37,021 nt of DNA from a virus. Each line of letters opens with the position of its first letter. Position 1 is the first letter of the stretch. The stretch is taken from the IMG/VR virus record IMGVR_UViG_3300025889_000366, positions 1-37,021 of that record; one strand, 5' to 3'. The notes below the pieces were generated by a model that was not told where the DNA came from, did no database searches, and saw nothing but the letters and a program-made list of their open reading frames with translations. The position numbers and the translations under genes are program-made. This document shows positions 1-37,021 of this stretch, one piece after another.

Positions 1-76
1 CCCCACACTCATGGGAACGAGCAGATGCTTCCTCGGTCTTGCTCTGCTTGTCCACAACCTTGTAGGTGATGCTCAC
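1..76 (-). CDS. small hypothetical protein, N-terminal part (cut by window edge)
   Basis: A GTG start overlaps the stop of the upstream HTH gene (GTGA arrangement) and is preceded by the purine-rich stretch AAGAAGGGG. The visible 25 residues begin MSITYKVVDKQSKTEE and run off the left edge without a stop. If the window is circular, the frame continues without a stop from base 37021 down to 36789, giving a 102-residue protein whose distal half is a charged coiled-coil-like segment (QRIEELEDRLQQ). No function is recognised. Codon context is weak in the middle part, so the joined protein is tentative. Confidence 0.4.
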   Translation of the reverse strand, partial: MSITYKVVDKQSKTEEASARSHECG

Positions 77-315
77 CCCTTCTTCCAGCGATAGTGCCAT
101 GTCGGATAGACTCCTCTCCTGCCATTGGGAATGCGAAACTTCTTCTGCTCAATCGTGCCCAGATCAATTCCCTTACGGACCAACCTGATTGCCTGCGACA
201 CGCTCATGCCCCAATCCTTGGCCAACTGAGCCATCGTCTTCCAACCCGCAGGCACACGCTCCGCCTGACAGCAGATGGCAGCCTTCAGTTCCTTCAGAAG
301 CTGGGCAGAGTCCAT
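73..315 (-). CDS. small helix-turn-helix DNA-binding protein
   Basis: About 80 residues starting MDSAQLLKELKAA. The middle (MAQLAKDWGMSVSQAIRLVR) reads as a helix-turn-helix in which an 'AxxxGMSxSxA' turn is followed by a recognition helix. The basic tail (GRRGVYPTWHYRWKKG) resembles a wing. The start at 315 gives a 22-base overlap with the end of the phosphoesterase gene; ATG 336 is the alternative. GAGAAGG lies very close to ATG 315. It sits in the leftward chain between the phosphoesterase and the packaging genes. A regulatory role is inferred from the fold only and the target is unknown. Confidence 0.6.
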   Translation of the reverse strand: MDSAQLLKELKAAICCQAERVPAGWKTMAQLAKDWGMSVSQAIRLVRKGIDLGTIEQKKFRIPNGRRGVYPTWHYRWKKG

Positions 316-1043
316 ACCTTCTCGTGCTGCGGCCATTGATGCACATAGAGCTGTGCCTTGTCGTCCGTCACCTCTCCAAAGACGATCCCATGGGACCACG
401 CCAGCGTGCCCCGGCGGCGATGAGCGTACTCCATGGCAGGAACATCGGCCAACGTTCCGGGGGACAACGCGCACGGACCGTCACTCCGTCGACCCCAAGC
501 TGCACCAGCCCGGTGGGCATGAGCCACGACACAGTTGCCCCAGGTCTCGGCTGAGTCCCGCAGGAAGTTTTCCGAGTAGAGTGTTCCATGTCCCCATTTG
601 AATCCGCCCAGTTCATACCAGCAATTCGGCAACACCCCGTGATGCTCGATGAACACCTTCGTATGCCTCTTGATCGGCTCGATCATGCGTTGCCACACCG
701 CCTCAGCAAATCCCCTCACCACCGAGTTGTGATGAGTGAGATACATCTTGGCCCGCTCATCATGGTTCCCGAGAGTGAACACCGTCGGCCGCAAATCGTT
801 CAGGAACTTCCGACCCTGATCGATGTCGTCCATATAGTCGTCGGCCGCATCTGCAGCACTCGGGTTGGCCAGTGCTCCAGCTCTGAGCGCGGACAGATCA
901 TACGCATCACCCAGGTGGATCACATGCATCGGCTTATAGGCATCGCGGAAACGCAGGACCGCAGCCAACGCCTGCTTGTTGGCCCGCGATCCATGTGAAC
1001 AGCCCACCGCCATCACGCGCTTCCACTTCCTCACCACATTCAC
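294..1043 (-). CDS. calcineurin-like metallophosphoesterase
   Basis: The metal-ligand signatures of the calcineurin-like phosphoesterase superfamily appear in order: VMAVGCSHG (first block, with C in place of the usual D), HLGDAYDLSA (GDxxD), TLGNHDER (GNHD), WGHGT and VVAHAHRAG (the terminal HxH block, with A in place of the usual G). The family hydrolyses phosphomonoesters or phosphodiesters with two metal ions. The cysteine at the first ligand position is unusual and may change metal use. The frame is open to a TTG at 1082; the first beta strand starts at KRVMAVG, so GTG 1043 is chosen and GTG 1016 or ATG 1013 are alternatives. It lies between small unknown genes and an HTH gene in the leftward chain leading to TerL. 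The substrate is unknown; trimming of nucleotides, RNA or DNA ends is possible. Confidence 0.8.
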   Translation of the reverse strand: MNVVRKWKRVMAVGCSHGSRANKQALAAVLRFRDAYKPMHVIHLGDAYDLSALRAGALANPSAADAADDYMDDIDQGRKFLNDLRPTVFTLGNHDERAKMYLTHHNSVVRGFAEAVWQRMIEPIKRHTKVFIEHHGVLPNCWYELGGFKWGHGTLYSENFLRDSAETWGNCVVAHAHRAGAAWGRRSDGPCALSPGTLADVPAMEYAHRRRGTLAWSHGIVFGEVTDDKAQLYVHQWPQHEKVWTLPSF

Positions 1044-1091
1044 GATTCCGCATATACGCCATGATCCCCTAGCATCTTGCAAGGCAATGGC

Positions 1092-1313
1092 CTACTCCAG
1101 CCCCTCGTTGTCACATTCCATGATCGTGTCGCACACCAGCTTGTACGCATATTCCAGTGCCTCATCGGCTGTCTTGAACTCATGCCCGTACTTGATCTTG
1201 CCGCGCAGATCCTGGCGTATGCCCTCGAGCCCGGCCTTGTAGGCCATCCCCAGCAAGGCAGCCCGATGCTCGTACTGCTCCATTGGCAACTGAAACTCGA
1301 GGGTGGCTTTCAT
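1092..1313 (-). CDS. small conserved-type phage protein
   Basis: 73 residues beginning MKATLEFQLPMEQYEHRAAL. The start codon overlaps the stop of the upstream gene (ATGA), so translation is probably coupled; this decided the start against a longer upstream extension. The pattern (acidic/hydrophobic start, then helices ending DEALEYAYKLVCDTIME) resembles the small helical proteins common in early or packaging operons of tailed phages. No catalytic motif is seen and no function can be assigned. Confidence 0.65.
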   Translation of the reverse strand: MKATLEFQLPMEQYEHRAALLGMAYKAGLEGIRQDLRGKIKYGHEFKTADEALEYAYKLVCDTIMECDNEGLE

Positions 1314-1510
1314 TCCACAGGCTCCATGTTCACGAATCCCAGCCTGCCATCCTCGATAGCCATGCCGCAACCATTGCGCCTGCAATACAGCTCAAGCATG
1401 TCGTAGATCTCATTGCCTTGATCGTGACCCAGCCTCGCCTGCAGCAGACCCTTGAGCGTGAGCCTGTACACTTCCTCCTGCTCGCTACACTGCGCGTCTG
1501 TATCGTTCAT
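1310..1510 (-). CDS. small hypothetical protein
   Basis: 66 residues (MNDTDAQCSEQEEVYRLTLK...). The acidic N-terminus is followed by a helix-rich segment with NEIYDMLELYCRRNGCG. An AGGTAAG stretch lies about 12 bases before the ATG. The gene ends in a four-base stop/start overlap with the next leftward gene, which supports both being real. No family is recognised. Confidence 0.6.
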   Translation of the reverse strand: MNDTDAQCSEQEEVYRLTLKGLLQARLGHDQGNEIYDMLELYCRRNGCGMAIEDGRLGFVNMEPVE

Positions 1511-1523
1511 ATGTAATGAATAC

Positions 1524-1703
1524 TTACCTGTTTTTGTTACCGGACTCCTTCTCCAACTGCTGAATCCGGCGCAGCAGCTTGTTTAATTCTCGGACTATTC
1601 CTATCGGAGCAATGTCCCTGAGCCTCGTGCGGTAGTCTGGACTGAAGATCGAGAACCCATGTCTAGGAGGGCAGTTGGGGTACTTCTCTATCGTGTACTT
1701 CAC
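1524..1703 (-). CDS. small hypothetical protein
   Basis: 59 residues from a GTG start that overlaps the upstream stop (GTGA). The longer frame back to 1790 would overlap the neighbouring coiled-coil gene almost fully and has an Arg/Gly-rich, shadow-like composition, so the GTG is preferred. The sequence has a Cys-Pro-Pro turn (YPNCPPRHGF) and a C-terminal basic helix ending QQLEKESGNKNR. No function is recognised. Confidence 0.55.
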   Translation of the reverse strand: MKYTIEKYPNCPPRHGFSIFSPDYRTRLRDIAPIGIVRELNKLLRRIQQLEKESGNKNR

Positions 1704-1936
1704 GGCTTGGCCTCCACGATTCGGATCACCTCGGCCAGCGCCTTGGCGTCTGCGGCGTGCTCTGACTTGGCCCCCTTTTGATCTGTCCACCGCTCTCCAG
1801 TCAGCAGCGCCTCCAACTCCTCCACCCGCTCACGCAGTTGGCCAATCTCATCCTCCAGCCTCCGCGCAAACTCCGAATCCACAACCCACCGCTCCGGACC
1901 AATCTGCCACTCGTGATGTGACGTTCGATCGCTCAT
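1700..1936 (-). CDS. small coiled-coil protein
   Basis: 78 residues. AGGAGG stands 7 bases before the ATG, which overlaps the methyltransferase stop (ATGA). The central region EIGQLRERVEELEALL is a clear short coiled coil with heptad leucines. It probably oligomerises. The position directly after the methyltransferase could mean an accessory role, but nothing in the sequence shows that. Confidence 0.7.
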   Translation of the reverse strand: MSDRTSHHEWQIGPERWVVDSEFARRLEDEIGQLRERVEELEALLTGERWTDQKGAKSEHAADAKALAEVIRIVEAKP

Positions 1937-2991
1937 CTGTTCCTCCTGTATTGTTCAAGTTCCTTCCAAAGTTCCACAAACGCCTTGTGCGCCGTCGCTG
2001 GTACAACTCCATTGCCCAACAACCTCAACTCATCTGTCCTATTGTCACAGGAGACGCACAGCCTGGCATAGTCCATCCCACTGGAAGACCCATTAGGGTC
2101 TCCACCCAGCGGGGGTTGAGTTTGCCGCCGCCCATCACGCTCGCTCCCGCTTGCTCCTCGATATTCCCTCTGCCCCTGTCGTAGCTGAAGTCGTTGCCCC
2201 TCGCCATTCCGGTCCTCGGTGTCGCCCAGCTCTGCGCCTGCTGATGCAGCGTCGGTCTGAACTCCGGGCTGCTGTAGCCCTCGGTCTTGTTCGCTCTCGG
2301 TGTCGCCCACGACGCGGGGCGGTTCCCATCCGAATTGGTGCTGACCGGGGCGACTAGGCCATAGTACCCCCGCTGATCCAGACTCACCGCCCTCGGCAGC
2401 ACATCCTTCCTCAGCTTGCCGTCCTTCCGATAGTCCGACGTGCTCAAGTCCCCAGTGTCGCGGAAGTCCCGCGCCGCTGCGGTGGGCCAAGATGAATACC
2501 CTTTTCCGCTGGTGGGGAGCGCCAACTTCCGACGCCGAGAATATGCCCCACGTCGTTCGGTAACCCATTCGTCCCAAGTCGTCGAGAACGTCACGCAACC
2601 CGAGGGTAATGTGTCCCTCGACGTTCTCAAAGAAACACAAGGCTGGCTGGAGAATCCGAATTCCGTCTGCGATGTAAGGCCAGAGGTGTCTAGGATCGTC
2701 CTTGCCGAGTCGCTTCCCGGCTGAGGAGAATGGCTGGCAAGGGTAGCCGCCAGAGAGGATGTCCACGCGGTCACGAAATGATCGCCAAGGGAAGGTCTTA
2801 AGATCCGTCCAGACAGGTGCTGGGTCCAAGAGTCCCGCTTCCATTTTCGAGACCAGATTCGCACAGGCAAAGGCTTCGATCTCACTAAAAGCGACTGTGC
2901 GGAGATTTGGGATTGCTCGCTTAAGTCCGAGATCAATGCCTCCGTACCCAGCGCAAAGGCTGATGTGTGTAGTTGTTTGGGTAGTATCCAC
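1933..2991 (-). CDS. dcm: DNA (cytosine-5) methyltransferase, Dcm/HhaI type
   Basis: This is an AdoMet-dependent C5-cytosine methylase. Motif I LCAGYGGIDLGL lies near residues 12-23; motif IV GGYPCQPFSSAGK has its catalytic Cys near residue 85; motif VI ENVEG is near 122; motif VIII QRKRVFILA is near 161; motif X LLGNGVVPATAHKAF is near the C-terminus. All blocks are intact, so the enzyme should be active. It probably protects phage DNA from host restriction; no partner endonuclease is seen. The GTG start at 2991 follows the stop of the upstream gene and has GGAGAAGGAAGG about 10 bases before it. A longer GTG start at 3021 is possible. The segment between motifs VIII and X (about residues 185-310) has GDTE-type repeats and is overlapped by a second long frame (2025-2993). 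Confidence 0.92.
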   Translation of the reverse strand: MDTTQTTTHISLCAGYGGIDLGLKRAIPNLRTVAFSEIEAFACANLVSKMEAGLLDPAPVWTDLKTFPWRSFRDRVDILSGGYPCQPFSSAGKRLGKDDPRHLWPYIADGIRILQPALCFFENVEGHITLGLRDVLDDLGRMGYRTTWGIFSASEVGAPHQRKRVFILAHRSGAGLPRHWGLEHVGLSEGRQAEEGCAAEGGESGSAGVLWPSRPGQHQFGWEPPRVVGDTESEQDRGLQQPGVQTDAASAGAELGDTEDRNGEGQRLQLRQGQREYRGASGSERDGRRQTQPPLGGDPNGSSSGMDYARLCVSCDNRTDELRLLGNGVVPATAHKAFVELWKELEQYRRNR

Positions 2992-2993
2992 AT
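2025..2993 (-). CDS. overlapping-frame protein inside the methyltransferase gene
   Basis: A 322-residue frame, +1 relative to the methyltransferase and open along nearly its whole length. Its distal part is not shadow-like. It has repeated Trp-Pro/Ala-Thr units, SWPTAAARDF (about residue 168), SWATPRANKTEGY (about 228) and SWATPRTGMARG (about 255), then KLNPRWVETLMGLPVGWT (about 291-308). Such repeats and the LNPxWVExLMGxPxGWT ending recur, as I recall, in phage proteins coded next to or fused with Dcm methylases. The ATG at 2993 overlaps the methylase GTG at 2991 and can use the same Shine-Dalgarno. The N-terminal third is less protein-like, so translation could begin internally. The function is unknown; a target-recognition or methylase-accessory role is a guess. 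Confidence 0.5.
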   Translation of the reverse strand: MWILPKQLHTSAFALGTEALISDLSEQSQISAQSLLVRSKPLPVRIWSRKWKRDSWTQHLSGRILRPSLGDHFVTAWTSSLAATLASHSPQPGSDSARTILDTSGLTSQTEFGFSSQPCVSLRTSRDTLPSGCVTFSTTWDEWVTERRGAYSRRRKLALPTSGKGYSSWPTAAARDFRDTGDLSTSDYRKDGKLRKDVLPRAVSLDQRGYYGLVAPVSTNSDGNRPASWATPRANKTEGYSSPEFRPTLHQQAQSWATPRTGMARGNDFSYDRGRGNIEEQAGASVMGGGKLNPRWVETLMGLPVGWTMPGCASPVTIGQMS

Positions 2994-2995
2994 GC

Positions 2996-3202
2996 CTAGC
3001 CCTTCCTTCTCCTACCCGCACGCCCCCTCTTGAAGTTCAACACCCGCCGTTCCTCCAATGCCCTCAGCTCCTCCGCAAAGCTCGGATCCGTCAAGCCACG
3101 CCTCCGCAGCCACGCCCGATACTTCTCGTTGAAATACTCCTGGCTCATACCCGGATCCGCAGGACCCACGTCGGCCACCCTCTGCACAGTCATCTTGCCC
3201 AT
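2996..3202 (-). CDS. small basic protein, first gene of methyltransferase operon
   Basis: 68 residues, starting MGKMTVQRVADVG, with a basic tail (RRVLNFKRGRAGRRRKG) suggesting nucleic-acid binding. The segment MSQEYFNEKYRAWLRRRG is a probable amphipathic helix pair. No Shine-Dalgarno is seen. The ATG lies only 11 bases after the -10-like element of the promoter at 3214-3242, so the message may have a very short leader. ATG 3193 is an alternative start. It ends just before the methyltransferase start, implying one operon. Confidence 0.6.
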   Translation of the reverse strand: MGKMTVQRVADVGPADPGMSQEYFNEKYRAWLRRRGLTDPSFAEELRALEERRVLNFKRGRAGRRRKG

Positions 3203-3213
3203 AGCAGGACGCA

Positions 3214-3253
3214 GTGTTGCACCATGTGCGCTATGTTGTCAAGTGTTGCAACA
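3214..3253 (-). promoter_or_regulatory. leftward promoter with overlapping TGTTGCAACA operator
   Basis: On the minus strand TTGACA (3242-3237) is followed after exactly 17 bases by CAACACTG (from 3219). The perfect palindrome TGTTGCAACA lies at 3244-3253, and a one-mismatch copy TGTTGCACCA lies at 3215-3224 over the -10 position. The same TTGACA-N17-CAACACTG arrangement occurs in front of the HTH gene at 13707. CAACAC is a poor sigma-70 -10 element, so the promoter may need an activator or another sigma factor. Confidence 0.6.
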
Positions 3254-3254
3254 G

Positions 3255-3330
3255 TTGGAAATGGGGTTGGTGGGGGAATGGGGGGCTAAATCTAAACCCA
3301 CCCCCCCCGTGGGGGTCCCCCTACCCCCGT
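3255..3330. other. G-tract/C-tract pair, possible hairpin or quadruplex
   Basis: The top strand carries runs of 4, 5 and 6 G between 3264 and 3287. About 11 bases later it carries C-runs of 8, 5 and 5 between 3299 and 3328, including the perfect inverted repeat GGGGGT-CCCCCT-ACCCCC (3311-3328). The bottom strand of the second half has four G-runs within 35 bases. It lies just downstream of the TerS candidate and may end its transcript, but there is no clean T-tract. Confidence 0.4.
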
Positions 3331-3335
3331 GGTCC

Positions 3336-3385
3336 TTTAACGATAGTAATGTTCCACGTGGAACAATGCCAGGTTAACGCTAACG
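3336..3385. repeat. TAACG motifs flanking the parS-like site
   Basis: TTTAACGATA (3336-3345) lies 4 bases before the parS-like palindrome. GTTAACGCTAACG (3373-3385) lies 7 bases after it. The same core recurs as a denser cluster at 5939-6010. These may be protein-binding sites that work together with the palindrome; no binding protein can be named. Confidence 0.4.
3350..3365. promoter_or_regulatory. parS: parS-like centromere site
   Basis: TGTTCCACGTGGAACA is a perfect 16-bp palindrome. It matches the bacterial chromosomal parS form (TGTTnCACGTGnAACA) bound by ParB, and specifically the CC/GG variant known from pseudomonads. It sits in an intergenic gap between the TerS candidate and the methyltransferase operon, flanked on both sides by TAACG motifs. 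No parA or parB gene is visible in the window, so any binding protein would have to come from the host. One copy was seen. Confidence 0.75.
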
Positions 3386-3422
3386 AACGGCGTTTTTGTG
3401 CACAGTAAAGGTTACATTCAAT

Positions 3423-3923
3423 TCACCTCTCCCGCTCTGCTACTGAGCTAAGTAGTTGATGGGCAATAGTTAATGTGGTTCCGCCTCGGCCTGTGTGTTC
3501 CATGCTGGCACGAGCAACGTAGCCACGAGCACGCTCGAGAAGCCAGGCGGCGCCTTGCCAGCCTTGTGAACCAGTCCGGACGTTGAGCACCAAGTCGACT
3601 TCCCCCCTCGATTTGGCAAGTTCCACCTCGCGAGCGAAGTCCGGATGGCGCTGAAGGAAACGAGACCACCCACCGGACGAAGGCTGGAACCCAACGAGCG
3701 GCAAAAGGCGCTCAACCGGGATGCCGCATTCGATTCCAGCGATCATTCTCTTTTTGTCTTCTTCCTTTAACTGAAGGGCAGGCCTTCCCCTCTTCCTCTT
3801 CTTCACTTCCTTCCCACCATCGGACACGACATGTCCCACCGCCAGGACATCCGATGTCTTACCCTTCGTCTTGGTGCTCGTCTTCACTCTGGATCCAGTA
3901 CCCAAAAAATCCCCCGTTGACAA
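3423..3923 (-). CDS. terS: terminase small subunit candidate
   Basis: 166 residues. A basic N-terminus (KKRKRGRPALQLKEEDKKR) precedes a helix-turn-helix-like region around residues 55-90 (IPVERLLPLVGFQPSSGGW, then FLQRHPDFAREVELAKS). A C-terminal region contains GSQGWQGAAWLLERARGYVA, which matches the 'nWqAaaWlLER' segment common in phage small terminases. The protein would recognise phage DNA and hand it to TerL. The start is uncertain: TTG 3923 overlaps the divergent rightward promoter, and TTG 3905 or GTG 3887 are alternatives. It lies about 4.5 kb from TerL if the window is circular, in the same orientation and upstream of it. Confidence 0.65.
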   Translation of the reverse strand: MSTGDFLGTGSRVKTSTKTKGKTSDVLAVGHVVSDGGKEVKKRKRGRPALQLKEEDKKRMIAGIECGIPVERLLPLVGFQPSSGGWSRFLQRHPDFAREVELAKSRGEVDLVLNVRTGSQGWQGAAWLLERARGYVARASMEHTGRGGTTLTIAHQLLSSVAERER

Positions 3924-3945
3924 CCCTTCCTTCCTGACGTAGAAC
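3917..3945 (+). promoter_or_regulatory. rightward sigma-70-type promoter
   Basis: TTGACA (3917-3922), a 17-base spacer, then TAGAAC (3940-3945), which matches four of six -10 positions. The predicted start near 3952 leaves a leader of about 23 bases before the first small rightward gene at 3975. The element overlaps the 5' end of the divergent TerS candidate, so the two could interfere. Confidence 0.65.
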
Positions 3946-3974
3946 CTATCCCGTCCTAGCTAACGCACTACACT

Positions 3975-4067
3975 ATGAACAACAAAGAAACCCTCGAAAC
4001 CCTTGGTTCCATCCTTGTGCTCCTCATCGGAGCGGCCGCCTTCTGGCTAGCCTGGGTAATCCTGTAA
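3975..4067 (+). CDS. 30-residue membrane peptide
   Basis: MNNKETLETLGSILVLLIGA begins the peptide, which continues AAFWLAWVIL and stops at TAA. It is a short polar head plus one hydrophobic helix of about 19 residues, so it is a single-span membrane peptide. It is the first gene after the rightward promoter and has no clear Shine-Dalgarno. Small early membrane peptides of phages often act on host envelope proteins or exclude superinfecting phage, but no role can be read here. Confidence 0.55.
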   Translation: MNNKETLETLGSILVLLIGAAAFWLAWVIL

Positions 4068-4085
4068 CCCTCAACCCTTACCCTC

Positions 4086-4346
4086 ATGTATTACGCTATC
4101 CACACCCGCTTCCTTGCCACCACCGACACCCTTGGCGCCCGCATCCGCGCGACTATGGACCGGCACTGTGTCACGATACCGTACCCGTATGAACATACCG
4201 GCGGGCTCTGCCACCGCGCTGCAGCCGAAGCGCTGCAGGCTAAGCTTCGCACTACCCACGACACTGGCGGCTGGTACCCATGGGATCGTCCCTTCGTCTC
4301 GGGTGAAATGCCTGATGGAAGCTGGTGCCATGTCTTCCTCGCTTAA
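4086..4346 (+). CDS. small hypothetical early protein
   Basis: 86 residues (MYYAIHTRFLATTDTLGARI...). It mixes aromatic and basic residues with GGLCHRAAAEALQAKL in the middle and a Trp-rich end (GGWYPWDRPF, SWCHVFLA). The leader AACCCTCAACCCTTACCCTC has no Shine-Dalgarno and almost no G. The gene follows the membrane peptide by 18 bases and probably shares its transcript. No family is recognised. Confidence 0.7.
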   Translation: MYYAIHTRFLATTDTLGARIRATMDRHCVTIPYPYEHTGGLCHRAAAEALQAKLRTTHDTGGWYPWDRPFVSGEMPDGSWCHVFLA

Positions 4347-4366
4347 CCCTCAACCAACCACACACA

Positions 4367-5065
4367 ATGAACGTCCATCTCACTCTCCAATCCACGAACC
4401 AGAAAACGGGCCCCATTCCCGTCTCAACGTCGCCCGACTCAACCTGTTCCCCGGCCTGCCCTTTCAAGGGTGCCGGATGCTATGCTGACAGTGGCCCGCT
4501 CAAAATCCATTGGTCGGCCGTAAGCAAAGGCACCCGTGGCGAACCGTGGACCGTTTTCCTCAGTCGGATCCGTTCCCTTCCCGAGTCTCAACTGTGGAGA
4601 CACAACCAAGCTGGAGACCTGCCGGGTGCCGGAAATCGAATCGACAGCGTACGATTGAACCAGTTGGCCAGGGCAAGCGCAGGCAAGCGCGGCTTCACCT
4701 ATACCCATAAGCCTGTAATCCAGACTCCCGGCGTCCCTTCGGCCGTTGTCCAGGCTAACCGGCGATCCGTACGGTCGGCCGTTGCCCAGGGCTTCGTTGT
4801 TAACCTAAGCGGAAACAACGTTGAGCACGCGGACCGCCTGGCGCGCACTGGCCTGCCAGTCGCGACCGTTGTTCCGCCTGGCAGTCCCGCTCGTTTCACC
4901 ACGCCAGCCGGAAACCGTGTCGTGATTTGCCCAGCGCAACGCAGCGACACCACGACGTGTGCCACATGCAGACTATGCTCGCGAGCTGACCGCGGCCTGA
5001 TCATCGGATTTTTGCCCCATGGAACCGGAGCCCGGAAAGTTTCCCAAGTAGCCTGTAGCAAGTAA
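4367..5065 (+). CDS. Cys-rich phage protein (DUF7227-like)
   Basis: 232 residues from MNVHLTLQSTNQKTGP; the ATG at 4367 is chosen because the preceding frame overlaps the upstream gene. The N-terminus has CSPACPFKGAGCYA. The centre has LWRHNQAGDLPGAGNRID and FTYTHKPV, followed by FVVNLSGNNVEHADRLA. The C-terminus has CPAQRSDTTTCATCRLCSRADRG. I recognise this as a family found in proteobacterial phages and annotated DUF7227, from memory and not verified. The CxxxCPxxxxxCYA pattern recalls metal or Fe-S binding proteins such as the Gp37/Gp68 phage family. It is probably an early protein; the reaction is unknown. It sits in the rightward group and its leader is CA-rich without a Shine-Dalgarno. 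Confidence 0.8.
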   Translation: MNVHLTLQSTNQKTGPIPVSTSPDSTCSPACPFKGAGCYADSGPLKIHWSAVSKGTRGEPWTVFLSRIRSLPESQLWRHNQAGDLPGAGNRIDSVRLNQLARASAGKRGFTYTHKPVIQTPGVPSAVVQANRRSVRSAVAQGFVVNLSGNNVEHADRLARTGLPVATVVPPGSPARFTTPAGNRVVICPAQRSDTTTCATCRLCSRADRGLIIGFLPHGTGARKVSQVACSK

Positions 5066-5085
5066 AACCCAAACAAACACAAGAC

Positions 5086-5397
5086 ATGCAAACACAAGAA
5101 ACCACACCCCTACCTATCACCCTCAACCAGCCTGAAGGGTACATGCAACGCAAAATCACCCGTGACCTCATCCGATACCAGTGCGGCCGGCAAATGTGGT
5201 GTCCGGTGTGCGACGGACTGCTGGATATCCGCCGTGTCGCTTCTGTCGACCTCATGCGGGGCCCGGACATAGTCGCGACTCGAGCGTATTGTGACTCGTG
5301 CTGGAAAGAGCATGGGGAATCGCACATCCGTAGTGTGCTCGCAACCCCGGCCGGCCAGGGGATCACCGTAATTCTCACCATGGGAAAGGGACTGTAA
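5086..5397 (+). CDS. small zinc-ribbon-like protein
   Basis: 103 residues. Two CxxC pairs, WCPVC (about residue 38) and YCDSC (about 68), are about 30 residues apart and suggest one bound zinc. GITVILTMGKGL ends the protein. The leader AAACCCAAACAAACACAAGAC is free of Shine-Dalgarno. Its stop overlaps the next start (TAATG), so the two are coupled. The function is unknown; nucleic-acid or protein binding is likely for such a ribbon. Confidence 0.7.
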   Translation: MQTQETTPLPITLNQPEGYMQRKITRDLIRYQCGRQMWCPVCDGLLDIRRVASVDLMRGPDIVATRAYCDSCWKEHGESHIRSVLATPAGQGITVILTMGKGL

Positions 5398-5615
5398 TGT
5401 ACCACCTACGCGACACCTTCAACGGCTGTCTGATTAGTCGACACCGGACCCTTGAGGCTGCGATTCGAGCACGTCGTCGGCATGCTGCGTGCGTTGCAAA
5501 GCGCAACGGATCCGGAGCCTTCCTGACGTACGAAATCACCCGCAACGGTGAGCCGATAGGCGATGAAGCCTATTGGGAAGCCATGGACTCAATCCATCGG
5601 AAGGACTGCCTATGA
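5397..5615 (+). CDS. small basic hypothetical protein
   Basis: 72 residues (MYHLRDTFNGCLISRHRTLE...). The layout 'YxLRDTfnGclISRHRTLEaAirArrrH' followed by GAFLTYEITRNGEPI looks like a compact beta-alpha-beta domain. The basic helix RARRRHAACVAKRNGSG suggests contact with nucleic acid. It is translationally coupled on both sides by overlapping stop and start codons. Confidence 0.7.
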   Translation: MYHLRDTFNGCLISRHRTLEAAIRARRRHAACVAKRNGSGAFLTYEITRNGEPIGDEAYWEAMDSIHRKDCL

Positions 5616-5689
5616 CACCCCTTCTCGACGGCATGCTCGCCCTAGCCATCCTATGGCTTTTGCTTTGGACGTGGCTTCTACTCCCGTGA
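5612..5689 (+). CDS. 25-residue hydrophobic peptide
   Basis: The ATG overlaps the preceding stop (ATGA) and the stop overlaps the next GTG start (GTGA), so it fits exactly into the chain. MTPLLDGMLALAILWLLLWT followed by WLLLP is almost wholly hydrophobic and would form one membrane helix. The precise overlaps on both sides are the main evidence that it is a gene. The function is unknown. Confidence 0.5.
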   Translation: MTPLLDGMLALAILWLLLWTWLLLP

Positions 5690-5874
5690 AAACCATTCAA
5701 ATCCACACTTGCGACGCATGGTGGGCCGGTACCACCAACAACGACTTGTTGCGTTATGTCGGAATCAAGCGGATACACCCCGGTTGGTATACGGTGACGT
5801 ATCATGGAATGCACCTAGACAAGTCGACCATACGCTCTGCCAGACGGAACCCGAAAGGGCTCATCCTACCCTAG
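5686..5874 (+). CDS. small hypothetical protein
   Basis: 62 residues from a GTG that overlaps the stop of the hydrophobic peptide. It begins MKTIQIHTCDAWWAG and continues with NDLLRYVGIKRIHPGWYTVT and a basic C-terminus (KSTIRSARRNPKGLILP). ATG 5653 in the same frame is an alternative start but would lie inside the peptide gene. It is the last gene of the rightward group, followed 19 bases later by a terminator hairpin. Confidence 0.6.
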   Translation: MKTIQIHTCDAWWAGTTNNDLLRYVGIKRIHPGWYTVTYHGMHLDKSTIRSARRNPKGLILP

Positions 5875-5893
5875 CCTAGCCCACCCCACCCCA

Positions 5894-5923
5894 CCCCACC
5901 CTAGCAAGGTGGGGCTTTTCTTT
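5894..5923 (+). terminator. intrinsic terminator of the rightward small-gene operon
   Basis: CCCCACC (5894-5900), the seven-base loop CTAGCAA and GGTGGGG (5908-5914) form a perfect 7-bp stem followed by CTTTTCTTT. It is preceded by repeats of CCCCA. It ends the transcript from the 3917 promoter. Confidence 0.85.
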
Positions 5924-5938
5924 GCCCAGATCCGATAG

Positions 5939-6010
5939 CGTTAACCTGTAGCCTGCCCATACCCCTATCCTTTAACGTTACCGTTTAACGTTAAACCTTT
6001 ATCGTTAACG
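5939..6010. repeat. cluster of TAACGTTA-type palindromes
   Basis: Within 72 bases lie CGTTAAC (5939-5945), TAACGTTA (5973-5980), the perfect 14-bp palindrome GTTTAACGTTAAAC (5983-5996) and CGTTAACG (6003-6010). The core also flanks the parS-like site. The cluster begins the large non-coding gap. An initiator-binding or regulatory role is possible. Confidence 0.5.
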
Positions 6011-6423
6011 CCCAGTACTCCCCTGGAGTAGGCCACTCCCCCCCTATGGCCTGGCAACCTACGAGGATTCCTCGTGAGTTCGATTCCCTATACAGACTCT
6101 GGAAATTCGGGTGGCCCACTTCTGATTCCGACCCCCCATAGGCTTCCTGGAAATTCGGAAATCCCCAAATCCGTTTTAAGACCCCCATACCCCATTTCCG
6201 CTGTCATCTACCATCTCGCCCATCAAAATGCCTCCTAGGCCCCTTTCCGGCGCAGCAATGGCCATTCCTGCCCATGGACCCAACCCCATTCCTGCACCCA
6301 GCATCTGCCACCCACCCACCTGACCACCTATCCGCCTACCCACCTACCTGCCTAGCCCCACCAGCCCATGATCACCCCATACCCATCATACGACCTTACC
6401 TCCATATGCGGCATATGCAGCAT
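6011..6423. other. non-coding stretch, C-rich and G-poor; origin candidate
   Basis: No convincing gene. Short frames here have proline- and histidine-rich repeat translations. It contains the imperfect direct repeat CTGGAAATTCGG (about 6099 and 6146) and an ACGAGGA-T-TCCTCGT inverted repeat near 6060. From about 6190 to 6400 the top strand is strongly C-rich with many CCNACC units and few G. CATATGC repeats lie at about 6403-6417. Strand-biased DNA beside hairpins and close to the primase-helicase gene is what an origin region can look like; this is inference. Confidence 0.35.
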
Positions 6424-6580
6424 AGAGGAGGGGTAGCTCCGGGGCCTCCGCCGCTTGGCCTCAAAGCCAAGAAGCAGGCGAGGGGGACCCCGGAGCAGCC
6501 TACTTATTAGGTAGGCGTTATTGCCTCCCTATTAGGGGAGGATAGGCACTTTCTCTAGGTATTTGTTGAGAGCGGTGCCC
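6424..6580 (+). ncRNA. multi-hairpin structured element before gene 6639
   Basis: Four nested or tandem hairpins can be drawn. (1) GCTCCGGGG (6436-6444) pairs with CCCCGGAGC (6488-6496) and encloses CTTGGC/GCCAAG (6454-6459, 6466-6471) and CGCC/GGCG. (2) GCCTAC/GTAGGC (6498-6516) has loop TTATTAG. (3) CCTCCC/GGGAGG (6524-6541) has loop TATTAG. (4) GGCAC (6545-6549) pairs with GTGCC (6575-6579) around a CTCT/AGAG stem. Two adjacent hairpins share the TATTAG loop. It may be a structured leader, a small RNA or an origin fold. Confidence 0.55.
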
Positions 6581-6638
6581 ACGACTCTCCAAAATTATTT
6601 TGACCATCCTCTCCTTTTCCACTATCACCTACATCCCT

Positions 6639-7265
6639 ATGGCCTACATCTACATCGACGGCAAGACTACCACACTGCGTGCTCAGTTCAGCAGCATGCC
6701 ACCAATGACCCACAACCCGAACCCGGAGGACTCCGATGTTCTGGCCCACATCATGGAAACCATGGATGTGCCCATGGAGGTGGCTCAGAAGGCGTTTAAC
6801 TCCATGCGGAATCCCAGCAGCCGGGTTCTCATCTACGATCGCGTGCATGCGGTATGGCATGGCTGCGAATGGCTTCCTGATACGGAGAAGGACGCCGACC
6901 TGATGATGAACCGCAAGCTGGGGGAGATTAAGAAGGACATCCAGCGCGATAAGACCTGGACCCGCAAGCGCGAGAAGGAGATCAAGAAGCTCAACGAGGA
7001 CATGGACGAGATCTACGCCCGTGTGGACGCGATCAATGCCACCATGGCTGAATGGAAGAACCTCCTGCCTAATCTTGAGAAGGCGATTGCCGAGATCAGG
7101 CAGGAGGTGAAGGCGATCAGCGATCTGAAGGCGGAAGTTGGTTCGAAGTACCGCTTCCTGATTGGGTCTGACGAGCTCCAGGACGAGCGCCTCGCCGTCC
7201 TCGAGAAGCGCCTTGGGATTGACTATCTTGCCGGAACACCAGCGGATTCCACTCAACCCAATTGA
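6639..7265 (+). CDS. coiled-coil protein
   Basis: 208 residues. The ATG at 6639 is chosen (MAYIYIDGKTTTLRAQF) because it stands 6 bases after ACCTAC, the leader motif shared by several genes here. The N-terminal domain (residues 1-85) is globular, with VLIYDRVHAVWHGCEWL. Residues about 90-175 are strongly charged helices with heptads (KKLNEDMDEIYARVDAINAT; LEKAIAEIRQEVKAISDLKA), a long coiled coil. The opposite strand also has an open frame, but only this strand gives coherent protein. Its last 149 bases overlap the tail of the convergent primase-helicase gene. The function is unknown; a structural or scaffold-like early role is possible. Confidence 0.75.
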   Translation: MAYIYIDGKTTTLRAQFSSMPPMTHNPNPEDSDVLAHIMETMDVPMEVAQKAFNSMRNPSSRVLIYDRVHAVWHGCEWLPDTEKDADLMMNRKLGEIKKDIQRDKTWTRKREKEIKKLNEDMDEIYARVDAINATMAEWKNLLPNLEKAIAEIRQEVKAISDLKAEVGSKYRFLIGSDELQDERLAVLEKRLGIDYLAGTPADSTQPN

Positions 7266-8982
7266 TGCCCTGATCTGAATGGGCAATGGGCAGCACAGCC
7301 CTCGGGAGGCGGCCGCCACGCTTGCAGAACGCGAGCCTGAACTTGCGTGGGGTGTGGTGGCCGACCTCCTGTATGACAGCGATCTCGCGAGCCCAGTTGG
7401 TCAGCTCGCTGGATCCGAATCCTGAGTAGGCCAGCTCCATGAGGGTGGGCGGCTCCCCATCGCGTTCCTTGGCCGGCTTGGCGATGTGATGGATCCAGAT
7501 CCAGCAGACGCCGGTGGACTGCAGGATGGGCTGGAGCTGGTTGCGGAGGAACAGAGAGACCGACTCCTGATTGGAGAGGTCCGATCCGAAGTAGGACAAG
7601 AGCGGGTCGCAGATGATCATGTCCAGCTTGGCCTTGATGATGAAGCGCCGTGCGTAGTCGAGGAATGCGGCGCCTGTGCGGACGGTCTCGGTGCGGAAGG
7701 ATAGGTTGGCCCGCAGACGCTCGTGCTCCTCCGGGTTGAGTCCTAGGCCCCGGGCGACACCCTGGAATGCTTCTGCGAGGTCACCGGTGTTGTTCTCAGC
7801 CTGCACGACGCCGATGCGTAGCGGTCGCTCGCCGCCGATGCCGAAGAAGTCACGGCCGACTGCCCACTGCATGCAGAGCTGCATGAGGAGCGATGACTTA
7901 CCGATGCCGGAGCCGCCGGACAGGATCATGGAGGAGCCGCGTGTCAGCCACCGATTACCGACGAGGTTGTCGGGATCGTTGGTGGGCGAGAAGGCGATGA
8001 GGTCATCGACTGAGACGGCGGTGTCGGTGTCACTGGCCAACTCGAGGTTCTGCTGCCACACCTCGAAGGTCTCGGCTCCGACATGGGTGGCGAGCAGGCG
8101 TTGGCGTTCCCCGGACCGGTGGGCTCCGGGCAGGCGTGAGTAGCGTGATGGGTTCTTGTTCTTGGGATCGATTCCCTGGGCGGCGAGGGTGTTGTAGATG
8201 ATGTCCCGACGCTCGTCCCATTGGGCGCGGTCGACGGCATCGACGCGGACCCATGCGTGGATGGACTTCCCGCCGGAATCGATCAGGACAGTGATGGGCA
8301 GGCCGGAGTCGACGAGGATCCTGCGTTGCTCTTCCTTGGCCGACGCATCCATCTCGACGAGCACATGGCGATAGGAGGACACAGCCTTGTCGGCTCCCGA
8401 GTAGTCGTTGGCGATGAATGGGTTGATGCGGACGAATGCGCCCATGCCGGCGGGGCTCAGGAGCGGAGAGTCTGGCCCACTGAACCGTTCGATCCACTGC
8501 TCACGAGTCATGAACGAGCCTGCGGTCTGCGGCTTGCCCTCGTCCGATACATCATTGCAGATGCAGACCACCTCATCCTGCACAAAGGCTGCCTTGAGGA
8601 AGGCCACGAACTCCTCCCCGGGAATCTGAGGCTGGGTGGACTCGGTCATGGGCACAGGCGTCTTGCTGGGCAGCTTGTAGCGCGTGATGTCGACCTTGGC
8701 AGCCGGCGTGGATTCGTGCCCGGCGTTGAGCAGGTATCCGCGTGGGAAGCCGAAGGGCTGGGTGGACGCCTGCTTGATCTTGTGGGTGAGATCGCGGGAA
8801 TGCCATGGGGGCTGGCAGGACCGGTTCCATTCCTCGAGCAGGTCGTAGGCGTCCTTGATGTCGAGGCAGAATCCCCAACAGAGGCCGCGTGCTGCGGTGA
8901 AGGTCTGGTTGTGGCCACCTTGACCCGAGATGGCAGGAGGGAGCTTTGCGAGCCAGAGTCTGGCCCGCTCAATGGGTGTCAT
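7117..8982 (-). CDS. primase-helicase (AEP-type primase plus RepA-like ATPase)
   Basis: 621 residues with three parts. Residues 1-75 resemble a primase C-terminal-like helical domain. About 125-310 read as an archaeo-eukaryotic-type primase domain, with VLVEMD (207-212), SGGKSIHAWVRVD (236-248) and SRYSRLPG (279-286) as the acidic, Gly/His and Arg blocks. About 330-575 is a RecA-fold ATPase with Walker A GGSGIGKSS (356-364), Walker B LDMIICDP (453-460) and WIHHIAKP (496-503). It would unwind DNA and lay primers at the phage origin. AAGGAGGAA lies 7 bases before the ATG. The last 40 residues are Arg/Gly/Ser-rich and overlap the convergent gene 6639-7265, so they are probably a disordered tail. 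Confidence 0.85.
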   Translation of the reverse strand: MTPIERARLWLAKLPPAISGQGGHNQTFTAARGLCWGFCLDIKDAYDLLEEWNRSCQPPWHSRDLTHKIKQASTQPFGFPRGYLLNAGHESTPAAKVDITRYKLPSKTPVPMTESTQPQIPGEEFVAFLKAAFVQDEVVCICNDVSDEGKPQTAGSFMTREQWIERFSGPDSPLLSPAGMGAFVRINPFIANDYSGADKAVSSYRHVLVEMDASAKEEQRRILVDSGLPITVLIDSGGKSIHAWVRVDAVDRAQWDERRDIIYNTLAAQGIDPKNKNPSRYSRLPGAHRSGERQRLLATHVGAETFEVWQQNLELASDTDTAVSVDDLIAFSPTNDPDNLVGNRWLTRGSSMILSGGSGIGKSSLLMQLCMQWAVGRDFFGIGGERPLRIGVVQAENNTGDLAEAFQGVARGLGLNPEEHERLRANLSFRTETVRTGAAFLDYARRFIIKAKLDMIICDPLLSYFGSDLSNQESVSLFLRNQLQPILQSTGVCWIWIHHIAKPAKERDGEPPTLMELAYSGFGSSELTNWAREIAVIQEVGHHTPRKFRLAFCKRGGRLPRAVLPIAHSDQGINWVEWNPLVFRQDSQSQGASRGRRGARPGARQTQSGSGTSNQLPPSDR

Positions 8983-8994
8983 GGCGGTTCCTCC

Positions 8995-9198
8995 TTACTC
9001 GACGAACCGAGTGAATGTCATCAGGAGGAAGTAGATGCCAAGGAGGCAGAGCCCGACGCCGAGTCCGAAGGACAGGACAAAGCGACGAGCGTCTTCCTGC
9101 AGTTGCACGAAGTAGATCAGCACCCAGGACACCGCGATGAGCGCGGATGAGAAGGCGCCGAAGCCATTGAGGATTGCTTGGAATTCTTGTGAGGTCAT
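8995..9198 (-). CDS. small two-span membrane protein
   Basis: 67 residues. Two hydrophobic helices (AFSSALIAVSWVLIYFV, about 15-31, and VLSFGLGVGLCLLGIYFLLM, about 41-60) are joined by a charged loop QLQEDARR. The leader AACCTACATCCA replaces a Shine-Dalgarno. It sits between replication genes, so it could anchor replication proteins, act as a superinfection-exclusion factor, or be an early holin-like protein. No family is recognised. Confidence 0.65.
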   Translation of the reverse strand: MTSQEFQAILNGFGAFSSALIAVSWVLIYFVQLQEDARRFVLSFGLGVGLCLLGIYFLLMTFTRFVE

Positions 9199-9216
9199 TG
9201 GATGTAGGTTGGTAGC

Positions 9217-9321
9217 CTAGGCTTTCTTGTTCTTGAAGTACTCGACTTGAAGCATGCGTTTGATGGCCTGCTTCTTGGATGGGTAGGTGCCCATCTTCTT
9301 GTCACTGGTCTTTGATGTCAC
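9217..9321 (-). CDS. small basic peptide
   Basis: 34 residues from GTG 9321, overlapping the end of the upstream gene, or 25 from ATG 9294 (MGTYPSKKQAIKRMLQVEYF, then KNKKA). It is Lys-rich with one amphipathic helix, suggesting nucleic-acid contact. It fills the gap between two tightly packed genes with an open frame. Evidence is limited to packing and composition. Confidence 0.4.
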   Translation of the reverse strand: MTSKTSDKKMGTYPSKKQAIKRMLQVEYFKNKKA

Positions 9322-9562
9322 GGTGTAACCCTTTTTGGATTTCTTGATCATAATGCTTCTTCAGGTCTGCGACGGTGAGCCTCTTGGGATAGCTCATCCA
9401 GCCGCGATCGATGGCCCTCTGGACAAGGCTCTTGGCCTCGGCGAGAAGATCGTTGTTGGACATGTGCAAGGAGTCCTTTTCGTTCTGGGTCATGGGACGG
9501 GGTTTCTTTGCCTCCTCGAGGCGATGCTGATACCAGGCTGAGTATTTGCGGTCCCGTTTCAC
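9302..9562 (-). CDS. small helical protein, coupled to RuvC-like gene
   Basis: 86 residues from a GTG that overlaps the resolvase stop (GTGA). A longer frame upstream is only the shadow of the resolvase. The N-terminus is basic (KRDRKYSAWYQHRLEEAKK) and the rest is helical, with NNDLLAEAKSLVQRAIDRGW and a C-terminal segment LTVADLKKHYDQEIQKG. The position suggests a partner of the resolvase or helicase; this is inference. Confidence 0.65.
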   Translation of the reverse strand: MKRDRKYSAWYQHRLEEAKKPRPMTQNEKDSLHMSNNDLLAEAKSLVQRAIDRGWMSYPKRLTVADLKKHYDQEIQKGLHRDIKDQ

Positions 9563-10014
9563 TTCTGATTCTGCCTTGCGTAACTCAAGAGCAGCAGCGC
9601 ATCGGCATTTTGCAAGGTGACATCGATCTGCGGGTACAGTTCCTGCGCCTTGTTCCGCAGCTTCCGCTTCCATTCAGGCTGAGTTGCACAGGACTTGCGA
9701 CCGCCGAGGCCGAGCGGCTCCTGCCACTTGACTGGAGGCACACGATGCAGGGAATAGCCGAGGGCTACGGCAGCGCCTTTGATGATGCCGAAGTTGTCGA
9801 ACAGGACGGCGGTGGTTGATGAGGGGATGGCTTTGCCGGCGAACTTCGGGATGTCCTCGATCCACAGTTCAGACACAGCGGTCTTGTTGAGGGACAGGAG
9901 CCTCACGATGTCGGTGAGGGTATCCGGCATGGAGTGGGTGGCGATCTCCTCCTCTATCAGGCAGGCGAAAGCGCCGGAGACGCCGGGGTCGCAGGCGATG
10001 ATTGTCTTTTGCAT
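9559..10014 (-). CDS. RuvC-like Holliday junction resolvase
   Basis: 151 residues with an RNase H-like fold. IIACDPGVSG at the N-terminus holds the first catalytic Asp (D9). WIEDIP (51-56) holds the second acid (E53). LQNADALLLL (134-143) supplies the C-terminal Asp (D138) typical of RuvC. It would cut four-way junctions produced by RecE/RecT recombination and replication before packaging. The gene starts 58 bases inside the end of the helicase gene. The leader contains AACCTACATCGC instead of a Shine-Dalgarno. The length is close to that of RuvC proteins. Confidence 0.85.
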   Translation of the reverse strand: MQKTIIACDPGVSGAFACLIEEEIATHSMPDTLTDIVRLLSLNKTAVSELWIEDIPKFAGKAIPSSTTAVLFDNFGIIKGAAVALGYSLHRVPPVKWQEPLGLGGRKSCATQPEWKRKLRNKAQELYPQIDVTLQNADALLLLSYARQNQK

Positions 10015-11498
10015 AGTTGTGCGATGTAGGTTGATGCTTGTTGTTTGGAGTATTTGAAGGCGTACCGGTGACCACGCTGCATGAGCAGCTTCACCTGTTT
10101 CGGCGTAGCCAGTTCACGGCGTCCCCGTGCCATGAGGGAGTCGATCAGTGCAGAAGCATGGCCCTTGTTCTCGACGCGACGCGGGTCGAATCCGTAGCTG
10201 GCCAGAAGGGCGGCCTGCTTCTCTGACACGGGTTCCATGTGCCACTTCATGGTGGCCTCGTAGTCGACGACGCTGGAATCCCCGGTGGCCATGCCCCATT
10301 CGATCGGGTTGATCAACCGGCCGGCGAACCGCTTCTTCTTGGCCAACTCCGCAGCCAGCTTGGCCTCGCGTTCCTTGCGTGCCTCATCAGCCGCAGCTTC
10401 TGGATCGAACTCACCCTGGGTGGTGGTGTTCCTGTCTGCGATCTCAGCGACCTCGCCATCAGCGAACAGCGACGTGGGTCGGATGAGCCGGTGCCTACCA
10501 GTCATCCACAGAAAATCCAAAATGAGGAGGTTTTGTTTGCCGTCCGACAGTCGGGTTCCGCGACCGACGATCTGGGTGTAGAGCGCACGGCTCCTGGTGG
10601 GCCGCAGGCAGACGATGGTGTCGATGGTGGGCTCGTCGTAGCCTTCGGTGAGCAGCATGGCGTTGCAGAGGACGCCGGAGTCCACCTTGGCGAACCACTC
10701 GATGGTCTGTGCCCGGTCGTCCGATGTGCCGTCCACATGCCGGGCGTTGAAGCCCCGGGCCGTCAACATCTCGGTCATCATCTTGGAGGTGCTGATGAGC
10801 GGCAGGAACACGAGCACCTTCTTGCCGCCGTACTGCCGGATCTGCTCGATGATCTGGGCGAAGAGCGGCTCGATGGCGTTGGCGCACTCGCTTGCCTCGA
10901 AGTCCCCGGCGCGAATGGCGACCTTGGTCAGGTTGATGGACAGGTCACAGACGCGGACTCGGATGGGTGCCAGGAACCCCTGCTTGATGAGGTCGGCCAG
11001 AGTCAGCTCGTAGGCAATCTCGTCGAAGTGATCACCGAGGCTACGCTGGTCGGCACGGTCAGGTGTGGCAGTGACACCTAGCAGCCGGGCACCGCTGAAA
11101 TGCCGAATGACAGCTTGATAACTGTCTGCGGCGACATGGTGCGTCTCATCGATGATGATGTGGGTGAAGTGATCAGGCGCCCATTGCGTGCAGCGACGCA
11201 TGAGTGTCTGGATGGATCCGACGACCACCTTGGCATCTCGATCGCCAACGCAGTCTGCACGCTCCAAGGACGCCTTGATGCCGGTGGCGGACTCGAGCTT
11301 CAGTATCGCTTGATTCAGCAGCTCTTCCCTATGCGCCACGATCAGGACCCTGCCGGGCAGGCGATTGGCGATGTGGGAGAAGATGATGGTCTTGCCAGCC
11401 CCGGTGGGCAGGACGACGAGGAGCCGGCGGAAATCGTTCCACTTCGTCAGCACTTGACTGACGCACTCCTCTTGATACGGTCTGAGCTGCAGTTGCAT
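9957..11498 (-). CDS. DEAD/DEAH-box superfamily 2 helicase
   Basis: 513 residues. Walker A PTGAGKT (31-37), DETH box (117-120), TATP motif III (143-146) and the motif VI arginine fingers QIVGRGTR (309-316) are all present, so the ATPase should work. The first helicase domain begins with the Q-motif-like RPYQEECV. The C-terminal 150 residues contain two copies of a 'seKQaaLLasyGfDprrvenKGhAS...' / 'TPKQVKLLMQRGH' type helical module often seen at the end of phage helicases of this group. It acts in phage DNA replication, recombination or repair. The leader AAACCTACACAAGAACA has no Shine-Dalgarno, and a strong hairpin lies just upstream. Confidence 0.9.
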   Translation of the reverse strand: MQLQLRPYQEECVSQVLTKWNDFRRLLVVLPTGAGKTIIFSHIANRLPGRVLIVAHREELLNQAILKLESATGIKASLERADCVGDRDAKVVVGSIQTLMRRCTQWAPDHFTHIIIDETHHVAADSYQAVIRHFSGARLLGVTATPDRADQRSLGDHFDEIAYELTLADLIKQGFLAPIRVRVCDLSINLTKVAIRAGDFEASECANAIEPLFAQIIEQIRQYGGKKVLVFLPLISTSKMMTEMLTARGFNARHVDGTSDDRAQTIEWFAKVDSGVLCNAMLLTEGYDEPTIDTIVCLRPTRSRALYTQIVGRGTRLSDGKQNLLILDFLWMTGRHRLIRPTSLFADGEVAEIADRNTTTQGEFDPEAAADEARKEREAKLAAELAKKKRFAGRLINPIEWGMATGDSSVVDYEATMKWHMEPVSEKQAALLASYGFDPRRVENKGHASALIDSLMARGRRELATPKQVKLLMQRGHRYAFKYSKQQASTYIAQLCKRQSSPATPASPALSPA

Positions 11499-11516
11499 TG
11501 TTCTTGTGTAGGTTTA

Positions 11517-11554
11517 CCCCCGAGGAGTTGGTAGCTCCCCGGGGGTTTTTGTTT
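11517..11554 (+). terminator. hairpin with T-run on the plus strand
   Basis: CCCCCGAGGAG (11517-11527), a 7-base loop and CTCCCCGGGGG (11535-11545) form an 11-bp stem with one A/C mismatch. TTTTTGTTT follows on the plus strand. It would stop rightward, antisense transcripts. For the leftward operon it is a hairpin between two genes, without a T-run, and could act as a pause or RNA-stability element before the helicase leader. Confidence 0.6.
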
Positions 11555-11571
11555 CCCCACCTAGCCTTGGG

Positions 11572-11958
11572 CTAGAAAGCCTCCTCTGGCGCCTTATTGA
11601 GGCGCTTCACGCGCAGGTAATCACCATCCTGATCGACAGTGATCGACAGCCGTTGGCCAACCCAATGGGTCAGCAGGTTGGTGAGAGATCCTGGCTTGGA
11701 CAGATCGAACTCCTGACCATCAGGCAGATCGACGTTGGTGACAGACGCCAGCAGGTTGATCCGCCACATCTGGGTCTCCTTCGCGTAGAAGCGGTCGGTG
11801 ATGGAGCAGCCATCATCGGAGCGGTAACGCAGCAGGGTTGGGATGTCTCCGTTGCGGTCCAGAGGACCATCCTTCACGGACTGGATGCTGACGGTGTATG
11901 TGCCGGGACCTGCAAAGGTCTTGGTCTCGGCTTCGGAACGGTTGAGGGTGAACTTCAT
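11572..11958 (-). CDS. possible ssDNA-binding protein (DUF669-like)
   Basis: 128 residues from MKFTLNRSEAETKTFAGPG. The ATG at 11958 lies two bases after the exonuclease stop; the longer upstream frame is a shadow. The beta-rich pattern (GTYTVSIQSVKDG, CSITDRFYAKETQMWRINLL, LSITVDQDGDYLRVKRLNKA) and the position between exonuclease and helicase fit the small OB-fold-like proteins of phage recombination operons, sometimes called DUF669. The assignment rests on pattern and context. The leader has AAACCTACCCAAGAA and no Shine-Dalgarno. Confidence 0.55.
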   Translation of the reverse strand: MKFTLNRSEAETKTFAGPGTYTVSIQSVKDGPLDRNGDIPTLLRYRSDDGCSITDRFYAKETQMWRINLLASVTNVDLPDGQEFDLSKPGSLTNLLTHWVGQRLSITVDQDGDYLRVKRLNKAPEEAF

Positions 11959-11960
11959 GT

Positions 11961-12758
11961 CTATTCTTGGGTAGGTTTGAACGCCCAGTTGGGCAGGGTC
12001 AATTTCTCGATCGCTGTGCTGTATCCAGGCCATGAGTTGAATTCCTGGCAGGATTTGAAGAACTCGAGCTGCTTGTCGATCTCGGCGTTGCCTTGGTCGA
12101 TCGCAGACTGATCCATCTCGTAGACCGCGCACTCATAGGGTGCTGTCTTCTCGATGGCGATGAAGATGAAGCGCCTCTTGTTTGGGAAGAAACGCAGATA
12201 CCATGCGGCCTGCACATGATACCGAAGCTGGGCGGCAGTCTTGGCGAAGGCAGCCGGGGAGGCGTCCTGGGTCGTCTTGATGTCGGCCAGTGAATCGTAC
12301 AGCTCACGATGATCCGGGAGCAGGTCGATGCGTGCCTTGACCTTGATGGTGTCGAAGGTGTTGAACACGGACACCTCTGTGTCGCCGGCGTAGAGGGCCT
12401 TCCCAGCAGCCGGATGGGCCATCAGGGACAGTTTCATGGCCTCGATGGTATCAGCGGTCTCCCGCGTGATGATCGTGGCTCCTGACGCCTGCAGGGCCTC
12501 GTAGGCTTCCTTGCCGGCCTTGGTGCGACGATCACCCTCGAAGATGACGTACCGCTTGGCGTACTCATCACGCTCAAGGACCGCGCAGTGGAAGGCGGAA
12601 CCGAAGACCATGGCAGGAGTTGCCTCCTCCTTGGCTCCTTCCAGCCATGCCTTGTAATGGGCAGGCGACCGCTGGAATTGATCCAGCCCGGACTTCGAGA
12701 GGGCCACAGTGGCGTGGTACTGCTCGGCCGGCATGTGATAGACCAGATCGGCGCTCAT
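11961..12758 (-). CDS. RecE/PDDEXK-type exodeoxyribonuclease
   Basis: 265 residues. The N-terminal ALSKSGLDQFQRSPAHYKAW is the usual 'S.S.l..f..SP..Y' opening of RecE/RecB-like phage exonucleases. GSAFHCAVLE (53-62) supplies the first ligand. ARIDLL (142-147) and LADIKTTQDASP (157-168) give the D-xK catalytic core, and RYHVQAAWY (179-187) gives the QxxxY motif. It should degrade one strand of linear duplex DNA to load the RecT-like partner coded just upstream. GGAGGTGG stands before the ATG, which overlaps the RecT-like stop. Confidence 0.85.
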   Translation of the reverse strand: MSADLVYHMPAEQYHATVALSKSGLDQFQRSPAHYKAWLEGAKEEATPAMVFGSAFHCAVLERDEYAKRYVIFEGDRRTKAGKEAYEALQASGATIITRETADTIEAMKLSLMAHPAAGKALYAGDTEVSVFNTFDTIKVKARIDLLPDHRELYDSLADIKTTQDASPAAFAKTAAQLRYHVQAAWYLRFFPNKRRFIFIAIEKTAPYECAVYEMDQSAIDQGNAEIDKQLEFFKSCQEFNSWPGYSTAIEKLTLPNWAFKPTQE

Positions 12759-13525
12759 CCGACCACCTCCGCAGTCTCAATCTTGGGCAGCTTGGAGAGG
12801 ATCAGGTCAGGCTTGCTGATGACCTTGCTGGCCACATCAGTCGGGAGGTCGCGGAAGTTCTGGCCTTCCTTGATCTTGCCAGTGCTGACGAGGAACGCAT
12901 TGACCTCTTCCTCGCGAGCCTCGAACAGAGCCTCGAGCTTACCGATGACAGCAGAATCGTCGGCCTTCGTCACAGTGACCCTGGGCGCTTCAGCACCGAA
13001 GTCCTGAGCTTCCTCCGGGGTGTAGATGCCCATGACCACCTCGGGAGCGATCATGCGGATCGCCTTTGAGATCAGTCGGGCGCGGAGCATGGCGGCAGGA
13101 TCCTTCTGCCAACCAGAGCCCGGCTTCCCGGGATACAGGCCGGCAGCCTTGGCGTCGTCGAGCGAATAGCTGATGTCGATCTCGTTGCCATCATACTTCC
13201 ATGTAGCTGAAGCGATCTTGGCATCGAACTGCTTCCAGATGACCTTGCCTCCGCGGGCACGGTAGCCGGCGAGCATAGCGTCGGCCCGCATCGTAGGCTG
13301 GCCGTTGACGAGGTGATAGGTGCGCTTGATGTCGAACGGGCTCTTCTTCTCAGCCAGGCATTGCATGGCGATGATGTGACCCTGTTCGACCTTGGTGCAT
13401 CCGAACATCCCAGAGGACGAGATCCACTCTCCTAGCTGGGCGATGGCGCTGATGGGTTCAGCGATACGGTCGTAGACTTCATTGGCGGCCGAAGGGGCAG
13501 CCACTGCGAGTTGCATGTTGTTCAT
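12755..13525 (-). CDS. RecT-like single-strand annealing protein
   Basis: 256 residues. The central block has KRTYHLVNGQPTMRADAMLA, then GGKVIWKQFDAKIASATWKY. It is followed by W-QKDPAAMLRARLISKAIRM and APEVVMGIYTPEEAQDFG. This is the signature of a common phage RecT-type family, where W-x-K-xPxxML and 'GiYTpEE' recur. It anneals complementary single strands exposed by the exonuclease, giving phage recombination and end repair. ATG 13525 overlaps the stop of the HTH gene (ATGA), so the two are coupled. A C-terminal acidic helix (LEALFEAREEEVNAFLV) may contact partners. Confidence 0.8.
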   Translation of the reverse strand: MNNMQLAVAAPSAANEVYDRIAEPISAIAQLGEWISSSGMFGCTKVEQGHIIAMQCLAEKKSPFDIKRTYHLVNGQPTMRADAMLAGYRARGGKVIWKQFDAKIASATWKYDGNEIDISYSLDDAKAAGLYPGKPGSGWQKDPAAMLRARLISKAIRMIAPEVVMGIYTPEEAQDFGAEAPRVTVTKADDSAVIGKLEALFEAREEEVNAFLVSTGKIKEGQNFRDLPTDVASKVISKPDLILSKLPKIETAEVVG

Positions 13526-13707
13526 TTGTGTTTCGGTGCCGATTTGGTTGCCTGAGTCATCAAGGACTCAAGGACTTCACTGCGGACTCGGATGGTGCGT
13601 GCAGTGGCCTTGATGGCCGGCACTTTACCACTTCGTATCCACCGTCGCACCGTCTCGGCGTGAACCCCGAGTGCATCCGCCACTTGGCGGGGAGACAGCA
13701 GCTTCAT
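13522..13707 (-). CDS. excisionase/MerR-type helix-turn-helix protein
   Basis: 61 residues. KLLSPRQVADALGVHAETVR, then RWIRSGKVPAIKAT, is the classic 'sp.qvA..lgvh..TVrrWirsGklpaik' winged-helix DNA-binding domain of the Xis/BldC/MerR group, with a short basic tail. As the first gene after a palindromic operator it is a good candidate for the repressor or activator of the leftward early operon and of the methyltransferase operon, which carries the same operator. The ATG lies 8 bases after the -10-like element, so the transcript may be nearly leaderless. No integrase is present, so a role as excisionase is unlikely. Confidence 0.85.
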   Translation of the reverse strand: MKLLSPRQVADALGVHAETVRRWIRSGKVPAIKATARTIRVRSEVLESLMTQATKSAPKHK

Positions 13708-13715
13708 CGGGGACA

Positions 13716-13744
13716 GTGTTGCAACAGTTTGCTACACTTGTCAA
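13716..13744 (-). promoter_or_regulatory. leftward early promoter with TGTTGCAACA operator
   Basis: On the minus strand TTGACA (13744-13739), exactly 17 bases, then CAACACTG (from 13721). The perfect palindrome TGTTGCAACA covers the -10 position (13717-13726). This repeats the layout at 3214-3253. It lies in the 45-base gap between the ejection-protein stop and the HTH gene, so it should drive the replication/recombination operon. Confidence 0.65.
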
Positions 13745-13752
13745 CACCGAGT

Positions 13753-16344
13753 TTACTTCAAGAGCTTTCCTTCAGCGTAATCGTTCAGGATACGCACCAC
13801 TTGAGTCGTGGGTTGGCCCTCGGTGAGTTGCTGCAATCGATTCAACTGGGCTGCCCGATTGCGGAACCCGGTTGCACCACCTGACCGGGCCAAAATCTTT
13901 GACATGACGTCATACTTTACGAGCGAAAGCCAGTTGCCAACCATGTCTCCCAGGGCTCGTACAGGGCCTTTTGTCATGGCTGTGATCGGAGCTTGAACGG
14001 CGCCACTGATGACCCGTTCTTCGGCAGCACCGGTAACAGTAGATCCCGCCTGCCTGGCTGCTACTCGAGACTGCTCGAGGCGTTTGAATCCTGGTATAAC
14101 CTGATTCTCAATGAAGTTCATCGTCGTCGGTCCAACGATTTCCCGGTAACGACGCATCTCATTTGGATCCAGAACGTCAGACAACGCATCAAGCCGAGGC
14201 GATTTGCCAAGTTTATCAACGTTGATCAGAAGCTCGTTGATCGCATTGGCACGAGCCTGAACGAGCGCCTCGGCCGCCTCTTTGCTTCCTGCCTGTCCGC
14301 CAGTTCCAATGGCCTTCCGCTCAAGGGCATTCACGACCGACTTGATGTCGGCCACATCCTTGAGGTCCTGCAGCGCACGAACCCCAATGGCATTCCCGAT
14401 CGGGGTTCTGCTGTTGATTGCTTGGACAATCGTGTCGAGCCCTGGCTTGGCATCCCTAAACGCCTTGAACCGGATGAGCGTATTCAGATCATCCATGGAT
14501 CCGAGACCAAGCTGCTTCAAGGCTCCTGGGCTCTGTGACTCAACCTGGCCAGCGAGTTCAGCCAGCTTTTGGAAATTAACTACGACCTGATCTCCCGGGC
14601 GAGTGATCACCTGATTGAGCAGCCCTTCACGCAGCGCATCGCGAATCGGAGCAGTATCCGGAACACCGGCAACACCCTGCTTCTTCAAACCCTCGAACAA
14701 GTCGATCAGATTGGTATACGAAGGTGCTTCCAGACCCTCTTCAGCAACCTCTCCAGCCATTCGAGACGCAGTGGTTCCGGGTTTCGCACCACGAACCATG
14801 AATGCGCTTTCGACGCCGTAGTTCTCGAACTTAGGCCGGAACTCAGAGTAGAACTTGTTGGCCTTGAACAAGGCATTCGCACCAGCAGGCGACATCACCG
14901 AAGCAGCCTGATCGTTGATGGTGTCAGTGATCTTTGATGCGATGGATTTGAGTGCGGCCTGAGCCTTTGTTCCGAATGCGGCGCCCTGAGTTTCGGCTGC
15001 GTTGTACAGATCCTCCCTGATCGATCGAAGTTCTGCGAGAGACGCTGGGCTACGGCTGTCCAAAACCGCCATCAGCTTTCCAAAGTACGGAGTAAACTCC
15101 TTGATGATCTGTCCGCCGGCGGTGATGGGTGAGTCGCTGAATGCCTTGGCGACTTCATCTCCAACAGATGTTCCACTTCGTCCAGCAGGCGCGAGAATGT
15201 TGAACCCGGCTTTTGCGGTATCGATGTTTGGATCACTGAACAGCACATCCGCTTGATCCGAAAACGCCTTCTTGGCCTGCATGGTCGCAGACTCAATGCC
15301 TTTGCCTGCTTTGATCTTCTCGAAGACTCCAGAGTACTCCGGGCGACCGCCTTTCATGGTATAACGACCCATGAATCCGGTTGTGATCGCGTCTTCGAGA
15401 TCCTTCTCAGCTTTACTGAGTGTATCTTGAACAACTTGCTCCCTAGCCCCTCCTTGCACCAGTTTAAGAGCTTCACGCGCTTTGGAAACTTTATCAGCGG
15501 CTGCGAGCAGGTCAGTACGTTCACGAACGCCCATGGCTTCCAAGGCGTTTGAGATCATGCCTTGAGTCTCTGAACGAGGTCCGCCACCGATCGCTTCGAC
15601 AGCATCTGCAATCGCTTGATTCTGGCGTTCCATCGCCTCAGTCAAAGACCTGCGTCCGACTTGAGAGCTGACACGCGCCTCGAGTCCTGCGTATTCAGGA
15701 AGTGCCTGGCCAAATGTCGGAACAACTCCAGGTCCGATCTTCTCAATCTCTTCAGCCGCTCGTTGCCCACGGAGAGCCTGATTCTTCCACTTGTCTATAG
15801 CCGATTGTCCAAGACCGAAAGCACCACCTGTGACAGCCGGAATACCACCATAGACAGCAACGTCTCTCAGAGCGGTCTCTTTATTGATGTCGCCTCGAAC
15901 TCCAGCACCAGTAAGTCCTGCAGCTCCAGTTCCCAAGGCGTATCGTAGGCCAGCCAGCGTGCCTTTGGTTGGAGGGACTGCGCTTTCGATTCCAGCAGCA
16001 AGTTCCTCACGAAGAGCTTCCGGAGAAGTGACGTCCTTACCCTCTAGCTTCCGAGCAAATCCTTTCCCAAATACCGCAGACAACGCAGGAATCATGGCCT
16101 GCTGAAGTGCGCTTCGGCCTCTGGTTGCGATTCCGGCTGCCAAAGGAAGTCCATATTCCACGACTTTCGCTCTGGCTTCAGCGGGCGTTTCCATTCCCAT
16201 GGTTGTTGACGTGGGAATAGCTGCACCGCCACCTACTGGAGATGCCCCTGGAGTGTATCTAACTGGAGCAGGACCAATCTGCTCCTCGGCCAGCAACGCC
16301 CTGAGATCCTGAAGTTCCTGAAGCTCTTCTGGGGTAAGTGCCAT
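13753..16344 (-). CDS. large internal virion / ejection protein candidate
   Basis: 863 residues, Ala/Gly/Lys-rich and mostly helical. An N-terminal LTPEELQELQDLRALLAEEQ helix is followed by a Pro/Gly linker. A Gly/Ala-rich region at about 60-185 (LPLAAGIATRGRSALQQAMI, LTGAGVRGDINKETALRD, VTGGAFGLGQSAIDKW) could interact with membranes. Long charged helices follow to the end. It is the last gene of the tail/ejection block, the usual place of the largest ejection protein in short-tailed phages. No lysozyme or transglycosylase motif was recognised. The assignment is by size, composition and position. Confidence 0.6.
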   Translation of the reverse strand: MALTPEELQELQDLRALLAEEQIGPAPVRYTPGASPVGGGAAIPTSTTMGMETPAEARAKVVEYGLPLAAGIATRGRSALQQAMIPALSAVFGKGFARKLEGKDVTSPEALREELAAGIESAVPPTKGTLAGLRYALGTGAAGLTGAGVRGDINKETALRDVAVYGGIPAVTGGAFGLGQSAIDKWKNQALRGQRAAEEIEKIGPGVVPTFGQALPEYAGLEARVSSQVGRRSLTEAMERQNQAIADAVEAIGGGPRSETQGMISNALEAMGVRERTDLLAAADKVSKAREALKLVQGGAREQVVQDTLSKAEKDLEDAITTGFMGRYTMKGGRPEYSGVFEKIKAGKGIESATMQAKKAFSDQADVLFSDPNIDTAKAGFNILAPAGRSGTSVGDEVAKAFSDSPITAGGQIIKEFTPYFGKLMAVLDSRSPASLAELRSIREDLYNAAETQGAAFGTKAQAALKSIASKITDTINDQAASVMSPAGANALFKANKFYSEFRPKFENYGVESAFMVRGAKPGTTASRMAGEVAEEGLEAPSYTNLIDLFEGLKKQGVAGVPDTAPIRDALREGLLNQVITRPGDQVVVNFQKLAELAGQVESQSPGALKQLGLGSMDDLNTLIRFKAFRDAKPGLDTIVQAINSRTPIGNAIGVRALQDLKDVADIKSVVNALERKAIGTGGQAGSKEAAEALVQARANAINELLINVDKLGKSPRLDALSDVLDPNEMRRYREIVGPTTMNFIENQVIPGFKRLEQSRVAARQAGSTVTGAAEERVISGAVQAPITAMTKGPVRALGDMVGNWLSLVKYDVMSKILARSGGATGFRNRAAQLNRLQQLTEGQPTTQVVRILNDYAEGKLLK

Positions 16345-16345
16345 G

Positions 16346-17722
16346 TTATTGCTTTTGCAAGAGTTCGTTGACTCGACGTTCAGCCGCAGCTCGTTGCTCA
16401 GGTGTCAAACCGCCACGACTTGAGCCAGCAGGTCTAGTAGGTTGAGGTGCAGGAGCCGCTGGAGCGGCAGGCTTTTCCAATGATGGAGCGGATAAAGTTG
16501 ACCTAATCTTCAAATACTCATTCCGTTTATTCTGAACAGACTTCTTGAGGGCATCAGGAACAAATAATCCAAGATCTTCGTAATCCTCCTTGATGCTGTC
16601 TTTTGCAAATTGCCGATCAAGAATTCCAATCAAAGTAGGTAGAAAGTTTGCCGAATTTTTATTTCCGTAAAGGCTTCTTGCGCTTTCAAGTTCATTTCCA
16701 GTCAACGAAGCTCCAAAAAGATTCTTACGACGACCAGCCATGTAATCCTCAAATTCCTGAGTGATTTCATTGATCTGACTCCACTCAGGAGATTGCTGAA
16801 ATAGAGCCTGCCCTTGATTCCTTCTCCAAGATTCAAGCGAGTTGAAACTCATTGCGGAAACTTGGTTGTAATCTTTTTCTCCAACCAGCTTCTGAATTGA
16901 TCCAATCAGCTGAACACCCTTTGAATAACCGCTAGTCAATTCTCTTAGGTTCTTCCTCTCATCTGTACTGATTGTATTCAGAAGTCCAACCTGAGACCTG
17001 ATTGCTGGATCTTTCTGATAGGTATCAGGAAGACGTGGGAATATCTCCATGAGCTTCTTCTGATCAGGGACATCAGCTTCCGTCTCTTTTCTCCAGGCAT
17101 CAAGAGCAGCTATTTCTCTCAATTCCTGCCTCTGGCTTGCATCGGTTTTAATGGATTGCTCGTATTGAGCTTGAGCAATCTTTGACTGAGCAATGGCCTG
17201 TTCATCCGGAATCCTGGATGTATCCATGGGAGTCGGGAAAGCTCCTTGTCCCTGTAGAGCTTTAAGCATTGCTCTGGACTGCTGGCCACTCAAACGCATT
17301 GCAGCGGTCTGAGATGCTTCGGCACCAGCTCGTTTAAGCTGACCTTGCAGTTCGCCGACAGAAAGGTTTTCAGCAGGTTCAGTTCCAGTGAATCCACGCA
17401 ATTCCTCTCGAAGCCGTTTGATGCGATTCTGCTGAATCAGAGCATCCAGATCTTCTTTCCTCGCACCTTCAGGAATCAGCAAACCCTCCTCGAGGGCTGT
17501 CTGCATCTTGTTTCGGAACAAGGCCCGTTCCATACCGCGTTCCTGCGCTCGTTCCTGAAGCAACATCTGTCGCGCAGCAGCCGCCTCCATTGCCTTCTGA
17601 CTCTTGCCAGTGACGCCTCCATAAATTCCGCCCGTAAGCAGGTTCAAGATATTGGCGCCAACACTAGGCCGATATGCAGCAGCCTGCTCAAGCTCGTCTA
17701 CGTTTGGAAATTGAGTAGCCAT
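16346..17722 (-). CDS. internal virion protein candidate
   Basis: 458 residues. An N-terminal block of about 50 residues (AAAYRPSVGANILNLLTGGI, then YGGVTGKSQKAM) is clearly related to a block in the next upstream protein (17724-18140). The rest is helical and Gln-rich, with a Pro/Ala-rich linker near 410-430 and a terminal helix LTPEQRAAAERRVNELLQKQ. The DNA is visibly more AT-rich than its neighbours between about 16500 and 17200, suggesting separate descent. It lies between two other ejection-block genes; the stop is followed by the next ATG after one base. Confidence 0.55.
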   Translation of the reverse strand: MATQFPNVDELEQAAAYRPSVGANILNLLTGGIYGGVTGKSQKAMEAAAARQMLLQERAQERGMERALFRNKMQTALEEGLLIPEGARKEDLDALIQQNRIKRLREELRGFTGTEPAENLSVGELQGQLKRAGAEASQTAAMRLSGQQSRAMLKALQGQGAFPTPMDTSRIPDEQAIAQSKIAQAQYEQSIKTDASQRQELREIAALDAWRKETEADVPDQKKLMEIFPRLPDTYQKDPAIRSQVGLLNTISTDERKNLRELTSGYSKGVQLIGSIQKLVGEKDYNQVSAMSFNSLESWRRNQGQALFQQSPEWSQINEITQEFEDYMAGRRKNLFGASLTGNELESARSLYGNKNSANFLPTLIGILDRQFAKDSIKEDYEDLGLFVPDALKKSVQNKRNEYLKIRSTLSAPSLEKPAAPAAPAPQPTRPAGSSRGGLTPEQRAAAERRVNELLQKQ

Positions 17723-17723
17723 A

Positions 17724-18140
17724 TCAGAACATGTTCTGGCTCACCGGAGCCATGTTGTTTTGCTGAAAAGCGCCCGTCTGCATGGATTCTGGAGATGTGA
17801 ATGGTTGAGGAGATTGCGCTGCGATGAGACGACGCATGCGATCCATCAGACGCTTGTTCATCTCCTCTTCGCGGATCATGTCAGCGGCCGATCCAGCACG
17901 ATCCATCTTGGAGTTCATGCCGGTCGCCTCCCCGAGGATGCCTCCAGTCAGAAGGTTACCAAGACGACCAAGAACTCCGGGATCATAGGCGGCGATCTTC
18001 TTCAGATCATCCGTCTTCATGTTGGCCAGATCCGCATTCGGATCTTCAGGCGTTTCTCCGGGCTTCTTGGTCAGTGCGTTCAGAATCCCACCAGTGGCAA
18101 CATTTCCGATTCCTTTTGCGATTCCAGCGAAACTAGCCAT
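17724..18140 (-). CDS. small Gly-zipper virion protein candidate
   Basis: 138 residues. Two Gly-rich hydrophobic repeats, GNVATGGILNALT (about 12-24) and GNLLTGGILGEATGM (about 62-76), resemble membrane-inserting segments. The second sits in the block shared with the 458-residue protein. A charged helix with MIREEEMNKRLMDRMRRL follows, and a Gln/Pro/Asn-rich tail ends the protein. GGAGGTGA precedes the ATG, which overlaps the upstream gene by 8 bases. It is likely part of the ejected pore or channel; this is inference. Confidence 0.55.
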   Translation of the reverse strand: MASFAGIAKGIGNVATGGILNALTKKPGETPEDPNADLANMKTDDLKKIAAYDPGVLGRLGNLLTGGILGEATGMNSKMDRAGSAADMIREEEMNKRLMDRMRRLIAAQSPQPFTSPESMQTGAFQQNNMAPVSQNMF

Positions 18141-19446
18141 GGGTCACCTCCGAGATCTTTGAGCGCATCCACTTGGCCACCAGCTTCTGCAGCGTCGGCT
18201 TGTTGGCCAGCCAGCCAGCGACAGCCTTGGAATGCGTATTGTACAAATTGCGGAACCAGTCAGGAGCGAGCAGCTCTTTCCAGAAGTAGAACGCTTCCCA
18301 TTCGTCTGGAACACAGAGTCGAGCGACGTGGCAAATTGCAGCGGCTTTCCCGAGGTTTCCGATGACGCTCGAAACACCCTGGGCAATCGCCATAGGGCTG
18401 TTTGCCTGAGATGCTTGGAATTCGCTTTGAGCATTTTGAAGGGCAAACTGGGACCCCAACTGAAGAAGTTGGCCAGGGCCAGCCTGTTGCATTCCTTGGA
18501 TATATTGTCCCTGAGCGAATGGGGAGGCGCCTTGTTGCAGACCACCCAACTGAGCTGCCTGCGATACGATCGGCTGCAACCCGAGTGCAGACTGGATATT
18601 GGCGATGTTCTGCTGCTGACCAGCCGTGCGCTGCTGCTGTGCAGCCATCTGACCAGCGAACGTCTGCTGCGCTGCGGTATTCCGTTGGCCAGTGGCAGCC
18701 AGGATGTTCTGGAACGACTGCTGGGCCATACGGTTTGCCGTATCGCTGGTCGACTGACCAGATTGCAGCAGCCCAAGCGCCTGTGCTCGGCGCCGTTCGT
18801 CGGAGGCTTGAATGGCCTGCGAAACTCCAAGGGCTTCGCGCAGAGCCGCCGCATTGCCAAGGATGTTTCCAGTGGCAGCTCCTCGAGCCCGCAGAGCCTG
18901 CTCAGTGGCCCTCTGGAGTCCTGGAGGAAGTGAACCAGCCTGAGCCAGCTCACCTGCGACCTGCTTCTCCAAATCGGCCCGCATGGACGCCGTCATGCCG
19001 GTGTCCCGCATCTCGGCAGGAGTGGCTACGCGCTCGTACTCAGGAACTTCAGGGGCTCCAGTCTCAACCGCAGCCTTTCCAGACTGAAGGTTTTGCAGAA
19101 ACTGGTCGTAGAGCTTGTAACGCTCCGGGTCCGCAGTCTCGAGTTCACGCCGACGTTGGGCTGCAAACTCAGTTCCGTATTCCTTCGCAAGATCCAACTG
19201 CTTCTGAGTCAGCTCAGGAGCAATATCCGCCATCGCCCTGGCGATCTCGCGAGACACGTCGATGTCCGACATGCCACGGAAGTCCTGAGTGACTTGTTTC
19301 CCGGTGCGAGGATCGGTGTATGTGATCTCTCGTCCTAGACGAGAAGCAGCCTCGATCTGCCTGAGCAAAGGAAACGTCTCGGCCTGAGCCAAGACAGCTT
19401 CGCGGTTTGCTGCCGCCATATTTGGCGCTTCATAGTCACCACCCAT
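18133..19446 (-). CDS. internal/tail protein with conserved C-terminal phage domain
   Basis: 437 residues. The N-terminal half is helical (ELTQKQLDLAKEYGTEFAAQ). The centre is Gln/Ala-rich low-complexity sequence (AAQQQRTAGQQQNIANIQSA). The C-terminal 65 residues begin CHVARLCVPDEWEAFYFWKE and end VAGWLANKPTLQKLVAKWM. That end module, with a 'C-hA-r' start, aromatic residues and 'anKP', recurs at the end of many phage ejection or tail proteins. AAAGGATCTCCT precedes the ATG. It overlaps its neighbours on both sides. Confidence 0.65.
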   Translation of the reverse strand: MGGDYEAPNMAAANREAVLAQAETFPLLRQIEAASRLGREITYTDPRTGKQVTQDFRGMSDIDVSREIARAMADIAPELTQKQLDLAKEYGTEFAAQRRRELETADPERYKLYDQFLQNLQSGKAAVETGAPEVPEYERVATPAEMRDTGMTASMRADLEKQVAGELAQAGSLPPGLQRATEQALRARGAATGNILGNAAALREALGVSQAIQASDERRRAQALGLLQSGQSTSDTANRMAQQSFQNILAATGQRNTAAQQTFAGQMAAQQQRTAGQQQNIANIQSALGLQPIVSQAAQLGGLQQGASPFAQGQYIQGMQQAGPGQLLQLGSQFALQNAQSEFQASQANSPMAIAQGVSSVIGNLGKAAAICHVARLCVPDEWEAFYFWKELLAPDWFRNLYNTHSKAVAGWLANKPTLQKLVAKWMRSKISEVTHG

Positions 19447-19870
19447 AGGAGATCCTTTTGTTCGTCACGAGATTGAAGTATCGATCGAAGGGGTACAAGC
19501 GGTGAGCACCCGTAGGCGTATGTCTTCCGCCGAGCAGGGTCACATTCGGTGCATTCATCTTACAGAATCGCAGCATGCCCAGGAACAGCGTCTGAACTGC
19601 CATCGGCTTGGTCGTTGCCACAATTTCGACCCAAGCGATGTGTCCAGAATTGTCGGTCAGCCTTGGGTCATTTGCTTCGTTCTCATCCTTCAAGATGCGG
19701 ACGATCCCAACCCCGACGCATCTGCCCTCATCGACCACAATGCCCAACTGACGCTTCTCGTTGAAGAATGCCAGGAAGTTGATGAGTTGCTCCCGGGTCC
19801 ATCTCCGACACGTCGGCCACTTCCTCTTCAACACTGCTGCTGCTGAGATCAGTGTTGGGTGGGCCGTCAT
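19436..19870 (-). CDS. small protein with acetyltransferase-like fold (tentative)
   Basis: 144 residues, coupled to the upstream tail-tube gene by an ATGA overlap. The pattern GIVVDEGRCVGVGIVRIL (strand-turn-strand), HIAWVEIVATTKPMAVQTLF (strand then helix) and a final strand with YFNLVTNK resembles the core of GNAT acetyltransferases, though the usual Q/RxxGxG/A acetyl-CoA loop is not clear. Small proteins of this shape are known beside tail genes of short-tailed phages. It may be a virion component rather than an enzyme. Confidence 0.5.
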   Translation of the reverse strand: MTAHPTLISAAAVLKRKWPTCRRWTREQLINFLAFFNEKRQLGIVVDEGRCVGVGIVRILKDENEANDPRLTDNSGHIAWVEIVATTKPMAVQTLFLGMLRFCKMNAPNVTLLGGRHTPTGAHRLYPFDRYFNLVTNKRISYGW

Positions 19871-21837
19871 TGCTGCGGTTTGATGTTCTGCGGGAAGCCA
19901 GTGACGATGATCGATTGCACCGTCATCTTGCCATCAGTGCAACGTTGCTTGAACTGGATCGAGTTCCAACGGCCCTTCGAGATCAGGTTGTAGGACTTCT
20001 GATACTTGTAGGTGTTGTATGGAACGATGACCTTGTTGTCCAAGCTGGTGAAGGACCCACTCATGTTGAGCGAGTAGCTCCATGAGATCTCAGGAGACCA
20101 ATCGGAATACGGGTTGTCGGTGCTGAATTGCACGTTGTACCCGATCTTGTCGACCATCGGCTCGTTGAATGCGTACGCCTTGGTGACGACGGCAGAGTTG
20201 TAGGATTGGCCTGCATCCCTGAAGTTCGAGATCTTGGAAGGATTGAACCGAGTCTCCGGGATGTAGTCGTTGAAGATGTAGATCTGTCCCGGAGCGTTCT
20301 CCACGTTGGATACGGCTCCAGAGAACATGAGGATCTGCCCCATGTTTGAGAACGATGTCGGAATGAAGTCGGTGACCTGCCAATTGTCCCATTCACCCAG
20401 CCATGCCTTGGCCAACAGGTGATACACATACACCGTGTTGTTGTGCAGGATGTTGGTGACGAGAGTGTTGTCGTTCTCTGCTGCCAGGTTGTTGCCGTTC
20501 TCCAGCAGGATGTCATAGTTGCTGTTCTGGACCTGATCCAGGTTCTTTGGAACAGCCAGCATGTACCGATTGTTCCAGTAGACAGCGTCGCAATACTGAT
20601 ACTTGGACCTATCGATCTGCGACATGATGTCGCCGATGGGTGCGGAGATAGGAAGGCCAACGTCAGTCTGGGTTCCGGCCTGGATCTGAGCCAGTGATCG
20701 AACGCCGTCTCGAGCCAGGAACATGACGTCGGCGCCGACAGCGGCGATCGATCGGTGCGAGATGCAGCCTACGTTTCCGCTGATCAGAGACACGACCCAA
20801 TCAGCAGGATCTTCCTGCGGGTTGGCGTCTACAGCCCAGATGGATCGCTCCTTGAAGACGAGCAGCTTGTTCCCGAACCACGAGTAGAGTCCTGTGATCG
20901 GATCGCCATCACCACCGACGCGGACAGATCCAGCTGGGTCCCAAGACTCACCGTCGAGGATGTCCGAGAAGAAGAGCGTATCCGGATAGTTGGTGGTGTT
21001 GGCTGAAGCGCAGAAGAGCCGCTGCGTATGTGTCGTCAGGAAGATCGGCTGACTTGGCGGCGCAAGAGAGATGAATGCAACAGCATGCGACTGATTTGTG
21101 GTCGAGAATGTAACCGAAGGTGCAGTCGTGTATCCGCTTCCTGGGTTCGTAATGTTAACCGCAACCAGATTCCCGGCTCCAGATATCACGGCCACAGCAG
21201 TGGCGGTCGTTCCAGGACCTGGGCTTGGAGCCGCAATAGTTACTGTCGGAATGTCAGAATGATTATCACCTTGGTTGATGACATCGATGCGGCTGATCTT
21301 GCCGGCAGTGATCGAGCTGTTGGCATTCGCAGCAGTGATGTAGGCCAGTGCTCCGAAGCCATCGCAATAGTACAGCTTGTCGTTGAGCTGTGCGAAGTAG
21401 ATGTACTTGGCAGAGTCCGAGAACGAACTGCCTGCAATCAACGTGTAGAGGTTGTTCGATCCGGAGTAGTACAGCCTCTGGACGTTGTTGTTCGACACCG
21501 CAACGACCAATCTTTCGGCAGCAGCCGTGTCGAAGTAGAAACCGGAAACGATGTTGGCAGTGACCGGAAGATTGGAGCCCCAATACTCAGTGACAGACTC
21601 CCAGTTCGCCAGGATTTCTTCCCAGAGCTGGTTGATCGTATCCAGCCCCTTGAAGACAGTGCATCCAGGCCGGGTTACCAGATTCCCGAAGTCATCGTAG
21701 TCGAGGTTCAAACCATCTGAGTACGACGTGTTGGCGATGTTGTCTGGACGAGTTGCGCTGACCTGACCTGTCGTGAAGCCGTTCGTGCCATCCAACAGAA
21801 TCTCGTCGTCCAGGCTGTCGTTGGCTTTGAAAGGCAT
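19867..21837 (-). CDS. stubby-tail tubular protein B (gp12-like nozzle)
   Basis: 656 residues, beta-rich. N-terminal VSATRPDNIANTSYSDGLNL, then DYDDFGNLVTRPGCT, is the usual opening of podovirus tail nozzle proteins. FYFDTAAAERLVVAVSNNNV and later propeller-like repeats (LLVFKERSIWAVDANPQED, VMFLARDGVRSLAQIQ) follow. An inserted domain at about 185-255 has two 'NxGxxYTtxPxVt' type units (NQGDNHSDIPTVTI, NPGSGYTTAPSVTF). It is paired with the adaptor gene just upstream, as in T7-like phages. It would form the distal tail tube through which DNA leaves. Confidence 0.75.
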   Translation of the reverse strand: MPFKANDSLDDEILLDGTNGFTTGQVSATRPDNIANTSYSDGLNLDYDDFGNLVTRPGCTVFKGLDTINQLWEEILANWESVTEYWGSNLPVTANIVSGFYFDTAAAERLVVAVSNNNVQRLYYSGSNNLYTLIAGSSFSDSAKYIYFAQLNDKLYYCDGFGALAYITAANANSSITAGKISRIDVINQGDNHSDIPTVTIAAPSPGPGTTATAVAVISGAGNLVAVNITNPGSGYTTAPSVTFSTTNQSHAVAFISLAPPSQPIFLTTHTQRLFCASANTTNYPDTLFFSDILDGESWDPAGSVRVGGDGDPITGLYSWFGNKLLVFKERSIWAVDANPQEDPADWVVSLISGNVGCISHRSIAAVGADVMFLARDGVRSLAQIQAGTQTDVGLPISAPIGDIMSQIDRSKYQYCDAVYWNNRYMLAVPKNLDQVQNSNYDILLENGNNLAAENDNTLVTNILHNNTVYVYHLLAKAWLGEWDNWQVTDFIPTSFSNMGQILMFSGAVSNVENAPGQIYIFNDYIPETRFNPSKISNFRDAGQSYNSAVVTKAYAFNEPMVDKIGYNVQFSTDNPYSDWSPEISWSYSLNMSGSFTSLDNKVIVPYNTYKYQKSYNLISKGRWNSIQFKQRCTDGKMTVQSIIVTGFPQNIKPQQ

Positions 21838-21839
21838 GG

Positions 21840-22610
21840 TTAGGCGATGTCGTCGAAGGTCCAGTCGTAGAGCGAATCAGGAATGATGCGCGAGATCTGC
21901 TGCTGTTGGCCACGCTCCATGTCTTTCATTGTTCCGACATGTGCAGCGGCCTCACCAAACTTGGCCTGCGCTTTCCCGTACTGACGCGAGTACTCGAGCA
22001 GATCACCCTCGGTGAATGCCATCAGCGCGTTCTCGATGCCCCGGATCTCGAAGATCTGGTTGTTTGCGATCGTGGCATCCTCGCCGAACTGCCGCATGGG
22101 CGACTGACGCTTGCCGAGGATGAACAGCGTTCCGTTCTGGTCAGGCGTAGGGACCAGCTTGATCTGAGGGATCCCAGAGTCGCCGTAGGTGGTTACGCCA
22201 TCATTGATCAACCGGGACAGGTTGATGAAGTTGCCTGGCGTGGAGCGGCGGGACTCAACGTTATTCCAGGTGTTAGGGTCTAGCTGGAAGAAGGACTGCC
22301 ATTCAGCCGCAGGAAGCTCGATGCCATCACTGTTTCCATTCACCGTGAACCGGATAGCCACAGGCATATCCAGATACATGGAGTTGTTGATGAAGGCGCT
22401 GTAGGTGGACGTGACGTAGGTGTCCAGCTTGATGATCTCAGTCTGGGCATCGACCGACTTGGAAGCGACTCCGAGGGTGTCGTTCCACAGACAGGAATCC
22501 CAGATCATGGAATACCTGCGGATGCAGAACTTCTTGGCCAACGCGAGAGTCGCGGAGTCCGAGAACGACAGCTTATCGCAGGCAGCTTGGGCGATCTGGG
22601 AAGGAGTCAT
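21840..22610 (-). CDS. head-tail adaptor / tail tubular protein A
   Basis: 256 residues. The opening MTPSQIAQAACDKLSFSD, ALAKKFCIRRYSMIWDSCLW and the region with RGIENALMAFTEGDLLEYSR followed by QYGKAQAKF match the helical ring-forming adaptor proteins of short-tailed phages. The end (ISRIIPDSLYDWTFDDIA) is a typical short tail. The next gene leftward is the nozzle protein, which supports the call. No Shine-Dalgarno is seen; the ATG follows the fibre stop after a few bases. Confidence 0.7.
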   Translation of the reverse strand: MTPSQIAQAACDKLSFSDSATLALAKKFCIRRYSMIWDSCLWNDTLGVASKSVDAQTEIIKLDTYVTSTYSAFINNSMYLDMPVAIRFTVNGNSDGIELPAAEWQSFFQLDPNTWNNVESRRSTPGNFINLSRLINDGVTTYGDSGIPQIKLVPTPDQNGTLFILGKRQSPMRQFGEDATIANNQIFEIRGIENALMAFTEGDLLEYSRQYGKAQAKFGEAAAHVGTMKDMERGQQQQISRIIPDSLYDWTFDDIA

Positions 22611-22613
22611 GGC

Positions 22614-23804
22614 TTAATTAAATTTAATTGCCACAACGCGAGCTTTCCAATGTTCTGGATACAAATCTATTCTAACTTCAGTTGGTTCTTCTCCAGGGAT
22701 GTTTCTCCATGTAACCAGGAGCCCGGAAACAGTCATTCTATTCAAATAAATGTTTGAAGAGTTGAATCCAAAACTAAAAGCAGGAGAATACTGGCCTCCG
22801 GCGCAGTCATATGTATTTATGATATCGCCAACTTCATATCCATTATTTGCAACCTGACATACCAACTGCGCCATTGCGATGTCCGGCCTTCCTCCAAGTC
22901 CATGAGCCACATTCAATATGTTATCTGCATTTCCAGTGGGCAAAGCAAACTCTGCGCTCACATATTTTGTGGCAAATTGAAGCGAAGACGTTGTTGCTTT
23001 TTTGATCTTGTTGGAGTCGGAGACGTCCTGGATCAGAACAAAGTCTCCAGCAGCGATCGTCTCTGTCGCTGGGTTGAACGCCGCGTTGATCGCGAGGGTG
23101 TCAGTTGCGTCGTTTCCGATCGTGACGTTGCCGTTGAACGTCGCCGGGGCGTTGAACGTAGGCGTGGCAGCTACCGTGAGCGTGTCTGCAGCCGAATCCC
23201 CAAGCGTGATGTTTCCGTTCAAAGCAGCCACGCTATTGAGCGTCGTGGTGCCGTTGACGGTCAGGTTGTTGGCCAGCGTGATGTTCGAGTTGAACGAGAT
23301 GCCGCCGTTGAAGACTGCCAGTCCGTTGAACGTGCTCGTTCCCGCAAACGTATTGGATCCACCAGCAGAGTTCTGCTGAATGCCATAGGCATTGTTTAGG
23401 ATCACATAGCCGTTTGTCGTGATATTGCCAGCAACGCTGGTGCTACCGCCAACCGTCAGGGATCCTGTCGTCAACGTCAGAGAACCAGCGCATGTGGTGT
23501 TTCCGCTGGCTGCTGTGACGTTGAACTTGTTGGTGTTGATCGCGAAGTTGCCAGTGGCCGACAGGGTTCCAGCGACAGCCGTGTTGCCGCTTGCACCAGC
23601 GACAGTCAGCTTGTCGGTCGCGATCGTGAAGTTTCCGGAAGCAGCAGCAATGTTGACGCTGGTGGTGGAGAGCTGAAGCGCGGAATCGTTTCCAGAACCA
23701 TCCGAGATGGTCTTGAGCGTGGAGTTGATGGCGCCTGTGTCGCTCGTCTTGAGCAGGCCAGTGTAGGTGCTGGCGACTGTTGAACCTGTCAGTGTGGAAC
23801 CCAT
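22614..23804 (-). CDS. tail fibre / appendage protein with variable tip
   Basis: 396 residues. Residues 1-265 are Thr/Ser/Asn/Gly-rich strand repeats with recurring 'GN(F/I/V)xI...LTVxG' units (SGNFTIATDKLTVAGASG, NGNITLGDSAADTLTVAATP), a trimeric beta-helix pattern. Residues about 275-396 are a compact end domain (ILNVAHGLGGRPDIAMAQLV, then a Cys pair and many aromatics), probably the receptor-binding tip. The DNA of that tip is AT-rich (21 of 60 bases are G/C in 22621-22680, against 35 of 60 in 23101-23160), which suggests exchange with another phage. Confidence 0.7.
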   Translation of the reverse strand: MGSTLTGSTVASTYTGLLKTSDTGAINSTLKTISDGSGNDSALQLSTTSVNIAAASGNFTIATDKLTVAGASGNTAVAGTLSATGNFAINTNKFNVTAASGNTTCAGSLTLTTGSLTVGGSTSVAGNITTNGYVILNNAYGIQQNSAGGSNTFAGTSTFNGLAVFNGGISFNSNITLANNLTVNGTTTLNSVAALNGNITLGDSAADTLTVAATPTFNAPATFNGNVTIGNDATDTLAINAAFNPATETIAAGDFVLIQDVSDSNKIKKATTSSLQFATKYVSAEFALPTGNADNILNVAHGLGGRPDIAMAQLVCQVANNGYEVGDIINTYDCAGGQYSPAFSFGFNSSNIYLNRMTVSGLLVTWRNIPGEEPTEVRIDLYPEHWKARVVAIKFN

Positions 23805-23805
23805 A

Positions 23806-24036
23806 TCAGTCTTTTGGAAGTGCGTACCAGCCGGCTGGAATTGTCACGCGGTTTTGAGATCTGATGCTGTTGCCCTGCGAGTCCAGCACCCAGACTCTAG
23901 CCTTGATCGGCTCGGCGATGCGAACTGGCTCGCCTTCAGGAACGAGGATCACCCGCGTCGCGCACCCGCTGCTCATGTTCAGCAATGCGACGACGCAGGC
24001 GATCCTTGAGATCTGGCTGCTTCTTTGCGTCCTCAC
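23806..24036 (-). CDS. outer-membrane lipoprotein, o-spanin (Rz1-like) candidate
   Basis: 76 residues from a GTG with AAAGGA about 8 bases upstream. A basic N-terminus, a hydrophobic stretch IACVVALLNMSSGC and a Cys near residue 25 form a lipoprotein-type signal with a weak lipobox. The mature part (ATRVILVPEGEPVRIAEPIK, ARVWVLDSQGN) is Pro- and beta-rich. The gene starts inside the 24106 gene in another frame, the layout of Rz/Rz1 spanin pairs. It would help disrupt the outer membrane at lysis. It could instead be a plain phage lipoprotein. Confidence 0.65.
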   Translation of the reverse strand: MRTQRSSQISRIACVVALLNMSSGCATRVILVPEGEPVRIAEPIKARVWVLDSQGNSIRSQNRVTIPAGWYALPKD

Positions 24037-24106
24037 TGGTCTGGTCCTTTCTCAGAAGCGACTCAACAAACTTGAGGATCGCGGTGAGGATCTGCTCGAT
24101 GATCAC
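23936..24106 (-). CDS. 56-residue helical protein overlapping the lipoprotein gene
   Basis: The GTG start overlaps the holin-like gene stop (GTGA). The protein begins with an amphipathic or weakly hydrophobic helix MIIEQILTAILKFVESLL and continues as a charged helix (KDRLRRRIAEHEQRVRDAG). About 100 bases are shared with the spanin-like gene in another frame. It may be the inner partner of the pair, although the hydrophobic helix is short for an i-spanin. Confidence 0.55.
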   Translation of the reverse strand: MIIEQILTAILKFVESLLRKDQTSEDAKKQPDLKDRLRRRIAEHEQRVRDAGDPRS

Positions 24107-24282
24107 TGAGCAGGAGGAGTGGCCTTCTTCTTGGACAGGATTCCCCAGGCAGCGGCAACGAGCGTGATGACAGCACCGACAACCTCGGGAAGCTGATCAG
24201 CGGAAACGAGTCCCTTGGCGACAAGGAACCCACCGGCAGCGGAGAGGATGTGGCGAACGAGAGATTTGATGGAGTCATTCAT
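24103..24282 (-). CDS. holin-like small membrane protein
   Basis: 59 residues. AAGGA stands 5 bases before ATG 24282, and the gene overlaps the upstream stop. The layout MNDSIKSLVRHILSAAGGFL, then VAKGLVSADQLPEVVGAVIT and a second hydrophobic helix ending KKKATPPAQ, matches the small 'Pam3-gp28'-type phage family usually placed in lysis regions. Two membrane spans and a basic tail fit a holin or anti-holin. Confidence 0.65.
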   Translation of the reverse strand: MNDSIKSLVRHILSAAGGFLVAKGLVSADQLPEVVGAVITLVAAAWGILSKKKATPPAQ

Positions 24283-24472
24283 TGGAATCCTTATTGTTGT
24301 ATTTCTTGATGGTTCGATAGGCACCCCAGAGCATGAGTATTAGACCGATGACCGCAGTTACAAACTGGATCCACATGGTCAGCGCGGGAATCAGAGATGC
24401 GATAGTTACCGCTCCCGCTGCTGCCAAAATCCCAAGTGGATGACCGCCGTGATTCTGGGAATCGATGTTCAT
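24275..24472 (-). CDS. small membrane protein, second holin-like gene
   Basis: 65 residues from MNIDSQNHGGHPLGILAAAG. Two hydrophobic helices (ILAAAGAVTIASLIPALTM, about 14-32, and VTAVIGLILMLWGAYRTI, about 36-53) end in a basic and polar tail (KKYNNKDSNE). The start at 24472 lies just after the stop of the upstream gene. The tandem with another holin-like gene and a spanin-like gene makes a lysis role likely. Confidence 0.6.
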   Translation of the reverse strand: MNIDSQNHGGHPLGILAAAGAVTIASLIPALTMWIQFVTAVIGLILMLWGAYRTIKKYNNKDSNE

Positions 24473-24477
24473 GACTA

Positions 24478-24807
24478 TCAGGGCTGAGAGTTCCAAGGCA
24501 AAGGCGGAACGATGATCGGAGGGTTGATCTGGTTCGCGATCTGGCTCTGCACAGACGCCTCAGTGGAGGTCTTGTCGATGCCAGCAGCCCACACCCAGTT
24601 GAGCACATCCGCCTCGGTCAGATTCGGGTACGGCACGAAGGCGCTCGGATCTGGAGCCTCGAAGGAGGCGGTGCCGTAGCAGGTTCCGGTGTAGGTCTTG
24701 CCACCGCTGGTCTGCTCGCCATTACAGCGCCAGGCAGCCGTGACAACGACGTTGGTGAGCGGCCCTTCAGCGGGCTTCACCCACATCTGTTCGATGATCC
24801 AATTCAT
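24478..24807 (-). CDS. conserved phage protein (DUF7936-like)
   Basis: 109 residues beginning MNWIIEQMWVKPAEGPLTNV. Strands VVVTAAWRCNGEQ and TYTGTCYGTASFE hold two Cys that may pair. The segment VPYPNLTEADVLNWVWAAGI followed by a helix and a Pro-rich tail is, as I recall, typical of a small family coded near fibre and lysis genes in short-tailed phages. AAGGAATAGTC precedes the ATG. The function is unknown. Confidence 0.65.
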   Translation of the reverse strand: MNWIIEQMWVKPAEGPLTNVVVTAAWRCNGEQTSGGKTYTGTCYGTASFEAPDPSAFVPYPNLTEADVLNWVWAAGIDKTSTEASVQSQIANQINPPIIVPPLPWNSQP

Positions 24808-24809
24808 GA

Positions 24810-24977
24810 CTATTCCTTAGTTTCTTTGTTGAGACTTTCCTCCTTGGCAGCAGCCGCAGAGACAAGATCGGTGAAGAAGACGCCAGCACGAGCAGCTTGG
24901 ATGCCGCCAGCTTTGACGGCCACGTCGAGGAGGTTGATGAGGACTTGAGCTTGTTCTTTGTTCAGTTCGATGGTCAT
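24810..24977 (-). CDS. small helical phage protein
   Basis: 55 residues (MTIELNKEQAQVLINLLDVA, then VKAGGIQAARAGVFF and a Lys/Glu-rich tail). The pattern of an N-terminal 'ieLtkeqaqvLinLldvAvKagGiq' helix pair is common among short proteins near phage fibre and lysis genes. The stop lies two bases before the next start, which supports it. The function is unknown. Confidence 0.6.
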   Translation of the reverse strand: MTIELNKEQAQVLINLLDVAVKAGGIQAARAGVFFTDLVSAAAAKEESLNKETKE

Positions 24978-25016
24978 AGGAGCGCGATGGTAGCTAGAGA
25001 GTGAGCGGGGGCAAGG

Positions 25017-25571
25017 TTAGTTCCAGAGGGAAAGCACCAAGTTGTAGTGGTTAAATGTCACGTTGTCGTTATATCCAGCATTGTAGTAGTTGAATCTAAA
25101 AAATGTGTTGGATGGTGTTCCAGTGAACGAGACTGATCCAGACGTTGAAGTCCAACCATCAATGTCTCGAAGATCCCAGTTGTAAACGTTTTCCCAGTTC
25201 GTCCCATCCGTGCTTTTCTCTAAAGCTAGACCAACAGCACTTGTTACAGTTGTTGAATCAATCTCAGTGTAGATAATGATAGAAATCTGATAATTAGTTG
25301 GAACAAAGTTAAGTTTGTATCGCGAGGCATATTTGTCTGCTCCGTTGAATGGATATGGATTGGTTCCACTGCCGGAAGCTGGAATTGCTGACTGTTGAGA
25401 TAGTGATGGGTTTGAAAACGCGAGGTCTGTTCTTTGGCTGGAAGATCCTCCACCACCCCCGTCCGTCACAACCTGTGATGCCGTGCGCGACTTGACGGTG
25501 TTGCCATCCAGCACCAGCACCTTAGTGCTAGACGAGCTGGTTCCGAAGGTTGCTACGTTGAGAAAGTCCAT
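25017..25571 (-). CDS. fibre-associated / tip protein
   Basis: 184 residues. The start MDFLNVATFGTSSSSTKVLV is like phage fibre attachment segments, then comes a Gly/Ser linker (DGGGGGSSSQ). The rest is beta-rich with many Tyr, Asn and Thr (NFVPTNYQISIIIYTEIDST, FFRFNYYNAGYNDNVTFNHY), like a carbohydrate-binding or jelly-roll domain. TAATG couples it to the long fibre gene. AT-rich DNA at 25020-25430 contrasts with the flanks. It is probably a fibre cap or second receptor binder. Confidence 0.55.
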   Translation of the reverse strand: MDFLNVATFGTSSSSTKVLVLDGNTVKSRTASQVVTDGGGGGSSSQRTDLAFSNPSLSQQSAIPASGSGTNPYPFNGADKYASRYKLNFVPTNYQISIIIYTEIDSTTVTSAVGLALEKSTDGTNWENVYNWDLRDIDGWTSTSGSVSFTGTPSNTFFRFNYYNAGYNDNVTFNHYNLVLSLWN

Positions 25572-28504
25572 TATCCGATGACGGTGACGGTGTAGTCCGC
25601 AGCAGTGATGGCCGCAGCGAAGGTGATGGTTGCAGTGGTGTCGCTGGGCATGGACACATCGGTCAAGACCACCACGTTATCTGTGGTTCGTCGAACGCTG
25701 ACAGTGATGTCCTTGCTGCCCATGTTGTGAGTGATCGTATAGGCATTGCCCGCCACAGTCACGCTTCCATCGTTCAGCGCCACCGTGTACTTCCGGCTCA
25801 ACTGCTGGAACGCGCTGTTGTTGTGGTACTGGAGGGTGTTGCTGGTGCTGTTGTAGTACAGGTCGCCAGCCGCACCAGTGGGATCCGCTGCAAGGCCGGT
25901 GAAGTTGATCTGGCCACTGGACTTGATGCGGAGGCGTTCGGATACATCTCCAGAAGCAGCGGACTGTTGTGTTTTGAATACTAAGTCAATTGATTCATTA
26001 AAACTTGAAGTCGATATTCCTTCGATCGATGCGTACTTTCTGTTCTCAACGGCGTCTTGAAAGTTTGCTAGTTTGAATAACAGCCTAACGCCTGTTCCAG
26101 TTCCTGCGGCATTTGAACCATTGTGCAACGCAAGGGCGTTTGTCACCGCATTGTTAGAGGTGCTCGTGATTTGTGTTCTGTATTGAGGCGTCGAAGTCCC
26201 AATCCCAACATTCCGACTGCTATCAATGTAGATCGCATCACTCCCGCCCACCGCCAGCGCGAGGGTGTCGGAGTCGTTGGGCCAGTAGAGACCGGTGTTG
26301 GTGTCGTCCGCGTTGGCAATGGTCGGTGCGGAGGCGGTGCCGTTGGTCTTGAGGAGCAGATTCCCCGAGGCGTCGAGGGTGGCTTTTACTGATGTACCTG
26401 CGGAAAGTTGCAGGTCGCCTTCATATCGAATCGCAAAATTGTTGGCTGAACCGCTTGAAACAAGATGATAAGCTGATCCGACATATCCTTTAGCTGTTCC
26501 GTTGTTTGACCAGACAATGTAAGCTCCAGTCGCATCTACTGAATTTATTCTGGTGTTTGAGCCAGAAGATTGGACATCTAGTTTGAATGATGGAGTACAT
26601 CCGATGCCCAGATTCCCCGAGGCGTCGAGGGTCATCTTCGCCGATCCGAAATCTATGTCTGTGTCGGCACTTCCAGATGCAGCGGTGTACCAAGCATGCT
26701 TTCCAGAGTTTTGGTAATAGTAGCTCGCAGCTTGTACCAGTTTGTATCTCCAAGGGCCTCCAGACTTAAAGTAGCAGTTGTTCGTCAGAAACGTCTGAGG
26801 TCCACCGGCCCACGCCAAAGAAACTCCTCCAGCAAGCTCATATGCGCGCATTCCGGAGTCCCACGCGCTTGGAGTGGCCCCCAACCCAAGGTTGCCGTCA
26901 TCCGTCAACCGCATGTTCTGGGAGCCCTTATTGGCCTTGAACCAGATGGTATCGTAAACGGCGTTGTCGGTATAAAACTGGACATGTCCAGAAGCCCTAA
27001 AGGATCCTCCGGTCGAATCCGCGCTAATGTAAGCAGAGCCAGCCGAAGAGGCTGTTTTAACTTCGACAGTTGCCGCAGGCGTCGCCGTCCCGATGCCAAG
27101 TCGGCTGTTCGAGTTGTCCCAGAACAGATTGGCATTGAACCCGATTGTGGTGTTGCCGGAAGCAAACGGGATGCGGCCAGCAGTATAGTTTGTGTCCTGC
27201 GCGAAGTGGAACACGCCACCCGACAGCACCATGCCGTTTCCGGCGGTGTAGGAACCGGCTTGTGAGAACTTAACAAATGGAACCGGAGTCGTCCCAAGCG
27301 TGCCACCTGCATTGGCCGTACAGACCCAGCCAGAGTCCGCATTTGTTGAACCATCCTCGATGAACGTGAACGCGCCAACCAGCTCATCCCAAGTGTTGGC
27401 ATCCAGCGAACGAGTCATCGCGGAACTGGTGCCGTTCCAGATGTAGATGCCGTTCTGCTGAGAAAGGCTCTGGTCCTTCACCAAGATTCGAGTGGTGCCG
27501 CTGGTGAATGTTGCCGGATCAATGCCGTCGATCAGTCCGGTTCCTGGTGCGCTCAGATTGATGTCAGCCGTGGACGCCACTAAGCAACTTGCCTTGACGT
27601 CTAGACCCTGAGCCACCGAGTCAACATAACCCTTGGTAGCCAGCGTGGATCCGGACGATCCAGAGGTGACGTTTCCGCTGTTGATGATGTTGAACCCAGC
27701 TATGTCCAGATCCGCAGTCAGAGCGCCAAATCCGGTCAACGAGATCGAGGACTTGGCAGTGGCTGCAGGATTGTTGGAAGCATCACCGACATAGAACTGA
27801 CCCGTAGCCAACGCCAAGCGAGCCAAAGGCAACAGACCGCTGGTGATGTTCGCAGCGTTGGTCGTATCGGTTGTCGCAGAAGCGGCCAGTCCAGAAACAG
27901 AGCCAGCAGGAATCGAAGCAGACCACTTCGGCTTCGTGTTGGTTCCGTCGTAGGTGAGGATGTATCCATCCGTTCCAACACCTAGCTTTGCAGTCGTAGC
28001 AAGACCGCTCTGGTAGAGAAGCTCTCCAGCAGCACCTCCAGCGACATTTGTTGCAGTCGTAGCGGTCGTCGCTGTCGTGGCGTTTCCAGACAGGCTGGCC
28101 GTGATAGTTCCGGCGGAGAAGTTACCAGATGCGTCACGCGCTACTATCTTGCTGGCAGTGTTGGCGTCAGTGGCGTCAACCGCAAACGTGCGAGCAACAG
28201 ATCCATCAAATGTCCCACCGGACGTCAGATAACTGCCAGCGGTTAGGGCGTTAGCTACAAAACCAGATCCACCCGTGATGTTCCCACTAATCTGAGAACC
28301 GGAAATAGACGAAGATGTGTCGAGCACCGTGCGGACAGCAGCGCCATCCCACCAACGAAGCGTCTTACCACCGGTCGTGTTGGTCCAGAAATAGCCGATG
28401 TCGGTCCCGGTCAAAGGCGTGACATCGCCTGCATAGTTGAAGACCTTGAAGTCCTGAACCTCGTTCTTGTTCAGGGTGATCGAGCTAAGGAATGGGACTG
28501 GCAT
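25571..28504 (-). CDS. long tail fibre protein
   Basis: 977 residues. The N-terminal domain (MPVPFLSSITLNKNEVQDFK) attaches to the virion. Ser/Thr/Gly repeats follow at about 75-240. A block ending TLATKGYVDSVAQGLDVKAS (about 285-305) is typical of phage fibres. Several repeats then carry 'LDASGNLGIG' or 'SSRNVGIGTSTP' units spaced 60-100 residues apart. The C-terminal domain at about 875-977 (TVALNDGSVTVAGNAYTITH, ITVSVRRTTDNVVVLTDV) is a small beta-sandwich. It binds the host surface. Patches of AT-rich DNA alternate with GC-rich repeat ends, indicating mosaic descent. Confidence 0.85.
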   Translation of the reverse strand: MPVPFLSSITLNKNEVQDFKVFNYAGDVTPLTGTDIGYFWTNTTGGKTLRWWDGAAVRTVLDTSSSISGSQISGNITGGSGFVANALTAGSYLTSGGTFDGSVARTFAVDATDANTASKIVARDASGNFSAGTITASLSGNATTATTATTATNVAGGAAGELLYQSGLATTAKLGVGTDGYILTYDGTNTKPKWSASIPAGSVSGLAASATTDTTNAANITSGLLPLARLALATGQFYVGDASNNPAATAKSSISLTGFGALTADLDIAGFNIINSGNVTSGSSGSTLATKGYVDSVAQGLDVKASCLVASTADINLSAPGTGLIDGIDPATFTSGTTRILVKDQSLSQQNGIYIWNGTSSAMTRSLDANTWDELVGAFTFIEDGSTNADSGWVCTANAGGTLGTTPVPFVKFSQAGSYTAGNGMVLSGGVFHFAQDTNYTAGRIPFASGNTTIGFNANLFWDNSNSRLGIGTATPAATVEVKTASSAGSAYISADSTGGSFRASGHVQFYTDNAVYDTIWFKANKGSQNMRLTDDGNLGLGATPSAWDSGMRAYELAGGVSLAWAGGPQTFLTNNCYFKSGGPWRYKLVQAASYYYQNSGKHAWYTAASGSADTDIDFGSAKMTLDASGNLGIGCTPSFKLDVQSSGSNTRINSVDATGAYIVWSNNGTAKGYVGSAYHLVSSGSANNFAIRYEGDLQLSAGTSVKATLDASGNLLLKTNGTASAPTIANADDTNTGLYWPNDSDTLALAVGGSDAIYIDSSRNVGIGTSTPQYRTQITSTSNNAVTNALALHNGSNAAGTGTGVRLLFKLANFQDAVENRKYASIEGISTSSFNESIDLVFKTQQSAASGDVSERLRIKSSGQINFTGLAADPTGAAGDLYYNSTSNTLQYHNNSAFQQLSRKYTVALNDGSVTVAGNAYTITHNMGSKDITVSVRRTTDNVVVLTDVSMPSDTTATITFAAAITAADYTVTVIG
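26358..26632. repeat. 24-bp direct repeat pair within the fibre gene
   Basis: The 24 bases at 26358-26381 occur again unchanged at 26609-26632 (core CCCCGAGGCGTCGAGG), 251 bases apart. They code for the LDASGNL unit in both places. The identity at silent positions suggests recent duplication or gene conversion. Confidence 0.8.
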
Positions 28505-28516
28505 GATTGGATCTAG

Positions 28517-29038
28517 TTAGAAGTTCAGATAAGCGGTTCCGGTCTGTGACCCGGGGAAGTGGACTCGAACGGTATTGGCATCGACATACTCAACCTCGGT
28601 CCATCCTGCGCGACCCAGAGGATCGATCACCCAAACAGTCGGGTAAGCATTGAGGTTGTGATTGATCACCCAAGGGTTTGCAGACACCGATTGAACGTGG
28701 GTGTAGGTGGTGGTCTGTAAGGCAGTCCTGGCATCTACAGGCGTCTTGGTCTGTAGATACTTACTGCCATCGGCGAAGACCACCTGATTGGCTGTCAGGT
28801 CGCCGACCTGAATGCTGCTGCCAATCAACACATCGTTACCAACAGTGATCGTGTTGGTAACTGTCAGGTTGGTGAACTCGGCGTTTGGATTTGCCGAGAA
28901 CAACTGAGCGACCGTTACCTTCTTGGTCGTCCCAGTAGGGGACATCGATGTATCACTGACATCGACGATTGGCAGAGGATCAACTGCCGGATCAATTACT
29001 GTGATCGGCGCAAGACCTGTGATCTTTACGTCAGCCAC
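28517..29038 (-). CDS. fibre / tail appendage protein
   Basis: 173 residues from a GTG with AAGGA about 8 bases before it. Opening ADVKITGLAPITVIDPAVDP and DPLPIVDVSDTSMSPTGTTK is a common start of phage fibre-network proteins. Strand repeats with LTVTNTITVGNDVLIGSSIQ follow, then an end domain (VQSVSANPWVINHNLNAYPT) like small fibre tips. It probably bridges the virion and the long fibre coded next. Confidence 0.65.
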   Translation of the reverse strand: MADVKITGLAPITVIDPAVDPLPIVDVSDTSMSPTGTTKKVTVAQLFSANPNAEFTNLTVTNTITVGNDVLIGSSIQVGDLTANQVVFADGSKYLQTKTPVDARTALQTTTYTHVQSVSANPWVINHNLNAYPTVWVIDPLGRAGWTEVEYVDANTVRVHFPGSQTGTAYLNF

Positions 29039-29049
29039 GAATCAGATCC

Positions 29050-29319
29050 TTACGAGTTGATGATGCCGTTGTAAGCAATCACCGCACCAGACGCGAGCTG
29101 GAAGCTGGTGATGGGTCCGACGATCTCTGTTCCCGCAGGAATCGTCGTTGCTGACCAGGTTCCACCAATCCCGTTTCCGGAGATAGAAGTGAAGACAGCG
29201 TTGGTGACGACCTGCAATTTGCAGAACGGACCAGTCTGAAGCGTTGTCGCCGTTACAAGCGAGAAGCCTGCGCTTCCCATGCTCAACTCGACGGCCAGAT
29301 CGGCATTGATTGAACTCAT
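29050..29319 (-). CDS. small beta-rich virion protein
   Basis: 89 residues, Gly/Thr/Ser-rich with no Lys after the start (MSSINADLAVELSMGSAGFS, then TTIPAGTEIVGPITSFQLAS). The composition fits a capsid or tail decoration protein with strand hairpins. ATGA overlap with the preceding gene. It is the first gene before the fibre group. No motif allows a firm name. Confidence 0.55.
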   Translation of the reverse strand: MSSINADLAVELSMGSAGFSLVTATTLQTGPFCKLQVVTNAVFTSISGNGIGGTWSATTIPAGTEIVGPITSFQLASGAVIAYNGIINS

Positions 29320-29570
29320 ATTTCCCAGATCTTTCTTATTTGGTTCTTCGTGAAGGTGCTCTCGAAACGACTGCCTTGGCGCTGCTCCATGTTGTAGAAG
29401 CCACGTTTGACTTCGTCCTTAAGCTCCGACTGCTTTGCGAATCCGACTGGGGAGATCCTGTTGATACAGGACCTCCGCCAAGTCTTGCCTTCCAAAGTGA
29501 TGGAATCGGTTCCCATCGGAACGATCTGTTCGACGGTCCTTCCATTGTTCTCGAAGGAGTAGATGGGCAT
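29316..29570 (-). CDS. small hypothetical virion-region protein
   Basis: 84 residues (MPIYSFENNGRTVEQIVPMG...). The N-terminal strands 'MPIYsFennGrtve' recall FmdB-type small proteins but the zinc cysteines are missing; only one Cys remains. The C-terminus is basic and aromatic (GSRFESTFTKNQIRKIWEI). Start and stop overlap both neighbours (TAATG and ATGA), so it belongs to the structural operon. Confidence 0.6.
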   Translation of the reverse strand: MPIYSFENNGRTVEQIVPMGTDSITLEGKTWRRSCINRISPVGFAKQSELKDEVKRGFYNMEQRQGSRFESTFTKNQIRKIWEI

Positions 29571-29863
29571 TACTCGTTCTCCGAATCGTAGTCCTCGACC
29601 ATCTTCCGCATGCTCTTCTCGTCCATGGACTGGCCTTCCTCCATGTCGTACTTCTCGCCTTTCTCCTCGTACTCGGCGGGCATGCCATTGACGCTTTTGA
29701 TCTCGACGTAGGCTTCTCCGTTGTCGAGTTTCTTGAGGACGCCTTTGACCTCGTTCAGGGTGACTTCATCACCGACTTCAGGGGTCACATTTTCGCCATT
29801 CTCGGAATCAGTGGCGAGCGCCTCAACAGGAATAGAAATCATGGGCGGATTCTCATCGGCCAT
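29570..29863 (-). CDS. acidic small protein after the capsid gene
   Basis: 97 residues from MADENPPMISIPVEALATDS. It is very acidic, with GDEVTLNEVKGVLKKLDNGE forming a small beta unit and an acidic tail (KMVEDYDSENE). The frame is open back to ATG 29962, but a terminator-like hairpin lies in that extension, so the start at 29863 is preferred. It may be a decoration or head-completion protein; this is a guess from position and charge. Confidence 0.6.
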   Translation of the reverse strand: MADENPPMISIPVEALATDSENGENVTPEVGDEVTLNEVKGVLKKLDNGEAYVEIKSVNGMPAEYEEKGEKYDMEEGQSMDEKSMRKMVEDYDSENE

Positions 29864-29883
29864 ATCATGTCCGCAAGCGGAAT

Positions 29884-29919
29884 GAGAAAGGGGGGCACCA
29901 CCTTGTCGGCGATGCCCCC
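29884..29919 (-). terminator. hairpin terminator behind the capsid gene
   Basis: Read leftward, GGGGGCATCGCC, loop GACAA and GGTGGTGCCCCC form a stem of about 14 pairs with one wobble and one mismatch, followed by CTTTCTC. It lies 48-83 bases after the major capsid stop. It would limit read-through so that the capsid message is made in excess. Confidence 0.65.
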
Positions 29920-29966
29920 TAGGGCCGACAGCGATCACCATGATGGTGGCTGTCTTCTTCATGTGA

Positions 29967-31118
29967 TTACAGGGTGGTCGAGGTCTTCGTGCGGTGAACG
30001 AGGTACCAGACGGGGTTACCGGTCGAACCAGTGTTACCGGCGGCCAGACGCAGCGTGGCGAAGTAGATCTTCACGCCGACGGTGACGAGCTGGTTCAGCG
30101 GGTCGGACTTGTCCGGGGTATCGGTGATCACGATCTTCGGGGAGAGCGGATCATCACCGGTGAGGTGAGGAATACCGAACGCCTCGTTGCCGAAGAAGAA
30201 CGACGCAATGATGTCCTTGCTGACGGCAAGACCACCACCAGCGGCGCTAGCCTGGTAGACAAACTCATCGGCGGCGGTGGCAGAGCCGGTGCTGACGAAC
30301 GAGTTGGTCTGGGTGACGACGCGGCAGCCGTAGATGGAGCCAACCTCGCCCTTGTAGAAGGGTTGACCCTTGTTGCCGTAGTTCGAGGCATTGAGCCAGT
30401 CGCTGTCGCGCATCAGGTCGCGGGCCACACGAGGATCGGTGGCGAGGACGTAGCCACCATTGATCAGCGGAGCGCGGTTGCGCTTCAGCCGAGTCATGGA
30501 GTCGAGGACAGCCGAAGCGGTCATCGTGGCGTCAGCAGCGGACGTCGCGCTGTTCAACGCAGAGAAGGTCTGCGTGGTGAGCGTGGCGGGGTTGCCGTAC
30601 ACCTTGATACCACCGGAACCAGCGGCCGTGTTACAGGCGTCGCTGTTGTCGAAGGTGCCACCACCCTCGGCGGCGGAACCGATGGAGGAACCGCTGGCGG
30701 TGAGGTTGGAGCCGATCAGGGTGTTACGGATGACCGAGTCAACCCACAGAGCCATGTCCAGACCGGAGGTCTTGGTGGCCTGCTGGAGGGAGTTGAACAG
30801 ATCCGTAGCACGGAGGATGTCGGTGAGCCCGATGACCTGGCCGTACTGGGCGAGGGACTTGTCGAGCTTGTTGAGCGCCAGAGCGCGGTAGTTCGCAGAG
30901 CTGATCGCGGTGCCCTCAGACGCAATCGTCTGGACGCCCGAGATGCTGGGCGACCCGAAACGGAACATGGAGATGGCCTTGTTACCGTTGTTCTTGGGGA
31001 TCGGCGCCTTCATCGCGAACTGATCAAGGATCGTCTCCTGCTGGACGATGCTGAGCAGCTCTTTGCTGAAGTAGTTCTGGAACTGGTTGGTGAGCGTGGT
31101 TGAAGTGGTTACTGGCAT
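29967..31118 (-). CDS. major capsid protein, N4-gp56-like HK97 fold
   Basis: 383 residues. The N-terminus VTTSTTLTNQFQNYFSKELL, then KAPIPKNNGNKAISMFRFG and LAQYGQVIGLTDILRATDLF, follows the N4-gp56 capsid family. GGYVLATDPRVARDLMRDSD followed by WLNASNYG is the family's 'GyV...P.va.dLr.d..W' block, and GSIYGCRVVTQTNSF is the 'G.i.G.rvv.t.' strand of the HK97 fold. It is preceded by the scaffold gene and followed by a hairpin. No Shine-Dalgarno is evident despite the high output expected. Confidence 0.9.
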   Translation of the reverse strand: MPVTTSTTLTNQFQNYFSKELLSIVQQETILDQFAMKAPIPKNNGNKAISMFRFGSPSISGVQTIASEGTAISSANYRALALNKLDKSLAQYGQVIGLTDILRATDLFNSLQQATKTSGLDMALWVDSVIRNTLIGSNLTASGSSIGSAAEGGGTFDNSDACNTAAGSGGIKVYGNPATLTTQTFSALNSATSAADATMTASAVLDSMTRLKRNRAPLINGGYVLATDPRVARDLMRDSDWLNASNYGNKGQPFYKGEVGSIYGCRVVTQTNSFVSTGSATAADEFVYQASAAGGGLAVSKDIIASFFFGNEAFGIPHLTGDDPLSPKIVITDTPDKSDPLNQLVTVGVKIYFATLRLAAGNTGSTGNPVWYLVHRTKTSTTL

Positions 31119-31139
31119 AACAAGTTACGGTATGGTGCC

Positions 31140-32081
31140 TCAGTCTAGTGAGCGGTCGAATTCCCGCGACGCCTTCATCAGACGTTCCCGCTGCTCCTTG
31201 AGCGGGAGTTTGGCAAAGTCACTTTCCTCTGCCTTGAGCGGTCCGGCCGGCACACTCTTACCTATGGCTGTTTTCTTCTGGAGCTTGTCTAGCTGCTCCT
31301 TGAGCGCCTTGTTCTCCGATTCAATTGCCTGAGCCCGAGTCGCAGTATCTTGCAGTTTCACAAGTTCCACGGCGTGAGTCAGCCCGTCAGGGATGGTGGT
31401 CAGCACCTTGTAGTTGTTCAGAAGGCCAACGACCTTCTTGTACTGCTCGGAGTTCTGATCCTTCAGCCACGGTTCTTTATCGCTGAGACGCGAATATGCG
31501 TCTTCCCAAGCCTTCTGGAACTGTTGCTGCTGGAGTTTGACTTGGTGCTCACCGGCTGCCTTTCGAGCAGCGTCTGCCTTGGCTCTGGCGGCCTGGGCGA
31601 GTTCGCGATCCCCATCTGCATCGAACTCCTTTGCGGCCTGCTCATAGTCCTGGGCTGTGAATCCCTTATCGTCCCGGAATTGGTCGGTCTGACTGGTCTC
31701 GGCGGTCTGCCGGGACTTCTGCCATTCCTCACGTTCGCGGGCCAACGCCTCCTTCTGGGCCTTGATAGCCTCCTTCTCGGCGTTGATTTCCGACCAGGTC
31801 TTGGCCTTGCGAGCCTCCTCCTTGGCGAACTTGGACTCCTTCTTCTGCGATTCGGACTTGGGCTCCTGTTTCGGAGCTTCGGTCTCTTTCAAGGAACTTG
31901 CCTCTGGGGTTTCCTCGGTATTGCTGGACTCGGTGCTGGCGGAATCCTCCACAGGAGAACTCGCATCGGGGCTCTGCGCCTCGGGTTGAGGCTCAGGGGT
32001 TTCCCGATTGTCGATATCGACACCTGCATCGAAGTCCCTCGCCATCGAGAGCACTCCATCAGCGGTTAATGCTTCACTCAT
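31140..32081 (-). CDS. capsid scaffolding protein
   Basis: 313 residues. Residues 1-85 are acidic and disordered (Ser/Glu/Pro-rich). About 85-215 are Lys/Glu/Gln-rich helices (AINAEKEA-type coiled coil; AQAARAKADAARKAAGEHQV). ENKALKEQLDKLQKK near 265 is a coiled coil, and the basic C-terminus (LKEQRERLMKASREFDRSLD) would bind the capsid protein. Directly upstream of the major capsid gene, as usual. No protease motif is seen, so capsid assembly probably does not use an internal protease coded here. Confidence 0.85.
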   Translation of the reverse strand: MSEALTADGVLSMARDFDAGVDIDNRETPEPQPEAQSPDASSPVEDSASTESSNTEETPEASSLKETEAPKQEPKSESQKKESKFAKEEARKAKTWSEINAEKEAIKAQKEALAREREEWQKSRQTAETSQTDQFRDDKGFTAQDYEQAAKEFDADGDRELAQAARAKADAARKAAGEHQVKLQQQQFQKAWEDAYSRLSDKEPWLKDQNSEQYKKVVGLLNNYKVLTTIPDGLTHAVELVKLQDTATRAQAIESENKALKEQLDKLQKKTAIGKSVPAGPLKAEESDFAKLPLKEQRERLMKASREFDRSLD

Positions 32082-32137
32082 GTGCTATGTAACTCGTTAG
32101 CCAGACTGCACGCTCTGGCTACCGTATTTGTGATACC

Positions 32138-32461
32138 CTAAGTGATCGTATCCTGACCGGTATCATTGTCAGAATCCGAGATAGCTGATTCATCGGCCAT
32201 CATCTCGATGACCTTGACCAAGCTGGCCTGACCCATGGCAAAGCCTGCTGAGTATTGCAAATGGTTTTTGTCGACCAGCGCCGACGCATTCTGCATGAGG
32301 ACGGTATTGAGCAATGCGTCCCTGAACTTCTTGCCGGTCTCCGATTTGAAGAAGGCGGCCAATGCGACGGCGTCTGTCTTTTCCCATGGAAGCGGATTCA
32401 CCCAGCATTGATGCCGGCTGAATGTCCATGCTGCCTTGAGCTTTGAAATGAAACGGATCAT
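32138..32461 (-). CDS. small conserved-type protein before the scaffold
   Basis: 107 residues from MIRFISKLKAAWTFSRHQCW. The core ALAAFFKSETGKKFRDALLN followed by ASALVDKNHLQYSAGFAMGQ is helical and resembles small proteins often coded between portal and scaffold genes. The acidic tail DESAISDSDNDTGQDTIT is disordered. The start at 32461 follows the upstream stop by a few bases. The function is unknown. Confidence 0.65.
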   Translation of the reverse strand: MIRFISKLKAAWTFSRHQCWVNPLPWEKTDAVALAAFFKSETGKKFRDALLNTVLMQNASALVDKNHLQYSAGFAMGQASLVKVIEMMADESAISDSDNDTGQDTIT

Positions 32462-32466
32462 GCGAT

Positions 32467-32712
32467 TTACCAGGCTTTGCACGACCAATGCCTAGGCGTT
32501 GTCTTGTCGGTTGCGTTATCGCAGTTGTGCCTGGCTCTAAAGTTCTTACGGCGTTCCGGGTTGTCGCGCTTGATCTCCATGTTGGGATCACCAAATCGCA
32601 CCTTGATCACGGTGCCCTTGGGACTGCGGACGTAGACAGCACTCTTCTTCTTCTCGCCGGGCGTGTAGAACGGCTTGTTGAGAGTGACCTTCTTTCCTTG
32701 GTATTCGGCCAT
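32467..32712 (-). CDS. small conserved virion-region protein (DUF6321-like)
   Basis: 81 residues from MAEYQGKKVTLNKPFYTPGE. KKKSAVYVRSPKGTVIKVRF then GDPNMEIKRDNPERRKNFRA and RHNCDNATDKTTPRHWSCKAW match, from memory, a phage family (DUF6321) with the hallmark 'FGDPNM.IkrDnPeRRksFraRHnCd' and a second Cys near the end. The two Cys and two His could bind one metal. It sits in the head gene group; the role is unknown. Confidence 0.75.
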   Translation of the reverse strand: MAEYQGKKVTLNKPFYTPGEKKKSAVYVRSPKGTVIKVRFGDPNMEIKRDNPERRKNFRARHNCDNATDKTTPRHWSCKAW

Positions 32713-32713
32713 A

Positions 32714-32974
32714 TTAAAGAATGGATGCCTTTTCTTTCCTAAGCCTATTGAGCTTCTCCTGCACACTCTTGGCAGTATCTGAAGCCGGCTCGATCGAAAC
32801 GGAGACTGAAGATTTCGTATTCGTCTCCGCAGTACTCGCATTCACCGAGAGTATCGCGCTGTACTCGCCGCACCATTCTGCCGGAAGGACGGTAGGCCAT
32901 GAGCTTGGTCTCCCGCTCGGGGGATACCTTCTGCATGTGTTTTGGACGAAATACCGGCATTTGATGCACATCAT
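32714..32974 (-). CDS. small Cys-rich protein after the portal
   Basis: 86 residues. The first 40 residues, MMCIKCRYFVQNTCRRYPPS then WPTVLPAEWCGEY, match a short phage zinc-knuckle family with pattern CxxCxY...CRRyPP...WP.V....WCGE. Family members usually end soon after that block. Here about 45 further Ser/Thr-rich residues follow, which overlap another zinc-ribbon frame (32745-32900). The ATG overlaps the portal stop (TATGATG). Confidence 0.75.
   Translation of the reverse strand: MMCIKCRYFVQNTCRRYPPSGRPSSWPTVLPAEWCGEYSAILSVNASTAETNTKSSVSVSIEPASDTAKSVQEKLNRLRKEKASIL
32745..32900 (-). CDS. nested zinc-ribbon ORF in an alternative frame
   Basis: 51 residues from MAYRPSGRMVRRVQRDTLGE. Two CxxC pairs, CEYC (21-24) and CQEC (43-46), are separated by a beta-rich spacer DEYEIFSLRFDRAGFRY, an arrangement like a treble-clef or ribbon finger. 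GGGAG stands about 9 bases before the ATG. It lies wholly inside the 32714-32974 gene in a different frame. The regular Cys spacing argues for a real product. Confidence 0.5.
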   Translation of the reverse strand: MAYRPSGRMVRRVQRDTLGECEYCGDEYEIFSLRFDRAGFRYCQECAGEAQ

Positions 32975-34890
32975 ACGGGTAGGGCTGGCTGCTCAACGAC
33001 GGGTTGGGCCGTAGGCGGTGCTGGCTGAGGCGCCTGAATCTGCTGCTGCTGCTTCGGGTTGGGCAGCATGCCGGTGGATTCGAAGTAAGTCTGGATGTCC
33101 TTGCGGAGCTTGCGAGCCTCGTTGGTGGCCACCTGTTCGTAGCCCTGCAGCAGCGAATCCAGCCGCTGCATGATGGCGTTCATGGCCGGTGGCGGGAACT
33201 GCTGTCCCTGCTGCTGGGCGCCTTGCAGGTACTGCATGATGACGCCGATGCGGCCTGCGAAGTTCTGTCCGGGCTTGGCCGGCACAGGAATGCCAACGAG
33301 CAGCGTCGGGATGAGCTTGGCTTCGTCCTCGAGTTCGTCCTGAGCTTTCTGTCCGGGGTCCCGAAGGAGCCGCTTCACCAGAGTCGGGTCGTCCAGCTCC
33401 ATGATCGATTTATCCAGTTCGACCTGATCCACCCACGGGCTCTGCGCGAAGAGCTGCTTGCGTGCGATCGCCTGATTGACCATGGCCTGACGACTGACCA
33501 TGTCCATGCCTCCCTTGGGCTCGAGTTCATACTGGTCATGAAGGGCCACAGGATCGGCTGAGAGCGAATCTTCTGCGAACCGGTACTGGAGGCTCTGCTT
33601 GTCGTATTGGATGTAGAGGCTCCATGCCTGGCGATAGAGCTTGCCAAGCGACATGCGGAAGAGTCGGGCACGAAGATCGCCAGACTGCATGGCCTGGGCA
33701 TTGATCGACTTGATCTCGGTGGCAGTGCGGCGGGAACTCTGGCCTTCCACCATCGAGTTGATGCCGTAGTCCGGCGTGCCGATGCGTTGCTCGGCGATGG
33801 CCCGCGTGTTGTTCATCTCGACGTCGAACGAGATGGGCGGCTGGGGCATGGTGACCGGCGCGACACCGTAGGGTAGGATCTGGCCGGGCTGAAAACGCAG
33901 GTTGATGCTGTTGGGCAGCTCACGCTCGGCGCGGAACAGCGGCCGGTTGTAGAGCGTCATGGCATCATGCTTGTGATTCCACATCGAGGTCATCGACAGC
34001 TCGAACGGAGCCAGGATCTCGCAGATGCCGCGGGGCGAAAACCAACCCTTGTCCTTGATTTCGTAGGGGAAGTCGATGAAGGGAAGCTGCCCATGGTCGT
34101 AGGGAAGTTCCATAGGCTCACGCAGGTCGATCGACTTGTCTGCGGGGGAATAAGTGTAGATTTCCCACTTTCCGGCCTCGGTCTTACGGTAGACCTCCCA
34201 GACAATGATCATGTCCGGGTTGTTGGTGTAGGTGATGCCTTCCCGGAGGTTCTTGACGTCGGACTCGACGTTGGTGCCGGGGATGTTGTCCTCCTGCGGG
34301 TTGCCACGGATCTTGTCGATGGTGGCCTTGTCGGATTTCCAGCCCATCTGACGCGCCATACGCTTATAGGCGGCCACGCTCATGGGCATGACCTGAACAG
34401 CCCAGTCCGCGTCCTGCAGATCGACGGTGTAGGCGGGGACGAGGAAGTAGAGAGGGTCGATGGCGTCGAATCCGACCTTCTTGTCGCCCGGGTTCCAGAA
34501 GCATTTGATGACCGCCCGACCCGACATGAGGGTGTAATCGACCCAGGACAGGATCTCCTCCTGGAAGTTGGTCTTCTCGCGGATCTTATAGTTGAACCAG
34601 TCCTCGGCGACCTTGGTGTAGGCGTTGAGCTGCTGGCGCATGGGGACAAAGCTGGCCACCACGTCCATGCCGAGTGCCTGCTGGAGGAACAGCGGCTTGA
34701 GCTTCTCGATCTGGGTATCGATGAGCGGCCAGTGCATGTCGGATGCCTTGAGCCACGGCTTGTTCTGACGACGCAGGCCGTGATGCCGCAGCTCGTACCA
34801 GCGAGACTGGCGCAGTTCCCAAGGTTGCCTCTGATCGACGGCATCCTCGATCTGACCGTGCAATCCATTCCGCTGACTGGTGTTCATCAT
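32971..34890 (-). CDS. portal protein
   Basis: 639 residues from ATG 34890; a TTG at 34899 in frame is possible. RWYELRHHGLRRQNKPWLKA leads into a helical N-terminus. Then FNYKIREKTNFQEEILSWVD, DAIDPLYFLVPAYTVDLQDA, DMIIVWEVYRKTEAGKWEIY and PFIDFPYEIKDKGWFSPRGI follow. It continues with RIGTPDYGINSMVEGQSSRR and a Gln/Pro-rich C-terminal tail. This is the layout of large podovirus portals with a stem and barrel. It forms the dodecameric DNA entry ring, docks TerL and later carries the adaptor. Just downstream of the TerL gene. Confidence 0.88.
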   Translation of the reverse strand: MMNTSQRNGLHGQIEDAVDQRQPWELRQSRWYELRHHGLRRQNKPWLKASDMHWPLIDTQIEKLKPLFLQQALGMDVVASFVPMRQQLNAYTKVAEDWFNYKIREKTNFQEEILSWVDYTLMSGRAVIKCFWNPGDKKVGFDAIDPLYFLVPAYTVDLQDADWAVQVMPMSVAAYKRMARQMGWKSDKATIDKIRGNPQEDNIPGTNVESDVKNLREGITYTNNPDMIIVWEVYRKTEAGKWEIYTYSPADKSIDLREPMELPYDHGQLPFIDFPYEIKDKGWFSPRGICEILAPFELSMTSMWNHKHDAMTLYNRPLFRAERELPNSINLRFQPGQILPYGVAPVTMPQPPISFDVEMNNTRAIAEQRIGTPDYGINSMVEGQSSRRTATEIKSINAQAMQSGDLRARLFRMSLGKLYRQAWSLYIQYDKQSLQYRFAEDSLSADPVALHDQYELEPKGGMDMVSRQAMVNQAIARKQLFAQSPWVDQVELDKSIMELDDPTLVKRLLRDPGQKAQDELEDEAKLIPTLLVGIPVPAKPGQNFAGRIGVIMQYLQGAQQQGQQFPPPAMNAIMQRLDSLLQGYEQVATNEARKLRKDIQTYFESTGMLPNPKQQQQIQAPQPAPPTAQPVVEQPALPV

Positions 34891-34902
34891 ATGTGTCAAT
34901 GC

Positions 34903-36384
34903 TTATCCGCCGACCTCACAACCTACAAGCGCACCCTCATCGCCGCCTTCCAGAGGGCCAATTTCATCCTCCATGCGTTCCAGGAGGCTACGACCGTCTT
35001 CGCCGAGTGCTTTCATGTACTCGTCCATGCGTTTACCGCCTCCGCCGCAGAACGCCAGCACCATGGCGTCGGCCCGGTCCGGTGACGCGATGCCTCTGGC
35101 CCGCAGTTCATCCTTGGATTCAAGCGCCAATTTGCCTTTTCCGTTGGTCCGGACCTTCCGGGTGATGAATTGGTTGATCAGGATGTCGTCATTGCCTGCC
35201 GGACCAAGATTGATCTCGTTCTTCTCAACGGATCGTCCGAATTCAATCCACATCTCGGCTCCCCGGGACACAAACTGGTCATCTCGGATGGCTTTTTCAC
35301 CGAAATTGACCCGGCGCACGTCCCAACCCTCCTGTTTGAGTGCGTCGCACATGACAACACCCATTCCACCGACATCTGCGTAGATATCCTCGGACTTCAG
35401 GCCCCATTTCCGGAACTGATAGATGAATTTCCCAATGGAATTCATGGTATCGCGATCTTTCCAGGAGATCAGACCCTTCACGGTGTTGCCCTGGCGCACG
35501 CAGAGCACGCTTTCATCACCACCAGCGGAAAAATCGCATCCTGCGGTGAGCCGATGCGCCTTCTCGTTGCTCTCAGGAGGCTGAGAAACTGATCTCTGCC
35601 AGTCCGCAGTCCGCACAGCGGTGAGCGAACCGTCGTCCTCCATGAACTCCGCATAGATCATGGACCGCACCAGCGGATGATTCTCGCCCCAACGCTGAAA
35701 CTGCTCGTCGATCCAGTCCTTCTTGATGTGCGGACAGTCGAATGCGGTGACTGTGAAGGTCTTCCAGCGGCCATCGTTGCGCCGGAACACCTCGTAGAAG
35801 TAACCGCCGGCACCTCCCGGGCTGGACATCATCAGAACCCGGCTGGGCTGACAGCGTTCCATCGACTGGAAGATGCCGTCGGGCACCGCCTTGGCCTCAT
35901 CGATGATGTAGAGCAGGTTGTTGGATGGTCCTTGGCAGTGCCAGCCTTCGGCCTTCTCCGGGTTTGACGCCGAGAATCCGATGCATCGGCTTTCCTCGCC
36001 CGGTTTGCAGCCTGCCCGCAGGTAGGTGATCTCGCCATCGATGACCTTGAACCCGGAATCAGGTCCGCCAAGGCCATTGGTGTACCGCTTGATGTACGGC
36101 CAGAGGGCGTCAGCCACCTGACGATAGACGCCGGCGGTGCAGACGCAGAGTGCGCCTTTGAACATGACCAAGTGCCACACCACGGCGGCTGCTGCGACGA
36201 TGCTGGTCTTGCCGGAGCCGTTGGCGGCCTTGAGCGCCACCCTGGAATGCTTGGCGCACAGGGCGTCGAGCACGTTCTCCTGCCATGGATACACCTCGAG
36301 GCCCAGCATGAGCTTCGGGAAGTTCCGCAATTCGCTCGCCTCTTCGATGAGCTTCTTGCGTTTCCATGCCGGCATCTTGCTCAT
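34903..36384 (-). CDS. terL: terminase large subunit
   Basis: 493 residues. ATPase domain: YPWQENVLDAL (adenine-binding Q region), Walker A AANGSGKTS (53-61), Walker B LLYIIDEAK (157-165) and coupling motif SSPGG (187-191). Nuclease domain: GCDFSAGGDES (282-292) with the first Asp, and a C-terminal SPDRADAMVLAF with the last Asp. All key residues are present. It cuts concatemers and pumps DNA into the prohead. The start overlaps the previous stop (ATGA). Confidence 0.95.
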   Translation of the reverse strand: MSKMPAWKRKKLIEEASELRNFPKLMLGLEVYPWQENVLDALCAKHSRVALKAANGSGKTSIVAAAAVVWHLVMFKGALCVCTAGVYRQVADALWPYIKRYTNGLGGPDSGFKVIDGEITYLRAGCKPGEESRCIGFSASNPEKAEGWHCQGPSNNLLYIIDEAKAVPDGIFQSMERCQPSRVLMMSSPGGAGGYFYEVFRRNDGRWKTFTVTAFDCPHIKKDWIDEQFQRWGENHPLVRSMIYAEFMEDDGSLTAVRTADWQRSVSQPPESNEKAHRLTAGCDFSAGGDESVLCVRQGNTVKGLISWKDRDTMNSIGKFIYQFRKWGLKSEDIYADVGGMGVVMCDALKQEGWDVRRVNFGEKAIRDDQFVSRGAEMWIEFGRSVEKNEINLGPAGNDDILINQFITRKVRTNGKGKLALESKDELRARGIASPDRADAMVLAFCGGGGKRMDEYMKALGEDGRSLLERMEDEIGPLEGGDEGALVGCEVGG

Positions 36385-36557
36385 GCGACCGGCTCAAACT
36401 TCGCCAGGAACTCCTTGTACCTGCGAACGCACACCTTGCCTTTGCGCTCGTAGATGACGACTCGTTCCTTCATCTCACCGACCCGGAACTCGGCATTGTC
36501 ATTGAACAGCTCGACCGTCTTGCTCGGGCTGGACTTGATCCTCCATTTGGTACTCAT
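36381..36557 (-). CDS. small basic protein before TerL
   Basis: 58 residues (MSTKWRIKSSPSKTVELFND...). Beta-type segments AEFRVGEMKERVVIYERKGK and VCVRRYKEFLAKFEPVA give a compact fold with a basic face. The start shares bases with the upstream stop (TGATG) and the stop overlaps TerL's ATG, so the order is fixed by coupling. It may be a packaging accessory; no family is recognised. Confidence 0.65.
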   Translation of the reverse strand: MSTKWRIKSSPSKTVELFNDNAEFRVGEMKERVVIYERKGKVCVRRYKEFLAKFEPVA

Positions 36558-36796
36558 CAGTTGTTCCTCGAGATCCTCTTGTCCTGCACCTTGTCGATCA
36601 GATCACTGAGTACATCGACGAACCGTTGCAGGTCTTCCTTGCCGGCCAGTGCCCAGCGTTCAGTACGCAGCACCACATCCGGACCATCGCCGTGATCGAT
36701 GATCTCGATCTCCAGCGTGTTGTGTTCCTCCTCGGTGTCAGCCCCTGCATCCATAGGCTGGATGAACGTGGCATTCATGGAATAGATCTCACTCAT
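36557..36796 (-). CDS. small acidic hypothetical protein
   Basis: 79 residues from MSEIYSMNATFIQPMDAGAD. The longer frame upstream is a shadow. HNTLEIEIIDHGDGPDVVLR forms likely strands and EDLQRFVDVLSDLIDKVQDK is a helix. The gene overlaps its neighbours by a few bases at both ends. The function is unknown. Confidence 0.65.
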   Translation of the reverse strand: MSEIYSMNATFIQPMDAGADTEEEHNTLEIEIIDHGDGPDVVLRTERWALAGKEDLQRFVDVLSDLIDKVQDKRISRNN

Positions 36797-37021
36797 GGAT
36801 GGATTTGTAATCGCTGAACCAGCGTCTGACGAAAGCCTCGTTGTTGGAGCGGGCCACCAGGAACCTGGCCTCCTCACATAGCCGCTTGTAGATGACCTCA
36901 CGCATCTTCATCTGCTGCAGCCTGTCCTCCAGCTCCTCTATCCGTTGTTCCTGTCCCTCTCGACGATCAGATCCTGACGCAGACGCAGATTCTCCCGGAC
37001 CAGATGCGTGATGACGCGGTC
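36789..37021 (-). CDS. small helical protein, C-terminal part (open at right edge)
   Basis: The frame enters from the right edge without a stop and ends at 36789, overlapping the next start. The distal 40 residues (MKMREVIYKRLCEEARFLVA, then RRWFSDYKSIHE; ATG at 36911) look like a real helical protein. QRIEELEDRLQQ before that extends a coiled coil. If base 1 follows base 37021, the frame continues from the GTG at 76. A start within the window at 36911 is the alternative. Confidence 0.45.
   Translation of the reverse strand, partial: PRHHASGPGESASASGSDRREGQEQRIEELEDRLQQMKMREVIYKRLCEEARFLVARSNNEAFVRRWFSDYKSIHE
36938..37021 (-). CDS. C-terminal end of a short helical ORF at the right edge
   Basis: A second frame open at the edge reads DRVITHLVRENLRLRQDLIV then ERDRNNG and a TAG stop. 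It is a leucine- and charge-rich helix. If the map is circular it begins with ATG at bases 12-10 (MSVGDRV...) and would be a 31-residue peptide overlapping the larger frame. Evidence is limited to helix character. Confidence 0.3.
   Translation of the reverse strand, partial: DRVITHLVRENLRLRQDLIVERDRNNG

Follow-up and report, generated by a model that had tools for sequence, protein, structure and literature searches.

A putative chromosomal-type parS site in a tailed phage that lacks ParB

Between the gene of a small terminase subunit-like (terS-like) protein and that of a 68-aa basic protein, the tailed phage represented by IMG/VR record IMGVR_UViG_3300025889_000366 carries a perfect 16-bp palindrome, TGTTCCACGTGGAACA (Table 1). 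The whole record, 37,021 bp long, was the stretch of DNA analyzed and is referred to here as the window. Its viral nature is evident from the presence of terminase, portal, and capsid genes, which are accompanied by those of a primase-helicase, a second helicase, an exonuclease, a RecT-like protein, and a Holliday-junction resolvase. The phage genome is nearly complete, since L185, 99.98% identical to it, bridges both ends of the record with ca. 180 bp. Searches for ParB_N (PF02195) gave no match in this record or in those of the near relatives L123 and L125, in agreement with an earlier note on this DNA, in which no parB had been seen. A scan of most phage ORFs against PHROGs or Pfam gave no ParA, ParB, or integrase, and a search for tyrosine-type integrases in the record was also negative. 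No repressor or replication-initiator gene was recognized in the phage, and profile scans found no family match for the 68-aa protein. Adjoining recT, a 61-aa excisionase/MerR-like DNA-binding protein is encoded (positions 13522 to 13707), in a phage without tyrosine integrase. Separately, the record of a distant relative (L166; G012:C1:26406-26642) contained a ParB_N domain within an open frame of 1692 codons, which is perhaps a polyvalent protein.

Table 1. Features of the putative parS locus and of the related box cluster in the window
Feature	Position	Strand	Basis or remark
68-aa basic protein	2996..3202	-	ORF; restricted to the clade having the parS locus
Intergenic region (220 bp) holding parS, with the terS-like gene on one side and the 68-aa gene on the other	3203..3422		ORF map; aligned with relatives
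Conserved G-run / C-run block GGGGGGCTAAATCTAAACCCACCCCCCCCG	3280..3309		Overlaps an invariant 28-column stretch in relatives
TTAACG box, one side of parS	3337..3342		Hexamer count; partly conserved in relatives
parS-type perfect 16-bp palindrome TGTTCCACGTGGAACA	3350..3365		Exact match; invariant in 4 related lineages
TTAACG + TAACG boxes, other side of parS	3374..3385		Hexamer count; partly conserved in relatives
Small terminase subunit-like (terS-like) protein, 166 aa	3423..3923	-	phrog_4102, E 6.6e-7
Six-box TTAACG/CGTTAA cluster, non-coding	5939..6010		Near the cumulative GC-skew minimum

The earlier note had described a complete 16-bp palindrome, intergenic and flanked by TAACG motifs, and each part of this description stood up to reexamination. 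The palindrome agrees at 16 of 16 positions with the chromosomal-type parS pattern TGTTYCACGTGRAACA; it exceeds in length every other perfect palindrome of the record and has no second match there, even when three mismatches are allowed (0.13 expected from dinucleotide shuffles). The number of occurrences expected by chance, first put at 9 x 10^-6 under equal base use, becomes 7.4e-6 at the actual composition of the record. The designation "pseudomonad-type" is accurate for the sequence, the parS of P. putida being the identical 16-mer (PMC7022226), although a pseudomonad is unlikely to be the host. As for the flanking motifs, their pattern is stronger than had been stated. TTAACG (or CGTTAA) occurs eight times in 37 kb, twice around the palindrome (at 3337 and 3374) and six times at 5939 to 6010, and it is the only hexamer in the whole record with at least six copies confined to two clusters. 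The six-box cluster is a possible origin or regulator array. Judging from this arrangement, a phage protein may act at the boxes next to parS, which would be either compatible with ParB binding or an alternative to it, and the 61-aa excisionase/MerR-like protein is a candidate TTAACG binder.

We gathered relatives through TerL and the 68-aa protein, without using the palindrome as a query, and the sample is therefore unbiased toward it. The palindrome was invariant (16/16) and in the same place in four lineages (the window with L185; L192; L193 to L195; and L196). Outside it, identity was 78 to 86% across the whole gap and 54 to 75% in pairwise comparisons upstream, and 57% of the alignment columns within 60 bp of the palindrome were invariant. 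In L125/L192 the neighboring terS allele shares just 45% identity with the window allele, with the palindrome unchanged. In L123/L196 there is a second exact copy within terS (L123:1300-1315), apparently a recent gain; the other lineages have the unrelated GGACATGTCGTGTCC at that position, an in-frame replacement. A fifth lineage with the locus, L197, has no palindrome, which was either lost or never acquired, and one remaining TTAACG box, and the distant relatives (76% identity in TerL) have neither the palindrome nor the 68-aa gene, so that the site is dispensable in the wider family. Thus, the search for conservation in relatives that the earlier note proposed found the site kept in four of the five lineages having the locus, but absent from more distant ones.

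We consider with moderate confidence that the likely hosts belong to Verrucomicrobiota. The best named TerL matches were Akkermansia phages (33%). Relatives located in MAGs were divided between Verrucomicrobiota and Chloroflexota (two each); three of these four lie on contigs of 3 to 5 kb, which may be misbinned, and the sole long contig (181 kb, 41% identity) is from Verrucomicrobia. The exact 16-mer was present in 38 of 79 Verrucomicrobiota genomes, with one to three copies each (reversed-pattern controls gave 0), and the phage site therefore corresponds to the parS of the host phylum that we infer. In the two Verrucomicrobiota genomes checked for its context, the 16-mer was inside mnmG, while in a third one (G228) it fell in an ORF without Pfam match; the MAG of L331 has TGTTCCACGTGGAACG in an ORF reading as mnmG. 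A canonical ParB was encoded by all 10 Verrucomicrobiota genomes tested (above the TIGR00180 cut-off), and a motif search over ca. 8 kb revealed no parAB beside the chromosomal parS. In a Verrucomicrobiota MAG we also observed a phage-like contig (L333:1500) with TGTTTCACGTGAAACA where an ORF begins; judged by its sequence, this ORF encodes a putative large terminase.

A scan of IMG/VR retrieved at least 120 contigs with the 16-mer, and likewise at least 120 with TGTTTCACGTGAAACA, versus 10 and 1 contigs for two control palindromes. Given that a random 15-mer had 41 matches, ca. 22 Gb were searched and ca. 5 matches would be expected per 16-bp palindrome; the excess of the 16-mer in viral contigs is at least 12-fold. 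A few related phages as the source of this enrichment could be ruled out, as ca. 71 lineages at the protein level remain among the 120 16-mer contigs listed. Among the matches listed, parS-type sites were intergenic in 118 of 239 cases versus 11 of 52 for the controls (p 2e-4). Two or more parS-type sites appeared in 14 of the 120 and 25 of the 119 listed stretches, while none of the 52 control stretches (436 kb) had any. We found ParB_N in 1 of the 100 carrier records examined (and in 4 of 45 carriers of the other parS form, 3 of them above the cut-off), and 19 of 48 long carrier records matched one single terminase profile. These values make host chromosome contamination unlikely as the main source of the viral sites, and a few of the multi-site contigs could be host DNA. 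Integrases were found in 1 of 48 parS records and 3 of 30 controls, numbers too small for a link to a non-integrating lifestyle. Terminase and head genes seemed to be favored near the viral sites, an apparent trend due in part to related phages.

In one capsid-gene clade, the 16-mer lies within a variable stem-loop close to where a gene starts, with CCTGAC and GACAGG motifs conserved on either side; its central CG varies while the stem stays, or the stem is swapped for others. Since the 16-mer of this clade belongs to a variable hairpin, fewer of the viral copies can be called parS, and some of them may not be parS at all. In L377 to L433, the order directly after the capsid gene was CCTGAC, a variable stem-loop, GAC...GACAGGAG, and then the next gene, with a stem that was often TGTTCCA..TGGAACA and CG, TG, or CA at its center; this looks like an RNA element of those phages. 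In another contig (L050:9781-9818), the 16-mer is part of a longer palindrome that continues for 11 more pairs to either side; this is probably a hairpin or terminator rather than a plain parS.

The reading that we favor, with a probability of about 0.6, is that the palindrome of the window is a genuine chromosomal-type parS, maintained by selection in a phage devoid of ParB, and that it would recruit the ParB of the host to form a partition complex. The evidence in hand is that the likely host phylum has the identical parS, that relatives retain the site, that neither ParB_N nor a tyrosine integrase was found in the phage, and that viruses carry the 16-mer in excess. Recruitment of host ParB had already been proposed in the earlier note, and it receives good indirect support from the invariance of the site, from its match to the parS of a likely host phylum in which canonical ParB is encoded, and from the excess of the 16-mer in viral contigs nearly always devoid of ParB_N, whereas the flanking TTAACG boxes leave room for a phage regulator. 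In that case, palindrome and boxes would form the operator of a regulator or replication initiator of the phage, involved in late gene expression or replication, and the identity with parS would be convergent. The boxes stand on both sides of the palindrome in direct orientation, ca. 37 bp apart and with the palindrome midway, the hexamer recurs in the six-box cluster as no other does, and boxes are retained in relatives, one of them even in the palindrome-less L197. However, the palindrome is absent from the 5939 to 6010 cluster, its second copy in L123 is within a coding sequence and lacks a neighboring TTAACG box, and it is the exact parS of the likely host phylum, shared by ca. 71 unrelated viral lineages among the matches listed. 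We regard an operator as distinctly improbable. A somewhat better, if still low, chance is given to recruitment of host ParB that serves either to control genes or to provide a decoy. In the first version, ParB spreading from a site that adjoins terS would keep the terminase region silent, either at the beginning of infection or during a carrier state, as suggested by the repression that P. aeruginosa ParB exerts on promoters beside parS3/parS4 when parS is functional (PMC5521831), but no sigma-70-type promoter was recognized between 3000 and 4100, although the promoters of the host may differ. In the second, many phage copies would pull ParB away from the host origin. The parS sites of SGI1, which stabilize SGI1 and destabilize its helper plasmid (PMC10954446), count in favor of this reading as a whole, although a single site would make a modest decoy unless copy number were high.

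Much less credible is a packaging (pac) or terminase recognition site bound by TerS. The palindrome does lie beside terS, with the second copy of L123 within this gene, and pac sites are often located within terS, but the identical palindrome accompanies the strongly diverged TerS of L125 and is missing from relatives with an equally diverged TerS and a 76%-identical TerL. Nearly negligible is the chance that we are dealing with an RNA hairpin (a processing site or terminator) or with a fortuitous palindrome. In the capsid-gene clade described above, a conserved leader does have this palindrome, or others in its place, as its stem. For the window we rejected the hairpin because the predicted fold is no more stable than those of shuffled sequences (z -0.63 and -0.79); moreover, an extended stem and a T-run are both absent at the palindrome, and the central CG, the would-be loop, is invariant too. 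A chance origin has an expectation of 7e-6.

Returning to recruitment of host ParB into a partition complex, the loading of ParB as a CTP clamp, its spreading, and the action of ParA and SMC are established ParABS biology. Host ParB, already in the cell before infection, would load at the phage parS, and it probably binds this palindrome. The CTP-bound clamps would then spread from parS over the adjoining phage DNA, and the resulting complex would be served by host ParA and, probably, SMC. The likeliest payoff would be the placement of unintegrated phage DNA on the nucleoid and its division among daughter cells, while infection proceeds slowly or in a carrier state resembling that of a plasmid. 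That partition or positioning of the phage genome is indeed the benefit is a more tentative proposal, to which we give somewhat less than even odds.

The closest precedent is SGI1, whose parS mimics hijack the parABS system of IncC plasmids; there, binding of the foreign ParB to the site has been proven, as has the stabilization of SGI1 (PMC10954446). As in SGI1, we have a mobile element that lacks ParB but bears a parS belonging to another replicon, whose ParABS it would use, the pairing of phage and host being deduced here. In SGI1 the parS system works together with Sci, a small protein encoded by the element, while the 68-aa neighbor in the phage has no known Sci-like action. A further difference is that the phage copy is of the chromosomal type, carried by a tailed phage and known here from sequence alone. 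With the chromosomal parS of Verrucomicrobiota and P. putida (PMC7022226) it shares all 16 bp, but the phage has a single copy beside terS, whereas the chromosomal one is near oriC. P1, N15, and the mycobacteriophage RedRock (PMC7157519) likewise have a centromere-like site on a phage without tyrosine integrase, but supply ParA and ParB themselves and use unrelated parS repeats of their own; in the PF02195 searches, the phage studied here and its relatives L123 and L125 gave no such ParB. In the literature covered, published papers with few from subscription journals, we found no phage use of a chromosomal parS, the nearest cases being SGI1 and the self-sufficient parABS systems of phages. The hijack of parS by a mobile element was therefore known from SGI1; what would be new is that the copied site is a chromosomal parS and the carrier a tailed phage.

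Segregation in bacteria relies mainly on ParABS-SMC, and the existence of a viral centromere in the absence of a viral ParB would, if true, mean that phages exploit this system in trans. This would offer a handle on the persistence of non-integrating phages and explain the excess of exact parS sites in virus collections. At a broader level, concerning the occurrence of GTTYCACGTGRAAC across phage genomes, the idea that many unrelated ParB-less phages carry the chromosomal parS of their hosts, with host ParB, ParA, and SMC organizing, positioning, or partitioning the phage DNA, is put forward provisionally, at odds just short of even. If it is correct, viral exploitation of the chromosome segregation machinery would be widespread and largely overlooked, and the present phage would be one example of it.
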